Shown here piece after piece: positions 1 through 64,000 of a stretch of 64,000 bases of DNA. The position numbers were made by a program, and so were the translations under genes. Below the pieces are notes generated by a model. It was given only the letters and a program-made list of their open reading frames with translations, was not told the origin of the DNA and ran no database searches. Every line of letters begins with the position of its first letter. Position 1 is the stretch's first letter. Source of the stretch: Megasphaera sp. MJR8396C (lineage in GTDB: Bacteria > Bacillota > Negativicutes > Veillonellales > Megasphaeraceae); the NCBI RefSeq assembly GCF_001546855.1, contig NZ_KQ958143.1, positions 1 to 64,000 of the forward strand, written 5' to 3'.

Positions 1-31
1 GTTTTATCATGCCTATTCGGCGCCAATAAAC

Positions 32-65
32 AAAAAGGGACTGCCGCGCTTGCAGCAATCCCTTA
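32..65 (-). terminator. Rho-independent terminator of the radical SAM gene
   Basis: Read on the minus strand, GGGA...CTGC pairs with GCAG...TCCC and is followed by a run of five T. It lies just past the stop of the radical SAM gene at 88. Confidence 0.7.
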
Positions 66-87
66 TAGGTCTACACAGTCTATTCAA

Positions 88-1071
88 TTAATGAAAAGCA
101 GCACAGGCAGTCTTTAAGAACGGCAGATGTTTGCCAAGACCGGTCCGCGACGGCTGAAGCCAGCGGAGATCATAGGGTTCAAAGACGACCTTGCGGTAGG
201 CTTCAAGATCAAGGGGCGTCCCATCCCAGTCGGAATGGATGGCACCATTCTGTTTGATCAGGATATCATAGAGGATGTCGTAATTCTTTCCGTCTTTTTC
301 ATCCCGTTCAATGACCGTGCTGTACGGCAGGGTCTTGTGATAGGTCAATTCCATCCCTTGATAATCAAAATGAAAACCGCAGCGCATACGGCAACCGTCG
401 AGGCCCGTATACTCAGCGATATTTTTTAAGTCGTGAAGAATCTGATCATTTTCTTCTTCGTACAAGTTTTCCGGCGTCGTTTCCGTATAATCAAAGCGGA
501 ACTGAATCGACGCGCCATCGATTTTAATAAACCGATCCAGATACGGTTTTAGCTGGTCGACGGGGTACTTCTTATACAGGACACAGTTGATGCGGAAAGG
601 AACGGCCAATCTCGTCAGGAGCTGATCATTCGATTCTTCCACATAATGCTGCATATGGCGTGAAACGTTGATGCACGTAATTTTATGCCGATTCCGCTGT
701 GTAAAAGCGACGATATCGTCTTCCGTCTGCGTCTCAAAAACCGGAAGTGTCGTGTTGATATAGACCTTATGTGTCACGGGAATGCAGTCCAGCATGCGCT
801 GCAGCGATTCCATGTCAGCAAAGGGTTCGCCCCCGGTAAAGACAAAATCACAAGAGGGGGTAATGCTGTCCATCAAGCGAATACTCCGGCAAATAGCTTC
901 TTCCGAAAAGCCGGTCATGTCTTCATATTCAGCCTTGTTGATACAAAAAGGACAATGATTATGGCAATTGTAAGGCACAAAAATAGTAACCGTAGCGCCC
1001 CCATCGCGCGTTTTATATGGGTAGGCCACACGTGGCACTGTCGTTGCAGCCATACTGATTGTAGTTTGCAT
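88..1071 (-). CDS. Radical SAM protein, function unknown
   Basis: A radical SAM enzyme of about 327 residues. The N-terminal part carries the canonical CX3CX2C cluster motif (CHNHCPFC, cysteines near residues 36, 40 and 43), which binds the [4Fe-4S] cluster that cleaves S-adenosylmethionine. It is followed by the SAM-binding GGEP motif (FTGGEP) about 45 residues later. I see no auxiliary-cluster SPASM cysteine motif, and the substrate cannot be told. The frame is open upstream to an ATG at 1149 (26 more residues), but that ATG has no SD, while the ATG at 1071 has GAGG nine bases upstream. A promoter lies at 1194-1221 and a terminator at 32-65, so it is probably transcribed alone. It could be a cofactor or peptide-modifying enzyme; no precursor peptide is evident beside it. 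Confidence 0.85.
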   Translation of the reverse strand: MQTTISMAATTVPRVAYPYKTRDGGATVTIFVPYNCHNHCPFCINKAEYEDMTGFSEEAICRSIRLMDSITPSCDFVFTGGEPFADMESLQRMLDCIPVTHKVYINTTLPVFETQTEDDIVAFTQRNRHKITCINVSRHMQHYVEESNDQLLTRLAVPFRINCVLYKKYPVDQLKPYLDRFIKIDGASIQFRFDYTETTPENLYEEENDQILHDLKNIAEYTGLDGCRMRCGFHFDYQGMELTYHKTLPYSTVIERDEKDGKNYDILYDILIKQNGAIHSDWDGTPLDLEAYRKVVFEPYDLRWLQPSRTGLGKHLPFLKTACAAFH

Positions 1072-1193
1072 TCTTTTTCGCCTCGAATCATGGATAAGAT
1101 CCCAAGCTGTTCCCACACTGCTGCAATTGAAAAGGAAAGATTTTTTCATTTCACAACAGACAATCTTGTGACCCGAATGTAGTATCCATGCCT

Positions 1194-1221
1194 ATTGTAC
1201 CATAAAAGTCCATTTCTGCAA
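1194..1221 (-). promoter_or_regulatory. Sigma-A-type promoter for the radical SAM gene
   Basis: On the minus strand, TTGCAG (-35) and TACAAT (-10) are separated by 16 bases. Transcription would begin near 1187. Confidence 0.55.
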
Positions 1222-1317
1222 ATGCATGTAGTATATTCCCGTTTTGCATGATTTTTATACCAAACAATTCACATCGAAGAACATTTTTCGTTTATGGCAA
1301 AAGAAATCACGCCGGAC

Positions 1318-2067
1318 TCAGTCCAAGGCTTGGCTGATGTCGCCGGCCGTCTTGATAACGGCCTCAATCGTAGTCTCCCGATTGGCATCTGCCACTCGTT
1401 CGGCCGGACCGGAAACACTGATGGCAGCGGTGATACGGCCGCTGCGAAAGATAGGAGCTGCCACACAGGCCATGCCGAGCTCAACTTCTTCCCGTTCAAT
1501 GGCATAGCCGCGGTTGCGTATTTCGTCCAATTCCGGTAAGAGTTCCTTCCAATCGGTCACGGTATACTCCGTAAATTTTTTCAGGGTACAACCCGTATAG
1601 GACTGTCGATATTCTTCCGAAAAGGCCAGCAAGCACTTGCCCGATGCCGAACAGTAGGCAGGGCGGACGGCTCCGATGGGCGGCGCCGTATCGATGGTCC
1701 TGGGAGACTTGATCTTTTCCAAGATGATGTGCTGCGGATAGGCTGCCCCATTATGGGCAAAGGTCGTGATATGGACGCCTTCGTTGCACTGCAGGGACAA
1801 GGCCTTGGCATAGGGATAGGCGACTTTATGAAATTTATCTTTTTCGCGAAACAGCATCCCCAGGGCATACGCCTGCAGTCCGAGCCAGTACTTTCCCGTT
1901 TCTTCATCCTTTTGGATAAACCCGCGGTGTTCCAGCGTTTCCAACGTACGGCTGACCGTACTTTTATGGAGTTCCATGACTTTACTGATACGCGTTACAC
2001 TGAGGGGCCGCTCTTCTTTTAAAAAGAGCTGTAAAACGGCCAGGGCCCGGTCAATGGATTCAATCAT
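1318..2067 (-). CDS. IclR family transcriptional regulator
   Basis: 249 residues, the usual IclR length. Residues 1-65 form the winged helix-turn-helix (the recognition helix contains HKSTVSRTLETLE, followed by the wing with KYWLGLQ). Residues 75-245 match the GAF-like IclR effector domain, with the typical SGKCLLAF and RGYAIEREEVELGMACVAAP segments. Such proteins bind a small metabolite and repress or activate a nearby catabolic operon. No obvious catabolic partner sits next to it: its neighbours on the same strand are a radical SAM gene and an ADP-ribosylglycohydrolase. The ATG at 2067 has a strong SD (GGGGGAG). Its own promoter lies at 2118-2145. The target genes are unknown. Confidence 0.92.
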   Translation of the reverse strand: MIESIDRALAVLQLFLKEERPLSVTRISKVMELHKSTVSRTLETLEHRGFIQKDEETGKYWLGLQAYALGMLFREKDKFHKVAYPYAKALSLQCNEGVHITTFAHNGAAYPQHIILEKIKSPRTIDTAPPIGAVRPAYCSASGKCLLAFSEEYRQSYTGCTLKKFTEYTVTDWKELLPELDEIRNRGYAIEREEVELGMACVAAPIFRSGRITAAISVSGPAERVADANRETTIEAVIKTAGDISQALD

Positions 2068-2117
2068 AAGCGCTCCCCCGATCCGGCATCATCACGACGC
2101 CAAGAATAATAATCTTA

Positions 2118-2145
2118 ATTATATGGGATGCACACATAATGTCAA
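2118..2145 (-). promoter_or_regulatory. Strong promoter of the IclR gene
   Basis: On the minus strand, perfect TTGACA and TATAAT boxes are separated by 16 bases. The AT-rich stretch over and just after the -10 (2105-2125) contains ATAAT/ATTAT arms that could be an autoregulatory operator; that part is inference. Confidence 0.65.
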
Positions 2146-2167
2146 GAAAAAAGACGCAGAAGAACCA

Positions 2168-3232
2168 TCAGTGACTGACAGCTTCTCCTTCCACTTGCTG
2201 CATCCGGTTGTGCTCATAGAGGCACTGCGACAATTTCCGGATTAAGACATCGCATTCCAAATTACAGCTCCAGCTCTTAGGAATCGCCTTATCGCCAAAG
2301 ATAGTGCCCATAATGTTCCCGCAAATCGCTCCGCAGGTATCACTGTCGCCGTCTTGATTGCAGGCCATGAGGACGGCTTCTTTCAAGGTACCCGTCTTGA
2401 GCACGCAGTAGATGGATAAGGCCAGGGCCTCATCGGCTTTTTTCCCAAGGCCGATTTTTTTCATCGACCGGGCAGGATTGCGGTCGGTAACGGCTTCATC
2501 GATGGCATGCAGCAGCAATTTCAACAGGCGTGCGCCTTCGGGATCACGCTGCAGGATATGGAGGGCTCCGCCGAGAGCCGTACTGATATCCTTCCCTACC
2601 GCCAAGGATGCGATGATAGCGCTTATCGTCGCCGTCGACAGGAAAGCCTTGGGATTGCCGTGGGTCAGACTGGCCGCCTGAGATCCGACAAAAAAGGCCA
2701 TCTCCGGATCGCCTTCATAAAAGAGCCCGATGGGAGCCGCCCGCATGACCGTGCTGTTGCCGCTGCTGTGATTGAGGGTTTCATCACGAGACAATTTTTT
2801 CCCCGATGCCAGGGCCGTCAGGCAGGTCTTCCCTGGAGAACGGCGGGCAAACAAAGCCTGTTCTCCCATCATGTCATATTCCAGGTCGACTTCATGGTCC
2901 TGGCGATTCATCCATTTTTCCTGTTCCGGGCGGATGATGCGCTCGGTCTGTGTGTAGTACCAGCGCATATAAGACCGGTACAGGCCTTCGGTCGGTTCCA
3001 GTCCGTCGTGATCGGCCCACAACATGCCGTCTGCCGTAAATAAGGACAGCTGGGTATCATCCGAAATGATACTTTTATTGCCGTTCTTGGCCGACTTTAA
3101 AACGGTCCGCAGTCCATAAGGGCCATACTTCTTATGAATCGTTTTCAAATCGTCTTTGCCAATAACAAACCCCAAAGCATCGCCGACAGCGCCGCCCAAC
3201 ATACAACCCATAAATCGATTCAATCCATCCAT
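2168..3232 (-). CDS. ADP-ribosylglycohydrolase family protein
   Basis: About 354 residues with the ADP-ribosylglycohydrolase (DraG/ARH) fold. The N-terminal metal and substrate loop is GAVGDALG. SDDTQ follows near residue 60. The C-terminal metal-binding motif DGDSDTCGAICGNIMG lies near residue 300. The aspartates of SDDT and DGDSD bind the two Mg ions in this family. Members remove ADP-ribose from proteins or hydrolyse small ADP-ribosyl compounds. No ADP-ribosyltransferase or nitrogenase gene is nearby, so the substrate is open. The frame extends to a GTG at 3241 (three residues). Neither start has a good SD; I chose the ATG at 3232 because the protein then begins just before the conserved GAVGDALG. 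No terminator is visible after it. Confidence 0.9.
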   Translation of the reverse strand: MDGLNRFMGCMLGGAVGDALGFVIGKDDLKTIHKKYGPYGLRTVLKSAKNGNKSIISDDTQLSLFTADGMLWADHDGLEPTEGLYRSYMRWYYTQTERIIRPEQEKWMNRQDHEVDLEYDMMGEQALFARRSPGKTCLTALASGKKLSRDETLNHSSGNSTVMRAAPIGLFYEGDPEMAFFVGSQAASLTHGNPKAFLSTATISAIIASLAVGKDISTALGGALHILQRDPEGARLLKLLLHAIDEAVTDRNPARSMKKIGLGKKADEALALSIYCVLKTGTLKEAVLMACNQDGDSDTCGAICGNIMGTIFGDKAIPKSWSCNLECDVLIRKLSQCLYEHNRMQQVEGEAVSH

Positions 3233-3364
3233 GCAGCTCACTGCTGCTAAAACACAGAAAACAGGAGTTCTTTTGTCCTATAACAAGATGTTCGCAACGG
3301 AGACGGACTTATTCCCCATATACAGTTGTTCTCCCAGAAGCGAAAGGGCTTACAAAACATTATA

Positions 3365-3557
3365 CGGACGCAATCTTCCTATCCATGTCTGCAGAGGCAG
3401 CAGCAGTTGTCCCACCTTTCTCAATTTGTAAAGTAACACTCCGCTCAAGGGCCTCTGCCTGTGCTTGAGCATTGCTCCATATGGAATAAAAAAAGTTGCT
3501 CCGATGTTCCATATGCCGTGCCAAAAACGCTGCCCTCCCTACAGAGGACCTCGTCCG
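3365..3557 (-). ncRNA. Candidate structured RNA, 6S RNA-like
   Basis: This 475-base gap between genes contains no credible protein gene but can fold, on the minus strand, into one long closed structure. CGGACG at the 5' end pairs with CGTCCG at the 3' end. The stem continues with TCCT/AGGA, CTGTAG/CTGCAG and GAGG-CAGC/GCTGCCTC. Inside it are an apical 9-base-pair hairpin (CATATGGAA/TTCCATATG) and a 7-base-pair hairpin (GCTCAAG/CTTGAGC) on the 3' side only. A long closing stem, a wide central opening with a small 3'-side hairpin and an apical stem, with a length of about 190 nt, are the outline of Firmicute 6S RNA. AT-rich promoter-like sequence (TATACT, 3598-3603) lies upstream. I cannot confirm the family by eye. 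The remaining bases, 3233-3364 and 3604-3658, show no further feature. Confidence 0.4.
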
Positions 3558-3658
3558 TTACCCGTTCTACTCACAATCTTTACAACTTTATATAAATAGT
3601 ATATAATTATAAATTTGTACTTCCATTATACAGGTTCTGAGACATTTTTGCAAATAAA

Positions 3659-3694
3659 AAGGATGACCAATACAAAAACTTTGGTCATCCTTTT
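3659..3694 (-). terminator. Terminator of the aminotransferase gene
   Basis: AGGATGACCAA pairs with TTGGTCATCCT; T-rich sequence follows on both strands, so it can work in either direction. Confidence 0.75.
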
Positions 3695-3716
3695 GTCTTT
3701 TATGGTAAAAAAATCT

Positions 3717-4985
3717 TTACTTAGCAGCCAGGCTTGCCGAATCCATCAGCGCCACCCGGTCGACGGCTTTTTTGATGGTCCCGGCAAGGCCCGTCATCTT
3801 GCTTTCAGCAATGGAGCAAATCCCAAGGCGAACGCCTTCAGCCAAAGGTACGGCAAAGATGAGGTCCTCTTGGAGCGCTTGGCATAGTGCCGTCGAATGA
3901 GCCGTCGGGACGGAAATGAAGAACCCGCCCTGATAAGGAACGTGCTGCAGGCCGCAGCTCCGTGCTTCTTCGACGAATACGGCCCCGCGGCGATGAAGTT
4001 TATCGGCAAAGGCCAATCGTTCGGCATCGAGGCGTGCTTTCAGGGACTGATCTCCGCGGATCTCCGTCAGCAAGGTCATGGCCGCCCGGTTAACATTAGA
4101 CCAGGCCGTCCGGGCCGAATATTTGCCAAGATCGGCAAATTCGTCAATGACGTCTTTACTCGACGACACGCCGATGAGGGCGCCGGCTCGCTGACCGTAC
4201 AGGGTATAGCCCTTCGACATGCTGAAGGCAAACATCGAAAAGATATGGGCCGGAAGGTTAGAGAATTGTTTCATAAAGGAGCGCACCTTATTCTTTTCAC
4301 CGGCATAGGCAATGTAGGCGATGTCGACGAGAAGGCTCAGTCGCTTTCCCTGCTTTTCATGGAAACGGCAGACGTCGAGGACCTGGCGCCATTCTTCGTC
4401 GGACAGGGCAAACCCCGTCGGGTTGTTGGCCGGCGTATTGAGGATAATCAGCAAGGAATCTTGACTTTCAAGGGCCTCTGATACAGCCGCCGAAAAGGAA
4501 ACGATATTAAAATGGCCCTTCGAATCAATCATGGAAAAAGGGCGGAGACGGCGGCCGATTTCCTGGCACAAAGCATCGTAAATATTCCAGCGCCAATTCG
4601 TCGTAAGGACGACGTCACCCACTTCAGAATAATTGGCAATGGCAATATGGATGGCCCCGGTACCGCCTGCCGTAGCGACGGCATCGGTGTAGCCTTCGGG
4701 GCGACAGTCTTCAAAGGCTTCCTCGATGGCCCCCTGACGGTAGGATTCTAACCCCAGCGGCGGTGCATAGGTGATAAAATCGCGCATTGGCAAGGCGCGG
4801 TAGAGTTCTTCTACAACGGGCAGACAGGCCAATTGTTCATCATCTCCGGCATAACAGCCGATGGCGGCGTTGACGACGCGCTCTGCCCCATACTGAGCGG
4901 CCGCTTCTCGTGCGGCGGCGCTGGCGGAAAACACGACGTCGCGTAAAACCTTTCCTTCTCTGCTTGCTGCTGCCATAATCGTCAT
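3717..4985 (-). CDS. Pyridoxal-phosphate-dependent aminotransferase (class I/II)
   Basis: 422 residues of the fold-type I aspartate/aromatic aminotransferase family. Visible landmarks are the cofactor-cradle glycines (ATAGGTGAI, near 105), NTPANNPTGFALS (near 185, the Asn that contacts the PLP ring), DIAYIAYAG (the Asp that pairs with the pyridine nitrogen), and SMSKGYTLYGQRAG with the Schiff-base Lys near residue 265. The GGFFIS segment near 365 is also typical of the family. The enzyme transfers an amino group between an amino acid and a 2-oxo acid in the cytosol; the substrate cannot be read from sequence. The ATG has GAGAGGGG nine bases upstream. The -10 (TATAAT at 5048-5053) has a poor -35, and the TGTATACA pair at 5093-5128 lies about 70 bases upstream of the likely start point, which would suit an activator. 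Confidence 0.88.
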   Translation of the reverse strand: MTIMAAASREGKVLRDVVFSASAAAREAAAQYGAERVVNAAIGCYAGDDEQLACLPVVEELYRALPMRDFITYAPPLGLESYRQGAIEEAFEDCRPEGYTDAVATAGGTGAIHIAIANYSEVGDVVLTTNWRWNIYDALCQEIGRRLRPFSMIDSKGHFNIVSFSAAVSEALESQDSLLIILNTPANNPTGFALSDEEWRQVLDVCRFHEKQGKRLSLLVDIAYIAYAGEKNKVRSFMKQFSNLPAHIFSMFAFSMSKGYTLYGQRAGALIGVSSSKDVIDEFADLGKYSARTAWSNVNRAAMTLLTEIRGDQSLKARLDAERLAFADKLHRRGAVFVEEARSCGLQHVPYQGGFFISVPTAHSTALCQALQEDLIFAVPLAEGVRLGICSIAESKMTGLAGTIKKAVDRVALMDSASLAAK

Positions 4986-5092
4986 CGTAAAAACCCCTCT
5001 CTATCTATCCATTCCCCTTTGACACGGCAAAGGTTCCAACGCTCTGCATTATAGCACCGAAACCGCCATTTTTATATAGGAAAGGGCGCAAA

Positions 5093-5128
5093 ATACTGTA
5101 TACATGAGAAGTATATTGTATACAGTAT
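5093..5128. promoter_or_regulatory. Inverted repeat with two TGTATACA sites 20 bp apart
   Basis: The 11-base arms ATACTGTATAC and GTATACAGTAT are perfect inverted copies separated by 14 bases. Each contains the palindrome TGTATACA (5097-5104 and 5117-5124), exactly 20 bp apart, so both would sit on the same face of the helix. This resembles a double operator for a GntR-type regulator acting on the aminotransferase gene. The hairpin also ends in TTTTG on the minus strand, right after the MgtC gene stop, so a weak terminator is an alternative. Confidence 0.45.
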
Positions 5129-5130
5129 CT

Positions 5131-5850
5131 TCAAGGCCCGACAACGGCTTTTTTCTGACCGTCATCGGCATAAAAATCGGCTTCTTTTATGCCTTTCACG
5201 GCTAAGAGCTCACTGATGATTTCCGGCGCATCCAGATGGGACACGGCGGTCAATTCCAATTCAATCTCCGAAAAAGGTGCCTCATCGTCACTGTAATTGT
5301 GGAACTTTTTAATATGGAGCTGATGGTCGCTTACAAAACCGGACAGTCTCCGCGCTTGGCCGATATTGTTCTTCATGACGACATGCATGATATATTTTTT
5401 CCGGAACTGTCCTTCGAGGCGGGCGTCTAAGCGAACGAAGACGGTCAGGACTAAAAAGATAAGGGCCGTTGCCACGATCGATACGACCAGATAACCGGCA
5501 CCGACGACAAGGCCGATGGCCGATACGGCCCAAACGCCGGCCGCCGTCGTAAGCCCGCGGACACTGCGTTCTTTCTGATTGGCCAAAATCGTTCCGGCAC
5601 CGATGAAGCCGACACCCGATACGACCTGGGCGGCAATGCGCCCGGGGTCGGCATTGCGGTAGCCGAACTCAAAAAAATACTCCATGGCGACGTTGATAGA
5701 AATAATCATGCACAGGCAGGAGCCGACGCATACCAGCGTATGGGTCCGGAGTCCGGCCGACTTACTTTGAGACTGCCGTTCATATCCGATGATGGCCCCC
5801 AGGATGAGGGATATGACCAAGCGGATGATGCTGTCTTCTGTTGAAATCAT
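5131..5850 (-). CDS. MgtC/SapB family membrane protein
   Basis: 239 residues. The first 140 form the MgtC membrane domain with four to five hydrophobic helices and the hallmark segments GYERQ, SAGLRTHTLVCVGS, RIAAQVVSGVGFIGAGTI and GLTTAAGVWAVSAIG. The C-terminal part (about 150-230) looks like the soluble ACT-like domain seen in longer members. MgtC proteins sit in the inner membrane and are tied to magnesium homeostasis and, in pathogens, to inhibition of the F-type ATPase; bacterial housekeeping members are less well understood. It stands alone on the minus strand, divergent from the acyltransferase-like gene. The 380-base upstream gap could carry a metal-responsive leader, but I could not match it to the M-box consensus. 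SD is GAAGTG. Confidence 0.9.
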   Translation of the reverse strand: MISTEDSIIRLVISLILGAIIGYERQSQSKSAGLRTHTLVCVGSCLCMIISINVAMEYFFEFGYRNADPGRIAAQVVSGVGFIGAGTILANQKERSVRGLTTAAGVWAVSAIGLVVGAGYLVVSIVATALIFLVLTVFVRLDARLEGQFRKKYIMHVVMKNNIGQARRLSGFVSDHQLHIKKFHNYSDDEAPFSEIELELTAVSHLDAPEIISELLAVKGIKEADFYADDGQKKAVVGP

Positions 5851-6130
5851 AAAACAATCACTTCTTTCAAAACATTATTTTATATTCCTCAATAAATCAG
5901 AACTATGATATGATGAGTCCATAGAACCGCCTCCTGGCGACCTATTTATCGAACAAAAAGGCCGTGCCCCTTCTGACAGGGACTGAAGCCGGGCAAGTAC
6001 ACCCTATCAAGATGCCGATGGAAAGAAGGCGCGGGAGGAAGCACATCGTTCTTTCAACAGTGTATCATAAACCATGCCCCTTCGTCAGGCCCATTTAAAG
6101 CCCGTAAAGAAAGTTATTTTCAGAATATTT
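5851..6130. other. Divergent intergenic region with strong secondary structure, unassigned
   Basis: Between the divergent MgtC-family and acyltransferase-like genes. It holds several inverted repeats: GAAAGAA/TTCTTTC around 6013-6055, a compact ATAG-CCGCC/GGCG-CTAT hairpin around 5920-5946, and a G/C-rich block between them. On the plus strand a TATGAT box lies near 5905. The pattern suggests a structured leader RNA, but it matches none of the M-box, Mn (yybP-ykoY), fluoride or T-box signatures that I know. There is no credible protein gene. Confidence 0.3.
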
Positions 6131-6158
6131 TTTACATCCGTTAAGAAAACGTTATAAT
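6131..6158 (+). promoter_or_regulatory. Promoter of the acyltransferase-like gene
   Basis: TTTACA and TATAAT separated by 16 bases, about 75 bases before the start codon. Confidence 0.6.
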
Positions 6159-6232
6159 ATCACTATAGTATATAGAAGCAGTTCAAACCAGCGCTTCGGT
6201 TTTACTGCCCCTAAGAAAGAAGGTCACGAACT

Positions 6233-7189
6233 ATGAATCGATTCATTTATTTCGATAACCTGCGCAGCTTATCGATTATATTGACCCTGGCCGCCCTATT
6301 ACTTCCTTTGGGAACGGTCTTTTATGAAGAAAGCGCGGCCATTGCCATTGCCGCTGTCTTTTTTATCAGCGCCTATTTCGGTGCGTCCAAACTGCGGATA
6401 CGAACGATCCCATTCTTTCTCAAAGATCGTTGGCACCGCTTAGGCCTGCCCCTCATCGTGCTGATCCTCTTTGGCATTGAAGAAAGACTCGTGACCGGCA
6501 CCCTGCCCGTCGTATCGTGGGCCCTGGCCTGGCTGCTGCTGTTATTTGCCTTATTGAGCCTGGTAAAGAGGGCCGCTCACAGCTTCCTGCAGCAGCGAAA
6601 ACTCGGCCGTCCGACCGCTCCGTTTCTAACGCTGTTTTTCCTCTTATGGGCAGCCGCCCTCTATGGCGCCCATCTGTTCCTGCCCCCATCGGTGATGATT
6701 CCCTATCTCGCCATCATCCGGCCCGATTGGCTGATCCTGTCCTTGTTTTCCTTCATCTTGGGACTTCAAGCCTTTCGCAGCCGCTGGTTTACGGCCAATG
6801 GATACGTCCCGTCTATGGGAAGCTTCATCGCCTTTATCGTCGTCCTGATAGCGAACAGCCTGCTGATGACCGGCGTCATCCCGACGATCCCCTGGGTAGC
6901 TGCACCCTTATCGGCTGCCCTTCCCATGACCGCCGTCTTAGGCCTGACAGCCTTCTTTCATCAGTATTTTAACGGCCATCGCCCGTGGTCCCAGTCTCTT
7001 CATCGCCTGGGTTACGGCTTATTCTTCATCAGCGAACCGATCATCATTCATACGACCTGGTTCCTCCACCCGCTGGCAGCTGCCTCGTGGTTGAAAACTT
7101 TATTGACCCTGCTCATTCTGGTCGTTTACAGTTACCTGCTTTGCCGATACGCCCTGCTCCATCTATCATGCTTTAAAAGCAAGGGCTAA
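6233..7189 (+). CDS. Acyltransferase 3-like integral membrane protein
   Basis: 318 residues with nine to ten hydrophobic helices. The N-terminal FDNLRSLSII and the FFISAYFGASKLR...FLKDRWHRLGLPL stretch match the layout of acyltransferase 3 proteins, which transfer acyl groups to sugars, glucans or lipids at the inner membrane. Active members carry a histidine in helix 1 (pattern LRxxAxxxVxxxH). Here that helix reads LTLAALLLPLG with no His, so catalysis may be lost or the protein may belong to a related group. SD AGAAAGAAGG is clear. It is the first of a run of four plus-strand membrane genes (with DedA and two ArnT-like transferases) that appear to serve the envelope. The call rests on the topology and N-terminal motif only. 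Confidence 0.65.
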   Translation: MNRFIYFDNLRSLSIILTLAALLLPLGTVFYEESAAIAIAAVFFISAYFGASKLRIRTIPFFLKDRWHRLGLPLIVLILFGIEERLVTGTLPVVSWALAWLLLLFALLSLVKRAAHSFLQQRKLGRPTAPFLTLFFLLWAAALYGAHLFLPPSVMIPYLAIIRPDWLILSLFSFILGLQAFRSRWFTANGYVPSMGSFIAFIVVLIANSLLMTGVIPTIPWVAAPLSAALPMTAVLGLTAFFHQYFNGHRPWSQSLHRLGYGLFFISEPIIIHTTWFLHPLAAASWLKTLLTLLILVVYSYLLCRYALLHLSCFKSKG

Positions 7190-7276
7190 TTCGCATAGTG
7201 ACTAGCCCGCACAGGCCATCTATGCTATGATATATCGTAAAGTTTATTTTTTAGTCACCCTAAGGAGAGTGCCTCA

Positions 7277-7870
7277 TTGGATACGCTATTACAACTCATG
7301 GAATCGTATGGCTATATCGCCCTTTTCGTCGCTATGGTCTTAGAAAATGCTAATATCCCCATCCCCAGTGAAGTCGTGTTGGGCTTTGCCGGATTTCTCA
7401 TTTCTCAGCAAATCTTCTCTTTTTGGACGACCTTCATCGTCGCCTGTCTGGCCGGCCTCGTCGGCTCGGTCTTAAGTTATTGGCTCGGTTCGTACGGCGG
7501 CCGCCCTTTGCTCTTAAAGTACGGCAAATACATCTTCTTTAACGAGCACAAATTCCAAATGGCAGAAAACATGTTCAATAAGTACGGCGGTGCTGCCGTC
7601 CTCATCTGCCGCTGCCTGCCCGGCGTCCGCACCTTTATCTCCTTCCCGGCCGGTGTCGCCCGCTACCCCTTCTGGAAATTCACGATCTTCACGATTATCG
7701 GCACCATCCCCTGGACCCTGCTTCTGGTATGGGCCGGATCGCTCCTCGGCAGTCATTGGCGCGACCTCATTCAGTACAATCACATCTTCCTTATCGTCAT
7801 CGCCGTCGTCTGCGTCATCGCAGGGATCGTCTATTTTTGGCATAAACGCCGTCGGAGAAATGCCGCATGA
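7277..7870 (+). CDS. DedA family membrane protein (TTG start)
   Basis: 197 residues of the DedA/VTT family. N-terminal ENANIPIPSEVVLGFAGFL contains the acidic and proline residues expected in the re-entrant loop. RCLPGVRTFISFPAGVARYPFWKF (near 117-140) carries the conserved F/YxRxxPGxRxxxxxxAG motif with its essential arginine. Hydrophobic helices and a basic tail (KRRRRNAA) follow. DedA proteins move or flip undecaprenyl phosphate or phospholipids across the inner membrane and support cation and polymyxin tolerance. The start is TTG, supported by AAGGAGAG nine bases upstream; the next ATG is seven codons inside. Its last codons overlap the next gene (ATGA), so it is translationally coupled to the ArnT-like transferase, which needs a polyprenyl-phosphate sugar donor. 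The pairing makes functional sense. Confidence 0.93.
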   Translation: MDTLLQLMESYGYIALFVAMVLENANIPIPSEVVLGFAGFLISQQIFSFWTTFIVACLAGLVGSVLSYWLGSYGGRPLLLKYGKYIFFNEHKFQMAENMFNKYGGAAVLICRCLPGVRTFISFPAGVARYPFWKFTIFTIIGTIPWTLLLVWAGSLLGSHWRDLIQYNHIFLIVIAVVCVIAGIVYFWHKRRRRNAA

Positions 7871-9426
7871 AACAATGGTTATATGACAATCGTTACGGCC
7901 TCATCGTCGCCTTAGTGGCAGCAATTATTTTGCTGCCCTTTTTAGGTGCCGTGCCGCTCATGGATCCGGACGAACCGGTGTACGGTGAAACGGCCCGGGA
8001 AATGCTGGCTGCCGGCGACTGGCTATCGCCGCGCATTTTTGGCAATTTCTGGTATGACAAACCGCCTTTCTTTTACTGGCTGGAAATGATTTCATACAGC
8101 TTCTTCGGAGTCACGGACTTTGCCTCCCGCCTGCCCAGCGCCCTGGCCGCCATGGCAACGACGCTTTACATCTATGCAGCCGGCCGTGACATCTTCAATA
8201 AGCCGATTGCTGCCTTGTCATCTTTGCTGCTGGTAACCAGCTTCGGCTTCATGTATATCGGCAAGGCCGCCGTCACCGATATGACCCTGGTCCTGACCTT
8301 GACCGTCGCCATGATGTCCTTTTACCGGAAAAAATACTATACGGCCTATTTCTTCTGCGGCCTGTCGCTCCTGGTCAAAGGTCCCATAGGATACGCCTTT
8401 CCGGCCCTCATCATGCTGATTTACATCGCCTGGACCCGCCAATGGTCGCTGCTGAAAGACATGAAGATTCCCCAGGGAATCCTCTTAGCCTTTGCCGTCG
8501 GCCTACCCTGGTACGTCCTCATGTACAAGGTTCACGGCGAAGCTTTCTTAGACACGTTCATCGGCTACCACAACATCACCCGCTTTGCCGCTCCGGAACA
8601 TCCCGGTCAGAACAGTCTTTTCTTCTTCATCCCGGTCTTATTAGCCGCCATGATGCCTTGGACGGTCTATCTCGGACCGGCGCTCCGGCGGTTGTTCAAA
8701 AAACGGGATCCCTTCCGCGACGCCCTGCAGTTCTGCCTGGTCTGGGCCGGGTTCATCTTCCTCTTTTTCTCCCTCTCGAAGACGCAGCTCGTCACCTATA
8801 TCGCCCCCATGTTCCCGCCGACGGCCTATCTCATCGGCTGGTACTGGTATCGGTCCTATATTGAACGCTCCTTCCCGCGGGCCCTTCTGGCCGCATCCTA
8901 CATACTCGGCATTTTGCTGCTGGCCTGCAACGCCCTTCCCTTGAGCCCGGGCGCAGCTTTCTTCCGACCCGCCATCGCCTGGGTATCGGCAGGGCTTACG
9001 GCCGCCCTCTTTCTACCGACGTATTTTTTATGGCGCCGCCGCTTCCGGATGGCCTTCATCGTCGCTACCGCCACGATGGTCTGTTTTTCCTGGGCCATAT
9101 TCGGACATGTCATCCCACAGCTAAAGAGCTATGTCACGTCCTATGATACAGCCCAAATCCTACCTAACGTCTACGACGATCATTCCCAATTGTACATCGA
9201 AAAATTTCTCCGCCCGGGCATTACCTATTACAGCGGCAAGTCCGGGGAAGAATGGGACCCTGTAAAAAATCCCGAACTGGACACGCTCCTTACGCAGGAC
9301 GAGAAAATTTTTCTCATCATGTCCAAAGCGACCTTTCATAAGCTGACCAAATCGAAGCCTTTAATCGACCGCTTCGGCATTGCCGGAGAAACGCCGTCAC
9401 AAGTCATCCTCATCAATCACCCCTAG
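7867..9426 (+). CDS. ArnT-like glycosyltransferase family 39 protein (first copy)
   Basis: 519 residues. The N-terminal two-thirds are multi-helix membrane sequence with the GT-C signature: after helix 1 comes MDPDEPVYGETAREMLAAGDW, whose Asp-Glu pair is the catalytic/metal site of ArnT and PMT-type enzymes, then FWYDKPPFFYW and DFASRLPSAL. The roughly 130-residue C-terminal region (from about 395) is a periplasmic-type domain. ArnT enzymes use an undecaprenyl-phosphate sugar to decorate lipid A or other envelope molecules on the periplasmic face. The exact sugar cannot be told: no arnA/B/C/D genes are in the window. It overlaps the DedA gene by four bases and is followed nine bases later by a paralogue, so the three form one operon. 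Confidence 0.88.
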   Translation: MKQWLYDNRYGLIVALVAAIILLPFLGAVPLMDPDEPVYGETAREMLAAGDWLSPRIFGNFWYDKPPFFYWLEMISYSFFGVTDFASRLPSALAAMATTLYIYAAGRDIFNKPIAALSSLLLVTSFGFMYIGKAAVTDMTLVLTLTVAMMSFYRKKYYTAYFFCGLSLLVKGPIGYAFPALIMLIYIAWTRQWSLLKDMKIPQGILLAFAVGLPWYVLMYKVHGEAFLDTFIGYHNITRFAAPEHPGQNSLFFFIPVLLAAMMPWTVYLGPALRRLFKKRDPFRDALQFCLVWAGFIFLFFSLSKTQLVTYIAPMFPPTAYLIGWYWYRSYIERSFPRALLAASYILGILLLACNALPLSPGAAFFRPAIAWVSAGLTAALFLPTYFLWRRRFRMAFIVATATMVCFSWAIFGHVIPQLKSYVTSYDTAQILPNVYDDHSQLYIEKFLRPGITYYSGKSGEEWDPVKNPELDTLLTQDEKIFLIMSKATFHKLTKSKPLIDRFGIAGETPSQVILINHP

Positions 9427-9435
9427 GAGGTACGT

Positions 9436-11046
9436 ATGAAACAGTCATCCCTGCTAACCCTCATCTTTGCAGCAACCTTTCTGTTTCTGGCAGTCGGTAT
9501 ATCTGCCTTGGCCGTCACCGACCCCGTCGAATCCAATTACACCCTGACGGCCCTTGAAATGGTTCAGAGCGGCGACTGGATTTCGCCGCAGATCTATGGC
9601 ATCTATTGGTACGATAAACCGATTTTTCTCTATTGGCTCCTGAGTCTGTCCTACAGTGTTTTCGGCGCCACGGACTTTGCTTCCCGCCTGCCGGCCGTCC
9701 TCTTTGGGGCCATGTCCTGCACCCTGGCCGCCTGGTTCGCCCTGCGCCAGACGCAGCGTACGGCAACGGCCGTTCTCTTTGCAGCCATGACGGCGACGTC
9801 CCTTGCCGTTTGGCTCATCAGCCGTTCGGTCATCACCGATCAGCCCTTGTTCTTCTTTAGCGGCGCCACCTTATTCTTTGCCTTTATCGGCCTTACGGAA
9901 GCCAAAAAGAACTATGTCATCGCCGCCTATGTCATGGCTGCCGGCGCCGTCCTCACCAAAGGACCGGTCGGCCTCGTCCTGCCCGGCTTATTTCTCCTCC
10001 TCTTTGCCATCATTCAGCGCAATGCCGCCTATGCCAAACGACTCTTTCCGCCGGTCGGCATCGCCTTATTCCTCCTCCTCGTCCTGAGCTGGTACGGCCC
10101 GATGTATCGCCTCCACGGTCAGGATTTCATCGATGGCTTCCTGGGATTTAATAACGTCGTCCGGGCTACGGTTTCTGAACACCCGAAAGACAACGTCTGG
10201 TACTACTATCTGGTCCTGGTTCCGGTCAGCCTCCTTCCCTGGACCGGCCCCTGCCTGTACGGCTTATGGAAACGGCGCCGTCGCGATGACACCTATGTGT
10301 TCATGGCCGTTTGGGCCATCGGGACCATTTTATTTTACAGCCTCATGGCTACGAAATACCCGACCTATGCCTACATCGCCAACTGGCCCTTACTCTATCT
10401 CGGCGCTTGGGCCATCGATTCTTTCCACCAAGAGGACCGCCATCGCCTCTGGCTCATCGTCATCATTCCGGCCCTCTTGTTCGGCCTTCTCTTTGCAGCA
10501 CTGAACTTCTTTACCAGCAAAGCGCCCTTCCCCGTCGACGGCCTGTTACTGCTGACGATCTTCATCGCCATCATGGCCTTCCTCATCTTACTGGCCTGGT
10601 GGCAAAAAGCCTATATCGCCCTGCCCATTCTCATTACGGCCATGACTGCCGTTACCTATCTCATCGTAACCTTCCAGGTGTTGATCCCCTTCTATCAATA
10701 CCGATCGGCCCAAAGCCTGACTACGGCACCCATAACGGGACAGGCCTACTTCTTTGAAGAGTATCGGACGTCTTACCCCTATTACACGGGAAAGACCGCC
10801 ATCTGGACGTCAGCCGGAAAGTCCGATAAAAATTCTACACAAAAGCGCGACGCCGTTTGGGCAAAAAAATATCTCTACCCCAAGGAAGAAGAAGCGTCCG
10901 TCATCAACCGTCTGCAAAATCATCAGGACCTGACTCTCATCGTCCCCCGCAGCCAATACCAAAATTATCTGGCCTCGAACTTTGCCCCCTTGACCCGCGA
11001 AACGGCACACGTCGGCTCCTACTATCTCTTTACGCCGGCGCCATAG
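9436..11046 (+). CDS. ArnT-like glycosyltransferase family 39 protein (second copy)
   Basis: 536 residues and clearly a paralogue of the preceding gene. It has the same order of motifs: VTDPVESNYTLTALEMVQSGDW (where the first copy has DPDEPVYGETAREML), IYWYDKPIFLYW, and ATDFASRLPAVLFG. The second acidic residue of the active-site pair is present as D-P-V-E rather than D-P-D-E, so the catalytic loop is one acidic residue poorer. The rest is a multi-helix GT-C membrane domain with a soluble C-terminal tail. SD AGGAGG lies seven bases before the ATG. The two copies may add different sugars or act on different acceptors; this is inference. Confidence 0.85.
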   Translation: MKQSSLLTLIFAATFLFLAVGISALAVTDPVESNYTLTALEMVQSGDWISPQIYGIYWYDKPIFLYWLLSLSYSVFGATDFASRLPAVLFGAMSCTLAAWFALRQTQRTATAVLFAAMTATSLAVWLISRSVITDQPLFFFSGATLFFAFIGLTEAKKNYVIAAYVMAAGAVLTKGPVGLVLPGLFLLLFAIIQRNAAYAKRLFPPVGIALFLLLVLSWYGPMYRLHGQDFIDGFLGFNNVVRATVSEHPKDNVWYYYLVLVPVSLLPWTGPCLYGLWKRRRRDDTYVFMAVWAIGTILFYSLMATKYPTYAYIANWPLLYLGAWAIDSFHQEDRHRLWLIVIIPALLFGLLFAALNFFTSKAPFPVDGLLLLTIFIAIMAFLILLAWWQKAYIALPILITAMTAVTYLIVTFQVLIPFYQYRSAQSLTTAPITGQAYFFEEYRTSYPYYTGKTAIWTSAGKSDKNSTQKRDAVWAKKYLYPKEEEASVINRLQNHQDLTLIVPRSQYQNYLASNFAPLTRETAHVGSYYLFTPAP

Positions 11047-11062
11047 CCAGAAAGGGAATATC

Positions 11063-11743
11063 ATGAAAAACCTCATCCATACACTTTGCGATTACCATGA
11101 ACCCGGCGTTTTCAATCCCTGGTCAGAATATGACGAGCAGTGCGACATCGGCCCGGCAGCGCCGGATATCCGCTGCCGTCAGCTCCGGGATTATCTGGAA
11201 CCTCGCCTGCATCGTGCCCGCATTTTGCTCATTGCCGAAGCCGCCGGTTACCAGGGATGCCGCTTTACGGGCATTCCCATCACCTGCGAACGGATGCTCC
11301 TCGATGCGCATAAACAGATCTCGTCATCGATCATCCTCGGCCGGCAGGGAGAACGGACGAGCCGCCCCGACTGCACTTTCATGACCAGCCGCCCCCAACA
11401 GGACAAGGGGATGAACGAACCGACTGACACCTATGTTTGGGGCGCCATCGTCGATAACGGCCTCGATCCAAAGGACGTCCTGCTGTGGAACATTTTCCCC
11501 TTCCACCCTCATAAAAAATCGCCCTTTTCCAACCGCACGCCGAGTGATGCCGAACTGGCTGCCGGCCTTTCTTATGCCAAAGCCCTGCTCCATCTCTGCC
11601 GGCCGGACATCCGCGTCGCCGCCATTGGCCGAAAATCGGCAGAAACCCTAGAAGCCGCCGGTATTTCGGCTCAGTCCATGCGTCACCCGGCCAACGGCGG
11701 AGCTTCCTTGTTCAGGAAACAATTTTCACGTTTTTCTCTTTAA
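11063..11743 (+). CDS. Uracil-DNA glycosylase superfamily protein
   Basis: 226 residues. ILLIAEAAGYQGCRFTGIPITCERML (from about 52) corresponds to the uracil-recognition loop of the superfamily, and NIFPFHPH and MRHPANGG near the C-terminus correspond to the strand-3 and His-Pro (HPS) motifs. Related proteins remove uracil from DNA, but this subgroup is divergent (A-E-A-x-G-Y in place of G-E-A-P-G) and its activity is uncertain. SD AAAGGGA sits seven bases before the ATG. It directly follows the glycosyltransferase operon by 16 bases and may be co-transcribed. The window holds a second, different member of the superfamily at 23683-24258. After the stop, 11744-11820 is AT-rich and shows no terminator hairpin. 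Confidence 0.82.
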   Translation: MKNLIHTLCDYHEPGVFNPWSEYDEQCDIGPAAPDIRCRQLRDYLEPRLHRARILLIAEAAGYQGCRFTGIPITCERMLLDAHKQISSSIILGRQGERTSRPDCTFMTSRPQQDKGMNEPTDTYVWGAIVDNGLDPKDVLLWNIFPFHPHKKSPFSNRTPSDAELAAGLSYAKALLHLCRPDIRVAAIGRKSAETLEAAGISAQSMRHPANGGASLFRKQFSRFSL

Positions 11744-11820
11744 TTCTTTTTAAAATAACAATAAATTCGTTTTACACATTAAAATTATCGGTATTTTTGT
11801 TCATATATTCAAAAAAGTCA

Positions 11821-11849
11821 TTGCATCGTCCTTACAAATCGTCTATAAT
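11821..11849 (+). promoter_or_regulatory. gltB promoter
   Basis: TTGCAT and a perfect TATAAT separated by 17 bases; predicted transcription start near 11856. Confidence 0.7.
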
Positions 11850-11870
11850 CATAGATGCACCACAGTATCC

Positions 11871-11906
11871 ACGAGCCCTCTCTCATACAGTGACGGCTCG
11901 TTTTTA
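11871..11906 (+). terminator. Leader terminator (possible attenuator) of gltB
   Basis: ACGAGCC pairs with GGCTCGT, followed by TTTTT. It lies after the promoter and before the gltB SD, so full transcription of gltB would have to escape it. No upstream gene uses it, and the leader is only about 50 nt, too short for a classic riboswitch aptamer that I recognise. Confidence 0.6.
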
Positions 11907-11929
11907 TATACGCAAAGGGGGACTTGTCT

Positions 11930-14900
11930 ATGAACAAAAAAATGCGCGATCTGCCGGAGCCGCAAGGCCTGTATGATCCGTCATACGAACACGACGCCTG
12001 CGGTATCGGTATCGTTGCCAATATAAAAGGGATAAAATCATACAGCATCATCGACGACGCCCTTACGATTTTAGAAAATCTACGCCATCGCGGCGCCGAA
12101 GGAGCCGATGCCAACAGTGGTGACGGCGCCGGTATCTTGGTTCAGATACCGCACCAATTCTTCTGCCGTGAATGCGGCGTCTTAGGCTTTACCCTTCCCG
12201 ACGAGGGCGACTACGGCGTCGGCATGATTTTTGCCCATCGCTATAAAACATTTCGTAAGGAACAAATGGATGCCTTTGAAGATATCGTCCGTTCCGAAGG
12301 CCTTTCTATCCTCGGCTGGCGCGACGTCCCCGTCGATGAAAGCCTGATCGGCAATATCGCCAAAAAAACGTGTCCCCATTTTCTGCAGGTCTTTATCCGG
12401 AAAGACCCGACCATGAAGACCCAGATGGACTTTGAACGAAAATTGTACGTCATCCGTAAACTGGCGGAAAAAGCAATCGTTCCCAAAAGCCAGGAACAGG
12501 GAACGGATTTCTATATTGCCAGCCTGTCGTCGAAGACTATCGTCTATAAAGGCATGCTGACGTCGGTCCAGCTGCGCCACTTCTTCCTCGACTTATCGGA
12601 CCTCGACTTCATCACGTCCATGGCCCTCATCCACTCCCGGTTCAGTACCAATACCTTCCCCAGCTGGGCTAGGGCCCATCCGAATCGCTACATCGTCCAC
12701 AATGGGGAAATCAATACGATCCAGGGCAACATCAACTGGCTCAATGCCCGTGAAGGCAAGTCAAAATCGGCCTTCTTCCCGGACATGGAAAAAGTATTCC
12801 CCGTCGTCGACGATACGGGCAGCGACTCGTCCATGTTCGACAACTGCCTGGAATATCTCTACATGACCGGCCATTCTCTGCCTCATGCCATGATGATGAT
12901 GATTCCGGAACCATGGGAACGGGATCCCCTCATGAGCCCGGAAAAGCGCGACTTCTACCGCTACCATAACTTTATGCTCGAACCCTGGGACGGGCCGGCG
13001 GCCATCGGCTTCTGCGACGGCACGGTCATCGGCGGCATGCTCGACCGAAACGGCCTTCGTCCGGGCCGCTATTACGTCACCCTCGACGACCGGGTCATCG
13101 TCAGTTCTGAAGTCGGCGTCGTCACCATTCCGCCCCAAGACATCCTTTATAAAGGGCGCCTCGAACCGGGTAAGATGCTCCTCGTCGATACGAAAAAGCA
13201 GCGCATCATCGGCGACGATGAAATCAAACACGAAATCGCCTCCGAACACCCCTATGCCGACTGGTATAAAGAACACATCACCGACCTGGACGACCTCATG
13301 GATAATCAGGCCCTGCCTCACAGCGAAGCCATCATCCCTTACGATTTAAAAGAACAGGAAAAGGTCTTCGGTTACACCCAGGAAGACATGGACAAGGTCA
13401 TCCTGCCCATGGCCCGCGACGGCCACCACGCCATCGATTCCATGGGCGTCGACGTCCCCCTGGCGGTCTTGAATGACAGGCCCCAGCTCTTATATGATTA
13501 TTTTAAAGAAAATTTTGCCCAGGTAACCAATCCGGCCATCGACGGCGTCCGTGAAAAGACAGTCATGTCGTCATCGATCATGGTCGGTAACGTAGCCAAT
13601 ATCATGGAACCAAACGAAGCGTCGACAGCGGCACTCTACTTGAAGACGCCGATTTTGACCAATGAACAACTGGCGGTCATCAAGTCACTCATGACGCCCA
13701 AACTGCACACGGCGACCTTATCCATGCTCTATCCCGTCAACAACGGTGCCGAAGGGATGGAAACGGCCATCGAATCCCTGTGCATCGACGCCTTGAAGGC
13801 GATTAAAAATGGAGCCAACATCCTGGTCTTATCCGACCGGGGCATCAACTCCCGTATGGCAGCCATCCCGGCCCTCTTGGCCTCGGCCGCCCTCCATCAC
13901 TACCTCATCGACAAAGCCGTCCGCTCCGACGTCGGCCTGGTCCTGGAATCGGGAGAACCGCGCGAAGTCCATCATTTCTGTACCCTCATCGGCTACGGAA
14001 TTACGGCCATCAATCCTTACATCGCCTTAGAATCGATCAAAGAACTGATTGCCGGCAAAAAACTCCCCCGCCTCGACTATGAACAGGCCCGTCAGAACTA
14101 TATCGACGCTGCCGTAAAAGGCATCTTAGCCGTCATGTCCAAGATGGGGATTTCGACCATTCACAGCTATCACGGCGCCCAGATTTTTGAAGCCGTCGGC
14201 ATCAGCCGCGACCTCATCGACAAGTATTTTTGTCATACGCCGTCCCCCATCGAAGGACTGGGCATCGCCGAAATCGCTGACGAAAACGCCATGCGCCATC
14301 AAGAAGCCTACCAGACCGGCGATACTTTGGACCGCGGCGATTTTTACCAATACCATAAAGGCGGCCAGCCTCATATCATCGATCCGGAAACGGTACAGCT
14401 CTTACAGAAAGCCGTCCAGACCAACGATTATGCCACCTATAAACAGTACGCCGCTCACGTCAACCGAGAAACCGTTTTCCGCCTGCGGGACCTCCTCGAC
14501 TTTGAATACCCTGCTGGCTGCAGCATCCCTATCGAAGAAGTCGAGTCGGCCGATGCTATCGTCAAACGCTTCCGCACCGGTGCCATGAGCTACGGCGCCC
14601 TCAGCAAAGAAGCCCACGAATGCATCGCCACGGCCATGAATCGCCTCGGCAGCATGAGCAATACCGGCGAAGGCGGTGAAGACGCAGCCCGTTTCCATAC
14701 TGAAAAGAACGACGGAATCAAACAAGTCGCCTCGGCCCGCTTCGGCGTCACCAGCGACTACCTCATCCACGCCGATGAACTGCAGATCAAATGCTCGCAA
14801 GGGGCCAAGCCCGGTGAAGGCGGCCATCTGCCGGGCAATAAGGTCTACCCGGATATTGCCAAGACCCGTCACGCCACAACGGGCGTCGCCCTCATTTCAC

Positions 14901-16492
14901 CGCCGCCGCATCACGACATCTACTCCATTGAAGACTTGGCCGAACTCATCTTCGATTTGAAAAATGCCAATCGCCGGGCTTCCATCGGCGTAAAACTGAC
15001 GGCCGGCGCCGGTATCGGCACCATCGCTGCCGGCGTCGTCAAGGCCAAGGCCGACTCGATCGTCGTCAGCGGCTACGACGGCGGTACCGGGGCCTCGCCG
15101 CGCACGAGCCTGCGCCATGCCGGCCTGCCTTGGGAAATCGGCCTTTCCGAAGTCCAACAGACACTTCTCCTCAACAGCCTGCGCGACCGGGTCACCTTGG
15201 AAGTCGACGGCAAGCTCCTCACCGGCCGCGACGTCGCCATTGCCGCCTTATTCGGCGCTGAACGATTCGGCTTCGGTACGGCTCCCCTCCTTGCTATCGG
15301 CTGCCACATGCTGCGTGTCTGCCATCTCAACACCTGCCCTTACGGCGTCTGCACCCAGGATGAAAAACTGCGCAAGCGCTTCAAGGGCAAACCGGAATAC
15401 ATCATCAACTTCATGCATTTCGTCGCCGAAGACCTTCGAGAAATCATGGCCCGCCTGGGATTCCACACCGTCGAAGAAATGATTGGCCGTTACGACTGCT
15501 TAAAACAGAAGGACCACGTCGGTCATTGGAAGGCCAAGACGGTTAATCTGAAAAATCTCTTATACCGACCTTATACGGACGTCTCCGTCGGCCATCACTT
15601 CACGACTCCCCAAGACCATCAGATCAATACGACCCTCGATATGTCCAAACTGGTCCGCATGTGCCGGCCAGCCTTGGAACAGCAGAAGCATATCCGGGCC
15701 CGCCTGCGCATTCAAAACACCGACCGCGTCACAGGGACCATCCTCGGCAGTGAAATCACCAAAGCCTACGGCGAAAAAGGCCTTCCGGAAGACACGATTG
15801 CCTTATCCTTCGTCGGCTCTGCCGGACAAAGCTTCGGCGCCTTCATTCCCCACGGGCTGACCTTGTCCCTTGAAGGCGATGCGAACGACTATTTGGGTAA
15901 AGGCCTCTCTGGCGGTAAGATCATCGTCTCGCCGCCGCGGGAATCGGTCTTCCCCGCCGAAGACAACATCATCATCGGCAACGTCGCCTTCTATGGCGCT
16001 ACCAGTGGCGAAGCCTATATCAACGGCACGGCAGGTGAACGGTTCTGCGTCCGCAACAGCGGCATCGATGCCGTCGTCGAAGGCGTCGGCAATCACGGCT
16101 GTGAATACATGACCGGCGGTCGGATCCTCATCCTCGGCAAAACAGGACACAACTTTGCAGCCGGTATGTCCGGCGGTATCGCCTATATCTACGACTTAGA
16201 CCCGAAAAAATGCAACACCGATTTAGTAAAATTGGAAACCCTCACCGATGAAGCCGAAAAAGAAGCCGTCAAGGCGATGTTAGAAAAACACGTCCGCTAC
16301 ACCGACAGCAACTTAGGCCATATTCTCCTCGAAAACTGGGATGACACGGTAAATCATTTGACCAAGGTTATCCCCGAAGCGTATGAAGAAATGGTAGCCC
16401 TCATCGAAAAGGCCAAAGCCGACGGCCATTCCGACGAAGAAGCCCATATGATTGCCTTCGAAAAGAAACACGGTAAGAACGGTAAAAAGTAA
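11930..16492 (+). CDS. gltB: Glutamate synthase large subunit
   Basis: 1520 residues, the normal length. The enzyme converts glutamine plus 2-oxoglutarate to two glutamates for ammonium assimilation in the cytosol. The short N-terminal propeptide ends before Cys24 (HDACGIG), the N-terminal nucleophile of the class II amidotransferase domain (about 24-430). The central domain follows, then the FMN/synthase domain (about 810-1190), with the [3Fe-4S] region CHMLRVCHLNTCPYGVC at residues 1125-1141. The C-terminal beta-helix domain contains repeated G-x-G motifs (GLSGGKIIV, GAGMSGGIAYIYD-like). AAAGGGGG lies eight bases before the ATG; an upstream in-frame TTG (11924) overlaps that spacer and is less likely. 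No small-subunit gltD gene is adjacent, so the electron donor partner must be encoded elsewhere or be ferredoxin. A leader terminator suggests attenuation. Confidence 0.97.
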   Translation: MNKKMRDLPEPQGLYDPSYEHDACGIGIVANIKGIKSYSIIDDALTILENLRHRGAEGADANSGDGAGILVQIPHQFFCRECGVLGFTLPDEGDYGVGMIFAHRYKTFRKEQMDAFEDIVRSEGLSILGWRDVPVDESLIGNIAKKTCPHFLQVFIRKDPTMKTQMDFERKLYVIRKLAEKAIVPKSQEQGTDFYIASLSSKTIVYKGMLTSVQLRHFFLDLSDLDFITSMALIHSRFSTNTFPSWARAHPNRYIVHNGEINTIQGNINWLNAREGKSKSAFFPDMEKVFPVVDDTGSDSSMFDNCLEYLYMTGHSLPHAMMMMIPEPWERDPLMSPEKRDFYRYHNFMLEPWDGPAAIGFCDGTVIGGMLDRNGLRPGRYYVTLDDRVIVSSEVGVVTIPPQDILYKGRLEPGKMLLVDTKKQRIIGDDEIKHEIASEHPYADWYKEHITDLDDLMDNQALPHSEAIIPYDLKEQEKVFGYTQEDMDKVILPMARDGHHAIDSMGVDVPLAVLNDRPQLLYDYFKENFAQVTNPAIDGVREKTVMSSSIMVGNVANIMEPNEASTAALYLKTPILTNEQLAVIKSLMTPKLHTATLSMLYPVNNGAEGMETAIESLCIDALKAIKNGANILVLSDRGINSRMAAIPALLASAALHHYLIDKAVRSDVGLVLESGEPREVHHFCTLIGYGITAINPYIALESIKELIAGKKLPRLDYEQARQNYIDAAVKGILAVMSKMGISTIHSYHGAQIFEAVGISRDLIDKYFCHTPSPIEGLGIAEIADENAMRHQEAYQTGDTLDRGDFYQYHKGGQPHIIDPETVQLLQKAVQTNDYATYKQYAAHVNRETVFRLRDLLDFEYPAGCSIPIEEVESADAIVKRFRTGAMSYGALSKEAHECIATAMNRLGSMSNTGEGGEDAARFHTEKNDGIKQVASARFGVTSDYLIHADELQIKCSQGAKPGEGGHLPGNKVYPDIAKTRHATTGVALISPPPHHDIYSIEDLAELIFDLKNANRRASIGVKLTAGAGIGTIAAGVVKAKADSIVVSGYDGGTGASPRTSLRHAGLPWEIGLSEVQQTLLLNSLRDRVTLEVDGKLLTGRDVAIAALFGAERFGFGTAPLLAIGCHMLRVCHLNTCPYGVCTQDEKLRKRFKGKPEYIINFMHFVAEDLREIMARLGFHTVEEMIGRYDCLKQKDHVGHWKAKTVNLKNLLYRPYTDVSVGHHFTTPQDHQINTTLDMSKLVRMCRPALEQQKHIRARLRIQNTDRVTGTILGSEITKAYGEKGLPEDTIALSFVGSAGQSFGAFIPHGLTLSLEGDANDYLGKGLSGGKIIVSPPRESVFPAEDNIIIGNVAFYGATSGEAYINGTAGERFCVRNSGIDAVVEGVGNHGCEYMTGGRILILGKTGHNFAAGMSGGIAYIYDLDPKKCNTDLVKLETLTDEAEKEAVKAMLEKHVRYTDSNLGHILLENWDDTVNHLTKVIPEAYEEMVALIEKAKADGHSDEEAHMIAFEKKHGKNGKK

Positions 16493-16502
16493 TAAGAGAA
16501 AC

Positions 16503-16574
16503 GACCTCGCAAATCACACCCGATGCCTATCTTCATGAATACGGTATCGGATCAGACTGCGAGGTCATTTTTTA
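16503..16574 (+). terminator. gltB terminator
   Basis: GACCTCGCA pairs with TGCGAGGTC, with an inner CCGATGCC/GGTATCGG stem, followed by ATTTTTTAT. Confidence 0.85.
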
Positions 16575-16694
16575 TCATTCACTTGGCGCGATTTGTTGTC
16601 TTATTGGCGTAAAAAGATATGTTCATGGCGTCTATTTCCGGGTACAATAAGGCTGTAAAACACACCCATCGAAAAACAGTCAGGAGGGATCTAC

Positions 16695-17507
16695 ATGACA
16701 ACCGATATGAAAAGCCAAGACTAAAGAGGAAAACTAGCGCTCATCACCGGCACCTCGAGCGGCCTTGGCAAAGAACTGGCCTACATCCATGCCCGGCGCG
16801 GCGGCAGTCTCATCCTCGTCGCCCGCAGGCAGGACTTGCTCGAAGCACTGGCCCGTGAACTTCAAGATACATACGGTACCACCGTATATATCATCTCAAA
16901 AGACTTGTCGAAAGAGACGGCACCGGAAGAAATTTATGCCGAAGTCCAGGCCAAAGGCCTTCAGGTAGATTATCTTATCAACAATGCCGGTCTCGGCGGC
17001 CAAGGCGCTTTTGCAGAACGCTCGATGGAAATCGACATGAACCTCATTGCCGTCAATATCATCTCCTTGACGAAAATGACAAAACTCTTCCTGCCCGACT
17101 TTTTAAAGCGTAAATCAGGGCGCATCCTCAACGTATCTTCAACGGCTGCCCTGATGCCCGGCCCCCTGCAGGCCGTCTACTACGCCTCGAAGGCCTACGT
17201 CACCTCCTTAAGCAATGCCATCTGGCAGGAAATCCAAGGAAGCGGCGTCACCATGACCCTCCTGATGCCGGGCGGCATGGACACTGGATTTGCCGCCGCC
17301 TCAGGCCTGCAGAATACCAGTCTTGCCAAACAGATGGTATTTTCTCCACGTGAAATCGCAGAGCCGACCTATGCGGCCATGCTGCGGGGACAGATGGAGC
17401 TCATCGAAAAGTTGAATTTCATCCAAAAACTCTCGTTCAAGCTCCTGCCCTTCCTGCCCAAAAAGCTGATCATGAAACAGATTTATAATATGCAGCAGTC
17501 AACATAA
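16695..17507 (+). pseudogene. Short-chain dehydrogenase interrupted by an in-frame TAA at codon 10
   Basis: The frame begins at ATG 16695 behind a strong SD (CAGGAGGG) and codes MTTDMKSQD, then TAA (16722-16724), then RGKLALITGTSSGLGKELA without any frame change. The NAD(P)-binding glycine motif TGTSSGLG, the NNAG motif, the catalytic Ser (NVSSTA) and the YxxxK pair (YYASKAY) are all intact downstream, and the total of 270 codons is a normal SDR length. No ATG, GTG or TTG lies between the stop and the glycine motif; the first usable ATG (16836) would delete that motif. The simplest reading is a single T-to-A change of a Leu TTA codon, that is a recent nonsense mutation or a sequencing error. 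The stop is TAA, so selenocysteine insertion is not an explanation. The body looks like the fatty acyl/steroid reductase type of SDR. Confidence 0.8.
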
Positions 17508-17543
17508 ATTTTCCTTTATTAAAAACAGAAAGAAGGTATCCTG

Positions 17544-18503
17544 ATGTATTACTATGATGAAGTCCTTGACAACAGCCACGTCAACGTAAGCCACACGACG
17601 TTTCTCCACGATTCCATCCCCATCGCCGCCAACGTCTACCTCGATCCCAATAAGGAAAAGCCCGCTGCCGGCTATACGGCCATCGTCATCGGCCATCCGA
17701 CGGGAGGCGTCAAAGAACAGACAGCCGGTGTCTATGCCGTAAAATTGGCCGAACTCGGCTTCCTGACACTGACTTTCGACGCTGCCTATCAGGGCGAAAG
17801 CGGCGGCTCGCCCCGTTACTTGGAAGACCCGGCAGCCCGTGTCGAAGACTTTCGCTGCGCCTTGGACTATCTCTTATCCCGATCTGACGTCAACCCCGAT
17901 ACCATCGGTGTCCTGGGAATCTGCGCCTCCGGCGGCTACGCCATCCATGCGGCCCAGACCGACATCCGCTTCAAAGCCATCGCCACGGTGAGCATGGCCG
18001 ATTTGGGCGACCTCTTCCAAAACGGTCTCCAGCGCACACAGACGGAAGACATGAAGGCAGCCTTCCGGCAGCAAATTGCCGAACAGCGGACAAAAGAAGC
18101 CAGGGGTGAAACCGTCGTCTACAGTCCCTTTGTCCCCAGAACGGCTGAAAACGCAGCCTCCATGCCCAAAGATTATCGCGAAGGTTATGAATATTACCGG
18201 AATTCTCCGGCAGCCCATCCCAACGCACCGAGTCAGTTCGTCCTGTCCCGGGCTTCACGCATCTTAGATTTCACCGCCTTGAGTCACGTCGACGCCCTGT
18301 CCCCGCGGCCGCTGCTCCTCATTGCAGGCACGGAAGCCCAGACCCGCTATTTTTCAGAAGAAGCTTTTGAAAAAGCAGGACCGGAAAAGGAACTCTATTG
18401 GGTCGCCGACGCCACGCATATCGAAATGTACTATAAGACGGAATACGTCGATGCCGCCGTCAATAAACTGGATGAATTTTATACCGCCAAGTTAGGAAAA
18501 TAA
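17544..18503 (+). CDS. Alpha/beta hydrolase
   Basis: 319 residues. The fold is recognised by IVIGHPTGGVKEQ (oxyanion region, near 50), FDAAYQGESGG, and the nucleophile elbow GICASGGY (Ser near residue 127). The acidic residue and histidine fit LLIAGTEAQTRYFSEEA and ADATHIEMYY near the C-terminus. It resembles the YcjY-like/dienelactone hydrolase-type proteins of unknown natural substrate. There is no signal peptide, so it is cytosolic. The stop codon overlaps the start of the AraC-type regulator gene, so the two are expressed together. SD GAAGG precedes the ATG. Given the SDR just upstream, the three may have formed one small detoxification or lipid-modifying unit. Confidence 0.85.
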   Translation: MYYYDEVLDNSHVNVSHTTFLHDSIPIAANVYLDPNKEKPAAGYTAIVIGHPTGGVKEQTAGVYAVKLAELGFLTLTFDAAYQGESGGSPRYLEDPAARVEDFRCALDYLLSRSDVNPDTIGVLGICASGGYAIHAAQTDIRFKAIATVSMADLGDLFQNGLQRTQTEDMKAAFRQQIAEQRTKEARGETVVYSPFVPRTAENAASMPKDYREGYEYYRNSPAAHPNAPSQFVLSRASRILDFTALSHVDALSPRPLLLIAGTEAQTRYFSEEAFEKAGPEKELYWVADATHIEMYYKTEYVDAAVNKLDEFYTAKLGK

Positions 18504-19492
18504 TGATGAATGATAAATTCTTATTGAGCGGTCAATATCGGGAACTGTTGAGTAAGCACGGCATCGACGTCGGCGCCGCCCTGCGCCGGGCGCACCAGCC
18601 GGAAGATTTGTTTGCCCATCCGTCTCCGTCCATGACTACGGCGGGCTATCATGATTTCATGGAAGCCATTGCCGGCCAGATAGAAGACGACGAACTGCCC
18701 ATTGCCATCGGATCTTCTGATAAAATAGAAATGTTCTCGCCTCCCATTTTTGCAGCCTATTCCAGTCCCGACGGCAGAGAATTTCTCCATCGCCTGGTAA
18801 AATATAAACGGCTCATCTGCCCTCTTCTCTTTGAAATCACCGAAACCGATGCCGGCCTTCAGCTGACCATTTCCATGCCGACCGATCCGCGGAAAATGCC
18901 GCCGTTCCTGGCGGAGACAGAGTTCGTCTTCATCTTGAGTCTCTTGAGAAGGGCCACCAAAACCGACATCCGACCCGTATCCCTGATACTGGAAGTCCCC
19001 CCTCCCGGCCAGGCTTTCGAAAAATTTGCCGGCATCGCCGTCAAGAAAGGTACCGCCAACAGCATCATCTTTCGCCCGGTCGATTTAGAAATCCCCTTCA
19101 TCAGCCGCAACGATGCCATGTGGGAATATTTTGAGCCTGAACTGAAGCGCCGCCTTTCCGAAATGACCTTGGAAGACAGTTTTCAAGTCCGCGTCCGCAG
19201 CGCCCTCATCGACCTTTTGCCGGGCGGAACGGCCTCCATCGACTTGGTAGCCCAAAAGCTTGGACTGAGCCGGCGATCGCTCCAGCGCTTTCTTTCCAAT
19301 GAAGGGACGACCTTCCAAAAAGAGCTGGATCATACCCGCTTTCTCCTGGCAAAACAGTATCTGCGCGACCCGTCGCTCACCCTTGCCGACATGACCTACC
19401 TTCTGGGGTATCAGGATGTCAGCACCTTTCAGCGGGCCTTTCATAAATGGACCAACATGAGCCTCACCCAATATAAAGAAACACACCGATAA
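18503..19492 (+). CDS. AraC family transcriptional regulator
   Basis: 329 residues. The N-terminal region (about 10-190) has the layout of the Arabinose_bd ligand domain found in OruR/PcbR-type regulators. The C-terminal 100 residues hold two helix-turn-helix motifs, the first with VAQKLGLSRRSLQRFLSNEG and the second ending LLGYQDVSTFQRAFHKWTNMSLTQYK, the AraC signature. It probably controls the hydrolase gene that it overlaps by one base and perhaps the adjacent transporter. The effector is unknown. Confidence 0.92.
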   Translation: MMNDKFLLSGQYRELLSKHGIDVGAALRRAHQPEDLFAHPSPSMTTAGYHDFMEAIAGQIEDDELPIAIGSSDKIEMFSPPIFAAYSSPDGREFLHRLVKYKRLICPLLFEITETDAGLQLTISMPTDPRKMPPFLAETEFVFILSLLRRATKTDIRPVSLILEVPPPGQAFEKFAGIAVKKGTANSIIFRPVDLEIPFISRNDAMWEYFEPELKRRLSEMTLEDSFQVRVRSALIDLLPGGTASIDLVAQKLGLSRRSLQRFLSNEGTTFQKELDHTRFLLAKQYLRDPSLTLADMTYLLGYQDVSTFQRAFHKWTNMSLTQYKETHR

Positions 19493-19503
19493 CCGACCTC
19501 CTC

Positions 19504-19532
19504 TTGCTAGCGACCAATCACTCGTGTATACT
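19504..19532 (+). promoter_or_regulatory. Promoter of the DMT transporter gene
   Basis: TTGCTA and TATACT separated by 17 bases, 40 bases before the start codon. Confidence 0.55.
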
Positions 19533-19571
19533 AAAATGACAATGTACATCGCAGGCAGAGGAGGTTTTAGC

Positions 19572-20468
19572 ATGACAAAAACACAGCACGGCATCATGGC
19601 TTGTGTCATCGGAGCGACGACGTGGGGTATCAATGGCGTCGTCAGTCAATTCTTGCTCTCCAATTATCCCGTTGAGCCATCGTGGGTAGCCACGATTCGA
19701 ATGAGCCTGGCAGGCTTGCTCCTGACACTGATGGTCATCCCGAAAAAAAGCCATTTAATCCGCCAAATGCTGCACGACCCGATCAGTCTGCGGCACTTAA
19801 TTATTTTTTCCATCTTCGGCCTCATCCTAAGCCAATTTGCCTATTTATCGTCCATAAAAAATTCTAACGCCGGCACGGCGACGGTATTGCAGACGCTATG
19901 TGTCGTCTTCATGTCGCTGTATCTGGCCGTGCGCTTTCGCAAGCAGCCAACGACGAGGGAAATTATCTCGGTCATCCTGGCCTTTGGCGGCGTCTACCTG
20001 GCGGCGACACAGGGCAATCCGTCGACGATGGTCCTCTCTCCCCTGGGCCTTGCCTGGGGCCTGATCGGCGCCGTCTCCTGCGTGACCTACCCGGTATTAT
20101 CCCAAGGACTGGCTGCCCACTGGGGCGCCCTCATTACCAACGGCCTGGGCATGATCATCGGGAGCATCGTCTTAGGCCTGTCGACACAGGTGTGGACGAA
20201 CTGGCCGACCCTCGATATGATGGGCTGGATGGCCGTAGCCTTCATCGTCATCGTCGGAACAGCCATTTCCTTTACGGCCTTCGTTACCGGCATCAGCGAA
20301 ATCGGCCCCATGAAAGCGACCTTGATCGGAACACTGGAACCGGTCATCGCCTCGGTAACGTCAGCCATCGTCCTGGGAACGACCTTCCATCCCGTCGAAC
20401 TCGTCGGCTATGCCTGTATCATCGCCACGGTATTCATCATCATCCTTCAGAAAAAAACGCCAGCATAA
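19572..20468 (+). CDS. EamA/DMT superfamily transporter
   Basis: 298 residues with ten predicted membrane helices in two EamA halves (about 1-140 and 150-295). WGINGVVSQFLL in helix 1 and the second-half EPVIASVTSAIVLG match the family pattern. Such proteins export or import small metabolites such as amino acids or nucleosides; the substrate cannot be inferred. The reading frame runs back to a GTG at 19524, but AGAGGAGG eight bases before the ATG at 19572, and the hydrophobic N-terminus starting there, fix the start. It has its own promoter. Confidence 0.9.
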   Translation: MTKTQHGIMACVIGATTWGINGVVSQFLLSNYPVEPSWVATIRMSLAGLLLTLMVIPKKSHLIRQMLHDPISLRHLIIFSIFGLILSQFAYLSSIKNSNAGTATVLQTLCVVFMSLYLAVRFRKQPTTREIISVILAFGGVYLAATQGNPSTMVLSPLGLAWGLIGAVSCVTYPVLSQGLAAHWGALITNGLGMIIGSIVLGLSTQVWTNWPTLDMMGWMAVAFIVIVGTAISFTAFVTGISEIGPMKATLIGTLEPVIASVTSAIVLGTTFHPVELVGYACIIATVFIIILQKKTPA

Positions 20469-20551
20469 TCTGTTTCGTAATGCGTATTTTTCGTGTATAA
20501 TAGAGTATATCTGAGTATCCTATATACGCTTTATTGAAAGGTGTGATTCTT

Positions 20552-21439
20552 ATGATCATTGACGATGCCGGCGGCCTCGTTTTTCGCCCGCCCAGTGAAG
20601 CCCGCAGCTTTATCCTGCGCGTAACCATCGGCTGTTCTCATAATACTTGCCGTTTTTGCAATATGTATAAAGCCTCGAAATTCCGCATCCGCCCCCTCGA
20701 AGAAATCGAAGGAATCATCGAACGCGGTGCCGAAGCCTTGCCTTTTATCCGCCGCATCTTCCTGGCTGACGGCGATGCCCTGGTCCTTCCGACCGACACC
20801 TTGATCGCCATCATGGAAAAATGCTACGAAAAATTCCCGAAGCTCACCCGTATCGGCGCCTATGCCACGCCGGCCGACTTGATCCGCAAGACGCCGGAAG
20901 AATTAAAGCGACTCCGCGAAGCAGGCCTGGCCATCGTCTACATGGGTATTGAAAGTGGCGACGACGACGTCCTGACCTACGTCGACAAGGGGACGACAGC
21001 CGACCTTACCATCGAAGCGGGCAAAAAAGCCCTCGCCGCCGGTATGAAACTGTCGACGATGATTCTCCTCGGCCTCGGCGGCCAGGAACGGACGGTAGAA
21101 CATGCCCTCCACACGGCTCACGTCGTCTCGGCCATCAATCCGACCATGCTCAGTGCCCTGTCCCTCATCATTCCCCATGAAGTCCCCCTCTACGACGATG
21201 TCGTAAAAGGCAAATTCACGCCCTTGACGGCGCGGGGATTCCTCAAGGAACTGGACATGATCCTGCGCCATACGGATATGACCAGCCCCTGCATCTTCCG
21301 CAGTAATCACGTATCAAACCTCTTCCCCGTCGGCGGCACCCTGCCCATGGACAAGGAAAAGATGCTGGCTGCCCTGGAACAGTATATCCCTCTGGCCGAC
21401 GATACGCGTCCCCTTTTAAACGATAACGGCAATTTCTAA
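20552..21439 (+). CDS. Radical SAM protein with CX4CX2C cluster motif
   Basis: 295 residues. The cluster motif reads CSHNTCRFC, which is CX4CX2C rather than the usual CX3CX2C, followed by NMYK. This spacing is known in a group of Firmicute radical SAM proteins of unassigned function. FLADGDALVLP (near 70) replaces the usual GGEP segment, and GIESGDDDVL (near 135) is the second SAM-contact motif. There is no B12 domain and no C-terminal cysteine cluster. AAAGGTG lies ahead of the ATG; a TTG 18 bases further up is in frame but less likely. The next gene starts 20 bases after the stop. Confidence 0.87.
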   Translation: MIIDDAGGLVFRPPSEARSFILRVTIGCSHNTCRFCNMYKASKFRIRPLEEIEGIIERGAEALPFIRRIFLADGDALVLPTDTLIAIMEKCYEKFPKLTRIGAYATPADLIRKTPEELKRLREAGLAIVYMGIESGDDDVLTYVDKGTTADLTIEAGKKALAAGMKLSTMILLGLGGQERTVEHALHTAHVVSAINPTMLSALSLIIPHEVPLYDDVVKGKFTPLTARGFLKELDMILRHTDMTSPCIFRSNHVSNLFPVGGTLPMDKEKMLAALEQYIPLADDTRPLLNDNGNF

Positions 21440-21459
21440 TGTAACGGGAGGTGATCTCC

Positions 21460-22086
21460 ATGAAAAAAATCGTCCTTCTGCTCCTCTTCTTCCTGCTCTC
21501 AGCCATCGCCGTCAGCGCTGACAGTGTTCGCTTCGACAACATGCGCACCGTCGTCATCGCTGATACGACGCAGGACAATTACGCGGCCCGATATATGAAA
21601 CGAGCCCTGGTACAGCCTTTCCGCATCCCCTATTGGAACCGCATCGACACCCCGGCTATCTTATCTCCGTCGGACGTGACCGAAGAAAACCTGCGAAGGC
21701 TGGCCTCGCAGTATAAGGCCGATGTCGTCCTGGTTCCAGTCGTCCAGACCTGGTACTGGCGCCAGTTCATGAGCGGCTACCGCCTTCGCGCCGACAGTGA
21801 AATGTATACCGAATACCGCTATCGCCTGACGGTCTACGCCTACGACAAGCGGACCGACCGGATGAGCAGCTATTCCGACAGCGGCCGCGACATCGAATCG
21901 ACGTCGATTTTAAACAATCCTGACGACGTCCTCTATCCGGCCATGGCCCGCATCTTACAGAAGCTCCCGTATAAACGAATCCCGACTGATATCGAAACGA
22001 CGAGCAGCACCATTCCGGGCCTGCAGACAAAAACGACGGACGGCGGCGCTAAAATCCTGACCAATACCTTCCCCCAGTCCATTTAA
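21460..22086 (+). CDS. Secreted protein of unknown function
   Basis: 208 residues. A clear signal peptide (MKKIVLLLLFFLLSAIAVSA, cleavage probably after SA) directs it across the inner membrane; with no lipobox cysteine it should be periplasmic. The mature part has no family that I recognise. It shows KADVVLVPVVQTWYWRQ, a Tyr/Arg-rich middle and TEYRYRLTVYAYDKRTDR, which suggests a beta-rich fold like outer-membrane-associated binding proteins. GGGAGGTGA is six bases before the ATG; a GTG at 21451 overlaps that SD and is rejected. It follows the radical SAM gene closely and ends at a strong terminator. Confidence 0.75.
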   Translation: MKKIVLLLLFFLLSAIAVSADSVRFDNMRTVVIADTTQDNYAARYMKRALVQPFRIPYWNRIDTPAILSPSDVTEENLRRLASQYKADVVLVPVVQTWYWRQFMSGYRLRADSEMYTEYRYRLTVYAYDKRTDRMSSYSDSGRDIESTSILNNPDDVLYPAMARILQKLPYKRIPTDIETTSSTIPGLQTKTTDGGAKILTNTFPQSI

Positions 22087-22140
22087 GAAAGACGGGAAGA
22101 TACAAAAGGCTCTTTTCGCCTTACCATTTTTTATACAGTA

Positions 22141-22175
22141 AAGCACCATTCCCTTTAACGGAATGGTGCTTTTTA
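22141..22175 (+). terminator. Bidirectional terminator between convergent genes
   Basis: AGCACCATTCC pairs with GGAATGGTGCT, followed by TTTT on the plus strand. Confidence 0.85.
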
Positions 22176-22199
22176 GTGTAGTCGTTACGCTGATTCAAT

Positions 22200-23204
22200 T
22201 TAGTGATTGCCCGGAACCATATCGACGACAGCTTGAGCCTGAAGTTTCGCTTCGCTGTTTTTCTTTTCGCGAGCTTCCATATGACGAGCAAAGACACCGG
22301 CTAAGATGGATCCCGTTACCTGATGGACAAGGGCTCCGACGGCAGCCGGAATCGCGACTGCCGGGGCAAAGAATACCGATACCAGGGAAATAGCCAGGGC
22401 ATCGTTCTGCATCCCAACTTCAAGGGTAACCGAATGCTGCTGCTTTTTTCCAAGTCCGAGCAGACCCGTAACGACATATCCCAGGAGGAAACCACCGAGG
22501 TTGTGAAGGAGGACCATGACGATGACGAAGACACCCATATCCAGAATCTTAGCCCCGTTGACGGCAATGACACCGCCGAGGATAACTAAAACGCCAAAGG
22601 CGGAAACGAGGACCAAGATCTTCGACAGAGAGACGACGTGTTTTTCTCCCATGAGTCGATGTGCTAAGAGGCCCAAAACCAGAGGAACCAAGATGACTTT
22701 CATAACCGTCATGGCCATGGCCGTAAAGGATACTTCAACCCACTGTCCGGCCAAGCCCCAGACGATAAAGGGCATCATGATCGGCGCCAAGAGTGTCGAG
22801 CAGGTTGTAATCGAAACCGACAAGGGAACGTCGGCCTTTGCTAAGAAGCCCATGACATTCGACGCCGTACCACTCGGGCAGGAACCGAGGAGAATCATGC
22901 CGACGGCCATTTCCGGCGGCATTTCAAAAGCCAGGACCAGACCATAGGCCAGGAGAGGCATGATGGTGTAATGAGCGGCACAGCCGACGAGAACTTCCTT
23001 CGGCCGCTGGACGACCAATTTAAAGTCGCTGGCGTGAAGCGTCATGCCCATACCGAACATGATGATTCCCAACAAGAGAACCGTATGAGGCACGGCCCAT
23101 AAAAAGGCGTCCGGCATGAAATAAGCTGCCACCACGACGACGAGGACGATGTACGTCAAATTCTTTCCCACAAAACCGCTTAACTTTCCGATGAAATCCA
23201 TCAT
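22200..23204 (-). CDS. BASS family sodium-dependent organic anion symporter
   Basis: 334 residues with nine to ten membrane helices. The family core is visible: GIIMFGMGMTL (helix 2), GSCPSGTASNVMGFLAKADVPLSVSITTCSTLLAPIM (discontinuous helix 4 with sodium-site residues), and LEVGMQNDALAISL (second crossover helix). BASS proteins carry bile acids, 2-oxo acids, pantoate or thiohydantoins with sodium across the inner membrane. The start at 23204 has AAGGATG nine bases upstream; the longer frame to 23291 runs into the T-box terminator and is not real. A T-box with a probable Met codon precedes it, so the cargo is likely a methionine-related compound such as a 2-oxo or hydroxy acid analogue. That is an inference from regulation. 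Confidence 0.92.
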   Translation of the reverse strand: MMDFIGKLSGFVGKNLTYIVLVVVVAAYFMPDAFLWAVPHTVLLLGIIMFGMGMTLHASDFKLVVQRPKEVLVGCAAHYTIMPLLAYGLVLAFEMPPEMAVGMILLGSCPSGTASNVMGFLAKADVPLSVSITTCSTLLAPIMMPFIVWGLAGQWVEVSFTAMAMTVMKVILVPLVLGLLAHRLMGEKHVVSLSKILVLVSAFGVLVILGGVIAVNGAKILDMGVFVIVMVLLHNLGGFLLGYVVTGLLGLGKKQQHSVTLEVGMQNDALAISLVSVFFAPAVAIPAAVGALVHQVTGSILAGVFARHMEAREKKNSEAKLQAQAVVDMVPGNH

Positions 23205-23270
23205 AGTAAGGCACATCCTTTCAAATCTCACTGAATAATATACAAATACGCAAACGGTTTTGATGGAGCA

Positions 23271-23552
23271 AAAAAAGGCTTTGCCTCTCATAAAGAGACA
23301 AAGCCTTCACTCTGCGGTACCACTCTTATTGTCATAACGACCACTTTTCCAGCATCTCCGGGGTTCCCCTTCTAATGCCTGGCTGGATAACGGTTGCCTG
23401 CCGGCTGCGTCTACTAGCAAATCTGCGTTCGGGCAGCAGCTCCTGGATGATGTTTCATGTCGATTGGCCATCCTGCCTCTCAGCTTTCAGCAGGTCTCTG
23501 TCATGGCGTCCCTGACACTACTTTTTCCATTCAACACTGTTCTGTATTTGTT
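23271..23552 (-). promoter_or_regulatory. T-box riboswitch, probable Met (ATG) specifier, ahead of the BASS gene
   Basis: On the minus strand the leader has a stem I region with AGAGA and GCTGAAAGC motifs (about 23480-23500), then a candidate specifier ATG located six bases before CATCC, then the conserved T-box AGAGTGGTACCGCAG (about 23310-23325), then a terminator stem AAGGCTTTGTCTCT/AGAGGCAAAGCCTT with a T run (23273-23308). The T-box TGGT can pair with a tRNA ending ACCA, which fits tRNA-Met. The specifier position matches that of the ilv T-box in this window, where the codon is ATT. Uncharged tRNA would stabilise the antiterminator and switch the transporter on. Together with its promoter this accounts for the 478-base gap. 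Confidence 0.87.
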
Positions 23553-23558
23553 GTTGTA

Positions 23559-23587
23559 ATTATACAGCCCTTCTCGCCAGTCGTCAA
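23559..23587 (-). promoter_or_regulatory. Promoter of the Met T-box leader
   Basis: On the minus strand TTGACG and TATAAT are separated by 17 bases. Confidence 0.7.
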
Positions 23588-23682
23588 TAGATTATTAAGT
23601 ATTTTTTCATGTTATATATCTAAGTTAAGTTTTACAAAATGTAATCTTATCTATTATAACGTTTTACTAGAGAAATTCTTCT

Positions 23683-24258
23683 TTACGCCAGAATCTGGGC
23701 AATCTTTTGCTGCAGCACCGGAACGACGTCGGCTTTAAACCAGGGATTGGCCGCCTGCCAGCGGAAATTGAGAGGACTGGGATGGACGATAGGGAAATAA
23801 TCGGGTAAATAAGCCGCAAAATTATGCACCGTTTCAGTCAGATTGCGCCCCTTCCGCCCCTTCAAATAATAATCCATGGCATATTTCCCAATCAGTATCG
23901 TCAGAGACACATCGGGCATGAGGGCTAGGATATCCGGATGGTATTCGGTGGCAATGAATTTGCGCGGCGGTTTATCGCCGGTCTTGGCCTTACCGGGGTA
24001 GTAAAAATCCATGGGCATGATAGAAACAGCCTTCGAGTAGAAAACAGACGCGTCGATGCCCATCCAATCCATCAAGGTTTCACCGGACTTGTCATGAAAG
24101 GGAATGCCCGATTCCTCGACCTTTCGGCCTGGAGCCTGGCCGATAATCAAGATCTTAGCTTCTTCATGAATCTGAAAAATAGGCCCAATGCCTCGTTCCG
24201 TATAGTCTTTATTTCGTTCATCGCGACGCAGCTGGTCGATAACATCCTGTAAGTTCAT
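23683..24258 (-). CDS. Uracil-DNA glycosylase family protein
   Basis: 191 residues. KILIIGQAPGRKVEESGIPFHDKSGETLMDWMGI (from about 35) is the G-x-A-P-G uracil-binding loop with the following substrate loop. SIMPMDFYYPGK and the C-terminal IVHPSPLNFRW match the HPSPLN catalytic motif. It resembles the YqfB/UDG-like group rather than the [4Fe-4S] family 4 enzymes, since the four cluster cysteines are absent. The role is probably excision of uracil or a related base from DNA. SD AAGGAGG precedes the ATG. It lies alone between the BASS T-box and the DUF554 terminator. Confidence 0.87.
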   Translation of the reverse strand: MNLQDVIDQLRRDERNKDYTERGIGPIFQIHEEAKILIIGQAPGRKVEESGIPFHDKSGETLMDWMGIDASVFYSKAVSIMPMDFYYPGKAKTGDKPPRKFIATEYHPDILALMPDVSLTILIGKYAMDYYLKGRKGRNLTETVHNFAAYLPDYFPIVHPSPLNFRWQAANPWFKADVVPVLQQKIAQILA

Positions 24259-24278
24259 AACGCAAGTCCTCCTTTTTT

Positions 24279-24315
24279 GAAAAAAGGCAGAAATCGGTAG
24301 CCCAATCTCTGCCCA
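24279..24315 (-). terminator. Terminator of the DUF554 gene
   Basis: On the minus strand GGCAGAGATTGG pairs imperfectly with CCGATTTCTGCC and is followed by TTTTTT. Confidence 0.75.
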
Positions 24316-24321
24316 AAAATA

Positions 24322-24999
24322 TTATATTAAAAAGTTATAGTAAATGATGGGGATAAATAAGGCCGGCAAGAAATCGGCAACCTTGAATTTCGTCATTTGA
24401 AGCATGTTGAGGGCGATAGCCAGGATCATGAGACAGCCGACGGCGTTGAGTTCGCGAACGACGTCGGTTGTCATCAAGGGCATAAAAAAGGTAGCCAGGA
24501 CGTAGAACACCGTTTCGTAGAAAAAAAGGACGATGCCGACGGGGACAACGCCAATCCCGTATAGGGCACCGAAGATAAAGGACGACACAGAGTCAATGGC
24601 GCTTTTAAAATAGAGCAAGTCATTGCTCCCCAAAGCCGCCTGAATGGGGCCGATAATAGCCATGGCGCCGATAGTTTCCATCATCGATAAGGTCACAAAT
24701 CCTTTGACAAATTTAGAATCATCACCGCGGCTCAAATGCTTTTTCAGAAATTCACCGAATTGATTCATCCGGTCTTCGATGCCGATAGCCGTTCCAATGA
24801 GGGTGCCGATGACCATGCTGGCCAAGACGAGGAGCAAATTTTGACTTTGAACCGCGCCTTGAATCCCCATGGCGGACAGACCCAGGGCAATGACGCCTAA
24901 AATGGCCGTCGTAAATCGTTCAGAAATCCGATTATTCAGCCCGACCCCGAGAAGCGCTGCCAAGGACGAAGTCACTGCATTGACAATAATACCGATCAT
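24322..24999 (-). CDS. DUF554 family membrane protein
   Basis: 225 residues, seven hydrophobic helices. MIGIIVNAVTSSLAALLGVGLNNR at the start, ALGLSAMGIQGA, IGIEDRMNQFGEFLKKHL and GAMAIIGPIQAALGSNDLLYFKSAIDSVSSFIFGA are the conserved blocks of DUF554 (YdfK-like) proteins. These are inner-membrane proteins whose cargo or partner is unknown. The start at 24999 has AGGAGG nine bases upstream; the longer frame would cross the neighbouring terminator. It has a terminator on each side, so it is a single-gene unit. I see no regulatory RNA before it. Confidence 0.88.
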   Translation of the reverse strand: MIGIIVNAVTSSLAALLGVGLNNRISERFTTAILGVIALGLSAMGIQGAVQSQNLLLVLASMVIGTLIGTAIGIEDRMNQFGEFLKKHLSRGDDSKFVKGFVTLSMMETIGAMAIIGPIQAALGSNDLLYFKSAIDSVSSFIFGALYGIGVVPVGIVLFFYETVFYVLATFFMPLMTTDVVRELNAVGCLMILAIALNMLQMTKFKVADFLPALFIPIIYYNFLI

Positions 25000-25040
25000 A
25001 GTTCTGCCTCCTGACTCATTGACTGTGTTTATTATAGCAA

Positions 25041-25079
25041 AAAAAAGGTGCTGCCGCACATAAAGCAACACCTTTTTTA
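25041..25079 (-). terminator. Terminator of the second BASS gene
   Basis: On the minus strand GGTGTTGC pairs with GCAGCACC (one G-U), followed by eight T. Confidence 0.75.
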
Positions 25080-25102
25080 TAATACGAATCGTCGCTATCA
25101 AC

Positions 25103-26116
25103 CTACTTATGAGCAGTCGACAAAGAAGTCCTTGCCGACGGACTTTCTACCCCTTCGTATTCGCTGTCAAAGCGCTTGTTCAGATAATTGACATAGAGAT
25201 AGGCAAGCCCCGCTCCAGAAATATTGTGCCAAGCGCTGAAAATGGCACCGGGGACGCCGGCCATGGGAAGGGCTGCAAAATGAGTTTTGGCAAGGCCCGT
25301 AGCAAGGCCCGAATTCTGCATACCAACTTCAATGGATACAGCAACCATCTTCTTCCAGCTCATGCCGCAGAGGTGGCCGATAAAGAAGCCCAAGGCGTAG
25401 CCCAGGCAGTTATGCAAGATGACGACTAACAAGATGAGGCCGGAACTGTTGAGGATAGAATCGCGGCTGGCACCGATGATGCCGGCAATGAGGAAGGAAA
25501 TGGCCATGGCCGATACAGCCGGCAGGTAATCGAGCGCCCCTTGAGCCAGTTTCGGAAGGAAGCGTTTGACCAAGAGCCCCAAGGCAATGGGGACGATGAC
25601 GATCTGTACGATGGATAAGAACATGCTGACCGGATTGAAGGAAATGCGCTGACCGATGATGAGGTACGTCAAAAGGGGCGTCATAATCGGCGACAAGAGG
25701 GTCGAAATACTGGTAATCGTGACCGACAAGGGAACGTCGCCCTTACTCATGAAGGTGATGACATTGGACGACGTGCCGCCAGGGCAGGTCCCGACCAAGA
25801 CGACGCCGACGGTCAGAGCCGGATCCAGGCGAAATACCGTCGACAGGAGGAAAGCCAGAAAAGGCATGACAAAATACTGGGCGCAGACGCCGAAAAAGAC
25901 GTCCTTAGGCTGTTTCAAAACGAGGACAAAGTCATGGGCACTCATGGTCATACCCATGCCAAACATGATGATGCCCAAGAGGACCGATAAGACGGAAATA
26001 CCGCCGACGTTTCCTAAGACCCAAGAAAAACTCGTCGGCATCGTAAGACCGATGATGAGAAAGATGATGGCGATGACGCCAAAAAATTTACCGATGAGAG
26101 CACAAACCTGTTTCAT
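25103..26116 (-). CDS. BASS family sodium-dependent organic anion symporter (second copy)
   Basis: 337 residues with the same architecture as the protein at 22200-23204: GIIMFGMGMTMSAHDF, GTCPGGTSSNVITFMSKGDVPLSVTITSISTLLSPIMTP, and IEVGMQNSGLATGLAKTHF. It carries an organic anion with sodium into the cell. Unlike the first copy there is no T-box; it lies just after the ilvD terminator and may be expressed by read-through from the ilv operon, which would fit a branched-chain 2-oxo acid or pantoate precursor as cargo (inference). The C-terminal 25 residues are hydrophilic and rich in Ser. SD AGAGG is visible before the ATG. Confidence 0.92.
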   Translation of the reverse strand: MKQVCALIGKFFGVIAIIFLIIGLTMPTSFSWVLGNVGGISVLSVLLGIIMFGMGMTMSAHDFVLVLKQPKDVFFGVCAQYFVMPFLAFLLSTVFRLDPALTVGVVLVGTCPGGTSSNVITFMSKGDVPLSVTITSISTLLSPIMTPLLTYLIIGQRISFNPVSMFLSIVQIVIVPIALGLLVKRFLPKLAQGALDYLPAVSAMAISFLIAGIIGASRDSILNSSGLILLVVILHNCLGYALGFFIGHLCGMSWKKMVAVSIEVGMQNSGLATGLAKTHFAALPMAGVPGAIFSAWHNISGAGLAYLYVNYLNKRFDSEYEGVESPSARTSLSTAHK

Positions 26117-26152
26117 AGCAAGCCTCTTTTCATAACGCTTTGTTTATATAGA

Positions 26153-26216
26153 AAATAAAACTCCTGCCCCGACACCCCTTCCGCCACATCGGCGAAAGGG
26201 AAGGAAGCAGGAGTTA
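26153..26216 (-). terminator. Terminator of the ilv operon
   Basis: AACTCCTGC pairs with GCAGGAGTT, with an inner CCTTCC...GGAAGG stem, followed on the minus strand by TTTATTTTC. Confidence 0.8.
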
Positions 26217-26219
26217 TCT

Positions 26220-27872
26220 TTATTGCATGACGGCGCCGGTATTGGCCGACGTAACTAATTTGGCGTACCGTGACAGGTAGCCCGTCTTGACCTTTGGTTC
26301 CGGCTGCTTCCATGCCGCCCGGCGCTTCTTCAATTCTTCATCGCTGACTTTTAATTCCAGTTTACGATTCGGAATGTCGATGGAGATGGTATCACCGTCG
26401 TGGACTAAGGCCAGTGGCCCGCCTTCCATGGCTTCCGGTGAAATATGGCCGATGCAGGCCCCGCGGCTGGCACCGCTGAAGCGGCCGTCGGTCAGAAGGG
26501 CGACTTTTAGTCCCATGCCAGTGATAACCGCCGTCGGATTGAGCATTTCACGCATGCCCGGTCCGCCTTTCGGTCCTTCATAGCGGATAACGACGACGTG
26601 CCCTTCTTTAATATCGCCGCGGATAATCGCTTCGATGGCATCTTCTTCGGCATCGTAGCACTTGGCCGTCCCTTCATAGACCAATAGGTCTTCGTCGACA
26701 GCGCTTTCCTTGATGACCGAGCCGAGGGGCGCTAAATTTCCTTTAAGGACGGCGATACCGCCTTTATTCATATAGGCATTATCGACGGAATGGATGACAT
26801 CCCGATTGAGGACTTCTGCATCTTTGATGCGGTCGCCGACGGTGCCGGTAATGGTCTTTGCTTCCGGATGGATGAGGCCCAACTTGGAGACTTCCTTCAT
26901 GACGGCACAGATGCCGCCGGCTTCATCGAGGTCCTGCATATGATAGGTCCCGCCGGGGCTCATCTTGCAGATATAAGCAGCCTTGCGGCTGATGGCATCG
27001 AATTCATCGAGGGACAGTTCTACTCCCGCTTCATGAGCAATGGCCGGCAGGTGCAGGGCCGTATTGGTCGAACCGCCGATAGCCATATCGACGGCAATGG
27101 CATTTTCAAAGGCTTCGAGGGTCATGATATCCCGCGGCTTTACGTCGCGGCGAACGAGGTCCAGGACGACTTCGCCGGCTTTTTTCGCCAACATGCGGCG
27201 AAGTCCCGTATAGGCAGCCGGAATCGTGCCGTTGCCGGGAAGGCCCATGCCTAAGACTTCAGTCATGCAGTTCATGGTATTGGCCGTAAATAAGCCGGAA
27301 CAGGAGCCGCAGCCCGGGCAGGCATGAAATTCCATTTCGTGCATTTCATCAGCCGTCATCTGGCCCGATTCGACCTTACCGGCCGCTTCGAACATCGTGC
27401 TGACGCTGATGTTCCGTCCCTTATAGCGTCCGGCCAACATCGGTCCGCCGCTGACAACGACGGTCGGGATGTTCAGTCTGCCAGCGGCCATGAGCATGGC
27501 CGGCACGATTTTATCGCAGTTTGGGATGAGGACCAAGCCGTCGAAGGCGTGGGCCGTCGCCACGGCTTCAATGGAGTCGCAAATCAATTCGCGACTCGAA
27601 AGGGAAAAACTCATGCCCCGATGGCCCATGGCAATGCCGTCACAGACGCCGATAGACGGGAATTCGATGGGCGTACCGCCGGCAGAAGCTACGCCGAGTT
27701 TGACGGCCTGGGCAATTTCACCTAAGTGAACATGCCCCGGAATAATTTCATTAAAGGCGTTGCAGATGCCGATTAAAGGCTTCTTCAAATCTTCATCGCT
27801 ATAGCCCATGGCATGGAACAAACTCCGATGGGCCGTTCGGGTAACCCCTTTTTTTACAACATCACTGCGCAT
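26220..27872 (-). CDS. ilvD: Dihydroxy-acid dehydratase
   Basis: 550 residues. It dehydrates 2,3-dihydroxy-isovalerate and 2,3-dihydroxy-3-methylvalerate to the 2-oxo acids of valine and isoleucine. Iron-sulfur ligands are visible in [19 protein letters not shown] and [28 protein letters not shown] and the C-terminal [20 protein letters not shown] complete the IlvD/Edd signature. The Mg-binding lysine lies in the DLKKPL/NCDK region. I place the start at the ATG coding MRSDVVKKG, which has GAGG nine bases upstream and matches the family N-terminus; an ATG three codons earlier (27881) abuts the SD. It is the last gene of the ilvC-ilvB-ilvN-ilvD operon. Confidence 0.97.
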
Positions 27873-27918
27873 AGTATCCATCCTCTCTTCCTGCCGTATT
27901 GGCTTCGGCAGCTATCTA

Positions 27919-28422
27919 TTACATATCCTTCACGGCAGGTTCCCCTCGAGAGAGAGAAATCTGGCCCGTCCGGGCAATTTCAATGATTTCATAGTCTTTC
28001 AACATTTCAAGCAGGGCCTCGATGCGGTCTTCTCGGCCTGTAATGCGCATAGTCAGCGAATTTCGCTGGACGTCGACGATCTTAGCCTTGAATAAATTTG
28101 CGATATTGGTCAACTCTTCCCGGATTTCGGGTGTCAGACTCCGGATCTTGATCATGGCCAGTTCGTAACTGACAAAGGGGGCATCATCAAGGTTTACGAC
28201 CTTGATGACGTCGATGAGTTTTGCCAGTTGATTGACGGCTTGATCGAGTTCCCATCGATTTTCGACGGAAACGACGATATTGATGCGGGTCACATCGGAT
28301 TCTTCCGTGTACCCGGCGTTAATGCATTCGATATTGATGGCTCTGCGGCTGATGAGGCCGGCAACGTGGGTCAAAACGCCGGGCTTATTGTCACAGAGCA
28401 GAGCCAGGTGTTGTCTTGTCAC
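27919..28422 (-). CDS. ilvN: Acetolactate synthase small subunit (GTG start)
   Basis: 167 residues, the regulatory partner of the large subunit. The N-terminal ACT domain (about 1-80) reads LALLCDNKPGVLTHVAGLISRRAINIECI, the binding fold for the feedback inhibitor valine. The second domain (about 85-160) includes the MRITGREDRIEALLEML segment. The start is GTG and it overlaps the ilvB stop (GTGA), so translation is coupled and the subunits are made together. ilvD follows after 46 bases. Confidence 0.95.
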   Translation of the reverse strand: MTRQHLALLCDNKPGVLTHVAGLISRRAINIECINAGYTEESDVTRINIVVSVENRWELDQAVNQLAKLIDVIKVVNLDDAPFVSYELAMIKIRSLTPEIREELTNIANLFKAKIVDVQRNSLTMRITGREDRIEALLEMLKDYEIIEIARTGQISLSRGEPAVKDM

Positions 28423-30116
28423 TCGGCTACACCTCCCAGTACCATTTGGTCCAATCGTTTTCCTCCGGGAACCATAGGATAGACATTTTCATCAGGTGGA
28501 ATGAATACATCAAGTAGAGCCGGTCCTTCGGTATGGAACAACCAGGCTACGGCATCATCCAGTTTTTCCGGATTGCGGACAGAAAGTCCGGGAACTCCCA
28601 TCGCCCCAGAAAGGGCTGTCAAATCAGGATTGTCGGAAATGACCGACTGCGAACAGTGGCCGCTGTAAAACATGCGCTGCCACTGATTGACCATCCCGAG
28701 GACGTTATTGTGGAGAACGACGACCTTGACGTCGACGCCGTACTTATGAAGGGTAGCAAATTCCTGACAGTTCATCATGATGCTGCCGTCGCCGGTAAAG
28801 AGGACGACCGTAGATTGAGGACAGCCTATTTTCGCTCCCATGGCCGCCGGAAGGCCGTAGCCCATGGTTCCCAAGCCGCCGGAGGTAATGAAGTGCCGCG
28901 GTTTGTTCAAGTTGAAGAACTGTGCCGACCACATTTGATGCTGGCCGACGTCGGTAACGACGACGGTGTCATCATCGGTCACAGCCTGAAGGGCTTCAAA
29001 AAGTGACTGTGGAGAAATGGTTCCCTCTAAATGACGGGTTGCAAAGGGATGCACTGCCTTCATATCCAAAACGGAGTGCCGCCAATCCTCATATCTTTCA
29101 TAGAGTGCCTGTCCATCGAATTTCAATCCCTCACAGAGGTGCGGCAGAGACCAGCGAAGATCGGCGTTGACACTGATATCGGCATGGACGATTTTATTGA
29201 TTTCAACCTTGTCGATGTCGAAGTGAACGATTTTCGCCTGGGGCGCAAAGTTGGCAGCGTCACCGGTAACGCGATCATCAAAACGAGCGCCGACGGCCAG
29301 GAGCAGGTCACACTGGGTAACGGCCATATTGGCAGCATAGGAACCGTGCATGCCGACCATGCCCAAGTGGCAGTCCCATTGGTCGGGAATGCTGCCCTTC
29401 CCCATGAGCGTCGTGACGACCGGTACACCCAGCTGTTGTACAATGGAACGCAGCGTGTCCGCCATTCCCGATAAGACGACACCACCGCCGGTAAGGAGTA
29501 CCGGCCGCTTGGCCTTAGCCAAGGCCTGAACAGCACGGGCTACATCGTCTTCGCAGCCTTCGGGATTGCCCTTGTAACCTCTGAGGTGGACCTCCTCCGG
29601 GTATTCAAAGTCAAAGGACGTATCGAATACATCTTTGGCAATGTCAACCAGGACCGGTCCCGGCCGACCTGTGGACGCAATGTAGAAGGCTTCTTTTAAA
29701 ACCCGCGGCAGTTCTTTCGCGTCCTTTACGAGATAGTTGTGCTTCGTAATCGGCGTCGTAATGCCGGAAATATCGGCCTCTTGAAAGGAGTCGCGGCCAA
29801 TGAGCGGCGTCGCTACCTGACCGCTGATGATAACCAAGGGAATAGAATCCATGTTGGCCGTTGCAATGCCCGTGACCATGTTGCAGACCCCAGGCCCTGA
29901 GGTCGCAAAGCATACGCCGGGCCGCCCGGTCACTCGAGCATAACCGTCGGCAGCGTGAACAGCACCCTGTTCGTGTCCCGTCAAAATATGAGGGAACTGC
30001 GCTTTATACACTTCGTCGTATAGGCTTAGGACGGCCCCGCCGGGATAGCCGAATACGACGTCTACACCTTCTCGCTTTAAGCATTCAAGGACAGCTTGTG
30101 CGCCGGTCATGTTCAT
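28419..30116 (-). CDS. ilvB: Acetolactate synthase large subunit
   Basis: 565 residues of the thiamine-diphosphate enzyme family. It condenses pyruvate with pyruvate or 2-oxobutyrate as the first common step to valine, leucine and isoleucine. Landmarks are FGYPGGAVLSLYDE with the catalytic Glu in HEQGAVHAADGYAR, GPGVCNMVTGIATA, the FAD-domain GRPGPVLVDI, and the ThDP motif GDGSIMMNCQEFAT...NN. SD GAGGTGA is five bases before the ATG at 30116; the frame also includes a GTG nine bases upstream that is part of the SD. It follows ilvC after 55 bases in the same operon. Confidence 0.97.
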   Translation of the reverse strand: MNMTGAQAVLECLKREGVDVVFGYPGGAVLSLYDEVYKAQFPHILTGHEQGAVHAADGYARVTGRPGVCFATSGPGVCNMVTGIATANMDSIPLVIISGQVATPLIGRDSFQEADISGITTPITKHNYLVKDAKELPRVLKEAFYIASTGRPGPVLVDIAKDVFDTSFDFEYPEEVHLRGYKGNPEGCEDDVARAVQALAKAKRPVLLTGGGVVLSGMADTLRSIVQQLGVPVVTTLMGKGSIPDQWDCHLGMVGMHGSYAANMAVTQCDLLLAVGARFDDRVTGDAANFAPQAKIVHFDIDKVEINKIVHADISVNADLRWSLPHLCEGLKFDGQALYERYEDWRHSVLDMKAVHPFATRHLEGTISPQSLFEALQAVTDDDTVVVTDVGQHQMWSAQFFNLNKPRHFITSGGLGTMGYGLPAAMGAKIGCPQSTVVLFTGDGSIMMNCQEFATLHKYGVDVKVVVLHNNVLGMVNQWQRMFYSGHCSQSVISDNPDLTALSGAMGVPGLSVRNPEKLDDAVAWLFHTEGPALLDVFIPPDENVYPMVPGGKRLDQMVLGGVAE

Positions 30117-30171
30117 TCTATTCACCTCGTTATCATGGTATAAAGATCATGGCCTATGGGCCATGGAGACA

Positions 30172-31560
<1,389 letters not shown>

Positions 31561-31566
31561 GAACAC

Positions 31567-31595
31567 ATTCTACAAAACGACACATCATTTGTCAA
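31567..31595 (-). promoter_or_regulatory. Promoter of the ilv operon
   Basis: On the minus strand a perfect TTGACA and TAGAAT are separated by 17 bases, ending just before the T-box leader. Confidence 0.75.
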
Positions 31596-31653
31596 TGATT
31601 TTTTTGAAATTAATCTAATTTTCTTTAGTTAAACGCTTGACTTCCTAATATTT

Positions 31654-32895
31654 TTAGGAGTTGTGATTATTGAGATACCATTTGACGAATTGCTGAGCGA
31701 TTCGACCGTTGCGGCCGGAATGTTCCATCTCCCAGCGCAGCCCTTCGATGCGCAGCTGTTCCGGGTCGAGATCGATGCCGGCTTTTTTCAATTCATGGCC
31801 GATGATTTCCAGGTATTCATCCTGGGTCGGCGCGGCGTAATGAAGGATGAGTCCGAAACGGTCTGACAAAGAGATCGCTTCATTGGTGTTATCGTCACGG
31901 TAGACTTCTTCCCATTCGTCATTGCGGTCGTGCCAGGTCTCCTTAAGCAGGTGGCGGCGATTGGAAGTTGCATAAATAACCACATTTTTCGGTTGTGGCG
32001 TAACGCCGCCATCCATAGCCGATTTCAGGTATTTATAGGAAGCTTCATTTTCATCAAAAGACAGGTCATCGAGGAACAAGATGAATCGCTTGCTGCCAAT
32101 AGCGCCCAGCTTTTCCATAAGGGTCTGCAGTCCCTGCAGCTGGTCGCGTTGAAGCTGGACCAGGCGCAACCCCCGTTCATGATAGCGTGAGACCAAGGCT
32201 TTGACGGCCGTCGATTTGCCCGTACCACGCGATCCCGTCAGGAGGACGTTATTGGCCTCGTTCCCGTTGACGAAAGCCTCGGTATTGGCCAGGAGCTTTT
32301 CCTTCTGGGCGGCATAGCCGATGAGGTCATTCCAATCAAACTGCGGAAACCCTTCAATCCCGATAAGACGGCCGTCTGCAGACAGTCGAAAGGCGATGAA
32401 GCGAGCGAGCTTCCCACGGCCGAAAGCGGCATAGTAATCGAGCAGGGCCGCGGCAGCATTTTCCGGCGTATCCACCGATTGAAAGGCTTCTGCTAAGGTC
32501 CGGATACAGGCATCGTCTCGGACTGCAGCCGGTTCATAATCATCCAGGAAGTCCACATCGAAAAAGTCCGACGCCTTTTGCTGTAAATAGGGAAAGATCA
32601 ACTCCATATCGAAAGTCAGGGCCTTCGTCATCCCCGTGCCGGTCCGGCCGACTCGTTCCATCACATCGGCAGCAACCGTCCGTCCCTCCCCAAAGAGGTA
32701 AAAAAAATACTGCCGCAGCACATTGCCCCTCAAGCCTAACCGCTCAGCCGCTTCCAGTAAGACCGCCGCACCGGCTCGCCGTGAAAAAGAATCGCCTTGA
32801 CGCTCATCTTCTTGAACAGCCATCAAGGCTTTGACAACAGGATCATGCAAAAAGCCTCGACAAACGACGAGGCTTCGTAGACTTTCACACTTCAT
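31654..32895 (-). CDS. DUF815 family AAA ATPase
   Basis: 413 residues. The C-terminal 250 residues are an AAA-type ATPase: Walker A GSRGTGKST (near 222), Walker B FILFLDDLSFDE (near 270) and the sensor-1 like VIYATSNRRHL (near 306), followed by SDRFGL. The N-terminal 190 residues are helical and without known motifs. DUF815 proteins are soluble ATPases whose client is unknown; an anion-transporting or chaperone-like role has been proposed only by homology. A strong dedicated promoter (32948-32976) and SD GGGGGAG precede it. The neighbours (ilv operon and folP) do not suggest a function. Confidence 0.9.
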   Translation of the reverse strand: MKCESLRSLVVCRGFLHDPVVKALMAVQEDERQGDSFSRRAGAAVLLEAAERLGLRGNVLRQYFFYLFGEGRTVAADVMERVGRTGTGMTKALTFDMELIFPYLQQKASDFFDVDFLDDYEPAAVRDDACIRTLAEAFQSVDTPENAAAALLDYYAAFGRGKLARFIAFRLSADGRLIGIEGFPQFDWNDLIGYAAQKEKLLANTEAFVNGNEANNVLLTGSRGTGKSTAVKALVSRYHERGLRLVQLQRDQLQGLQTLMEKLGAIGSKRFILFLDDLSFDENEASYKYLKSAMDGGVTPQPKNVVIYATSNRRHLLKETWHDRNDEWEEVYRDDNTNEAISLSDRFGLILHYAAPTQDEYLEIIGHELKKAGIDLDPEQLRIEGLRWEMEHSGRNGRIAQQFVKWYLNNHNS

Positions 32896-32947
32896 GGAAC
32901 CATCTCCCCCTTGCGGAACCGCTCATGGCGTCCGCAGTATTTGGGCT

Positions 32948-32976
32948 ATTATACTTCTAGAAAGGACAATGGTCAA
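32948..32976 (-). promoter_or_regulatory. Promoter of the DUF815 gene
   Basis: On the minus strand TTGACC and a perfect TATAAT are separated by 17 bases. Confidence 0.75.
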
Positions 32977-33013
32977 GAGGTATGTCAATATTTATGCATA
33001 AATAATACTATTT

Positions 33014-33853
33014 TTACTGAAGGTTATCCACTAAGGCATCGGCCATGCGGCACATGCGGGCAATGGGTTTTACATCATGAACGCGAACGATAGTGCATCC
33101 CGAAAGGACTCCGGCTACACAGGTCGCCCCCGTTCCTTCCATCCGTTCCGTGACGGGAAGATCGAGGATTTTTCCGATGAAGCCCTTGCGGCTCGTCCCC
33201 AACAGCATGGGATACGGCAGAGACGTTAAGTCACGCAAATGCTTCATGACATAGACATTCTGTTCAAAGGTCTTGCCAAAACCGATGCCCGGATCGGTAA
33301 TGATCTGTTCCTGACTCATCCCGGCCCGGTCGGCAATGATCGACGAGCGAATAAAGAAACGCTTCATGTCGCCGATGATGTCGCCATATTCCGTCCCGTC
33401 CTGATTATGCATGACGACGACGGGAACGCCGTGTTTAGCGGCTACAGCAGCCATTTTCCCCGGTTCCGGTTCATATTGCAGGCCCCAGATATCGTTCATG
33501 ATGTGGGCGCCGGTGCTCATGGCATAGTCTGCCGTTTCCGCTTTATACGTATCGACAGAAATGGGAACCGGGCAGGCCTCGACGAGGCGGGGAAGTATCC
33601 GTTCCAATCGTTCAATTTCCTCAGCCGCTGAAATGGGCGTAAAACCCGGTCGGGACGATTCAGCGCCGATATCGATGATATCCGCACCATCGGCCACCAT
33701 ATCTTCCATATGGCGTAAAGCCGTGTCGACATCATTCCACTTACCGCCATCGGAAAAAGAATCAGGCGTATAATTTAAAACTCCCATGATCAGCGTTTTT
33801 TCTCCGACGGTCAGGGATTTCCCATCATTCCAACGATAGTGACGAATTTCCAT
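33014..33853 (-). CDS. folP: Dihydropteroate synthase
   Basis: 279 residues. It joins p-aminobenzoate to 7,8-dihydropterin diphosphate in folate synthesis and is the sulfonamide target. All landmarks are present: GVLNYTPDSFSDGG (near 24), DIGAESSRPGF, SVDTYKAE, MHNQDG (in place of the common MH-x-x-G), DPGIGFGKT and GTSRKGFIG. SD TAGGAGG precedes the ATG at 33853; the 14 residues upstream in frame fall within the leader terminator. No other folate gene is adjacent. Its leader carries two hairpins with T runs, so expression may be controlled by termination. Confidence 0.97.
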   Translation of the reverse strand: MEIRHYRWNDGKSLTVGEKTLIMGVLNYTPDSFSDGGKWNDVDTALRHMEDMVADGADIIDIGAESSRPGFTPISAAEEIERLERILPRLVEACPVPISVDTYKAETADYAMSTGAHIMNDIWGLQYEPEPGKMAAVAAKHGVPVVVMHNQDGTEYGDIIGDMKRFFIRSSIIADRAGMSQEQIITDPGIGFGKTFEQNVYVMKHLRDLTSLPYPMLLGTSRKGFIGKILDLPVTERMEGTGATCVAGVLSGCTIVRVHDVKPIARMCRMADALVDNLQ

Positions 33854-33868
33854 AGTATGCCTCCTATA

Positions 33869-33917
33869 AAAAAAAGAGATAACCCAGGCGTCCAAAAGGA
33901 CGCACAGTCGTTATCCC
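33869..33917 (-). terminator. Second leader terminator of folP
   Basis: On the minus strand GGGATAAC pairs with GTTATCTC around an inner GCGTCC-TTTT-GGACGC hairpin, followed by eight T and then the folP SD. It sits between the folP promoter and gene, as an attenuator would. Confidence 0.75.
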
Positions 33918-33946
33918 TAAAAAAGTCCGTAACCTGTACGTTACTA
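33918..33946 (-). terminator. First leader hairpin of folP
   Basis: On the minus strand GTAAC-GTACAG-GTTAC is followed by GGACTTTTTT. It is short, so either a weak terminator or part of an RNA switch with the next hairpin. Confidence 0.45.
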
Positions 33947-33949
33947 TGT

Positions 33950-33978
33950 AGTATACCAAAAAAAACGTTTTCGAGCAA
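33950..33978 (-). promoter_or_regulatory. folP promoter
   Basis: On the minus strand TTGCTC and TATACT are separated by 17 bases, directly ahead of the two leader hairpins. Confidence 0.6.
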
Positions 33979-34055
33979 TAAGCCCGTCCAGACTAGACAC
34001 TTGTTTTTTTAGAAAAAGTTTCTCTTCAACTCAATATATGAAATAAGCCCCTTTG

Positions 34056-34083
34056 TTGACGTAAAGTATGTTTATGATATACT
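34056..34083 (+). promoter_or_regulatory. Promoter of the YgiD-like gene, flanked by an inverted repeat
   Basis: TTGACG and TATACT are separated by 16 bases. CCCCTTT (34048-34054) and AAAGGGG (34085-34091) flank it symmetrically, a possible operator pair. Confidence 0.6.
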
Positions 34084-34131
34084 GAAAGGGGTTTATATTT
34101 ACGAAATACAAGACAAAGGAGGATTTGTTCT

Positions 34132-34905
34132 ATGAAAAAGACGCCTGTTATCTTCGTCGGACATGGCAGCCCCATGCTGGCCATCGACGAAAATGATCTT
34201 ACGCGCGAAATGCAGCGCATCGGCGCCGACATTCTAAACAGCCCGGAAAAACCGAAGGCCATCTTAGCCGTCTCCGCCCATTGGTTCGCACCGGGCACGT
34301 ATATCCAAAGCGCCGAAAAACCACGTCAAGTATACGATATGTACGGCTTCCCGGAAGAACTCTACCAGCTTCAGTATCCTGTCAAAGGCTATGCAGAACT
34401 CACGAAAGAAGTCTGCTGCCTCCTCGGCGATGACGTTTCCATCAACGACAGCTGGGGCATCGACCACGGTACATGGAGCGTCATGGTCCATATGTTTCCC
34501 GATGCCTCCATTCCCGTCGTACAACTGTCGGTAAACGGCAATTTAAAACCGGAACAGTGTGTCGAAATCGGGAGAAAGCTTGCTCCTCTTCGTGAACAGG
34601 GCTACCTGATTTGGGGCAGCGGCAACATCGTCCACAACCTGCGGCGCATCGAATGGAACAACCGCGGCGGTTCCGACCAAGCCGAACGCTTCAGCAAATA
34701 CATCGTAGACAGCGTCCTTAAAGGCGACGTCGATGCCGCCATTCACTACCAAGACCACGAAAACGCAGCCTATTCCGTCCCGACACCGGACCACTATATG
34801 CCGCTTCTTTACTGTCTCGGCGCTGCCGGAGACGATCCGGCAACGGTATTTAACAACACCTGCACCATGGGGTCTCTGTCCATGGCCGGATTCATCTGGG
34901 CTTAA
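34132..34905 (+). CDS. ygiD: Class III extradiol ring-cleavage dioxygenase, YgiD/DODA type
   Basis: 257 residues. PVIFVGHGSPMLAI at the start, AILAVSAHWF (near 46) and WGIDHGTWSVMVHMFP (near 105) carry the histidines that bind zinc or iron in the DODA (4,5-DOPA extradiol dioxygenase) family; GSGNIVHNLRRI (near 163) is the next conserved block and DHYMPLLYCLGAA the last. The E. coli homologue opens the catechol ring of L-DOPA. In a strict anaerobe oxygen-dependent chemistry is doubtful, so the true role may differ. SD AAAGGAGG precedes the ATG; promoter and terminator show a single-gene unit. Confidence 0.9.
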   Translation: MKKTPVIFVGHGSPMLAIDENDLTREMQRIGADILNSPEKPKAILAVSAHWFAPGTYIQSAEKPRQVYDMYGFPEELYQLQYPVKGYAELTKEVCCLLGDDVSINDSWGIDHGTWSVMVHMFPDASIPVVQLSVNGNLKPEQCVEIGRKLAPLREQGYLIWGSGNIVHNLRRIEWNNRGGSDQAERFSKYIVDSVLKGDVDAAIHYQDHENAAYSVPTPDHYMPLLYCLGAAGDDPATVFNNTCTMGSLSMAGFIWA

Positions 34906-34936
34906 ACATTCAGTTTATAGGTAAGGTTTTGTATCT

Positions 34937-34979
34937 AAAAGGCGATTTATTCTAAAATTTTAGAATAAATCGCCTTTTT
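34937..34979 (+). terminator. Terminator with a long perfect stem
   Basis: GGCGATTTATTCTAAAAT pairs with its exact inverse, flanked by AAAA and TTTTT. Being symmetric it can also end minus-strand transcripts from the CitMHS gene. Confidence 0.9.
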
Positions 34980-35037
34980 GTGTACGTTACAGGGTGCGTT
35001 TACATCGATATACTGCGCTTTTTATGTAGCTGTGATT

Positions 35038-36333
35038 CTACAACGGAATTGCACCAATAATAACCGCAACGAATAAAATCACCAGGGATACTAACCAAGC
35101 CCAAAAGAAAGTATGCTTCTGATGCTCACCAAAATCCACACCAGCTAATCCTACCAGTAAAAAAGTAGACGGAGTTAATGGAGAAATAGGAAAGCCTAAC
35201 GTCATTTGACCAGAAATTGCCGCTCTACCTAAATCAACACCGGCTAAACCTACTGCATTTGCCGCTTGAGCTAATACTGGTAATACAGCAAAGTAAAAGC
35301 TGTCCGGGTCAAATAGCAAGCTTGCCGGCATCGAGATAATGCCAATAATAACCGCAAAATGTGCTGCCAGTGCTTCTGGAATAATAGAAACTAGCCCTTG
35401 AGCCATAGCATTCAACATCCCTGCACCTTTCATAATGCCAGTGAAAATACCTGCTGCAAACAATACACTTGCCATCATCAATGCTGATTTAGCGTGACTA
35501 TCAATTAACTCACTTTGAACTTTAATACTGGGATAATTAACAGTTAATGCAATAACCAATGCCACCATAAAACATCCTGCAGGTGGAAAAGTACCTTTTA
35601 CCAACAACGCAATAGTAGCAACAATCAACAATAAGTTAAACCAAAAAAGTTTAGGCCGACGTAGTGCAGCCTCCTCCTCAGAAAGCGGTGCTGGTTCCAA
35701 GCTAATATTAGTCAACAAATTCCCTAAACGACGTTTTTCTTTCATGCCAAACATAATAGAAATTGCAACCCCAGCCAGTATCCCAAAGATTTGAGGAATA
35801 ATCATCGGAGAAAATAAATCCATAACAGGAATATCTAGTGCTGTCGCAGCTCGAATCGTAGGTCCTCCCCAAGGGACAATATTCATAGTACCAGCACCCA
35901 GTGCAACAATTGTCGCTAAAATCTTTCGATCCATTTTTAACTTGTTATAAATCGGCAACATGGCCGGAACCGTAATCAAAAATGTACTCGCCCCAGAACC
36001 ATCTAAATGGGTTAAAAGTGTAATAACGTAAGTACCAATACAAATCTTTATAGGGTTAGAACCAACAATGCTTAAAATTTTATTTACAATGCGTTCGAAA
36101 ACACCTGTATCTCCCATAATGGTAAAGAAAAGTACTGCAAAAATGAACATAGCACCTGTAGGCGCTACACTTTTAATCCCCGCCATCATAAATTTTCCCA
36201 TTTCGCCGCCTAATCCTAAAACTAAACAAGCGATAATTGGTACTGCAATCAACGCACACATTGTCGATAATTTTTTAGTTAATATACTAATCAGTACCAA
36301 TAGGACCGTAACTAAACCCACAATAGCTAACAT
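35038..36333 (-). CDS. CitMHS family organic acid transporter
   Basis: 431 residues, eleven to twelve membrane helices. GLVTVLLVLISILTKKLS, FFTIMGDTGVFERIV (near 70), THLDGSGASTFLITVPAMLPIYNKLKM (near 107), GTMNIVPWGGPTIRAATAL and the late FDPDSFYFAVLPVL match CitMHS (metal-citrate/proton or sodium symport) proteins. Its cargo here is probably the organic acid handled by the neighbouring CaiB and AtuA-type genes, not necessarily citrate. SD AAGGAGG is ideal. It is the last gene of the sigma-54-controlled unit. Base composition is visibly AT-richer than the window average, as in the rest of this module. Confidence 0.9.
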   Translation of the reverse strand: MLAIVGLVTVLLVLISILTKKLSTMCALIAVPIIACLVLGLGGEMGKFMMAGIKSVAPTGAMFIFAVLFFTIMGDTGVFERIVNKILSIVGSNPIKICIGTYVITLLTHLDGSGASTFLITVPAMLPIYNKLKMDRKILATIVALGAGTMNIVPWGGPTIRAATALDIPVMDLFSPMIIPQIFGILAGVAISIMFGMKEKRRLGNLLTNISLEPAPLSEEEAALRRPKLFWFNLLLIVATIALLVKGTFPPAGCFMVALVIALTVNYPSIKVQSELIDSHAKSALMMASVLFAAGIFTGIMKGAGMLNAMAQGLVSIIPEALAAHFAVIIGIISMPASLLFDPDSFYFAVLPVLAQAANAVGLAGVDLGRAAISGQMTLGFPISPLTPSTFLLVGLAGVDFGEHQKHTFFWAWLVSLVILFVAVIIGAIPL

Positions 36334-36404
36334 AGTAAACCTCCTTATCCCGATTCGTCCGACCTCGTTTTTTAAGAGGTCGGGAATCGTGGTAATACAG
36401 CCTA

Positions 36405-37592
36405 TTAGTCAGTAGTTTTCTTCATGAAGTACGAAATATCCTCATCAGAAAGATGTAGCAGATTGCTAAGAACATCCCCAGTATCTTTCCCCAGTGTCGG
36501 AGCTTTGGCATACGTATAAGAGTCTGCTTCCGTCATCTTAACGGGGTTACCGGTGACTCTCATTTTACCTTCAATCGGATGATCAATTTCACAAATCATC
36601 TGGCGTGCTTTGGCAATGTGTTCATCATTTACGACATCGGCCACGTCATGGATTGGCGCACAAGGGACACTATGAGCCCGCAATAACTCAATAATTTCTA
36701 CTGCTGGATGCTGTCTCGTCCACTCCGTAACCATCGTATTCAATCTATCTTTTTGTTTTGCCCGATCCTTATTCAGGGCAAGACTTTCATCGGCTAACCA
36801 ATCTTCATGTCCAATGGCCTTGCAAAAACGGTTCCAAATAGCATCATTGCCCACACCGATGACAATCCATTTATCAGAAGCTTCAAAGGAATCGTATGGA
36901 TATATAAATTCATAACGGTTACCAGCACGCTGCGGGATTCTATCTTCGACCATGTAGATTTCAGTAATCGTTTCCATAGCGCTGACCGAGCAGTCAACAA
37001 GTCCGATATCGACGTACTCACCATGATGTTGTGTATTCCGACCTTGCAGGGCCGCTAAAATACCGATGCAGCAATTAAGGCCGCCCAATACGTCGCCAAT
37101 AGCCGTCCCAGTCCGAGTTGGAGGCGAGTCAGGCCACCCGGTAACGCTCATCATACCGCTCAAGGCCTGGGCAATGACATCATAGCCAGGAAGCAGTCGA
37201 TAGGGCCCGGTCTGGCCAAAGCCGGAAATAGAAGCAAATACGATATTAGGGTTTAACTTCTTTACTTCTTCATAAGAAAAGCCCATTTTGGCAATCGTGC
37301 CAGGTTTAAAATTCTCGACAAAAACATCGGAAATTTTGATGAGTTCGCGAAGTACATCCTTTGCTTTTTCATCATGCAGATCCAGGCAAAGACTTTTTTT
37401 ATTGCGATTTAAATTGGCATAATAGGCACTGATTCCCTTAGAAAATGGCGGATAGGCACGGCTATCATCACCTCTGGGTGATTCAATCTTAATAACTTCA
37501 GCCCCCATATCGGCCAAGAGCATCGTGCAATACGGTCCAGACAGGACTCGCGTCAAATCAAGGACACGAATTCCTTGTAACGGTTTTGACAT
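36405..37592 (-). CDS. CaiB/BaiF family CoA-transferase
   Basis: 395 residues, a class III CoA-transferase. VLDLTRVLSGPYCTMLLADMGAEVIKIE at the start, NLNRNKKSLCLDL, DVFVENFKPGTIAKMGF, ISGFGQTGPY, PGYDVIAQALSGMMSVTG and YVDIGLVDCSVSAM are the family blocks; the last contains the catalytic Asp (near residue 170) that forms the acyl-enzyme anhydride. It would load CoA onto a carboxylic acid using another acyl-CoA as donor. Next to the transporter and AtuA-type genes it is the likely activation step of the pathway. It starts 13 bases after the preceding small gene, with SD TAGGAGG. Confidence 0.94.
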   Translation of the reverse strand: MSKPLQGIRVLDLTRVLSGPYCTMLLADMGAEVIKIESPRGDDSRAYPPFSKGISAYYANLNRNKKSLCLDLHDEKAKDVLRELIKISDVFVENFKPGTIAKMGFSYEEVKKLNPNIVFASISGFGQTGPYRLLPGYDVIAQALSGMMSVTGWPDSPPTRTGTAIGDVLGGLNCCIGILAALQGRNTQHHGEYVDIGLVDCSVSAMETITEIYMVEDRIPQRAGNRYEFIYPYDSFEASDKWIVIGVGNDAIWNRFCKAIGHEDWLADESLALNKDRAKQKDRLNTMVTEWTRQHPAVEIIELLRAHSVPCAPIHDVADVVNDEHIAKARQMICEIDHPIEGKMRVTGNPVKMTEADSYTYAKAPTLGKDTGDVLSNLLHLSDEDISYFMKKTTD

Positions 37593-37604
37593 AATGACAG
37601 CCTC

Positions 37605-37925
37605 CTATTCATCATCCACTTCAATATACATCCGCAGGAGGGCTGCTTCCATGCATTTCCCCAGCGTATCCAGGCGCAGTGACCGCGTAGCTCCACCATC
37701 AAGAGCATGATGCATGACGAAGTTAAAGCCGTCTAACTGAGGCACGTCATAACGAGTAACGTCACCAAAAACTAAGCCTTCAAAATGGCGGCGAACATTT
37801 TCCGGCGTCAACTGCGCTTCCATAAATTTATAATATTTAGGTTCTCTTGCATAGATACAAATATTAGACGTATCGCTTTTATCTCCGCAACGACCGTGTG
37901 CAATGTCTTTTAACTGTACTTTCAT
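37605..37925 (-). CDS. AtuA-related small protein (DUF4387-type)
   Basis: 106 residues. MKVQLKDIAHGRCGDKSDTSNICIYA and the C-terminal HALDGGATRSLRLDTLGKCMEAALLRM match the small proteins that accompany or are fused to AtuA/DUF1446 proteins. AtuA itself is required for acyclic terpene use in Pseudomonas, but the biochemical step of either part is not firmly known. Here the two are separate neighbouring genes: the start at 37925 is four bases past the AtuA-type stop, with SD GAGGAGG inside the end of that gene, so they should form a 1:1 complex. Confidence 0.85.
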   Translation of the reverse strand: MKVQLKDIAHGRCGDKSDTSNICIYAREPKYYKFMEAQLTPENVRRHFEGLVFGDVTRYDVPQLDGFNFVMHHALDGGATRSLRLDTLGKCMEAALLRMYIEVDDE

Positions 37926-37929
37926 GATG

Positions 37930-39288
37930 TTATACCTCCTCAACGTATGTCGTAAGCTTGATGGCATCTCTCGGAATCAAGGTTGGCCAGAGAGCAAAGA
38001 CTTCGCTCGGACGACTGCGGCCACCGAAGAAGCATCCCTGTGCCGGACCATTCAGATTACTTACAGCCGCTACTTCCGGCGTCAGTTTCAAGCCTTCCTG
38101 CTTATTTTCAGTCATAATGGCATAACGAAGGACAACTTCATTGAGATCAGCATTAAGTTCCGGTGCCAACGGACCATGAAGCGCATTTACCCCAAGATAA
38201 CTGATATGTTTACGAACAATATGAGCATTTTTCATCGCCAATCGCTTATCGAGAATATCAGCCGCCATCTTCGCTTTATCTAAAGCTCGCGGCCAAGAAT
38301 AAGGCAAATAAGCAATCGTGCGATACCCTTCAAGATAACCTACACACAACTTTAACGTATCCGGAGCTGGTGTCCCCGTAACACCGCGAACGGCCACGTG
38401 ATCTCGTTCAATTTCTTCTAACGTAATTTTGCTGAAATCAGCCACCGTATCGGGCGTAATATATTTTGAAGGATCGTGAATTTCATAAAGCAATTGTTCT
38501 TTAACCGACTGAGGCGTGACGAGACCGCCGGTATTCTTTGTTTTCGTCAGTATGAGGCTGCCTTTTTCACTGACTTCGACGATCGGATAGCCGAGATTTT
38601 CCGGACTGGGAACATGTTCCCAATCATAATCATAGTTACCGCCAGTTGCCTGGGCGCCGCATTCACAAAGGTGACCTGCTAAAATCCCCGTTGCCTTGGC
38701 GGTCCAGTCATCCGATTTCCAGCCAAATTCATACATGAGCGGAGCTTCAAACATAGCCGTATCGGTCGATCTGCCCAAAATAATGATATCGGCACCGTCT
38801 TCCAAGCATTTAACAATAGGTTCTACACCATAATAAACATTGGCATTGACCATATTCGGTAAGATGCGGTCAATATCTTCTCCGGTGTCCATATGCTTCA
38901 TCGTGATTCCTTTTTCTCTGAGCTGAGGAATCATTTCACGCACATCATCACCGAGAACATACCCTACTTTTAAGTTGTATCCGCCGTCGCGAATGACTTC
39001 TTTCGCCTTTTCAACGCAGGCTTTGACGTTCATACCACCGGCATTGGTGATGACTTTCGTGCCCTTCTGCGTGATATAGGGCAGCATCCCTTTTAATGCC
39101 GTAATAAAATCTCGTGCATAACCTGCTTCAGGGCGCTTTTCCTGTTGCCTTCTCATGATAGATAAGGTCAATTCTGCCAAATAATCGCAGCAGATATAAT
39201 CTAAATTATCCTCTCTGGCCATCGTAATGGGGGCATCACTTAAGTCGCCCCAAAAGCCTTGTCCGCCACCGATTCGAATTGTTTTCAT
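37930..39288 (-). CDS. AtuA/DUF1446 family acyl-CoA pathway protein
   Basis: 452 residues. IRIGGGQGFWGDLSDAP, DYICCDYLAELTLSIM (near 30), TNAGGMNVKACVEKA (near 82), ADIIILGRSTDTAMFEAPLMYEFGW and GHLCECGAQATGGNYDYDW (near 210) are the conserved DUF1446 blocks; no cofactor motif is plain. The family is linked to catabolism of branched acyl chains and unusual hydroxy acids. It is the first gene of the unit and starts 60 bases after a likely sigma-54 start site. SD GAGGTAAA. With CaiB and CitMHS it forms a compact uptake-activate-degrade module. Confidence 0.92.
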   Translation of the reverse strand: MKTIRIGGGQGFWGDLSDAPITMAREDNLDYICCDYLAELTLSIMRRQQEKRPEAGYARDFITALKGMLPYITQKGTKVITNAGGMNVKACVEKAKEVIRDGGYNLKVGYVLGDDVREMIPQLREKGITMKHMDTGEDIDRILPNMVNANVYYGVEPIVKCLEDGADIIILGRSTDTAMFEAPLMYEFGWKSDDWTAKATGILAGHLCECGAQATGGNYDYDWEHVPSPENLGYPIVEVSEKGSLILTKTKNTGGLVTPQSVKEQLLYEIHDPSKYITPDTVADFSKITLEEIERDHVAVRGVTGTPAPDTLKLCVGYLEGYRTIAYLPYSWPRALDKAKMAADILDKRLAMKNAHIVRKHISYLGVNALHGPLAPELNADLNEVVLRYAIMTENKQEGLKLTPEVAAVSNLNGPAQGCFFGGRSRPSEVFALWPTLIPRDAIKLTTYVEEV

Positions 39289-39355
39289 ACGGATTTACCT
39301 CTTTTCTTTGTATTGTATACATATAGTATCGTAATATTACTAACACGACTCTATA

Positions 39356-39374
39356 TATGAAATTTTTATGCCAA
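39356..39374 (-). promoter_or_regulatory. Candidate sigma-54 (-24/-12) promoter of the AtuA operon
   Basis: On the minus strand TTGGCATAAAAATTTCAT matches TGGCAC-N5-TTGCA at nine of eleven positions; the GG and the -12 pair are exactly ten bases apart. It sits about 70 bases before the first gene and about 150-200 bases downstream of the tandem repeats and the activator gene. Confidence 0.65.
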
Positions 39375-39469
39375 GAAATAAAAAAGCGAGGAGAACCATG
39401 ATATTCCGTTCTTGAAAAACGAGTAGCCATCCCATTTATCTTCCATAATTAAAATTTTACTGGCAAAAT

Positions 39470-39517
39470 AATACGGCCCATTTAGGCACACAGTTGTATA
39501 CCTAAATAGGCCGTATT
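39470..39517 (-). terminator. Long hairpin after the activator gene
   Basis: AATACGGCC-ATTTAGG pairs with CCTAAAT-GGCCGTATT (one mismatch), followed on the minus strand by ATTTTGCC. Probably the terminator of the enhancer-binding protein gene, separating it from the operon. Confidence 0.65.
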
Positions 39518-39567
39518 GTTTACATAATATACAAATCACTATGTTCATTTTGTTTACATAGTATACA
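39516..39567. promoter_or_regulatory. Tandem repeats, probable upstream activator sites
   Basis: TTGTTTACATAATATACA (39516-39533) and TTGTTTACATAGTATACA (39550-39567) differ at one of 18 positions and are 34 bp apart, about three helical turns. They lie 170-220 bp upstream of the candidate sigma-54 start site, the usual distance for enhancer-binding protein sites. Confidence 0.65.
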
Positions 39568-39569
39568 CT

Positions 39570-40985
39570 TTATTTTTCTTCATCAAGCCCATATTGTTTC
39601 CACTTCTTGTAGAAAGTCCGCCGGCTAATCCCCAAGGCCTTCATGGCTTTCGTTTTATTTCCATTGGCCTCTGATATTGCCTGCTGAATCCGTTTCTTTT
39701 CCATCATCTGAAGTCCTGATTTCAAGGAATAATCGCAACCAGCTTCAAACTCATCCGCATCAAAATAAGAAGTTGTGCTTACTTGATTGTCATGCTGCAG
39801 CAAGTCGTCTGGTAAATGCTCTAATTGAATGATCCCTTCATTGCAAACAATGACAGCATATTCCATACAGCTCTGTAATTGACGAACGTTACCGTTCCAA
39901 GGGAATGTTAAAAAATACTGTTTCACTTCGGGCGAGATTGTAACTTTTTTCCCATACTTTCGCGCATATTTCTCTAAAAAGAAATCAGCTAACAAAAGGA
40001 CGTCTTCACCACGTTCCCGCAACGGAGGAATAGTTATTTTAAAGGTGTTTAAGCGAAAATATAAGTCATCGCGGAATTTACCTTCTCGGACCATTTGCTT
40101 CAAATCGCGATTCGTAGCAGCGATCACCCGAACATCCGCCTTTTGAACTACTTGTGAGCCTATTTTTTGGATTTCTCCGGACTGCAGTACTCTCAACAGT
40201 TTTGACTGCATAAAGAGGGGCATCTCCCCGATTTCATCTAAAAAAATCGTACCACCATCAGCTTGTTCAAACTTTCCGCTCTTGCCGCCCTTGACGGCTC
40301 CGGTAAAAGAACCGGACGTGTAACCGAAAAGTTCACTTTCCATTAAAGATTCTGGAATGGCCGAACAATTTAAATTGACATAAGGCTGCTTTCTTTTTCC
40401 GCTGATTGCTAGTATGGCGTTGACGAAAACTTCTTTCCCTGCCCCACTCTCCCCTTCAATGAGAACGGTTGCATCTGTCGGTGCCACTAGTTCAGCCAGC
40501 CGCAAGCATCGCAAAAAGTTAGGATTCTGTCCAATGATATGAGAAAATTCAGCATGAAACGCGCGGTCTGCAGCCGCTTTAAAGATCGATTGATTGAGTC
40601 GTTGTGCCTTTTCCAACTCTTCCTGGCTCCGAGACAGTTCCGTAATGTCATTGAATACCGATACGGCGCCTAGAAGTGTACCGTCTTTCATGATCGGTGT
40701 AATATTGACTCGTATTTTTTTGCCCCTCGTCTTTACTTCTACTAATTGCTGAAGAACTGGCTCTTTATTCTGAAGAACCTGCAAAATAAGGGCCCCTGGT
40801 TCAATCGTTTTTACTTGCTTATGAAGGACTTTATCTTTTGATACAGCAAGAATTTTCGTATACGCCTTATTTACATAGAGGATACGGGAGGTTTTATCGA
40901 CAATAACGATCCCATCATTAACCGCATCCATGGCCTCCCACATCATCACACTGGCAATAGCATCGTTTTCTGCCAGTACACCCAT
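39570..40985 (-). CDS. Sigma-54-dependent transcriptional activator (PAS-AAA-Fis)
   Basis: 471 residues. Residues 10-125 form a PAS sensor (DGIVIVDKTSRILYVNKAY). Residues 145-385 are the AAA domain with Walker A GESGAGKE (178-185), the sigma-54 contact loop GSFTGA (225-230, a GAFTGA variant with Ser) and Walker B GGTIFLDE (244-251). The C-terminal Fis-type helix-turn-helix is KTKAMKALGISRRTFYKKWKQYG. It should bind the tandem repeats just downstream of its gene and activate the AtuA/CaiB/CitMHS operon from the -24/-12 site when the PAS domain senses the substrate or its CoA ester. Its own promoter is sigma-A type. Base composition is AT-rich like the operon, so regulator and operon likely moved together. 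Confidence 0.95.
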   Translation of the reverse strand: MGVLAENDAIASVMMWEAMDAVNDGIVIVDKTSRILYVNKAYTKILAVSKDKVLHKQVKTIEPGALILQVLQNKEPVLQQLVEVKTRGKKIRVNITPIMKDGTLLGAVSVFNDITELSRSQEELEKAQRLNQSIFKAAADRAFHAEFSHIIGQNPNFLRCLRLAELVAPTDATVLIEGESGAGKEVFVNAILAISGKRKQPYVNLNCSAIPESLMESELFGYTSGSFTGAVKGGKSGKFEQADGGTIFLDEIGEMPLFMQSKLLRVLQSGEIQKIGSQVVQKADVRVIAATNRDLKQMVREGKFRDDLYFRLNTFKITIPPLRERGEDVLLLADFFLEKYARKYGKKVTISPEVKQYFLTFPWNGNVRQLQSCMEYAVIVCNEGIIQLEHLPDDLLQHDNQVSTTSYFDADEFEAGCDYSLKSGLQMMEKKRIQQAISEANGNKTKAMKALGISRRTFYKKWKQYGLDEEK

Positions 40986-41021
40986 AAAATCACCTACCTT
41001 ATCAAAAACATAATTTATAAC

Positions 41022-41049
41022 AAAATATTACTCAATGGGGTAATGTCAA
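41022..41049 (-). promoter_or_regulatory. Promoter of the activator gene
   Basis: On the minus strand a perfect TTGACA and TATTTT are separated by 16 bases, about 40 bases before the start codon. Confidence 0.5.
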
Positions 41050-41137
41050 TCGGATTAAAACCGGTTTCATCATATTCCAACAATAGGTTGCCTATCCGCC
41101 GTATTTCAAGTCAACGAAAAATCACATTTTCCCATTG

Positions 41138-41170
41138 TACAACAAACAGCCCGGCGTGAACCGAGCTGTT
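41138..41170 (-). terminator. Terminator of the SbcC-like gene
   Basis: On the minus strand AACAGCTCGG pairs with CCGGGCTGTT, followed by TGTTGT. The T run is imperfect. Confidence 0.55.
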
Positions 41171-41192
41171 AATAGTTATACTTAGAGTCTCT

Positions 41193-44186
41193 TTACGAAG
41201 CCGTTTGGGGCTGAATGGTGCCTTTTTCGATTTCAAAGATGTGAATCGTATCGGTTTCCCCGGAAAGTTCTTTTTGAACTTCCTGAGCCACTTTCTGGGT
41301 CGCTGCCGAGCAGGTGAACAGGAAAATCTGTTCTTTCTTCCCAAGGGAGGCCAGGAAATGAATGGCTTCTTTTTGGCGCTGTTCGTCGAAGCGGACCAGG
41401 ATGTCGTCGAGGATGAGCGGCATCGGTTCGATCTGCCGTGAAAAGGCCATGGCCAGGCTGACCCGAATGGCTAAGTAAATCTGGTCACCTAAGCCGCTGC
41501 TCCACTGTTTTTCCGGAATGCGGCGCTGGGTACCGTCGACGGCAAAGAGCTGCTTGCCGTCGAGATTGGCCTGAAGGGTGTAACGGCCCTGGGTCATGAG
41601 ATTGAGGTATTCACCGGCCTGGCGGATGACGATGGGCTGGCGGACTCGTTCGTAATAATCCTGAGCCTGTTCGAGCATGTACTGGGTATACATATAGGTC
41701 AGCCAATCGTCGACGTGGCGGTCCAAATCGGCCTTGCGGTTCTGCTGTGTCTGGAGTAGTTTTCCGTATTCGTCGCTCTTGGCCATCTGACTCAGGCGTT
41801 CGATGATGCTGCCGCGTTTTTCAGCGACTTCGGCCAGTTTCTTTTCGGCATCGGCGATTTTTTTCTGATAGTAATCGCGTTCGTCCGTCCAGTTTTTCAA
41901 GGTATGTATCTTTAGTTCATGGCGCAGTTCCGACAGCTTTTTAGGATTCTTGGCGATGAGCCGAATATGGGCCTCCGTTTGGTCATAGACTTCTTTATAC
42001 TGCTGGAATTGACGGAATTTCAGTAATTTCCCACGGAATTCCGCATCGGTCTTGGCCCCGGCGGCACTGAGCAGTTCTCTCTGCATCTGAACTTTATGTT
42101 CCCGTTCTTCAGACAGGCTTTCAATCTGAGCTTCCCGTTCTTTCTGTTGACGGTCCTGCTCTTTCGCGACCTCAGCCTGGACGCGGATATCCTGCCACTG
42201 TTTATATACGGCTTCTGCCGCATCGGGCGATACGGGCTTTTTAACGCCGACTTCGCGGAAGATCTGTTCAGCCGTATCGGTCCAGCGGGAAATAGAACTG
42301 TTGACATCGAGCTTGCGCCGCTTCCAGTCCGCCGACGCCGTCGTCATCTGCTTCCATGTATCCCAGGCTTCCTTGGCTTTGGCCATGTCCGCCGTTTCGA
42401 GTTTCGTAAAGCCCGACTGATCGCGCCAGCCTTCCCAAGCCGTTTCACTGGCTAAGAGTTTTTTCTTGCAGGCGTTTCCGTCTTCCTGCCAGGTTTCATA
42501 GATGGCATCGTACATGACCTTCTGTTCTTTCTGCCAGGCATTCTTCGATTCCCGCGTCTGCCAGTCCATATACTGTTTGCGGACGCCGTCCAATTCTTGC
42601 TGCCAACGGTCGTTGGCAGCTTCGACGTCCAAGGTGATTTCAGCATCTTTTGAAAGCTCGCTGATTTTTTGGTCAAGCGTTCCCAACTGGCCTTCTATTT
42701 CAGCGATTTTACGGGGAATGCGATCGGTCCCCGTTTTTTGACGGGCCAGGGAAATAACGGCGATGACGGCACAGGCCGCGCCGGCCCCCAGGCCAAGCGT
42801 CGAATCAAAGTCCGCCAGATATACGGCGGCGACGCAGGCTACAGCCGCCAACAGGAAAAGGACGCCCAATACGGTAAAGGCCTTGGAGGGGCCCGTAGCC
42901 CCATTTTTAAGCCAATCGAGCTGTTCCTGCAGGGTCTGCCGTTCCGTAACGGCCGACTGGATGGCAGCGACTGCTGTTCCAACGGTATTCCACTCGTCTT
43001 TCGTCTTTTCCGTATCTTCTGCTTCAGGTTCCGGCGCCGATACGTTCTTAGGCTTGGCTGCCTGCCATTTTTCCATTTCCTGACGGCTGTGTTCCAACGC
43101 CGATGCCGCCGCCATACCGCGCGGCCAGTCGACGGTTTCCGGGATTTCACCGGTAACGGTCCACCCTTTCAGGGTTTCGGCCTGTTTATTTTTTTCAAAG
43201 TCCCAATCGATTTCTTTATCTTCGTGGTCTTTTAATTCATCCAAGCCCTGCTTCCAGGCCGGGATGCTGCGGTAAATATCGTCGATTTGAGGGCCGCAGA
43301 CGAGCCAGCGCTTCCAAGATTCCTGAAAAGCCGGACCCTTTTGGTTGATTTCTTTTAGGTGTTGGATCTGTTCGTCGATTTCTTTAATCTTTTGGTCCAT
43401 ATCGGCCCATTTTTGAGCGCCATCCATGGGAAACTGCGATACGTCGGCCAAATTCTGCATCTGCTGCAGAGCATCCTGCCCGCGTTTATAGACATCCCAG
43501 GCCGCGATGGGCATGGAAATCTGTTCGATCTGCTGTTTCGATTCTTCGATATCGAGGCGGATACGGTTTTCGATTTCATGAGTCGTCCGTTCCGTTTCCT
43601 GAAGCTTGGCGAATTCATCTTCATCAAAGGCCAGGCTGCTGATCCGACGGTCGAAGTCTTTCTGCTCATTGAGCAGGGCGTTGATCGGCTTTTTCCCCTG
43701 AGGTGAGGCCACCAGGAGCTCGCCCATCTCTTTGGCCACTTCGCTGCGGGCCAGGCCCATGGCGACGCCGCCTTCAATACTGAAAAAGTGATTGCGGACG
43801 GCTTCATTGGACAGGATTTTAAAGCCCTGAAGGTCTTCCAGACCCATGGCAAAAATCTTATCGTAGGTCTGACGATCCAGGCCGTGCCACCACAAGTCGG
43901 CCGGTTCTTCCTGAAGGTTTTCGTCACCATCGGATAAGGTATATTCTTTTTCATTGCGGACGATTTTGTACTCTTTTCCGTCTTCCCGGCGGATATCCAT
44001 ACTGCCGAAATAGCCGTGCCAATCGCCCCGCAAGTAGCCGAAGAACATGGAGCGGACATACTTCATGAGGGTCGTCTTGCCGCTTTCATTGCGGCCGTGC
44101 ATGACGATCAGTCCGCTTTCAGGGGGATTCCATTTGACTCCATGATAAATCCCGAAATCAGCTAATTCCATCTGTATAATCTTCAT
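41193..44186 (-). CDS. SbcC/YhaN-like AAA ATPase with internal membrane hairpin
   Basis: 997 residues. The N-terminal half-ATPase has GRNESGKTT (Walker A, 31-39). Long coiled-coil arms follow (about 200-430 and 500-850). The C-terminal half-ATPase carries the signature QWSSGLGDQIYLAIRVSLAMAF and the Walker B PLILDDILVRFDE. In the middle (about 440-490) there are two hydrophobic helices (VLGVLFLLAAVACVAAVYLA and LGLGAGAACAVIAVISLA), where Rad50/SbcC would have a zinc hook. This is the YhaN-type layout, so the arms may be anchored in the membrane. It works with the SbcD-like nuclease gene that ends four bases before its start. The longer frame to 44291 overlaps that gene and lacks an SD. The role is probably DNA end processing or repair near the membrane. 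Confidence 0.9.
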   Translation of the reverse strand: MKIIQMELADFGIYHGVKWNPPESGLIVMHGRNESGKTTLMKYVRSMFFGYLRGDWHGYFGSMDIRREDGKEYKIVRNEKEYTLSDGDENLQEEPADLWWHGLDRQTYDKIFAMGLEDLQGFKILSNEAVRNHFFSIEGGVAMGLARSEVAKEMGELLVASPQGKKPINALLNEQKDFDRRISSLAFDEDEFAKLQETERTTHEIENRIRLDIEESKQQIEQISMPIAAWDVYKRGQDALQQMQNLADVSQFPMDGAQKWADMDQKIKEIDEQIQHLKEINQKGPAFQESWKRWLVCGPQIDDIYRSIPAWKQGLDELKDHEDKEIDWDFEKNKQAETLKGWTVTGEIPETVDWPRGMAAASALEHSRQEMEKWQAAKPKNVSAPEPEAEDTEKTKDEWNTVGTAVAAIQSAVTERQTLQEQLDWLKNGATGPSKAFTVLGVLFLLAAVACVAAVYLADFDSTLGLGAGAACAVIAVISLARQKTGTDRIPRKIAEIEGQLGTLDQKISELSKDAEITLDVEAANDRWQQELDGVRKQYMDWQTRESKNAWQKEQKVMYDAIYETWQEDGNACKKKLLASETAWEGWRDQSGFTKLETADMAKAKEAWDTWKQMTTASADWKRRKLDVNSSISRWTDTAEQIFREVGVKKPVSPDAAEAVYKQWQDIRVQAEVAKEQDRQQKEREAQIESLSEEREHKVQMQRELLSAAGAKTDAEFRGKLLKFRQFQQYKEVYDQTEAHIRLIAKNPKKLSELRHELKIHTLKNWTDERDYYQKKIADAEKKLAEVAEKRGSIIERLSQMAKSDEYGKLLQTQQNRKADLDRHVDDWLTYMYTQYMLEQAQDYYERVRQPIVIRQAGEYLNLMTQGRYTLQANLDGKQLFAVDGTQRRIPEKQWSSGLGDQIYLAIRVSLAMAFSRQIEPMPLILDDILVRFDEQRQKEAIHFLASLGKKEQIFLFTCSAATQKVAQEVQKELSGETDTIHIFEIEKGTIQPQTAS

Positions 44187-44190
44187 GACA

Positions 44191-45456
44191 TTATCCTCTT
44201 CTATGTTCCAGCAAGCGCTGCATGCCCAGCCACTTGGCTTTTTCAAAGTTTTCCAGCAGGCGGTCATCCGAAATCGCCCGGCCGTACGCACCGAGGCGTT
44301 CGAACTCCGGTCGATTCATGAGGATATCCCGCAGGGCCTTGGCCTTTTCAGCGGGCTCCAATTTTTCTAAATTGTCGAAAACATTTAAATAATCGCCAAT
44401 GGAGTCGGGCAATTTACTCCGTTCATCCATGTTGATTTTCGGGCGGGCCAGATTGCGCAGCCGTTCGACCATGACGAAGGCATACTTTCCCTGTTCTTCT
44501 TCACGCCAGCTTTCCAGCCAGTACTGCGTCGCTTCCGGATTATTGATGACATGGTACATGCTGCCGCTGCCCGTAAAATTAACGGTCAGGAAAGTCGGTT
44601 TTCCGATATCACGACGCACTTTTTCTTTGGCAAAGCGCACGGCACCGCGCAGTTCCGATACCGACTCGAGGCCGTCGATGGCGATGTCGATGCTTTCCCA
44701 GCGGACGATGCTGGTATCGATGAATTCGATATTCGTCGTTCCATAGGGTCCAACTTCGACGTAATAACAGCCACGGGGACCGCTTTCCGTGCAGTCCAGC
44801 CCCTGGGGATTGCCGGCATAGACGATATATGGCTTTTCACATAAAATATCGTGTTTATGGATATGACCCAAGGCCCAATAATCCATGCCGCACTCTTTTA
44901 AGTCGTCGAGGGTACACGGAGCGTACGTCGACTCTCTGCTGCCGACCTGGGTGTGGAGCATTCCGATGGAAAATCTATCGCCAGCCGCCCGGTTGAACTT
45001 CCAGGCCAGGTTGTCCCGCTGTTCACTTTTGGCATAGCTCTGTCCGTAAACGGCCGCTGCTTCTTCTCCGTCAACGAGCAGGGGGACCCGTTCGACGGCC
45101 TCTGCCGAAAAGATATGGACGTTGGGCGGGAAGGGAATCTTCGCCTTCCAGGCCTCGAGGGGGTCGTGATTGCCCAGGACGGCAAAGACCTGAATCTGGT
45201 GCTGGGCCAATTTATGCAGCAGCCGTACGTAGTCGAGCTGTGCCGTAAGGTTGTGATTGGCGCTGGTATAGACGTCGCCTGTGATGAGGACGGCGTGAAC
45301 TTGTTTATCGATGGCCAGCTGTACGATTTTCTGAAAGGCCCGGACCGGAGCTTTGCCGATGATGCGCTGCCAGCGATCATCAATGGCGGCCAGATTATGG
45401 AACGGGCTTCCTAAATGAAGATCTCCGCATTGAATAAACCGCAAATTTTTCGCCAT
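44191..45456 (-). CDS. SbcD/YhaO-like metallophosphoesterase
   Basis: 421 residues. The calcineurin-like nuclease motifs are GDLHLGSPF (near 10), ITGDVYTSAN (near 57), LGNHDP (near 93), MLHTQVGS (near 165) and ALGHIHKHDI (near 190), giving a two-metal site. The C-terminal part is the partner-binding cap. It should form a nuclease-ATPase complex with the SbcC/YhaN-like protein encoded just downstream. The ATG at 45456 overlaps the stop of the MocR gene by one base (TAATG), with SD GAAGGAAGG inside that gene. An upstream in-frame start (45480) is less likely. Confidence 0.92.
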   Translation of the reverse strand: MAKNLRFIQCGDLHLGSPFHNLAAIDDRWQRIIGKAPVRAFQKIVQLAIDKQVHAVLITGDVYTSANHNLTAQLDYVRLLHKLAQHQIQVFAVLGNHDPLEAWKAKIPFPPNVHIFSAEAVERVPLLVDGEEAAAVYGQSYAKSEQRDNLAWKFNRAAGDRFSIGMLHTQVGSRESTYAPCTLDDLKECGMDYWALGHIHKHDILCEKPYIVYAGNPQGLDCTESGPRGCYYVEVGPYGTTNIEFIDTSIVRWESIDIAIDGLESVSELRGAVRFAKEKVRRDIGKPTFLTVNFTGSGSMYHVINNPEATQYWLESWREEEQGKYAFVMVERLRNLARPKINMDERSKLPDSIGDYLNVFDNLEKLEPAEKAKALRDILMNRPEFERLGAYGRAISDDRLLENFEKAKWLGMQRLLEHRRG

Positions 45457-46856
45457 TAGTATCCTTCCTTCTCTGACCATGCTGCATGCAGGGCCGCAAC
45501 GGCATCACGGAGCTTACAGCTGGGAATTTTTGAAAATGACAGGAGAAACTCGTTGTCGGTTTCCTGTGAGGGTGTTTCATAAAAAGACTGCATCGATAAG
45601 ACACGGCAGCCTTGCTGCTCGGCTTTTTTGAGCAACTCCGCTTCTGACAGGGGACTGTGCAGGCGGACATGGCAATAGATGCCGGAAACGAGTTGGCCGA
45701 CGACGATCTCCGGGCCAAAGGCCTCCATGAGAAGCTTCCGCAAAAGCTCGCCTTTTTCCTGATAATCCTTGCGCAGCCGGCGGACTTGACGTGAAAGCTC
45801 GCCGCTTTGAATATATTCTGCCAACACGCACTGCTCAGGAACCGAAGCGCCCTGACGAAAGAGCCCCCGCTGCGCATGGTATAAGGGCATGAGTTCCGGT
45901 GGAAGCACCATATAACTCAGGCGGACAAAAAAGGGCAATACCTTCGAAAGCGCCCCCATATAGATGACGCGGCCGCTGCGGTCCAGTCCCTGAAGTGCCG
46001 GTACCGGGCGCCCGTAGTACCGAAGTTCACTGTCGTAATCGTCTTCGATAATGAGGCCGTCCGTCTCGCCCGCCCACTGGAGCAGGCGATGGCGAATACC
46101 GGCAGGCATGACCGTTCCCGTCGGAAACTGATGGGACGGACTGACATAGACCAGGCGGACATTGCTTCGCTCCAGTTCATCGACCTGAAGGAGACCGTCC
46201 TTGATAGGGATGGGAACGATGGAATAGCCGCTGTTGCGAAAGATTTCCCGCCCCAGTCTGAACCCCGGTTCTTCAACGCCGATGCAGTCGTATTTATAGC
46301 GCAGCAAGTGCGTCAGTATGCCCAGCAGCGAAATCGTGCCGGCACCGATGATGATCTGGGACGGCGCTGCATGAACGCCGCGCGTTTCGTAAACATACCG
46401 GCTCAGGGCACGGCGCAGGTCCGGCACTCCCTGGTCGTCATTGGCCGCTAGCAAGCGGTCTGGCTCAGACAAGACCCGATTCATGTACTTTCGCCAAATG
46501 TCGAGGGGAAATCGCTCTAAGGCCATGTCGCCGCTGGCAAAATCATAGTCATACACCGGCTGATGGACGATTTCCTGCACCCGCGTTTGCCGGTCTTCTT
46601 CCGGCACTTGTTCCCGCCGGCCCAAAGAGGCCACTTCATAGCGGGCTTTGTGACGGCGCAGGATATAGCCTTCGCTGGCCAATTGGTAATAGGCCTTCTC
46701 TACGGTCATCTTGCTGATGCCCGCCGCTTGGGCCAATTCACGCACAGAATCGAGACGCATACCGGCTACCATGCGGCTCGATTCTATTTCTTGGCGATAA
46801 TATTCATAAATTTGCACGTAAAATGGTTTGCTGATGGATTTGTCGAGTTGCAGCAT
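45456..46856 (-). CDS. MocR/PdxR-type regulator (GntR HTH fused to PLP aminotransferase fold)
   Basis: 466 residues. Residues 1-75 are a GntR winged helix (FYVQIYEYYRQEI...LDSVRELAQAAGISKMTVEKAYYQLASEGYI). From about 100 comes a fold-type I aminotransferase domain: LRRALSRYVYETRGV, IGAGTISLLGIL, SPSHQFPTGTVMP, EDDYDSELRYYGRP and YMGALSKVLPFFVRLSY with the PLP lysine. MocR proteins sense PLP or an amino-acid-PLP adduct and control vitamin B6, GABA or amino acid genes. Its coupling to a DNA repair pair is unusual. A plausible promoter (TTTTCA, 17 bases, TACAAT) lies at 46927-46955; the SD is weak. Confidence 0.92.
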   Translation of the reverse strand: MLQLDKSISKPFYVQIYEYYRQEIESSRMVAGMRLDSVRELAQAAGISKMTVEKAYYQLASEGYILRRHKARYEVASLGRREQVPEEDRQTRVQEIVHQPVYDYDFASGDMALERFPLDIWRKYMNRVLSEPDRLLAANDDQGVPDLRRALSRYVYETRGVHAAPSQIIIGAGTISLLGILTHLLRYKYDCIGVEEPGFRLGREIFRNSGYSIVPIPIKDGLLQVDELERSNVRLVYVSPSHQFPTGTVMPAGIRHRLLQWAGETDGLIIEDDYDSELRYYGRPVPALQGLDRSGRVIYMGALSKVLPFFVRLSYMVLPPELMPLYHAQRGLFRQGASVPEQCVLAEYIQSGELSRQVRRLRKDYQEKGELLRKLLMEAFGPEIVVGQLVSGIYCHVRLHSPLSEAELLKKAEQQGCRVLSMQSFYETPSQETDNEFLLSFSKIPSCKLRDAVAALHAAWSEKEGY

Positions 46857-46926
46857 TGCATCCGGCCTAAGGCCCCTTCTCCCCTCTGTGGCATTGCCAT
46901 GTCCATAGTTGTCTCTGTAATACTAT

Positions 46927-46955
46927 ATTGTACCGAAAAATGCGCCGCCTGAAAA
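46927..46955 (-). promoter_or_regulatory. Promoter of the MocR-SbcD-SbcC operon
   Basis: On the minus strand TTTTCA and TACAAT are separated by 17 bases, about 70 bases before the MocR start. Confidence 0.5.
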
Positions 46956-47005
46956 GGGGGATACGCCGTGATTCCTTAGCAAATCCATAGATTTTCTTAT
47001 AAAAA

Positions 47006-48277
47006 CTATCTTATGCTCATAGCAGCGGCAATAGCAGCTCCGACGGAAACGCCATCCTGGATGAGAATCGGATCGCCGGAAATCTGTTTTTCCCGTCCAG
47101 GTCCTTCATTTTGGCAGGCCTGCATGGCATCTTCCATCATCACCAGAGCGCCGCGAACGTATTTTAAAACGCTGCCGTCGATGGCAATGGTCTGATTCGG
47201 AATGGGCCGCTCTTTATATAAATGATGCAGGATTCCGCAGCCGACGGCACCGACCAACTGAGCCGAGCGGACAAAAATAGACGCGCCGATATGCCTTACA
47301 GGGCGCACATCTTCTAAGCGGACAATGCGGTTCCACAGCTTCCCCATCGTAAGCCGGCCTTGCTGGTCATCTTCACTTCGAAGGATGGCATTCATCGCCT
47401 CTGTCGTAAAGGGAGGCAGTTCTTGAACGCCAAAGTAGGTCAACAGGGTTTGGCGAAAGAGTTCCGAAGCATAGGCGCCGCTCATCATCTTTTCCAGCTT
47501 ATGCAGCCCCGGCTGAGACGACCCGGCATCAACGGCTTCATCCCAATGATGGCCCGTAACGCCGTTGTAATCGCCGGCTTCCAAGTTGACGATCATCTTC
47601 CATTCCGGCTCATAATAACAAGCATTAAACCCGGTGCCGCAAACCATGCCGACGCGCACCTTGTCCATCGTATACGACGCCGACAATAAGAGGGCCGTCG
47701 TATCATTTACAAGGGCTACTGGCTCGATGTCGCAGAGACCTTGTCGTACCAGAGCCGCTTTCAGTAAGGCGTTGACGTTCTCGCCTTCAACGCCGGAAAC
47801 AGCGATTTCCTTAGACCAGGCCAGGAGACGGCCGTCTTCGATGCCGGTCCGTTCCAAAGCAAAAGAAAAGGCATGCCCCAATCGATAAGACTGGCCGCGG
47901 CGGGCTACTTTGCCTACGAGCCGGGCCAGGAAATCAAAGAGTTCTACTGCCGTCGTCGAAGACGACAGGTAATCGTATTCTCCGGCAACTTTCAATGGTC
48001 GAGATACCTTTTTTTCAATGATATAGCAATGCCGTCCCAAGAGGCGAATCCGCGAGGCTCTTACATTCGTCCCGCCAAAATCCAGTGCTAAAAATACACC
48101 CGTTTCATCCCCTTCCGGCAGGGATGCATACGATTTTTCAGCAGATACCGTGGCTCCGGCCTCGCCGGCCAAGGCCCTGTCGATATCGGCCGAAAAATCA
48201 CGGGAAATCGCTTGCAGCCGCTCATCGGGCAAATAAAAATAACGGGCAATATCCGTCCAATCCATCCGTTCCTTCAT
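47006..48277 (-). CDS. Eukaryotic-type hexokinase
   Basis: 423 residues of the hexokinase_1/hexokinase_2 family, which is typical of eukaryotes and rare in bacteria. FLALDFGGTNVRASRIRL is the phosphate-1 loop. GHAFSFALERTGIEDGRLLAWSKEI matches the sugar-binding FSFP-x-x-Q segment (with Ala in place of Pro). ALVNDTTALLLSASY holds the catalytic Asp. GMVCGTGFNACYYE is the phosphate-2 region, and the C-terminal IAIDGSVLKYVRGA and QDGVSVGAAIAAAM close the ATP site. It phosphorylates glucose or related hexoses with ATP. I chose the ATG at 48277, which has AGGTGA eight bases upstream; earlier GTG and ATG codons fall within that SD. It has no operon partners. The PTS at 55 kb would not need it, so it may act on free intracellular hexose. 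Confidence 0.88.
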   Translation of the reverse strand: MKERMDWTDIARYFYLPDERLQAISRDFSADIDRALAGEAGATVSAEKSYASLPEGDETGVFLALDFGGTNVRASRIRLLGRHCYIIEKKVSRPLKVAGEYDYLSSSTTAVELFDFLARLVGKVARRGQSYRLGHAFSFALERTGIEDGRLLAWSKEIAVSGVEGENVNALLKAALVRQGLCDIEPVALVNDTTALLLSASYTMDKVRVGMVCGTGFNACYYEPEWKMIVNLEAGDYNGVTGHHWDEAVDAGSSQPGLHKLEKMMSGAYASELFRQTLLTYFGVQELPPFTTEAMNAILRSEDDQQGRLTMGKLWNRIVRLEDVRPVRHIGASIFVRSAQLVGAVGCGILHHLYKERPIPNQTIAIDGSVLKYVRGALVMMEDAMQACQNEGPGREKQISGDPILIQDGVSVGAAIAAAMSIR

Positions 48278-48398
48278 GACAGTCATCACCTCTCGTAAGT
48301 TTATAAATTTATTATACTATGTTCCCTGTCATGCCGCCAGTCCGGCCCATTTCGACCATATCAGTCAGGAATACCGATTGGTACTGATTGGCATAAAA

Positions 48399-48429
48399 CG
48401 ATTGACTTTTCCAGTCAATCGTCTATAAT
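48399..48429 (+). promoter_or_regulatory. thi operon promoter with a 23-bp palindromic operator
   Basis: TTGACT (48402-48407) and TATAAT (48424-48429) are separated by 16 bases. The -35 is embedded in a perfect palindrome, CGATTGACT-N5-AGTCAATCG (48399-48421), a likely repressor site. Two more GATTG copies lie upstream (48375-48390). Confidence 0.7.
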
Positions 48430-48456
48430 CAAAGGTAGAGTGAGACCGAAACGAAA

Positions 48457-48511
48457 GGTCGCACGAAGGGGTACACCACCTTGGGTGTAAGTCTTCGTGC
48501 GGCCTTTTTTT
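48457..48511 (+). terminator. Leader terminator of the thi operon
   Basis: GGTCGCACGAAG pairs with CTTCGTGCGGCC around an inner TACACC/GGTGTA stem, followed by seven T. An upstream GACC (48444-48447) could pair with GGTC and compete. It lies between promoter and thiS. None of the conserved TPP riboswitch sequences (CUGAGA, GAUCUGG) is present. Confidence 0.8.
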
Positions 48512-48534
48512 AGTGCATAGAAAGGAGGGCCATC

Positions 48535-48729
48535 ATGATACGCATCAACGGCAAGGACATCGCAGCAGACGGCCAGAACCTGCTGTCCTATCTTACCGAT
48601 CAGGCTTATCGTACGGACCGCATCGCCATCGAACTGAACGGCACCATCGTACCGCGCAAAGCCTATGACACGGTGACCTTAAAAGACGGCGATTCCATGG
48701 AAATCGTCCACTTTGTCGGCGGGGGTTAA
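48535..48729 (+). CDS. thiS: Sulfur carrier protein ThiS
   Basis: 64 residues, ubiquitin-like. MIRINGKDIAADGQNLLSYL at the start and the C-terminal IVHFVGGG with the Gly-Gly end that is adenylated and thiocarboxylated. It delivers sulfur to ThiG for the thiazole ring of thiamine. The adenylyltransferase gene thiF is not in this cluster. SD AAAGGAGG; thiG follows after 50 bases. Confidence 0.93.
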   Translation: MIRINGKDIAADGQNLLSYLTDQAYRTDRIAIELNGTIVPRKAYDTVTLKDGDSMEIVHFVGGG

Positions 48730-48779
48730 CCCTCATGACTAAGCAGAAAACCTACACAATATAAAAGGAGTGTCTCCCA

Positions 48780-49550
48780 ATGGAAAAGAAAGATACACTG
48801 GTCCTTGGCGGCCATGAATTCACGTCCCGTTTCATCTTAGGCTCCGGCAAATTCTCTGTCGACCTCATCAAGGCGGCAGTCGAACAAGGTGCCGCTCAAA
48901 TCGTCACCATGGCCCTGCGCCGCGTCGAAGCCGGTGAAAAAGACAATATCTTAGACTTCATCCCCAAAGGCGTTACCCTGCTGCCCAATACGTCCAGCGC
49001 CAGAACGGCCGAAGAAGCCGTCCGCATCGCCCGTTTGTCGCGGGAAATTGGCTGCGGCGACTTCATCAAAATCGAAGTCATGCGCGACTCCAAATATCTG
49101 CTTCCCGACAATAACGAAACGATCAAGGCTACGGAAATCCTCGCCAAAGAAGGTTTCGTCGTCCTGCCTTACATGTATCCTGACCTCTATGCAGCCCGGG
49201 CCCTCGTCGATGCCGGTGCCGCTGCCATCATGCCCTTAGCCTCGCCGATTGGCACCAATAAAGGCTTATCAACGAAAGACTTCATCCAGATTCTCATCGA
49301 CGAAGTCGATCTGCCGATCATCGTCGACGCCGGTATCGGCCGTCCGTCCCAGGCCTGTGAAGCTATGGAAATGGGTGCCGCTGCCATCATGGCGAATACG
49401 GCTATCGCAACGGCCGGCGACCTGCCGCTCATGGCCAAGGCATTCGGCGAAGCCATCCGCGCCGGCCGCAACGCCTATCTCTCCGGTCTCGGCCGCATCC
49501 GCGAAACGGCCTCTGCATCGGATCCGCTTACCGGTTTCTTAGGTGCCTGA
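48780..49550 (+). CDS. thiG: Thiazole synthase
   Basis: 256 residues, TIM barrel. [12 protein letters not shown] at the start and the Schiff-base lysine region ([17 protein letters not shown]) are clear. [35 protein letters not shown] and the phosphate-binding [29 protein letters not shown] are the family signature. It builds the thiazole phosphate from deoxyxylulose 5-phosphate, ThiS thiocarboxylate and dehydroglycine made by ThiH. SD AAGGAG is ideal. thiH follows after 14 bases. Confidence 0.97.
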
Positions 49551-49564
49551 GGAGGAATGCGATT

Positions 49565-50731
49565 ATGACAGAAGAAAAACGTATCGACCATATGACCTAC
49601 TTACCGGGCATGGAAATTCTCGATTCCGATATGCTCGACCAGGTCGTTGCCATTCACGATTCTTTTCATAACGAAGACTTTACCGATAAAGACGTTCGCA
49701 TGGCCTTATCGAAAGAACGCTTAGACCCGCGGGACTTCATGGCTCTCTTATCGACAGCCGCGGCCCCCTTCCTCGAAGAAATGGCCCAAAAAGCCCATTT
49801 GGTCACGCGCCGTCACTTCGGCAACAACATTTCCATCATGACCCCGATTTATTTTGCCAACTACTGCGACAACCACTGCATCTACTGCGGCTTTAACTCG
49901 CACAATAAAATAAAACGGGCCCGCCTGAACGACGAAGAGCTCCATCAGGAATGCAAAAACATCGCCGACTCGGGCATCGAAGAAGTCATCATGCTGACCG
50001 GTGAAAGTCCCAAGATGAGCGACATCAAATACATCGGCAACGCCGTCAAAATCGCTCGTCAGTACTTCCGGGTCATCAACATGGAAATCTATCCGACCAA
50101 CACCAAGGACTATACCTACCTCCACAAATGCGGCGCCGACTACGTCACCGTCTTCCAGGAAACGTACAATTCCGACAAGTACGAAACGCTCCACTTGGCC
50201 GGCCATAAACGAATCTTCCCGTACCGCTTCTATTCCCAGGAACGGGCTATCCTCGGCGGTATGCGCGGTGTCGGTTTTGCCGCACTCTTAGGCCTCGACG
50301 ACTACCAGAAAGACGCCTTGGCTACGGGCATGCACGCCTGGCTCATGCAGCGGAAATATCCGCACGCTGAAATCTCCTTATCCTGTCCGCGTCTCTGCCC
50401 GATCATCAACAACGATAAGATCAACCCCAAAGACGTCGATGAACGGAAACTGACGCAGATCATCTGCGCTTACCGCCTATTCATGCCCTACGCCAATATC
50501 GTCGTATCGAGCCGCGAAAGCGCATCCTTCCGCAATGCCATCATGAAAATCGCAGCCACCAAGGTATCGGCCAGCGTCTGCGTCGGCATCGGCGGCCACC
50601 TCCATCAGGACGGCTCGGAAATGGGTGATGAACAGTTTGAAATCACCGATGGCCGTTCATTCGACCAGATGTACGCTGACATCAAGAATATGGGCCTCCA
50701 GCCCCTTACCAGCGAGTATATTTATTTGTAA
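49565..50731 (+). CDS. thiH: 2-iminoacetate synthase
   Basis: 388 residues. A radical SAM enzyme with the CX3CX2C motif CDNHCIYC at residues 101-108. It splits tyrosine to p-cresol and dehydroglycine, the anaerobic alternative to glycine oxidase. MLTGESPK (near 142), the ThiH-type C-terminal SSRESASFRNAIM and GGHLHQDG (near 345), belongs to the family pattern. The choice of ThiH over ThiO fits an anaerobe. SD GAGGA. It ends the thiSGH unit before a terminator. Confidence 0.97.
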   Translation: MTEEKRIDHMTYLPGMEILDSDMLDQVVAIHDSFHNEDFTDKDVRMALSKERLDPRDFMALLSTAAAPFLEEMAQKAHLVTRRHFGNNISIMTPIYFANYCDNHCIYCGFNSHNKIKRARLNDEELHQECKNIADSGIEEVIMLTGESPKMSDIKYIGNAVKIARQYFRVINMEIYPTNTKDYTYLHKCGADYVTVFQETYNSDKYETLHLAGHKRIFPYRFYSQERAILGGMRGVGFAALLGLDDYQKDALATGMHAWLMQRKYPHAEISLSCPRLCPIINNDKINPKDVDERKLTQIICAYRLFMPYANIVVSSRESASFRNAIMKIAATKVSASVCVGIGGHLHQDGSEMGDEQFEITDGRSFDQMYADIKNMGLQPLTSEYIYL

Positions 50732-50772
50732 TACTTACCTGATATCCACTATTAAATACCTATATAGAACAA

Positions 50773-50819
50773 CGACGAAAGCAGGTCAGGACCTAATCCA
50801 CCCCGACCTGCTTTTGTCG
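50773..50819 (+). terminator. Terminator of thiSGH
   Basis: CGACGAAAGCAGGTC pairs with GACCTGCTTTTGTCG, rich in T at the 3' arm. Confidence 0.75.
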
Positions 50820-50949
50820 TAAACCGCATGTTCTAAAGCGTTTAACTCATACGAGGCCTCCAATATATTCTATTGGTATAATCATTGACGTTAGTATGAG
50901 ATTACTGTATATTTGTAGTATAAAATACTCTAATATTCAGGTGATAATT

Positions 50950-51540
50950 GTGTTAAAAGTAGCTGCAATTACAAACCACGAACTCGCGGCGACAAACTAC
51001 TGGGACCAGCTCGAACAAATTGCTGCATCCGACGTAGACTTCATCGTACTTCGTGAAAAAACGCTTTCTGAAGATGACTACACGGACTATGCCAAACGAG
51101 CACTGCGCCTCTGCAGCATTCACCAAAAGACGTGTATCCTTCAACATTTCGGCAAAGTTGCCATTCGTCTTCACATTCCCCGTTTCCAATGCTCCCTGTC
51201 ATATCTGGAAAGCCACTCTTCCCTGCTGTACTACATGACGACCTTGGGCGTTTCCGTCCACACCGTCGAAGAAGCAGTCAGAGCGGAACAGCTTGGCGCC
51301 ACGTATATCATGGCCAGCCACGTTTTCCCGACAAGCTGCAAGCCGTCCGATTCACCGATCGGCGTCGATACGGTCGAAGCGATTTGCAAAGCCGTAAAAA
51401 TTCCGGTCTACGCCCTAGGCGGCGTAACACCGACGACGGTATCCCAGCTCCATGACGTCAACATCACGGGCGTCGCCCTGATGTCCGGTCTCATGACCTG
51501 CCCGGATGTCCCGGAATACTTGAAAGAACTTCGTTCCTAA
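50950..51540 (+). CDS. Thiamine phosphate synthase family protein (ThiE/TenI), GTG start
   Basis: 196 residues, a shortened TIM barrel. VDFIVLREKTL (near 30) is the LRxK phosphate site, GATYIMASHVFPTSCKP (near 118) the mobile loop, and VYALGGVTPTTVSQLHDVNITGVALMSGLM the C-terminal phosphate site. ThiE couples the pyrimidine and thiazole halves of thiamine; TenI members instead isomerise the thiazole. With both phosphate sites present either is possible; the neighbourhood favours ThiE. The start is GTG behind AGGTGA. TATAAT at about 50877, over a CCAATA/TATTGG palindrome, suggests its own promoter, so it is not strictly in the thiSGH operon. Confidence 0.85.
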   Translation: MLKVAAITNHELAATNYWDQLEQIAASDVDFIVLREKTLSEDDYTDYAKRALRLCSIHQKTCILQHFGKVAIRLHIPRFQCSLSYLESHSSLLYYMTTLGVSVHTVEEAVRAEQLGATYIMASHVFPTSCKPSDSPIGVDTVEAICKAVKIPVYALGGVTPTTVSQLHDVNITGVALMSGLMTCPDVPEYLKELRS

Positions 51541-51558
51541 CAGATACGGGAGGGCTGT

Positions 51559-52080
51559 ATGACTCAAGCATATATCATCATCGACATGCAAAACGATTTT
51601 ATCGACGGCTCCTTAGGCACGCCGGGGGCTCAAGCCATCGTACCTCATGTCGAAGCAAAAATCGTTGCCAGCAAAAAAGATACCGATCAAGAAACGGATC
51701 TGATTTTTACACAGGATACCCACGGCAGCGATTATCGGGAAACCCGGGAAGGTCAAAAACTCCCCATTGCCCACTGCATCAAAGATACGCGGGGCTGGCG
51801 CATCACAAAACAGCTCCTGCCTTATACGCTAATGGCGGAGATTTTTGAAAAACCATCCTTCGGCTGCCCGGACCTGGTCGATGAAGTCAAAGATTATGAC
51901 CGACTCGTCCTCATGGGTCTTTGCACCGATATTTGCGTCATTTCCAATGCCATCTTACTGAAAGCCCATTATCCGGAAAAAGAAATCGTCGTCGACAGCT
52001 CCTGCTGCGCCGGTTCAACGCCGGAGGCCCATGAAATGGCATTGAAGATCATGCAGAGTTGTCAAATCGATATCGTATAA
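51559..52080 (+). CDS. Isochorismatase-like cysteine hydrolase, nicotinamidase type
   Basis: 173 residues. Catalytic triad: Asp9 (IIDMQNDF), Lys98 (IFEKPSFG) and Cys126 (GLCTDICV). TQDTHGSDY and HCIKDTRGW resemble the metal-site region of nicotinamidases (D-x-H), which fits hydrolysis of nicotinamide to nicotinate for NAD salvage. It lies 18 bases after the thiE-type gene with SD GGGAGG and ends at a strong terminator, so the two are co-transcribed. Another amidase activity cannot be excluded. Confidence 0.88.
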   Translation: MTQAYIIIDMQNDFIDGSLGTPGAQAIVPHVEAKIVASKKDTDQETDLIFTQDTHGSDYRETREGQKLPIAHCIKDTRGWRITKQLLPYTLMAEIFEKPSFGCPDLVDEVKDYDRLVLMGLCTDICVISNAILLKAHYPEKEIVVDSSCCAGSTPEAHEMALKIMQSCQIDIV

Positions 52081-52090
52081 CTTCATAAGT

Positions 52091-52126
52091 AAAAGGCTGC
52101 ACATCACACGGTGTGCAGCCTTTTTG
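52091..52126 (+). terminator. Bidirectional terminator between convergent operons
   Basis: AAAGGCTGCACA pairs with TGTGCAGCCTTT, followed by TTTTT. Confidence 0.85.
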
Positions 52127-52155
52127 TATCCTGATGACGCAGGAATAAGGTTTAA

Positions 52156-52569
52156 TTACGCGATAATGCCCGTAATCGTCGCCTTGTTCTGATTGTTATT
52201 GATTTTCTTTTCGTAGCCTTTTAGAATCAGGCAGCCGATGATGCCGCCGATGATCATGCCGGCAAAGGCCGTCATTTCCGGCGCAGCCTTCACCTGACCG
52301 CCCAAGACGTAGCCGATGATGCCGCAGACGATGATCAGCAGCAGTGGCACACCAAAGCAGACAATGCCCTTGACCCCCATGCCGGCATCGGGAATATTAA
52401 ACTGTACAAACTGGCCCTTCTTGGCACCAATCGGATTGACAGCGTCGATGACGACGTTGTCGGCGCACATGCTGTCACTGCACGGCGAGTACAGATTACT
52501 GCGGTTGGTCTGGATCTTGACCAAGCCGTCGGCACAAACTTCTTCAATAACACCCGTTCCCGTTCTCAT
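52156..52569 (-). CDS. rseC: SoxR-reducing system/RseC family protein
   Basis: 137 residues. The N-terminal 65 residues have a small beta domain with SPCSDSMCADN, the cysteine pair typical of RseC. Two membrane helices follow (about 72-92 and 98-116), then a basic tail. RseC-like proteins accompany Rnf-type redox pumps and anti-sigma control. Here the gene is last in an operon with a LUD-domain protein and a thioesterase, and no rnf genes are nearby. SD GGGGAG. Confidence 0.85.
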   Translation of the reverse strand: MRTGTGVIEEVCADGLVKIQTNRSNLYSPCSDSMCADNVVIDAVNPIGAKKGQFVQFNIPDAGMGVKGIVCFGVPLLLIIVCGIIGYVLGGQVKAAPEMTAFAGMIIGGIIGCLILKGYEKKINNNQNKATITGIIA

Positions 52570-52600
52570 ACAAATCTCCCCTCGTATCGATAATTAAGAC

Positions 52601-53245
52601 TTAAAAGCCCAGATCTTCGCCAACTAAGATGACCTTGATCCGGCCCTGCGGCTTACAGACCCGGGTCCGAACAACCTGAGCGCAAATGCTTTCCTGGTTC
52701 GTACAGTGAGCGCACATCCCCGTTTTAGCACAGGGAGTCCCGGCATTAGGGAAACGGCCGATATTCTTCGGCGAGGCTACGGTATGAGCCCGTTCGATGC
52801 CGATTTCAACGGTCGGAACGACTTTATTCATGCCGACGATGACGATGACCTGTTTCGGGCCGTAGCAAAGAGCTGCGACGCGATTGCCATTGCCGTCGAT
52901 GTTGATGAGCTGACCGTCCTGAATGGCAGCATTGGTGCCCATGATGAAGGTATCACAGAGCAGGGCCTTGCGCATCAATTCGACGCGTTCTTCCGGCGTC
53001 TTAGCCGAATCGCGGTCGATGACCGGGTTGTGTTCCAAGACATACGGCCGCAGGCCGATTTCATTGATCGAAGCCGAACCGCCCCAAGAGACGACATCCG
53101 TTTCCGGAATATAGGAAACGGCCTTTTTCAAAGCTTCTTCTACAGTGGGACAGTATGTAGCCTCAAAGCCACGGGCTTCAAACTTTTTAGCAACCAAGGG
53201 TCCCTTAATGTCATACATACGGTGAATCATATCGGTTCTATCCAT
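52601..53245 (-). CDS. LUD domain (lactate utilisation-type, DUF162) protein
   Basis: 214 residues. FEARGFEATYCPTVEEALKKA, TDVVSWGGSASINEIGL (near 54), ALLCDTFIMGTNAAIQDGQLINIDGNGNRVAALCYGPKQVIVIVGMNKVV (near 94-145) are the LUD core shared with LutC. A cysteine cluster C-x5-C-x2-C (CAKTGMCAHC, near 174) and further cysteines at the end may bind a metal or cluster. Members take part in lactate oxidation or other electron transfer; no lutA or lutB is present here. SD GAGGAGG. It follows the thioesterase gene by 13 bases. Confidence 0.88.
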   Translation of the reverse strand: MDRTDMIHRMYDIKGPLVAKKFEARGFEATYCPTVEEALKKAVSYIPETDVVSWGGSASINEIGLRPYVLEHNPVIDRDSAKTPEERVELMRKALLCDTFIMGTNAAIQDGQLINIDGNGNRVAALCYGPKQVIVIVGMNKVVPTVEIGIERAHTVASPKNIGRFPNAGTPCAKTGMCAHCTNQESICAQVVRTRVCKPQGRIKVILVGEDLGF

Positions 53246-53258
53246 TCTAAAAACCTCC

Positions 53259-53657
53259 TCATTTCGCCAGCATTAATTCTGCCGTAGCTTCGGCAGCTGG
53301 CGTGCCGTCGGCATGGGTTATCCGCCCTTTCATGATGAATAAGCGACGACGGTGTACTTCAGGCCAACCTTCGACTTTAATCGTTTCGCCGATGCGGATG
53401 GGGCTGCGAAAACGGATTTCAAGCCGCGCCGTATAGGCCGGCTTCCCGGCAGTTCGAAAAACATAGTCTCCCATGACTTCATCCAACAGGGTACTGGTCA
53501 GTCCGCCATGCATCCGATCCCCATAGCTTTCATGTTCCGCCTTGGGGGTAAAATAAGCCACACAGCGGCCGTCTTCCATATGCATATCCAGTTTCAAGCC
53601 AATCGGGTTATCACGCCCGCAGCCGAAACAATGATTCGTAGCGCTAGCGCCTTCCAT
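53259..53657 (-). CDS. PaaI-type hotdog thioesterase
   Basis: 132 residues. CFGCGRDNPIGL at the start, YGDRMHGGLTSTLLDEVMGD (near 44-63, with the HGG-x-x-x-x-L-D/E active loop) and LEIRFRSPIRIGETIKVEG fit the hotdog fold of PaaI/YbaW-type acyl-CoA thioesterases, which release free acids from aryl- or acyl-CoA. The N-terminal CxxC (CFGC) marks a common subgroup. It is first in the operon with the LUD and RseC-type genes; SD GAGGAGGG. Confidence 0.9.
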   Translation of the reverse strand: MEGASATNHCFGCGRDNPIGLKLDMHMEDGRCVAYFTPKAEHESYGDRMHGGLTSTLLDEVMGDYVFRTAGKPAYTARLEIRFRSPIRIGETIKVEGWPEVHRRRLFIMKGRITHADGTPAAEATAELMLAK

Positions 53658-53770
53658 AACACACCCTCCTCTACTTCAATACTCTTTTATTATACTATAT
53701 TTGGCAAGTCTCGCGAAAGATTCGACAAGCTTTGTGAAGGAGTTCACCCTTTTAGGAAAGTTTATTTATT

Positions 53771-53822
53771 CGAAAATGGTTATCATCTTTATATTGACAA
53801 TCGATTTCAAATACACTATACT
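53771..53822 (+). promoter_or_regulatory. Promoter with two Fur-box-like sites
   Basis: A perfect TTGACA (53794-53799), 17-base spacer and TATACT (53817-53822). CGAAAATGGTTATCA (53771-53785) matches the 7-1-7 Fur motif TGATAAT-N-ATTATCA at 11 of 14 positions; TGACAATCGATTTCA (53796-53810) overlaps the -35 and spacer and matches at about 10 of 14. Iron-loaded Fur would block the promoter. Confidence 0.75.
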
Positions 53823-53855
53823 AAAGGCAACAAAGCGAAAGGAGGGCATACCGAT

Positions 53856-54413
53856 ATGAATTTGGATTGTGTGCTGATTAATCATTGTTCACCGACTTTA
53901 GCGGGTCTTAAACAGGCATCCCTTCTCTGTCTCCCCCGCTTAGAAGACGGTCATACTTATGATGAATTAATTGAAAATTACAATCATAAATATAATGTAA
54001 AAGGATTATATTTTCGCATCTTGTATGCCTGTCCCAAGCGCACCTTACTGTATGTATACCGGCCGAATGTGGTCTTAAGGTACATACAGCGGCGAGATAT
54101 TTCTTCATTTTTACAGCAATTCGGCTATGCAGACTGTCAGGATATATCGGCATTTTTAGACCGTCTGGCATCGCGTTTTGCAGAAGACGGCTGCTTTCCT
54201 CACGAAGCCGGCATCTTTCTTGGTTATCCACTGGAAGATGTCTGCGGATTCATTGCCAACCGGGGAAACCACGCCAAACTCTGTGGTGAATGGAAGGTCT
54301 ACGGCGATGTCCACGCCGCAGCCCGCACGTTCCAGCGCTATACCTGTTGCCGACAGGATTACTTAAATCGCTTTGCAATTGGGACAACATTAGAATCGCT
54401 CATCGTAGCATAA
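53856..54413 (+). CDS. DUF3793 family protein
   Basis: 185 residues, a family of anaerobic Firmicutes with no known activity. MNLDCVLINHCSPTLAGLKQASLLCL at the start, CPKRTLLYVYRP (near 64), the middle FAEDGCFPHEAGIFLGYPLEDVCGFI (near 110), and the end WKVYGDVHAAARTFQRYTCCR are conserved features. Six or more cysteines are spread through the protein, suggesting a metal or redox role. It is co-transcribed with the flavodoxin gene 13 bases downstream from a promoter with Fur-box-like sites, so both are probably made under iron limitation. Start: ATG with AAAGGAGGG eight bases upstream. Confidence 0.9.
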   Translation: MNLDCVLINHCSPTLAGLKQASLLCLPRLEDGHTYDELIENYNHKYNVKGLYFRILYACPKRTLLYVYRPNVVLRYIQRRDISSFLQQFGYADCQDISAFLDRLASRFAEDGCFPHEAGIFLGYPLEDVCGFIANRGNHAKLCGEWKVYGDVHAAARTFQRYTCCRQDYLNRFAIGTTLESLIVA

Positions 54414-54426
54414 GGAGGATTTAATC

Positions 54427-54840
54427 ATGGTAGAAATCGCATATTGGAGTGGAACAGGTAATACGGAAGCAATGGCAAGTGAAATTGAAGCAGCTGTTAA
54501 AGCTGCCGGTGCAGATGTAGAATCGGTTCGCTTCGAAGATACAACCGTCGATGATGTAGCCGGTAAAGACGTTATTTTGCTCGGCTGCCCGGCCATGGGT
54601 GCTGAAGAATTGGAAGACTCGATTGTCGAACCATTCTTTGCAGATCTCGCTCCCAAATTAAAAGGCAAGAAAGTCGGCCTCTTCGGTTCTTATGGCTGGG
54701 GCACCGGCGAATGGATGGATAACTGGAAACAGCGTACAGAAGAAGCTGGCGCCACCATCATCGGGACGGCCATCGTCAACGAAACACCGGATAATGCTCC
54801 CGAATGCAAAGAATTGGGCGAACTTGCCGCTAAGGCATAA
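54427..54840 (+). CDS. Flavodoxin, Megasphaera elsdenii type
   Basis: 137 residues of the short-chain flavodoxin class. The FMN phosphate loop is WSGTGNTE (7-14); LGCPAMGAEELED (near 53-65) and FGSYGWGTGEW (near 86-96) form the isoalloxazine pocket, with Trp96 stacking on the flavin. From memory it is nearly identical to the well-studied Megasphaera elsdenii flavodoxin. It replaces ferredoxin as low-potential electron carrier when iron is short, which fits the Fur-box-like sites before the operon. SD AAGGAGG. A terminator follows. Confidence 0.97.
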   Translation: MVEIAYWSGTGNTEAMASEIEAAVKAAGADVESVRFEDTTVDDVAGKDVILLGCPAMGAEELEDSIVEPFFADLAPKLKGKKVGLFGSYGWGTGEWMDNWKQRTEEAGATIIGTAIVNETPDNAPECKELGELAAKA

Positions 54841-54871
54841 GTTTTTAACTTCATATTCATTCTCCTCTAGG

Positions 54872-54910
54872 AAAGGGGCTGCATACCCGACACAGTATGC
54901 GGTCCCTTTT
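54872..54910 (+). terminator. Terminator of the flavodoxin operon
   Basis: GGG-CTGCATAC pairs with GTATGC-GTCCC, with AAA before and TTTT after. Confidence 0.75.
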
Positions 54911-55098
54911 CGCATTTTTTCTCCAAAATCTCTATTGGGAACGTTTTTGATCCCAATTTTATACGTTTTTGTCAAGACCCCATGCGATATCGATACAGGT
55001 ATTCTCTACTTTCATGGTACGCATTCCTGCTGGCTATGCTACAATAATAACGTATTACATTCATTCTTATTTTTTATTTTTAAAGGAGGCTTTATTGC

Positions 55099-57261
55099 AT
55101 GAGAGACCAGGTCTTTACTATTTTACAGGCTATCGGTCGCAGCTTCATGTTGCCTGTAGCCATACTACCTATCGCCGGTCTGCTCCTCGGTATCGGCGCG
55201 TCTTTCACAAATGCCACAACCATCCAGACTTATGGATTGGAAAACATTCTTGGTAACGGGACCATTCTTCATTCCCTGCTCACCATCATGAGTGATGCCG
55301 GCAACATCATCTTCGGCAACTTACCGATCATCTTTGCCGTCGGCGTCGCCATCGGCATGGCAAAACAAGAAAAAGAAGTCGCCGCCTTGTCGGCCATGAT
55401 TGCGTTTTTAGTCATGCACGCATCGACGAGTTCCGTCTTGAAGTTGACTGGTAAGGTCCTCGCCGACAACACCGTCTCCCCGGACGTCCTCGAAGGTACC
55501 ATTGCCAACATCAACGGCATCATGTCCCTTCAGGAAGGCGTTTTCGGCGGCATCATCGTCGGTATCGGCGTCGCTTACCTGCACAACCGCTTTCATAAGA
55601 TTGTCCTGCCCGATGCCTTATCGTTCTTCGGCGGCTCCCGTTTCGTGCCTATCATCTCGACCGTCGTCTACATGTTCGTCGGCATTGCCATGTACTTCAT
55701 CTGGCCTGTCGTCCAGAACGGCATCTTTGCCCTCGGCGGACTCGTAACCGGTACGGGCTATATCGGGACCCTCATCTTCGGTATCATTAAACGTGCCCTC
55801 ATTCCTTTCGGCCTGCACCACGTCTTCTACCTGCCCTTCTGGCAGACCGGCGTCGGCGGCTCGATGATGATCGACGGCAAGCTCATCCAGGGCGGCCAGA
55901 ACATCTTCTTTGCTCAGCTGGCCTCGCCGAACGTCGCTCACTTCAGTGCCGATGCTACTCGCTACTTCTCGGGTGAATTCATCTTCATGATCTTCGGTCT
56001 CCCCGGCGCTGCCCTTGCCATGTACCGCACGGCAAAACCGGAAAAGAAAAAGGTTGCCGGCGGCCTGCTCTTGTCCGCAGCCTTGACCTCCATGTTCACC
56101 GGTATTACCGAACCGATTGAATTCTCCTTCCTCTTCGTCGCACCGATGCTGTTCTACGTCCAGGTCATCCTGGCCGGTGCAGCCTACATGATCGCCCATA
56201 TCCTGAACATCGCCGTAGGCCTTACCTTCTCGGGCGGCTTACTGGACCTCTTCATCTTCGGTATCCTCCAAGGGGAAGCCAAGACGAGCTGGATGTACAT
56301 CATCCCCGTCGGCATCATCTACTTCTTCCTCTATTACTTCATCTTCACCTTCCTCATCAAGCGCTTCAACCTGAAGACGCCGGGTCGTGAAGACGATGAT
56401 ACGGAAACGAAGCTCTATACAAAAGCCGACGTCAAGGCCCGCGATGCTGCCGGTAAAGGCGGCGCTGACGGCAAGGCTTCCAGCGATACCATCAGCCAGA
56501 CGATCACCCAGGCCCTCGGCGGCAGCCAGAACATCACCTCTGTCGACGCCTGCGCCACACGTCTGCGCTGCTCCGTTGCCGATGCCAGCCTGGTAAATGA
56601 CGCAGCCCTGAAAGCTACCGGCGCCGTCGGCGTCATCAAACGCGGTACCGGCGTCCAGGTCGTTTACGGTCCCCAAGTCGCCGTCATCAAGTCCAATCTT
56701 GAAAACTACCTGGCGACCAATCCTCAAGACGGCCCCATCGAAGCCGTTCCAGAAGCAGCTCCTGCAGAAGAACCGAAAAAAGAAGCAGCCGCTCCGGCCA
56801 AAACAGACGCCGAAAAACGCTACTTCAACTCTCCCTTCACGGGCGCCCTCCATCCGATCACGGAAGCTCCGGATGAAGCCTTTGCCAGCAAGATGACCGG
56901 TGACGGATTCTTCGTCTATCCGAAAGACGGCGTCGTCTATGCGCCGGAAGACAGTACGGTTACCTTCGTCTTCGAAACGAAACATGCCATCGGCATGACC
57001 ACCGCCGACGGCGTTGAATACCTCCTGCACATCGGCATCGACACGGTCAATCTCAATGGCCAGGGCTTCAAAGTCTTCGTCGAAAACGGCCAGGAAGTCA
57101 AGAAAGGCGACAAACTGATGGAATTCGATGATGAATACATCAAAGCCAACGCGCCTTCTGACGCTTGCCTGTGCATCTTCACCGACACCGACCAAGTTTC
57201 GGACGTATCCCTCGTTAAGACAGGAAACGTAAAAGCCGGCGAACAGGCTGTTTACTTCTAA
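55099..57261 (+). CDS. ptsG: PTS glucose-family EIICBA permease
   Basis: 720 residues in the order IIC-IIB-IIA. IIC (about 1-400) has ten hydrophobic segments, FGLHHVFYLPFW and GITEPIEFSFLFVAP. IIB (about 460-540) carries the phosphorylated Cys485 in DACATRLRCS. A Pro/Ala/Glu-rich linker (near 545-570) leads to IIA (about 580-715), with His644 in YLLHIGIDTVNLNGQGF. It takes up and phosphorylates a hexose, using HPr-phosphate. Glucose is most likely, but N-acetylglucosamine cannot be excluded. SD AAAGGAGG. The 190-base leader (54911-55098) has an extended -10 (TGCTACAAT near 55038) but no antiterminator (RAT) site that I recognise. Confidence 0.93.
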   Translation: MRDQVFTILQAIGRSFMLPVAILPIAGLLLGIGASFTNATTIQTYGLENILGNGTILHSLLTIMSDAGNIIFGNLPIIFAVGVAIGMAKQEKEVAALSAMIAFLVMHASTSSVLKLTGKVLADNTVSPDVLEGTIANINGIMSLQEGVFGGIIVGIGVAYLHNRFHKIVLPDALSFFGGSRFVPIISTVVYMFVGIAMYFIWPVVQNGIFALGGLVTGTGYIGTLIFGIIKRALIPFGLHHVFYLPFWQTGVGGSMMIDGKLIQGGQNIFFAQLASPNVAHFSADATRYFSGEFIFMIFGLPGAALAMYRTAKPEKKKVAGGLLLSAALTSMFTGITEPIEFSFLFVAPMLFYVQVILAGAAYMIAHILNIAVGLTFSGGLLDLFIFGILQGEAKTSWMYIIPVGIIYFFLYYFIFTFLIKRFNLKTPGREDDDTETKLYTKADVKARDAAGKGGADGKASSDTISQTITQALGGSQNITSVDACATRLRCSVADASLVNDAALKATGAVGVIKRGTGVQVVYGPQVAVIKSNLENYLATNPQDGPIEAVPEAAPAEEPKKEAAAPAKTDAEKRYFNSPFTGALHPITEAPDEAFASKMTGDGFFVYPKDGVVYAPEDSTVTFVFETKHAIGMTTADGVEYLLHIGIDTVNLNGQGFKVFVENGQEVKKGDKLMEFDDEYIKANAPSDACLCIFTDTDQVSDVSLVKTGNVKAGEQAVYF

Positions 57262-57280
57262 GCTAAATTATAGGATATAA

Positions 57281-57315
57281 AAAAGGATGCCCCTTTGGGA
57301 GCATCCTTTTTTTGT
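57281..57315 (+). terminator. Bidirectional terminator of EIICBA and the 4-hydroxybutyrate dehydrogenase gene
   Basis: AAAAGGATGC pairs with GCATCCTTTT, with T runs on both strands. Confidence 0.85.
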
Positions 57316-57319
57316 ACAA

Positions 57320-58432
57320 TCAATAGAGAGATTTATAGATTTCGTAAACATCATCATACGTCAAAGGCACAAAGTTATGAGCCATCAGACGACCTTGGTT
57401 TTCCATGACCGATTTGGCAAATTCAGCCAGTTCTTCTTCCTTGACGCCGTATTCATGAAGCGCTTTCTTGGGCAGGACGACGTTGAGCAGCTTTTCCAGC
57501 TCATCATACACAGCCTTTGCATCGCAGCCCAAGATGCCAGCAATAAAGGCGTTGAGACGGGCGATTTCCCCGTCCGATTTGATCGTCATATAATGTTTCA
57601 TGACGCCGGTAAACATGGCATAATTCGATTCACCGTGAGGCACGTGATAATTGGCCCCCAAGGGATAACTCATGGCATGGACGGCAGCGCATCCGGGAAC
57701 GCTGAAGGCGATGCCGGCCCAGGTGCTGGCCAAGAGGAAGTCTTTCATCAGTGGAATGCGGGCTTCTGGACCGTGGTCGCGGATCTGCAAGTAGCCGCTG
57801 AGAATGCGTTCGATAGCCTGATAGCTGAAGACGCGGAAGCTGGCGCTGGAATCGGGTGATAGGGCCGATTCTACCGCATGGACCAGGGCATCGATGGAGC
57901 TCGTGGCAAAGACGGTAAAGGGCAGTGTCTTCAGTAACTGCGAAATGAGGACGGCTTTATCGGCATAGAGAGCTTCATGGGCAATGCCTTTCTTCGTATG
58001 GCGGCTGATGAGGGCCATGACCGAAACATTGGTTACTTCACTGCCCGTACCACACGTCGTCGGAACCAGGATCAGTTCTTTATCCTTTTCAATGGCCGTC
58101 TTGCCGTCGAAGAGATCGAGAATCGGGCTGACCCTTTTCAAAACAAACAGTTTGCACAAATCCATGACCGTACCGCCGCCGATGCCGATAATTCGGTTTA
58201 CATCGCCAGGCATGTCCCGATAAATGGCTTCAGCCATCTCATCAGACGGTTCCCCGCTGCCGTATTTTTCTTGGAAAAGGACGTGGCAGGGCAAATCCAA
58301 TTCCTTGAAATTCGGATCGAAAATATACTGATTGGTAATAATCAGGTCCTTCGCCCCCAATTGAAGCTCAGCGGCAAAGTCCCGGCACGTATCGTAAGAA
58401 TAAATCGTAGGTTTAAGCTGTAATTCAATCAT
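57320..58432 (-). CDS. Iron-containing alcohol dehydrogenase, 4-hydroxybutyrate dehydrogenase type
   Basis: 370 residues, the length of Clostridium kluyveri 4-hydroxybutyrate dehydrogenase. GIGGGTVMD (near 90) is the NAD loop, and PTTCGTGSEVTNVSV (near 128) belongs to the family. The metal ligands are the Asp and His of SSIDALVHAVES (near 188-199) and the histidines of HAMSYPLGANYHVPHG (near 256-271). It interconverts 4-hydroxybutyrate and succinate semialdehyde, a C4 route feeding butyrate or caproate formation. It stands alone on the minus strand. A promoter lies at 58473-58500; SD GAAGGGAG. Confidence 0.88.
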   Translation of the reverse strand: MIELQLKPTIYSYDTCRDFAAELQLGAKDLIITNQYIFDPNFKELDLPCHVLFQEKYGSGEPSDEMAEAIYRDMPGDVNRIIGIGGGTVMDLCKLFVLKRVSPILDLFDGKTAIEKDKELILVPTTCGTGSEVTNVSVMALISRHTKKGIAHEALYADKAVLISQLLKTLPFTVFATSSIDALVHAVESALSPDSSASFRVFSYQAIERILSGYLQIRDHGPEARIPLMKDFLLASTWAGIAFSVPGCAAVHAMSYPLGANYHVPHGESNYAMFTGVMKHYMTIKSDGEIARLNAFIAGILGCDAKAVYDELEKLLNVVLPKKALHEYGVKEEELAEFAKSVMENQGRLMAHNFVPLTYDDVYEIYKSLY

Positions 58433-58472
58433 CCAAAAGTCTCCCTTCTAAAACAGCAATACTATTATGTAC

Positions 58473-58500
58473 AGTGTAGCAAAAATACAGCGTTTTTCAA
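58473..58500 (-). promoter_or_regulatory. Promoter of the 4-hydroxybutyrate dehydrogenase gene
   Basis: On the minus strand TTGAAA and TACACT are separated by 16 bases. Confidence 0.55.
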
Positions 58501-58543
58501 TAGTACCGGCCCGATGCCATCCGTGCTATAATAAATACGTTAT

Positions 58544-58640
58544 GGGAAAGGACGGGTTCTGGTGTTCCCTCTGGTCTTCAAAACCAGCGTGAGGGGTGAA
58601 TAGCTTCTCAGGTGGGTTCGATTCCCACGCTTTCCCGCCA
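58544..58640 (+). tRNA. selC: tRNA-Sec (UCA anticodon)
   Basis: A 97-nt tRNA with all hallmarks of tRNA-Sec: anticodon TCA at 58578-58580 in the loop CTTCAAA closed by CTGGT/ACCAG, a long variable arm with a 7-bp stem (TGAGGGG/CTTCTCA), T arm GTGGG-TTCGATT-CCCAC, and an acceptor GGGAAAG/CTTTCCC ending G-CCA that is encoded. TATAAT at 58527-58532 and a terminator at 58695 bracket it as a single unit. It reads UGA as selenocysteine, so the genome should encode selA, selB, selD and at least one selenoprotein; none is in this window. The rest of the 315-base gap (58433-58747) holds the dehydrogenase promoter and the selC terminator. Confidence 0.97.
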
Positions 58641-58694
58641 TCATAAAAATACCTTACCCATTCAAAATAAACGATGTCCACAGCAATGACAGCC

Positions 58695-58727
58695 AGCCCC
58701 TTCCGAATCCCAGAAGGGGCTGTTTTC
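58695..58727 (+). terminator. Terminator of selC
   Basis: AGCCCCTTC pairs with GAAGGGGCT, followed by GTTTTC. Confidence 0.75.
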
Positions 58728-58747
58728 AAACCCTTATATGGCAGCGG

Positions 58748-59707
58748 TTAAAACTTTTGACCGGCCTTGTCTTTTTTCAGCCATTCAATCAAGACTTCTT
58801 CCCGCGTCGTCTCGATGCGCTTCAGTTCTTCCGGCGTCCAGGGATACAGGCCGGTACCCGTTTTGGTGCCGAGGCGACCTTCGTCGACGCACTGCTTCAG
58901 GAGGGCGGCTCCCTCCTTATTGTCGGCCAAGTCAGCATTGAGATAGGCAGAGATATTGTAGAAAACATCGAGGCCGCCTAAGTCAGCCGTTTCAAGGGGA
59001 CCCGTAACGCCGAGCCTGCGTCCGATGCCGTATTTACAGATGAAGTCGACGACCTCCGCCGTAGCAATGCCGTCCTGCACACAATGAAGGGCTTCGCGAA
59101 GCAAGGCGAACTGCAGGCGATTGCCGACAAAGCCCGGTGCTTCTTTTAAAAGGGCTGCCGGCTTTTTACCGATCTTTTCCATGAGCTGCCACGTAATCTC
59201 CACCGTTTCCCGACTCGTCTTTTCACCGGGAACGACTTCTACCAAGGGGATGAGGTGGGGCGGATTCCAAAAATGGGCGACGACAAACCGTTCCGGATAC
59301 GCCATGTGTGCCGAAGCTTCCGTCGGCAAGAACCCCGATGAATCGGTTGCAAAAATGATGTCCGGCGCAAGATATCCTTCAAGCTCCCGATATACCTGTT
59401 GTTTCACAGCCATATCCTCAGCCACCGATTCAAGGACAAAGTCGGCGTCTTTTGCGGCTTCTTCGATCGTCGTGACACCATGAATTCGTTTTAACAAAGC
59501 GATTTCGCCTTCATCCGTCAGTAGTTCGTTGGCTTTCATAATGGCCAGCGTCGCCCGAATATTGCCCATAGCCCGGTCAATACTGGCATCCTTTCGGCCA
59601 AACATATTGACCTCATAGCCATGCTGGGCAAAAGCAATGGCCGTGCCAAAACCCATGGTACCACAGCCTAAGTTACAAATCCGTTTAATCTCGTTTACTG
59701 TTTTCAT
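58748..59707 (-). CDS. 3-hydroxyacyl-CoA dehydrogenase superfamily protein, gulonate dehydrogenase-like
   Basis: 319 residues. The NAD-binding NLGCGTMGFGTAIAFAQHGYEV opens the protein, and the C-terminal helical domain includes EAPGFVGNRLQFALLREALH. HFWNPPHLIPLVEVVPG (near 150) is the form found in L-gulonate 3-dehydrogenase/lambda-crystallin proteins, whereas fatty-acid 3-hydroxyacyl-CoA dehydrogenases have HFFNPVP-x-M-x-L-VE; the length (319) also fits the former. It may oxidise a 3-hydroxy sugar acid. A fatty-acid or hydroxybutyryl-CoA substrate remains possible. The start is the ATG at 59707, behind AGGAG; the longer frame (59725) spans the SD. It follows the FadR-type regulator gene. Confidence 0.88.
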   Translation of the reverse strand: MKTVNEIKRICNLGCGTMGFGTAIAFAQHGYEVNMFGRKDASIDRAMGNIRATLAIMKANELLTDEGEIALLKRIHGVTTIEEAAKDADFVLESVAEDMAVKQQVYRELEGYLAPDIIFATDSSGFLPTEASAHMAYPERFVVAHFWNPPHLIPLVEVVPGEKTSRETVEITWQLMEKIGKKPAALLKEAPGFVGNRLQFALLREALHCVQDGIATAEVVDFICKYGIGRRLGVTGPLETADLGGLDVFYNISAYLNADLADNKEGAALLKQCVDEGRLGTKTGTGLYPWTPEELKRIETTREEVLIEWLKKDKAGQKF

Positions 59708-59717
59708 CTCGTTTCTC

Positions 59718-59780
59718 CTACACATGTGATATGCCGGTAACCGGACCGGCGCCGCTCGAAAACAGGCAACTAAAAAACAT
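59718..59780 (-). CDS. Possible 20-residue leader peptide
   Basis: ATG 59780 has an excellent SD (AAGGAGGG, three bases away) and opens MFFSCLFSSGAGPVTGISHV, stopping at TAG 59718, inside the SD of the dehydrogenase gene ten bases before its start. Close SD spacing and the overlap suggest either a short coupling peptide or the remains of an older gene start. No family is known and codon usage cannot be judged at this length. Confidence 0.35.
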   Translation of the reverse strand: MFFSCLFSSGAGPVTGISHV

Positions 59781-59896
59781 TGCCCTCCTTATCTTTCATA
59801 ATAACGGACAGGCGGATAAAACTCAACTCATGAATAAGTATATCCCGTTACCTATACCGTATTATCTCTTCCCAATAGGACACGTACATTCATCAT

Positions 59897-60595
59897 TTAT
59901 CCATTTGAATTTAACTTTGCCGAAATAAATTCCCACAACATCGTTACGTGAATCATCATAGCATTATAGGCACTGGGAGCATCATGGCGAACGATGGCAT
60001 CGATGATGCGACGATGGTAAACCAGCGTATTGTTATCCCGTAAAGCATCCTCTGTAGATATGATATTCTTTTTGACTGACGTATGAAGGATGTAGGATAA
60101 GTTAATCAAAACTCGGTTTCCACTGGATTCAGCAATCATCATATGCAAAGCAATATCTTCTTCTTCATAATTTTTATCCGCCTGAATAAGGCTTTCAACC
60201 AAAGCGCACTGTTCCAATAATTCCCGACACTGTTCATCCGTTGCATGAAGCGCCGCTAATAGGGCCGTTTTGGGCTCAATCATTAACCGAACGTCGAGGA
60301 GATCAATCGCCAGACGGTCATCATCATAGATAAAAGTCAGTCCCAATGGATCCAGTGGAACACCGCATCGTTTTGAAATGAAAGTTCCCGATCCTTGATG
60401 TACTTCTAAGATGTTGCGGGCACTTAACGTCCGAATCGCCTCCCTCAACGTCGAACGGCTGACATTCAATGTTTCCATTAATACCGGTTCTGTCGGCATT
60501 TTATCCCCGGGAAGCATTTTTCTCGACGTAATAAAATCGATAATGTTATTGGCAGTTTCTTCAATTTTAGATATTGAGGATTTAGAATTAACCAT
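59897..60595 (-). CDS. GntR/FadR family transcriptional regulator
   Basis: 232 residues. The winged helix (about 10-75) has NIIDFITSRKMLPGDKMPTEPVLMETLNVSRSTLREAIRTLSARNILEVHQGSGTFIS. The C-terminal FCD helical bundle (about 90-225) contains the DVRLMIEPKTALLAA stretch and the metal or ligand histidines (DIALHMMIAESSGN, YHRRIIDAI). FadR-type FCD regulators sense sugar acids or organic acids. Its position between a gulonate-like dehydrogenase and the divergent KduD-like gene suggests that it represses both. The start at 60595 has AAGGAG six bases away; the longer frame (60688) lacks an SD. Confidence 0.93.
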   Translation of the reverse strand: MVNSKSSISKIEETANNIIDFITSRKMLPGDKMPTEPVLMETLNVSRSTLREAIRTLSARNILEVHQGSGTFISKRCGVPLDPLGLTFIYDDDRLAIDLLDVRLMIEPKTALLAALHATDEQCRELLEQCALVESLIQADKNYEEEDIALHMMIAESSGNRVLINLSYILHTSVKKNIISTEDALRDNNTLVYHRRIIDAIVRHDAPSAYNAMMIHVTMLWEFISAKLNSNG

Positions 60596-60880
60596 ATGAA
60601 ACTCCTTCCAGCACGAAAGTTTACTACTATCTATAGAATAGCAGATGCGACGTCTAAAGGACAGCAAAAAAAGTGGGGCCTTTTTCAAAAAATATAGTTA
60701 ATTCGATAAGCTTCCACGCGCAAATACATCAGACGTTTTCTCATAAATAAAAATGCAGAAAAGCTTTCAATATATAACTAAATATTCTCTCTCTTACATA
60801 CATTCTGCGTAATAATCCTTATTATCTATTTATACTCCTATATTCGGGGCAAATTACATCGCCCTGAATTCTAATTTCTA

Positions 60881-60909
60881 TTGAGTTTTTTCTGATTATC
60901 TTATAAAAT
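60881..60909 (+). promoter_or_regulatory. Promoter of the KduD-like gene in an AT-rich divergent region
   Basis: TTGAGT and TAAAAT separated by 17 bases. The surrounding 400-base gap (60596-60995) between the divergent regulator and reductase genes is AT-rich and has no reading frame worth naming. It should also hold the regulator operator, which I could not single out. Confidence 0.5.
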
Positions 60910-60995
60910 ATAGTTGTGACTCCTACAAATTCATACGATGTTTTTATTTCACATTACTCATCCTATTATTGGATCTATCAAGGGAGGAATTTCTT

Positions 60996-61763
60996 ATGTC
61001 GATATTAAATAATTTCGCATTAACAGGGAAAACAGCTATTGTAACCGGCGGCGGCCGCGGTTTAGGTCGAGGCATGGCAGAAGGATTAGCCGAAGCTGGA
61101 GCCAAAGTATTAATTATCGGATCCAGTGCCAGCGCCGAAAAAACAGCCGCCGAATGTCGGCAAAAAGGCCTTTCCATGCTGGCCCTGCAAGGTGATTTAC
61201 TCGATCAAGAACAAGTTCCTGCCATATTCGAAAAGGCCTTAGATGCCTTAGACGGCCGCATCGACATCTTGGTCAACAATGCCGGAATACAGCGCCGTCA
61301 TTTCTGCGAAGATTTTCCTCTCTCCGATTGGAACGATGTCATAAATCTCAATTTAAATACGGTATTTCAGCTGTGCCAGCTTGCCGGACGCAATATGTTG
61401 CCCCGAAAATCGGGGAAAATCATTAACGTCGCCTCCATGCTAAGTTTCTTCGGCGGATACACCGTCCCGGCTTACGCAGCCAGCAAGGGCGGTGTCGCTC
61501 AATTGACCAAGGCGCTGGCCAATGAATGGGCCGGTAAGGGACTCAATGTCAACGCCGTGGCTCCCGGATATATGGCAACAGAAATGACTTCAAAGCTGAT
61601 TGAAGATAACATCCGCAACAAAGAAATCCTTGATCGAATCCCTGCTAAACGATGGGGTACACCAGAGGACATGAAAGGCATTATCGTCTTCCTGGCCAGC
61701 GCCGCTTCGAACTATTTGAACGGGGCCATCATCCCTGTCGACGGGGCATATCTCGTTCGCTAG
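60996..61763 (+). CDS. SDR family reductase, 2-deoxy-D-gluconate 3-dehydrogenase (KduD) type
   Basis: 255 residues. TGGGRGLGRGMAEGLAEAGA (NAD(P) loop), NNAG in ILVNNAGIQRR, the catalytic Ser in NVASMLSFFGG, YAASKGG (Tyr-x-x-x-Lys), NAVAPGYMATEM, and the near-diagnostic C-terminus IPAKRWGTPEDMKGIIVFLAS...YLNGAIIPVDGAYL are as in KduD/IdnO enzymes, which handle 2-keto-3-deoxy-gluconate or 5-keto-gluconate. GGGAGG lies ahead of the ATG at 60996; a TTG 27 bases upstream is rejected. It is divergent from the FadR-type regulator, so the two with the gulonate-like dehydrogenase form a sugar-acid catabolic divergon. No terminator is plain in 61764-61860. Confidence 0.9.
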   Translation: MSILNNFALTGKTAIVTGGGRGLGRGMAEGLAEAGAKVLIIGSSASAEKTAAECRQKGLSMLALQGDLLDQEQVPAIFEKALDALDGRIDILVNNAGIQRRHFCEDFPLSDWNDVINLNLNTVFQLCQLAGRNMLPRKSGKIINVASMLSFFGGYTVPAYAASKGGVAQLTKALANEWAGKGLNVNAVAPGYMATEMTSKLIEDNIRNKEILDRIPAKRWGTPEDMKGIIVFLASAASNYLNGAIIPVDGAYLVR

Positions 61764-61868
61764 AAAGCAACACAGCCTGCTGATTCAGTCTTTATATACA
61801 ATAGTAAATACCTTCGCTCTATGGCCATTTTCCACATCGGGCGCCGAGAAATCCCTCCTTGACATAAT

Positions 61869-61897
61869 TTGACATATGTCAGCTATCTATCTATAAT
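61869..61897 (+). promoter_or_regulatory. DUF134-mrp promoter with palindrome
   Basis: A perfect TTGACA (61869-61874), 17-base spacer and perfect TATAAT (61892-61897). The palindrome TGACATATGTCA (61870-61881) overlaps the -35, and a second GACATA copy lies ten bases upstream. Confidence 0.75.
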
Positions 61898-61920
61898 AAA
61901 TAGCGTAAAGGAGGGATTTT

Positions 61921-62286
61921 ATGCCGAGACCACCGCGGTGCCGACGTGTTTGTTCACTGCCTGTTTCATCGACCTTCGGCCCCGTCGACCGACGCCAGTC
62001 GGACGATACGGTTGCCATGGGAATCGATGAATATGAAGTCATCCGCCTTATCGATTGGGTCGGACTGACACAGGAAGAGTGTGCAGCTCAGATCAATGTA
62101 GCTCGCACGACGGTGACCGGTATTTATAATTCGGCCCGCCACAAACTGGCCGACGCCCTCATTCATGGCAAAGACCTCGTCATCGAAGGCGGCCATATCC
62201 AAGTTTGTGAACATTCCGGCTCGTGCCGTCACGACTGCTGCCGTGCCGGAAAGAAAAGTTCAAAGGAGAATGATCCCAATGAGTGA
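61921..62286 (+). CDS. DUF134 family putative DNA-binding protein
   Basis: 121 residues. MPRPPRCRRVC at the start, DEYEVIRLIDWVGLTQEECAAQINVARTTVTGIYNSARHKLADALIHG (the helix-turn-helix core, about 38-85) and the end with CRHDCC. The family resembles small sigma-like HTH proteins with cysteines that may bind iron-sulfur or other metal. It overlaps the mrp gene by eight bases, so both are made together; this pairing is common in anaerobes. The palindrome at its promoter may be an autoregulatory site. SD AAAGGAGG. Confidence 0.93.
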   Translation: MPRPPRCRRVCSLPVSSTFGPVDRRQSDDTVAMGIDEYEVIRLIDWVGLTQEECAAQINVARTTVTGIYNSARHKLADALIHGKDLVIEGGHIQVCEHSGSCRHDCCRAGKKSSKENDPNE

Positions 62287-63115
62287 AAATTGTACACACG
62301 ACTGTTCCAGCTGCGGCAGCTCCTGCGCACAGCGCAACCAGCCTCAGAGCCTCCAAGCTGCACCCCATGAAGGCTCTCACATCAAACACGTCATTGCCGT
62401 CGTCAGCGGCAAAGGCGGCGTAGGTAAATCTTTGGTTACGTCCCTGATGGCTGTAGAAATGCAGCGCCGCGGCTTTAAAACTGCGATTCTCGACGCCGAT
62501 ATCACCGGCCCGTCGATTCCGAAAGTCTTCGGTCTGACCGGTCATGCCACCGGCAACGACGATGGCATCAATCCGGTTACGACCAAAACTGGCATCAAAG
62601 TCATGTCTATGAACCTGCTGTTGGAAGATGTCGCCGCTCCTGTCGTATGGCGCGGACCGGTCATTTCCGGCGCCGTTAAACAGTTCTGGACCGACGTCAT
62701 CTGGGGCGATATCGACTACATGTTCGTCGACATGCCGCCGGGAACAGGTGACGTTCCCTTGACGGTCTTCCAGTCCCTGCCCATCGACGGTATCTTGGTC
62801 ATCACATCTCCGCAGGAACTCGTTTCCATGATCGTTGAAAAGGCCTTGAATATGTCGGAAATGATGCACGTTCCTGTCTTGGGTCTGATTGAAAACATGA
62901 GCTACTTCAAATGTCCCAGCTGCCAGGAAAAACACGAAATCTTCGGCCACAGCCACGTTGAAGAATCGGCACAGAAATACTCGATTCCTCATACGGCCAA
63001 ACTGCCTATCGATCCGGAATTCGCGGCCCACTGCGATAAGGGCGATATCGAAGGTTATCCGGCAAGCTATTTATCGGATACCGCTGCCTACCTCGACAGC
63101 GTTCTTGGTCAGTAA
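62279..63115 (+). CDS. Mrp/NBP35 family P-loop ATPase
   Basis: 278 residues. The N-terminal CTHDCSSCGSSC (near 4-15) is a possible Fe-S ligand cluster like the one in eukaryotic NBP35. SGKGGVGKSLVTSLMAVEM is the deviant Walker A, DADITGPSIPKVFG follows, and DMPPGTGD and the C-terminal FKCPSCQEKHEIFG with the paired CxxC cysteines complete the Mrp signature. It transfers iron-sulfur clusters to client enzymes in the cytosol. The start at 62279 fits the SD (AAAGGAG) better than the longer frame. It is coupled to DUF134, which may sense the cluster supply. Confidence 0.95.
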   Translation: MSENCTHDCSSCGSSCAQRNQPQSLQAAPHEGSHIKHVIAVVSGKGGVGKSLVTSLMAVEMQRRGFKTAILDADITGPSIPKVFGLTGHATGNDDGINPVTTKTGIKVMSMNLLLEDVAAPVVWRGPVISGAVKQFWTDVIWGDIDYMFVDMPPGTGDVPLTVFQSLPIDGILVITSPQELVSMIVEKALNMSEMMHVPVLGLIENMSYFKCPSCQEKHEIFGHSHVEESAQKYSIPHTAKLPIDPEFAAHCDKGDIEGYPASYLSDTAAYLDSVLGQ

Positions 63116-63128
63116 GCAAAAAAAAAAC

Positions 63129-63162
63129 GCTGCCGCAATTCAAATTGCGGCAGCATTTTTTT
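63129..63162 (+). terminator. Bidirectional terminator after mrp
   Basis: GCTGCCGCAATT pairs with AATTGCGGCAGC, followed by ATTTTTTT and preceded by a long A run. Confidence 0.9.
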
Positions 63163-63200
63163 ATGAAATGCGGTGCAAGGGAGCCATCGAGCAGACCGTA

Positions 63201-64000
63201 TTATTTTGCGTTTTTCGTAGCATCGACGCCGAGGGCACGCATGATACCGAAGAATACTTCGGTGTTGTCCATAACGCCGTTGAAGTATTCAGAGCCCGGG
63301 CCTTCTGCATTCAAAGGTACATCGTCGGCTGCATGAGTTTCATCACCGATGGTATCGGGGATATTGGCCGGAACGAGTTCCATGGGATCGCCAGCGTGGT
63401 GACGAGCCGGGTTGCCTTTGGCAACGACCGTCGAAACCTGATGGTATTCGGTCTTATCGCCAGCAGCCTGAGCTTCCTGTTTGGTAACCGTCTGCGAAAT
63501 CGTCGGCAAGGTCGGTTTCTGCTGGAAGTGGTAGTTTTCGTAATATTCCGGATGGTTAGCATACTGGACGGCCAAGGTTACATCGGGATCCGGATTGTCG
63601 GGGAAGCCGTCGTGATCGGCATCTTTGAAGGTCGGGAAGATGGAGTCAGCATAGGTACGGACAGCTTCAATGCCTTTTTTGCCATCGTGTTCATGGTAGG
63701 TACCGGTAATGGAAGCACCGTGAGCATGGTCGGCGACGACGATGATCAGGGTATTGTCACCGTGTTCCTTATTCCATTTCTGAGCATATTCGATAGCCTT
63801 ATCGAATTCAATCGTATCGTAGGTAGCACGCTGCCAATCCATGGCGTGGAGCTGTTTGTCGATGGATGCGCCTTCGATCATAGCGAAGAAGCCCTTCGGA
63901 TTCTTGCTAAGGATATCCAAGGATTTTTTCGTCATGTTAATGAGGTTCGGCTGATCCGTATATTTCCCTAAAACTTCAGGGTTCTTGAGCATTTCACGGT
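63201..64000 (-). CDS. Alkaline phosphatase, C-terminal part (cut by the window end)
   Basis: About 266 residues are visible and the frame stays open to base 64000, so the N-terminus, signal peptide and catalytic Ser lie outside. FFAMIEGASIDKQLHAMDW (metal-site Glu, Asp and His) and TLIIVVADHAHGASI (the D-H-x-H metal ligands) are the PhoA signature. DADHDGFPDNPDPD is an inserted acidic segment that looks like a calcium-binding loop. GNPARHHAGDPMELVPANIPDTIGDETHAADDVPLNAEGPGSEYFNGVMDNTEVF carries the third metal histidine (THAADDVP). The enzyme releases phosphate from organic monoesters, normally in the periplasm. The 86 bases before the mrp terminator contain nothing else. Confidence 0.93.
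   Translation of the reverse strand, partial: REMLKNPEVLGKYTDQPNLINMTKKSLDILSKNPKGFFAMIEGASIDKQLHAMDWQRATYDTIEFDKAIEYAQKWNKEHGDNTLIIVVADHAHGASITGTYHEHDGKKGIEAVRTYADSIFPTFKDADHDGFPDNPDPDVTLAVQYANHPEYYENYHFQQKPTLPTISQTVTKQEAQAAGDKTEYHQVSTVVAKGNPARHHAGDPMELVPANIPDTIGDETHAADDVPLNAEGPGSEYFNGVMDNTEVFFGIMRALGVDATKNAK

Follow-up and report, generated by a model that had tools for sequence, protein, structure and literature searches.

An isoleucine-type T-box upstream of a BASS-family transporter in Megasphaera suggests tRNA-controlled uptake of branched-chain 2-oxo or 2-hydroxy acids

Introduction

Which amino acid is sensed by a T-box that stands before a transporter of the bile acid:Na+ symporter (BASS) family, and what might such a transporter carry? 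The question is raised by a 64-kb stretch of DNA from Megasphaera sp. MJR8396C (64,000 nucleotides, hereafter the window), in which a T-box leader precedes a gene of this kind, here termed BASS1. The substrates of bacterial BASS proteins are mostly unsettled, and T-box specifiers have been used before for assigning substrates to unknown carriers. The T-box transporter list of Wels 2008 comprises seven families (MFS, APC, NSS, DAACS, LIVCS, NhaC and ABC), with BASS not amongst them (PMC2494555). Full-text literature searches for a T-box or riboswitch together with a bile acid symporter returned nothing relevant, although the reviews by Vitreschak 2008 and Gutierrez-Preciado 2009 may mention BASS; the novelty of the pairing rests on the Wels list and on these searches.

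Architecture of the locus

Read 5′ to 3′ on the minus strand, the locus comprises a promoter, the T-box leader, an intrinsic terminator and BASS1. The predicted sigma-70 promoter (23559..23587) is near-consensus, with TTGACG (23587-23582) and TATAAT (23564-23559) separated by a 17 nt spacer and 11 of 12 positions matching. The full-length leader RNA (23291..23543) is confirmed as a real T-box, far above chance, by a match to Rfam RF00230 that runs from 23543 to 23291 and covers model positions 1-219 end to end, scoring 104.9 bits (E=4.1e-22) against a curated gathering score of 93 bits. It resembles Ile-class T-boxes, such as those of ileS and ilv leaders, in that stems I, II, IIA/B and III and the antiterminator all align and in its AUC, UGGU and terminator; it is unlike them in having a BASS transporter gene as its target. 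Its specifier loop, GAAACAUCA, is also 1 base longer than the usual Ile form, GAAAAUCA.

The intrinsic terminator (23271..23308, minus strand) consists of a 16-pair hairpin (23308-23274) followed by U's, with a strong predicted fold (-26.4 kcal/mol, z=-5.7); it lies upstream of the gene and is mutually exclusive with the antiterminator. The coding sequence starts 87 bases past the end of the leader. In the Rfam alignment the T-box bulge UGGU falls at 23319..23322 (minus strand), where it would pair with the ACCA-3′ end of a tRNA with discriminator A73, and the tRNA-Ile(GAU) genes of the genome do end in ACCA. Minimum-energy free folding of stem I does not recover the T-box fold, as is expected for an RNA stabilised by tRNA.

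Downstream, BASS1 (22200..23204, minus strand) encodes a protein of 334 aa that matches the SBF family, PF01758, with 138.8 bits against a cut-off of 24.3 (E=2.2e-40). The full-length Rfam match and this Pfam match bear out the view of the first-pass annotation that a well-formed T-box precedes a sodium/organic anion symporter. On the opposite strand, at 21451-22086 of the window, lies a conserved hypothetical gene (211 aa, no Pfam or NCBIfam match), close to which a radical SAM gene is found in several Megasphaera relatives.

The specifier codon

Below the specifier loop, stem I has a helix in which UGGA (5′ strand, 23526..23529) is paired with UCCA (3′ strand, 23444..23447), both on the minus strand. 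The TBDB rule numbers the loop from its 3′ end and places the specifier at positions 2-4; 99% of Ile specifiers are AUC (PMC7778990). The position of the helix, taken with this rule, points to AUC (23449..23451, minus strand) as the specifier, followed by the purine A at 23448, and the Rfam alignment agrees. This isoleucine specifier is well supported by alignment and loop register, and the leaders of ileS and ilvC in this genome have the same codon in register.

For calibration, the register was applied to the 19 T-boxes that this genome contains, 13 of which lie before genes whose amino acid is known (ilvC, leuA, cysE/K, thrS, trpS, metY, ileS, cysS, valS, serC, trpE, pheS and glyQ). The standard register gives the cognate codon in all 13, the leuA specifier, like some of those in the orthologs below, having been read from alignments and leader sequences rather than by automatic script. 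The helix below the loop varies in sequence from leader to leader, with its pairing kept (in full in most, 3 of 4 pairs in metY and valS), which lends support to the register.

The first-pass annotation had read the specifier as ATG, for methionine, six bases before CATCC, and had taken ATT to stand at the same spacing in the ilv T-box. That position falls within the side of the loop that holds the conserved GAA: in the Rfam alignment the ATG (23456..23458, minus strand) runs into the conserved (U)GAA, and the specifier of the ilv T-box is AUC. The RF00230 alignment, which the annotation had itself proposed as the check on its specifier, places another codon there, AUC, and at the level of the alignment the methionine reading is refuted. 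Plant BASS5 carries 2-keto acids derived from methionine. A Met T-box with a carrier of methionine-related oxo or hydroxy acids could draw on this, on the chain-elongated 2-keto acids carried by plant BASS proteins (PMC10645422) and on the placement of the ATG 11 bases ahead of the 3′ strand of the helix. Its frame, however, yields the cognate codon in only one of the 13 control T-boxes (ilvC, by chance, as read from the loop strings). The ATG is unconserved, orthologs showing GTG, TTG, AGG and GCG at its site and none having a Met specifier, and the genuine Met T-box of this genome, with AUG in register, stands elsewhere, before the O-acetylhomoserine sulfhydrylase gene metY (locus L010). A methionine system at BASS1 is accordingly regarded as extremely improbable.

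Since A73 is common to tRNA-Ile, tRNA-Val, tRNA-Leu and tRNA-Met of the genome, UGGU fits all four and cannot separate them. The neighbouring frames are rejected for the following reasons: UCA (frame +1, Ser) because tRNA-Ser has G73 and the Ser T-box of the genome carries UGGC as opposed to UGGU, and CAU (frame -1, His) because tRNA-His has C73. Taken as a whole, regulation of BASS1 by an Ile T-box is well supported, as judged from alignment and register.

The BASS1 protein

The closest solved structure to BASS1 is ASBT_NM (E=3.5e-74), from which its fold is clear. ASBT_NM residues Thr112, Ala113, Ser114, Asn115, Glu260, Gln264, Asn265 and His294 are all kept. Also conserved are Ser114, Asn115, Ser128, Thr132, Glu260, Met263 and Gln264, the sodium-site residues compared, residue 77 being His and not Gln. 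BASS1 thus shares the fold family of PanS, ASBT_NM and plant BASS1, BASS2 and BASS5, together with Thr112, Ser114, Asn115, Glu260, Gln264 and Asn265, and differs from them in and around the pantoate site, where it has His77, Asp266, Ala267 and Gln295. It also differs in its predicted regulation by branched-chain tRNA. In ASBT_NM, the main-chain nitrogen of residue 267 touches pantoate (PMC10645422). His77 and Ala267 are found in most proteins of the T-box-linked clade, and likewise in most of the ilvD-linked clostridial clade and of the ilvD-linked sporolactobacillar proteins, whereas ASBT_NM and a BASS protein encoded beside panC have Gln77 and Gly267.

These comparisons bear on whether BASS1 might itself carry pantoate or ketopantoate, being regulated as it is because coenzyme A synthesis shares 2-oxoisovalerate with the branched-chain pathway. 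PanS is amongst its best NCBIfam relatives and ASBT_NM binds pantoate, but the score of 223 bits against NF047939 falls below the equivalog cut-off of 400. The third BASS gene of the genome, which adjoins panC (pantoate-beta-alanine ligase; G000:C19, locus L020), is more PanS-like at 298 bits, differs from BASS1 at pocket positions 77, 266, 267 and 295, and is itself likely, on sequence and position, to encode the pantoate/ketopantoate carrier, to which this role would then apparently belong. Charging of tRNA-Leu or tRNA-Ile would, moreover, be a poor signal of pantothenate need. A pantoate role for BASS1 is therefore considered improbable.

Conservation and switching of the specifier

A T-box stands at the same place in 15 of 15 close relatives (GTDB contigs). 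Of 381 Negativicutes genomes sampled, 23 carry the gene at an ortholog cut-off of E<=1e-90, with 27 copies between them, every one of which has a T-box upstream. Their specifiers are AUC in 18 cases, GUC (Val) in eight and CUC (Leu) in one, with AUG in none, so that N-U-C is kept and the first base alone varies.

In a protein tree of 65 BASS proteins, the T-box-linked genes form one supported clade, within which three specifier changes suffice. The Ile specifier is found in the deep branches, which include Phascolarctobacterium and Acidaminococcus, one Megasphaera branch has Val, and Leu occurs in M. cerevisiae. BASS1 of the window and its two nearest relatives lie inside the Val branch with high support, yet have the Ile specifier. 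Read from the tree, this gives a putative history in which Ile was ancestral, was switched to Val and was then regained in a tandem copy ancestral to the gene of the window. Such tandem copies are found in M. massiliensis NP3 and Megasphaera sp. UBA1696 (L023:5972-6224 and 9664-9914; L024:9669-9914 and 11613-11863), where a separate T-box precedes each of the two, with AUC before one and GUC before the other. M. cerevisiae combines an Ile with a Leu copy, and Marseille-P2974 combines an Ile with a Val copy. The window has a single BASS copy at the place where relatives carry the tandem pair, and no second close copy of BASS1 was found in the genome. Collapse of two tandem copies into a single one in the draft assembly was considered and appears unlikely, as comparison with both M. 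massiliensis copies revealed no clear chimera.

Switching amongst branched-chain amino acids is likewise seen in LIVCS (BrnQ) carriers, a single carrier family found under Ile, Leu or Val T-boxes, where it has been interpreted as the placing of one multi-specific carrier under several individual amino acid signals (Wels 2008, PMC2494555). BASS1 differs in belonging to another family, that of the organic anion carriers. The specifiers of its relatives, all Ile, Val or Leu, suggest a carrier for branched-chain precursor acids.

Branched-chain genes around BASS genes

The minus strand of the window carries, in series, a T-box, ilvC, ilvB, ilvN, ilvD, a second BASS gene (BASS2), a DUF554 gene, a uracil-DNA glycosylase gene, and then the T-box and BASS1. 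The T-box of the ilv cluster (31272..31512) is of Ile type (AUC), as assigned by RF00230 and loop register, and is followed by ilvC (30172..31182), ilvB (28419..30125), ilvN (27919..28422) and ilvD (26220..27881), with ilvC read from sequence and syntenic in relatives. BASS2 (25103..26116) lies directly downstream of ilvD and keeps this position in the three nearest Megasphaera relatives. Elsewhere in the window are a selenocysteine tRNA gene (58544-58636, plus strand; RF01852, 71 bits) and, at 35038-40985 on the minus strand, what appear by reading to be genes for a transporter, a CaiB-type CoA-transferase, a small protein, a DUF1446-like protein and a sigma-54-dependent regulator.

Beyond this genome, BASS genes are associated with branched-chain amino acid genes: ilv genes lie near 17 of 80 BASS1-like loci. 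In Clostridium luticellarii and a relative the order is ilvC-ilvD-BASS-ilvB-ilvN, two further Clostridium have ilvD-BASS, and Sporolactobacillus has ilvD-BASS(-BASS). These linkages represent few independent lineages, with three context changes on the tree.

The occurrence of BASS genes within ilv clusters would also fit a BASS1 that, under the same Ile regulation, carries pyruvate or 2-oxobutyrate to feed acetolactate synthase, and plant BASS2 carries pyruvate (PMC10645422). Pyruvate is, however, an internal metabolite that is rarely limiting, and the split of paralogs between Ile and Val control within one genome (L023, L024) is harder to reconcile with one common substrate. Such a feedstock is quite unlikely as the cargo of BASS1.

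Proposed mechanism and substrate

It is probable, in our assessment, that a tRNA-Ile T-box controls BASS1 and that this carrier, coupled to Na+, imports branched-chain 2-oxo or 2-hydroxy acids, a reading in which we infer the tRNA response of the leader, the direction of transport and the exact substrate. When isoleucine is short, the anticodon of uncharged tRNA-Ile(GAU) would pair with the AUC specifier and its ACCA end with UGGU, such that the antiterminator would form instead of the terminator and BASS1 would be transcribed from its own promoter. The carrier would then import, with sodium, 2-oxo or 2-hydroxy acids whose carbon skeletons are those of Ile, Val and Leu, and a transaminase would convert these acids to the missing amino acid. 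The first-pass annotation had proposed uptake of a methionine-related organic anion; the notion that the cargo shares its carbon skeleton with the amino acid sensed was a sensible guess that carries over to this scheme, whilst methionine does not.

Regulation and gene neighbourhood together make branched-chain 2-oxo or 2-hydroxy acids the most likely substrate. Speaking for the branched-chain link are the Ile, Val or Leu specifiers of all 27 orthologs, the BASS2 paralog that closes the ilv cluster, the ilv genes near other BASS1-like loci, and the His77 and Ala267 that most T-box-linked proteins have in common with most ilvD-linked clostridial ones. Plant BASS proteins are also able to carry 2-keto acids, namely pyruvate and chain-elongated forms (PMC10645422). 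In a C. glutamicum strain that overproduces 2-ketoisocaproate, expression of two BASS genes rises, with a candidate role in transport (PMC4353348). Several points count against the proposal. ASBT_NM bound pantoate and not ketopantoate (PMC10645422), which would favour 2-hydroxy over 2-oxo acids, pantoate being a close likeness of branched 2-hydroxy acids. BASS2, though part of the ilv cluster, retains PanS-like residues. The genome has three BrnQ-type carriers, by which amino acid uptake itself is already covered. The ilv pathway and an IlvA-like dehydratase are present, but an IlvE of the usual fold was not found, the sole Aminotran_4 match in the genome being, as read from sequence, a PabC-like protein encoded beside PabB (G000:C52, locus L136:1399-2148), so that the transamination step would call for a different kind of enzyme.

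Under the same Ile regulation, BASS1 could instead take up branched short-chain fatty acids (isobutyrate, 2-methylbutyrate, isovalerate) for reductive carboxylation to 2-oxo acids. The gut niche is rich in such acids, and switching amongst Ile, Val and Leu is compatible with their uptake. In the ASBT_NM structure, however, both the 2-hydroxyl and the carboxylate are recognised (PMC10645422), and simple fatty acids have no 2-oxygen, which leaves this substrate unlikely.

Other T-boxes of the genome

Several further T-boxes of the genome stand before or near genes for transport or membrane proteins. An Ile (AUC) T-box (G000:C2:47174-47416, minus strand, L004) stands before an MFS carrier related to those for galactonate and 4-hydroxyphenylacetate (TIGR00893, 255 bits, below cut-off), so that the Ile regulon holds a second carrier of organic-anion type. 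A Leu (CUC) T-box (G000:C30:1416-1658, minus strand, L008) stands before the gene of a membrane protein that matches nothing in Pfam or NCBIfam, a candidate branched-chain carrier of an undescribed family. A Phe (UUC) T-box (G000:C24:29052-29261, plus strand, L001) precedes a sodium:solute symporter (SSF, PF00474), also a family absent from the Wels 2008 list. A Cys (UGC) T-box (G000:C55:20442-20656, minus strand, L011) is followed by a UroD/MtaA-like methyltransferase homologue and then an ABC-type solute-binding protein, and a Trp (UGG) T-box (G000:C2:41795-42049, plus strand, L012) by ECF-type transporter genes, with a SAM riboswitch on the opposite strand (L012:1218-1312).

Implications

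With regard to the wider family, substrates for a clade of bacterial BASS proteins are predicted from three features in combination: the specifier, its switching between Ile, Val and Leu, and the proximity to ilvD. A plausible extension, held tentatively, is that the Negativicutes clade as a whole serves Na+-coupled uptake of branched-chain 2-oxo or 2-hydroxy acids, that single-base specifier changes place it under Ile, Val or Leu tRNA control, and that tandem paralogs divide Ile and Val between them. The tandem Ile/Val copies amount to a natural experiment in the retuning of a specifier. If the proposal for BASS1 is right, gut anaerobes would scavenge branched 2-oxo or 2-hydroxy acids under tRNA control, and the clade, if the extension holds, would provide the first tRNA-controlled carrier for the carbon skeletons of amino acids, as opposed to the amino acids themselves.
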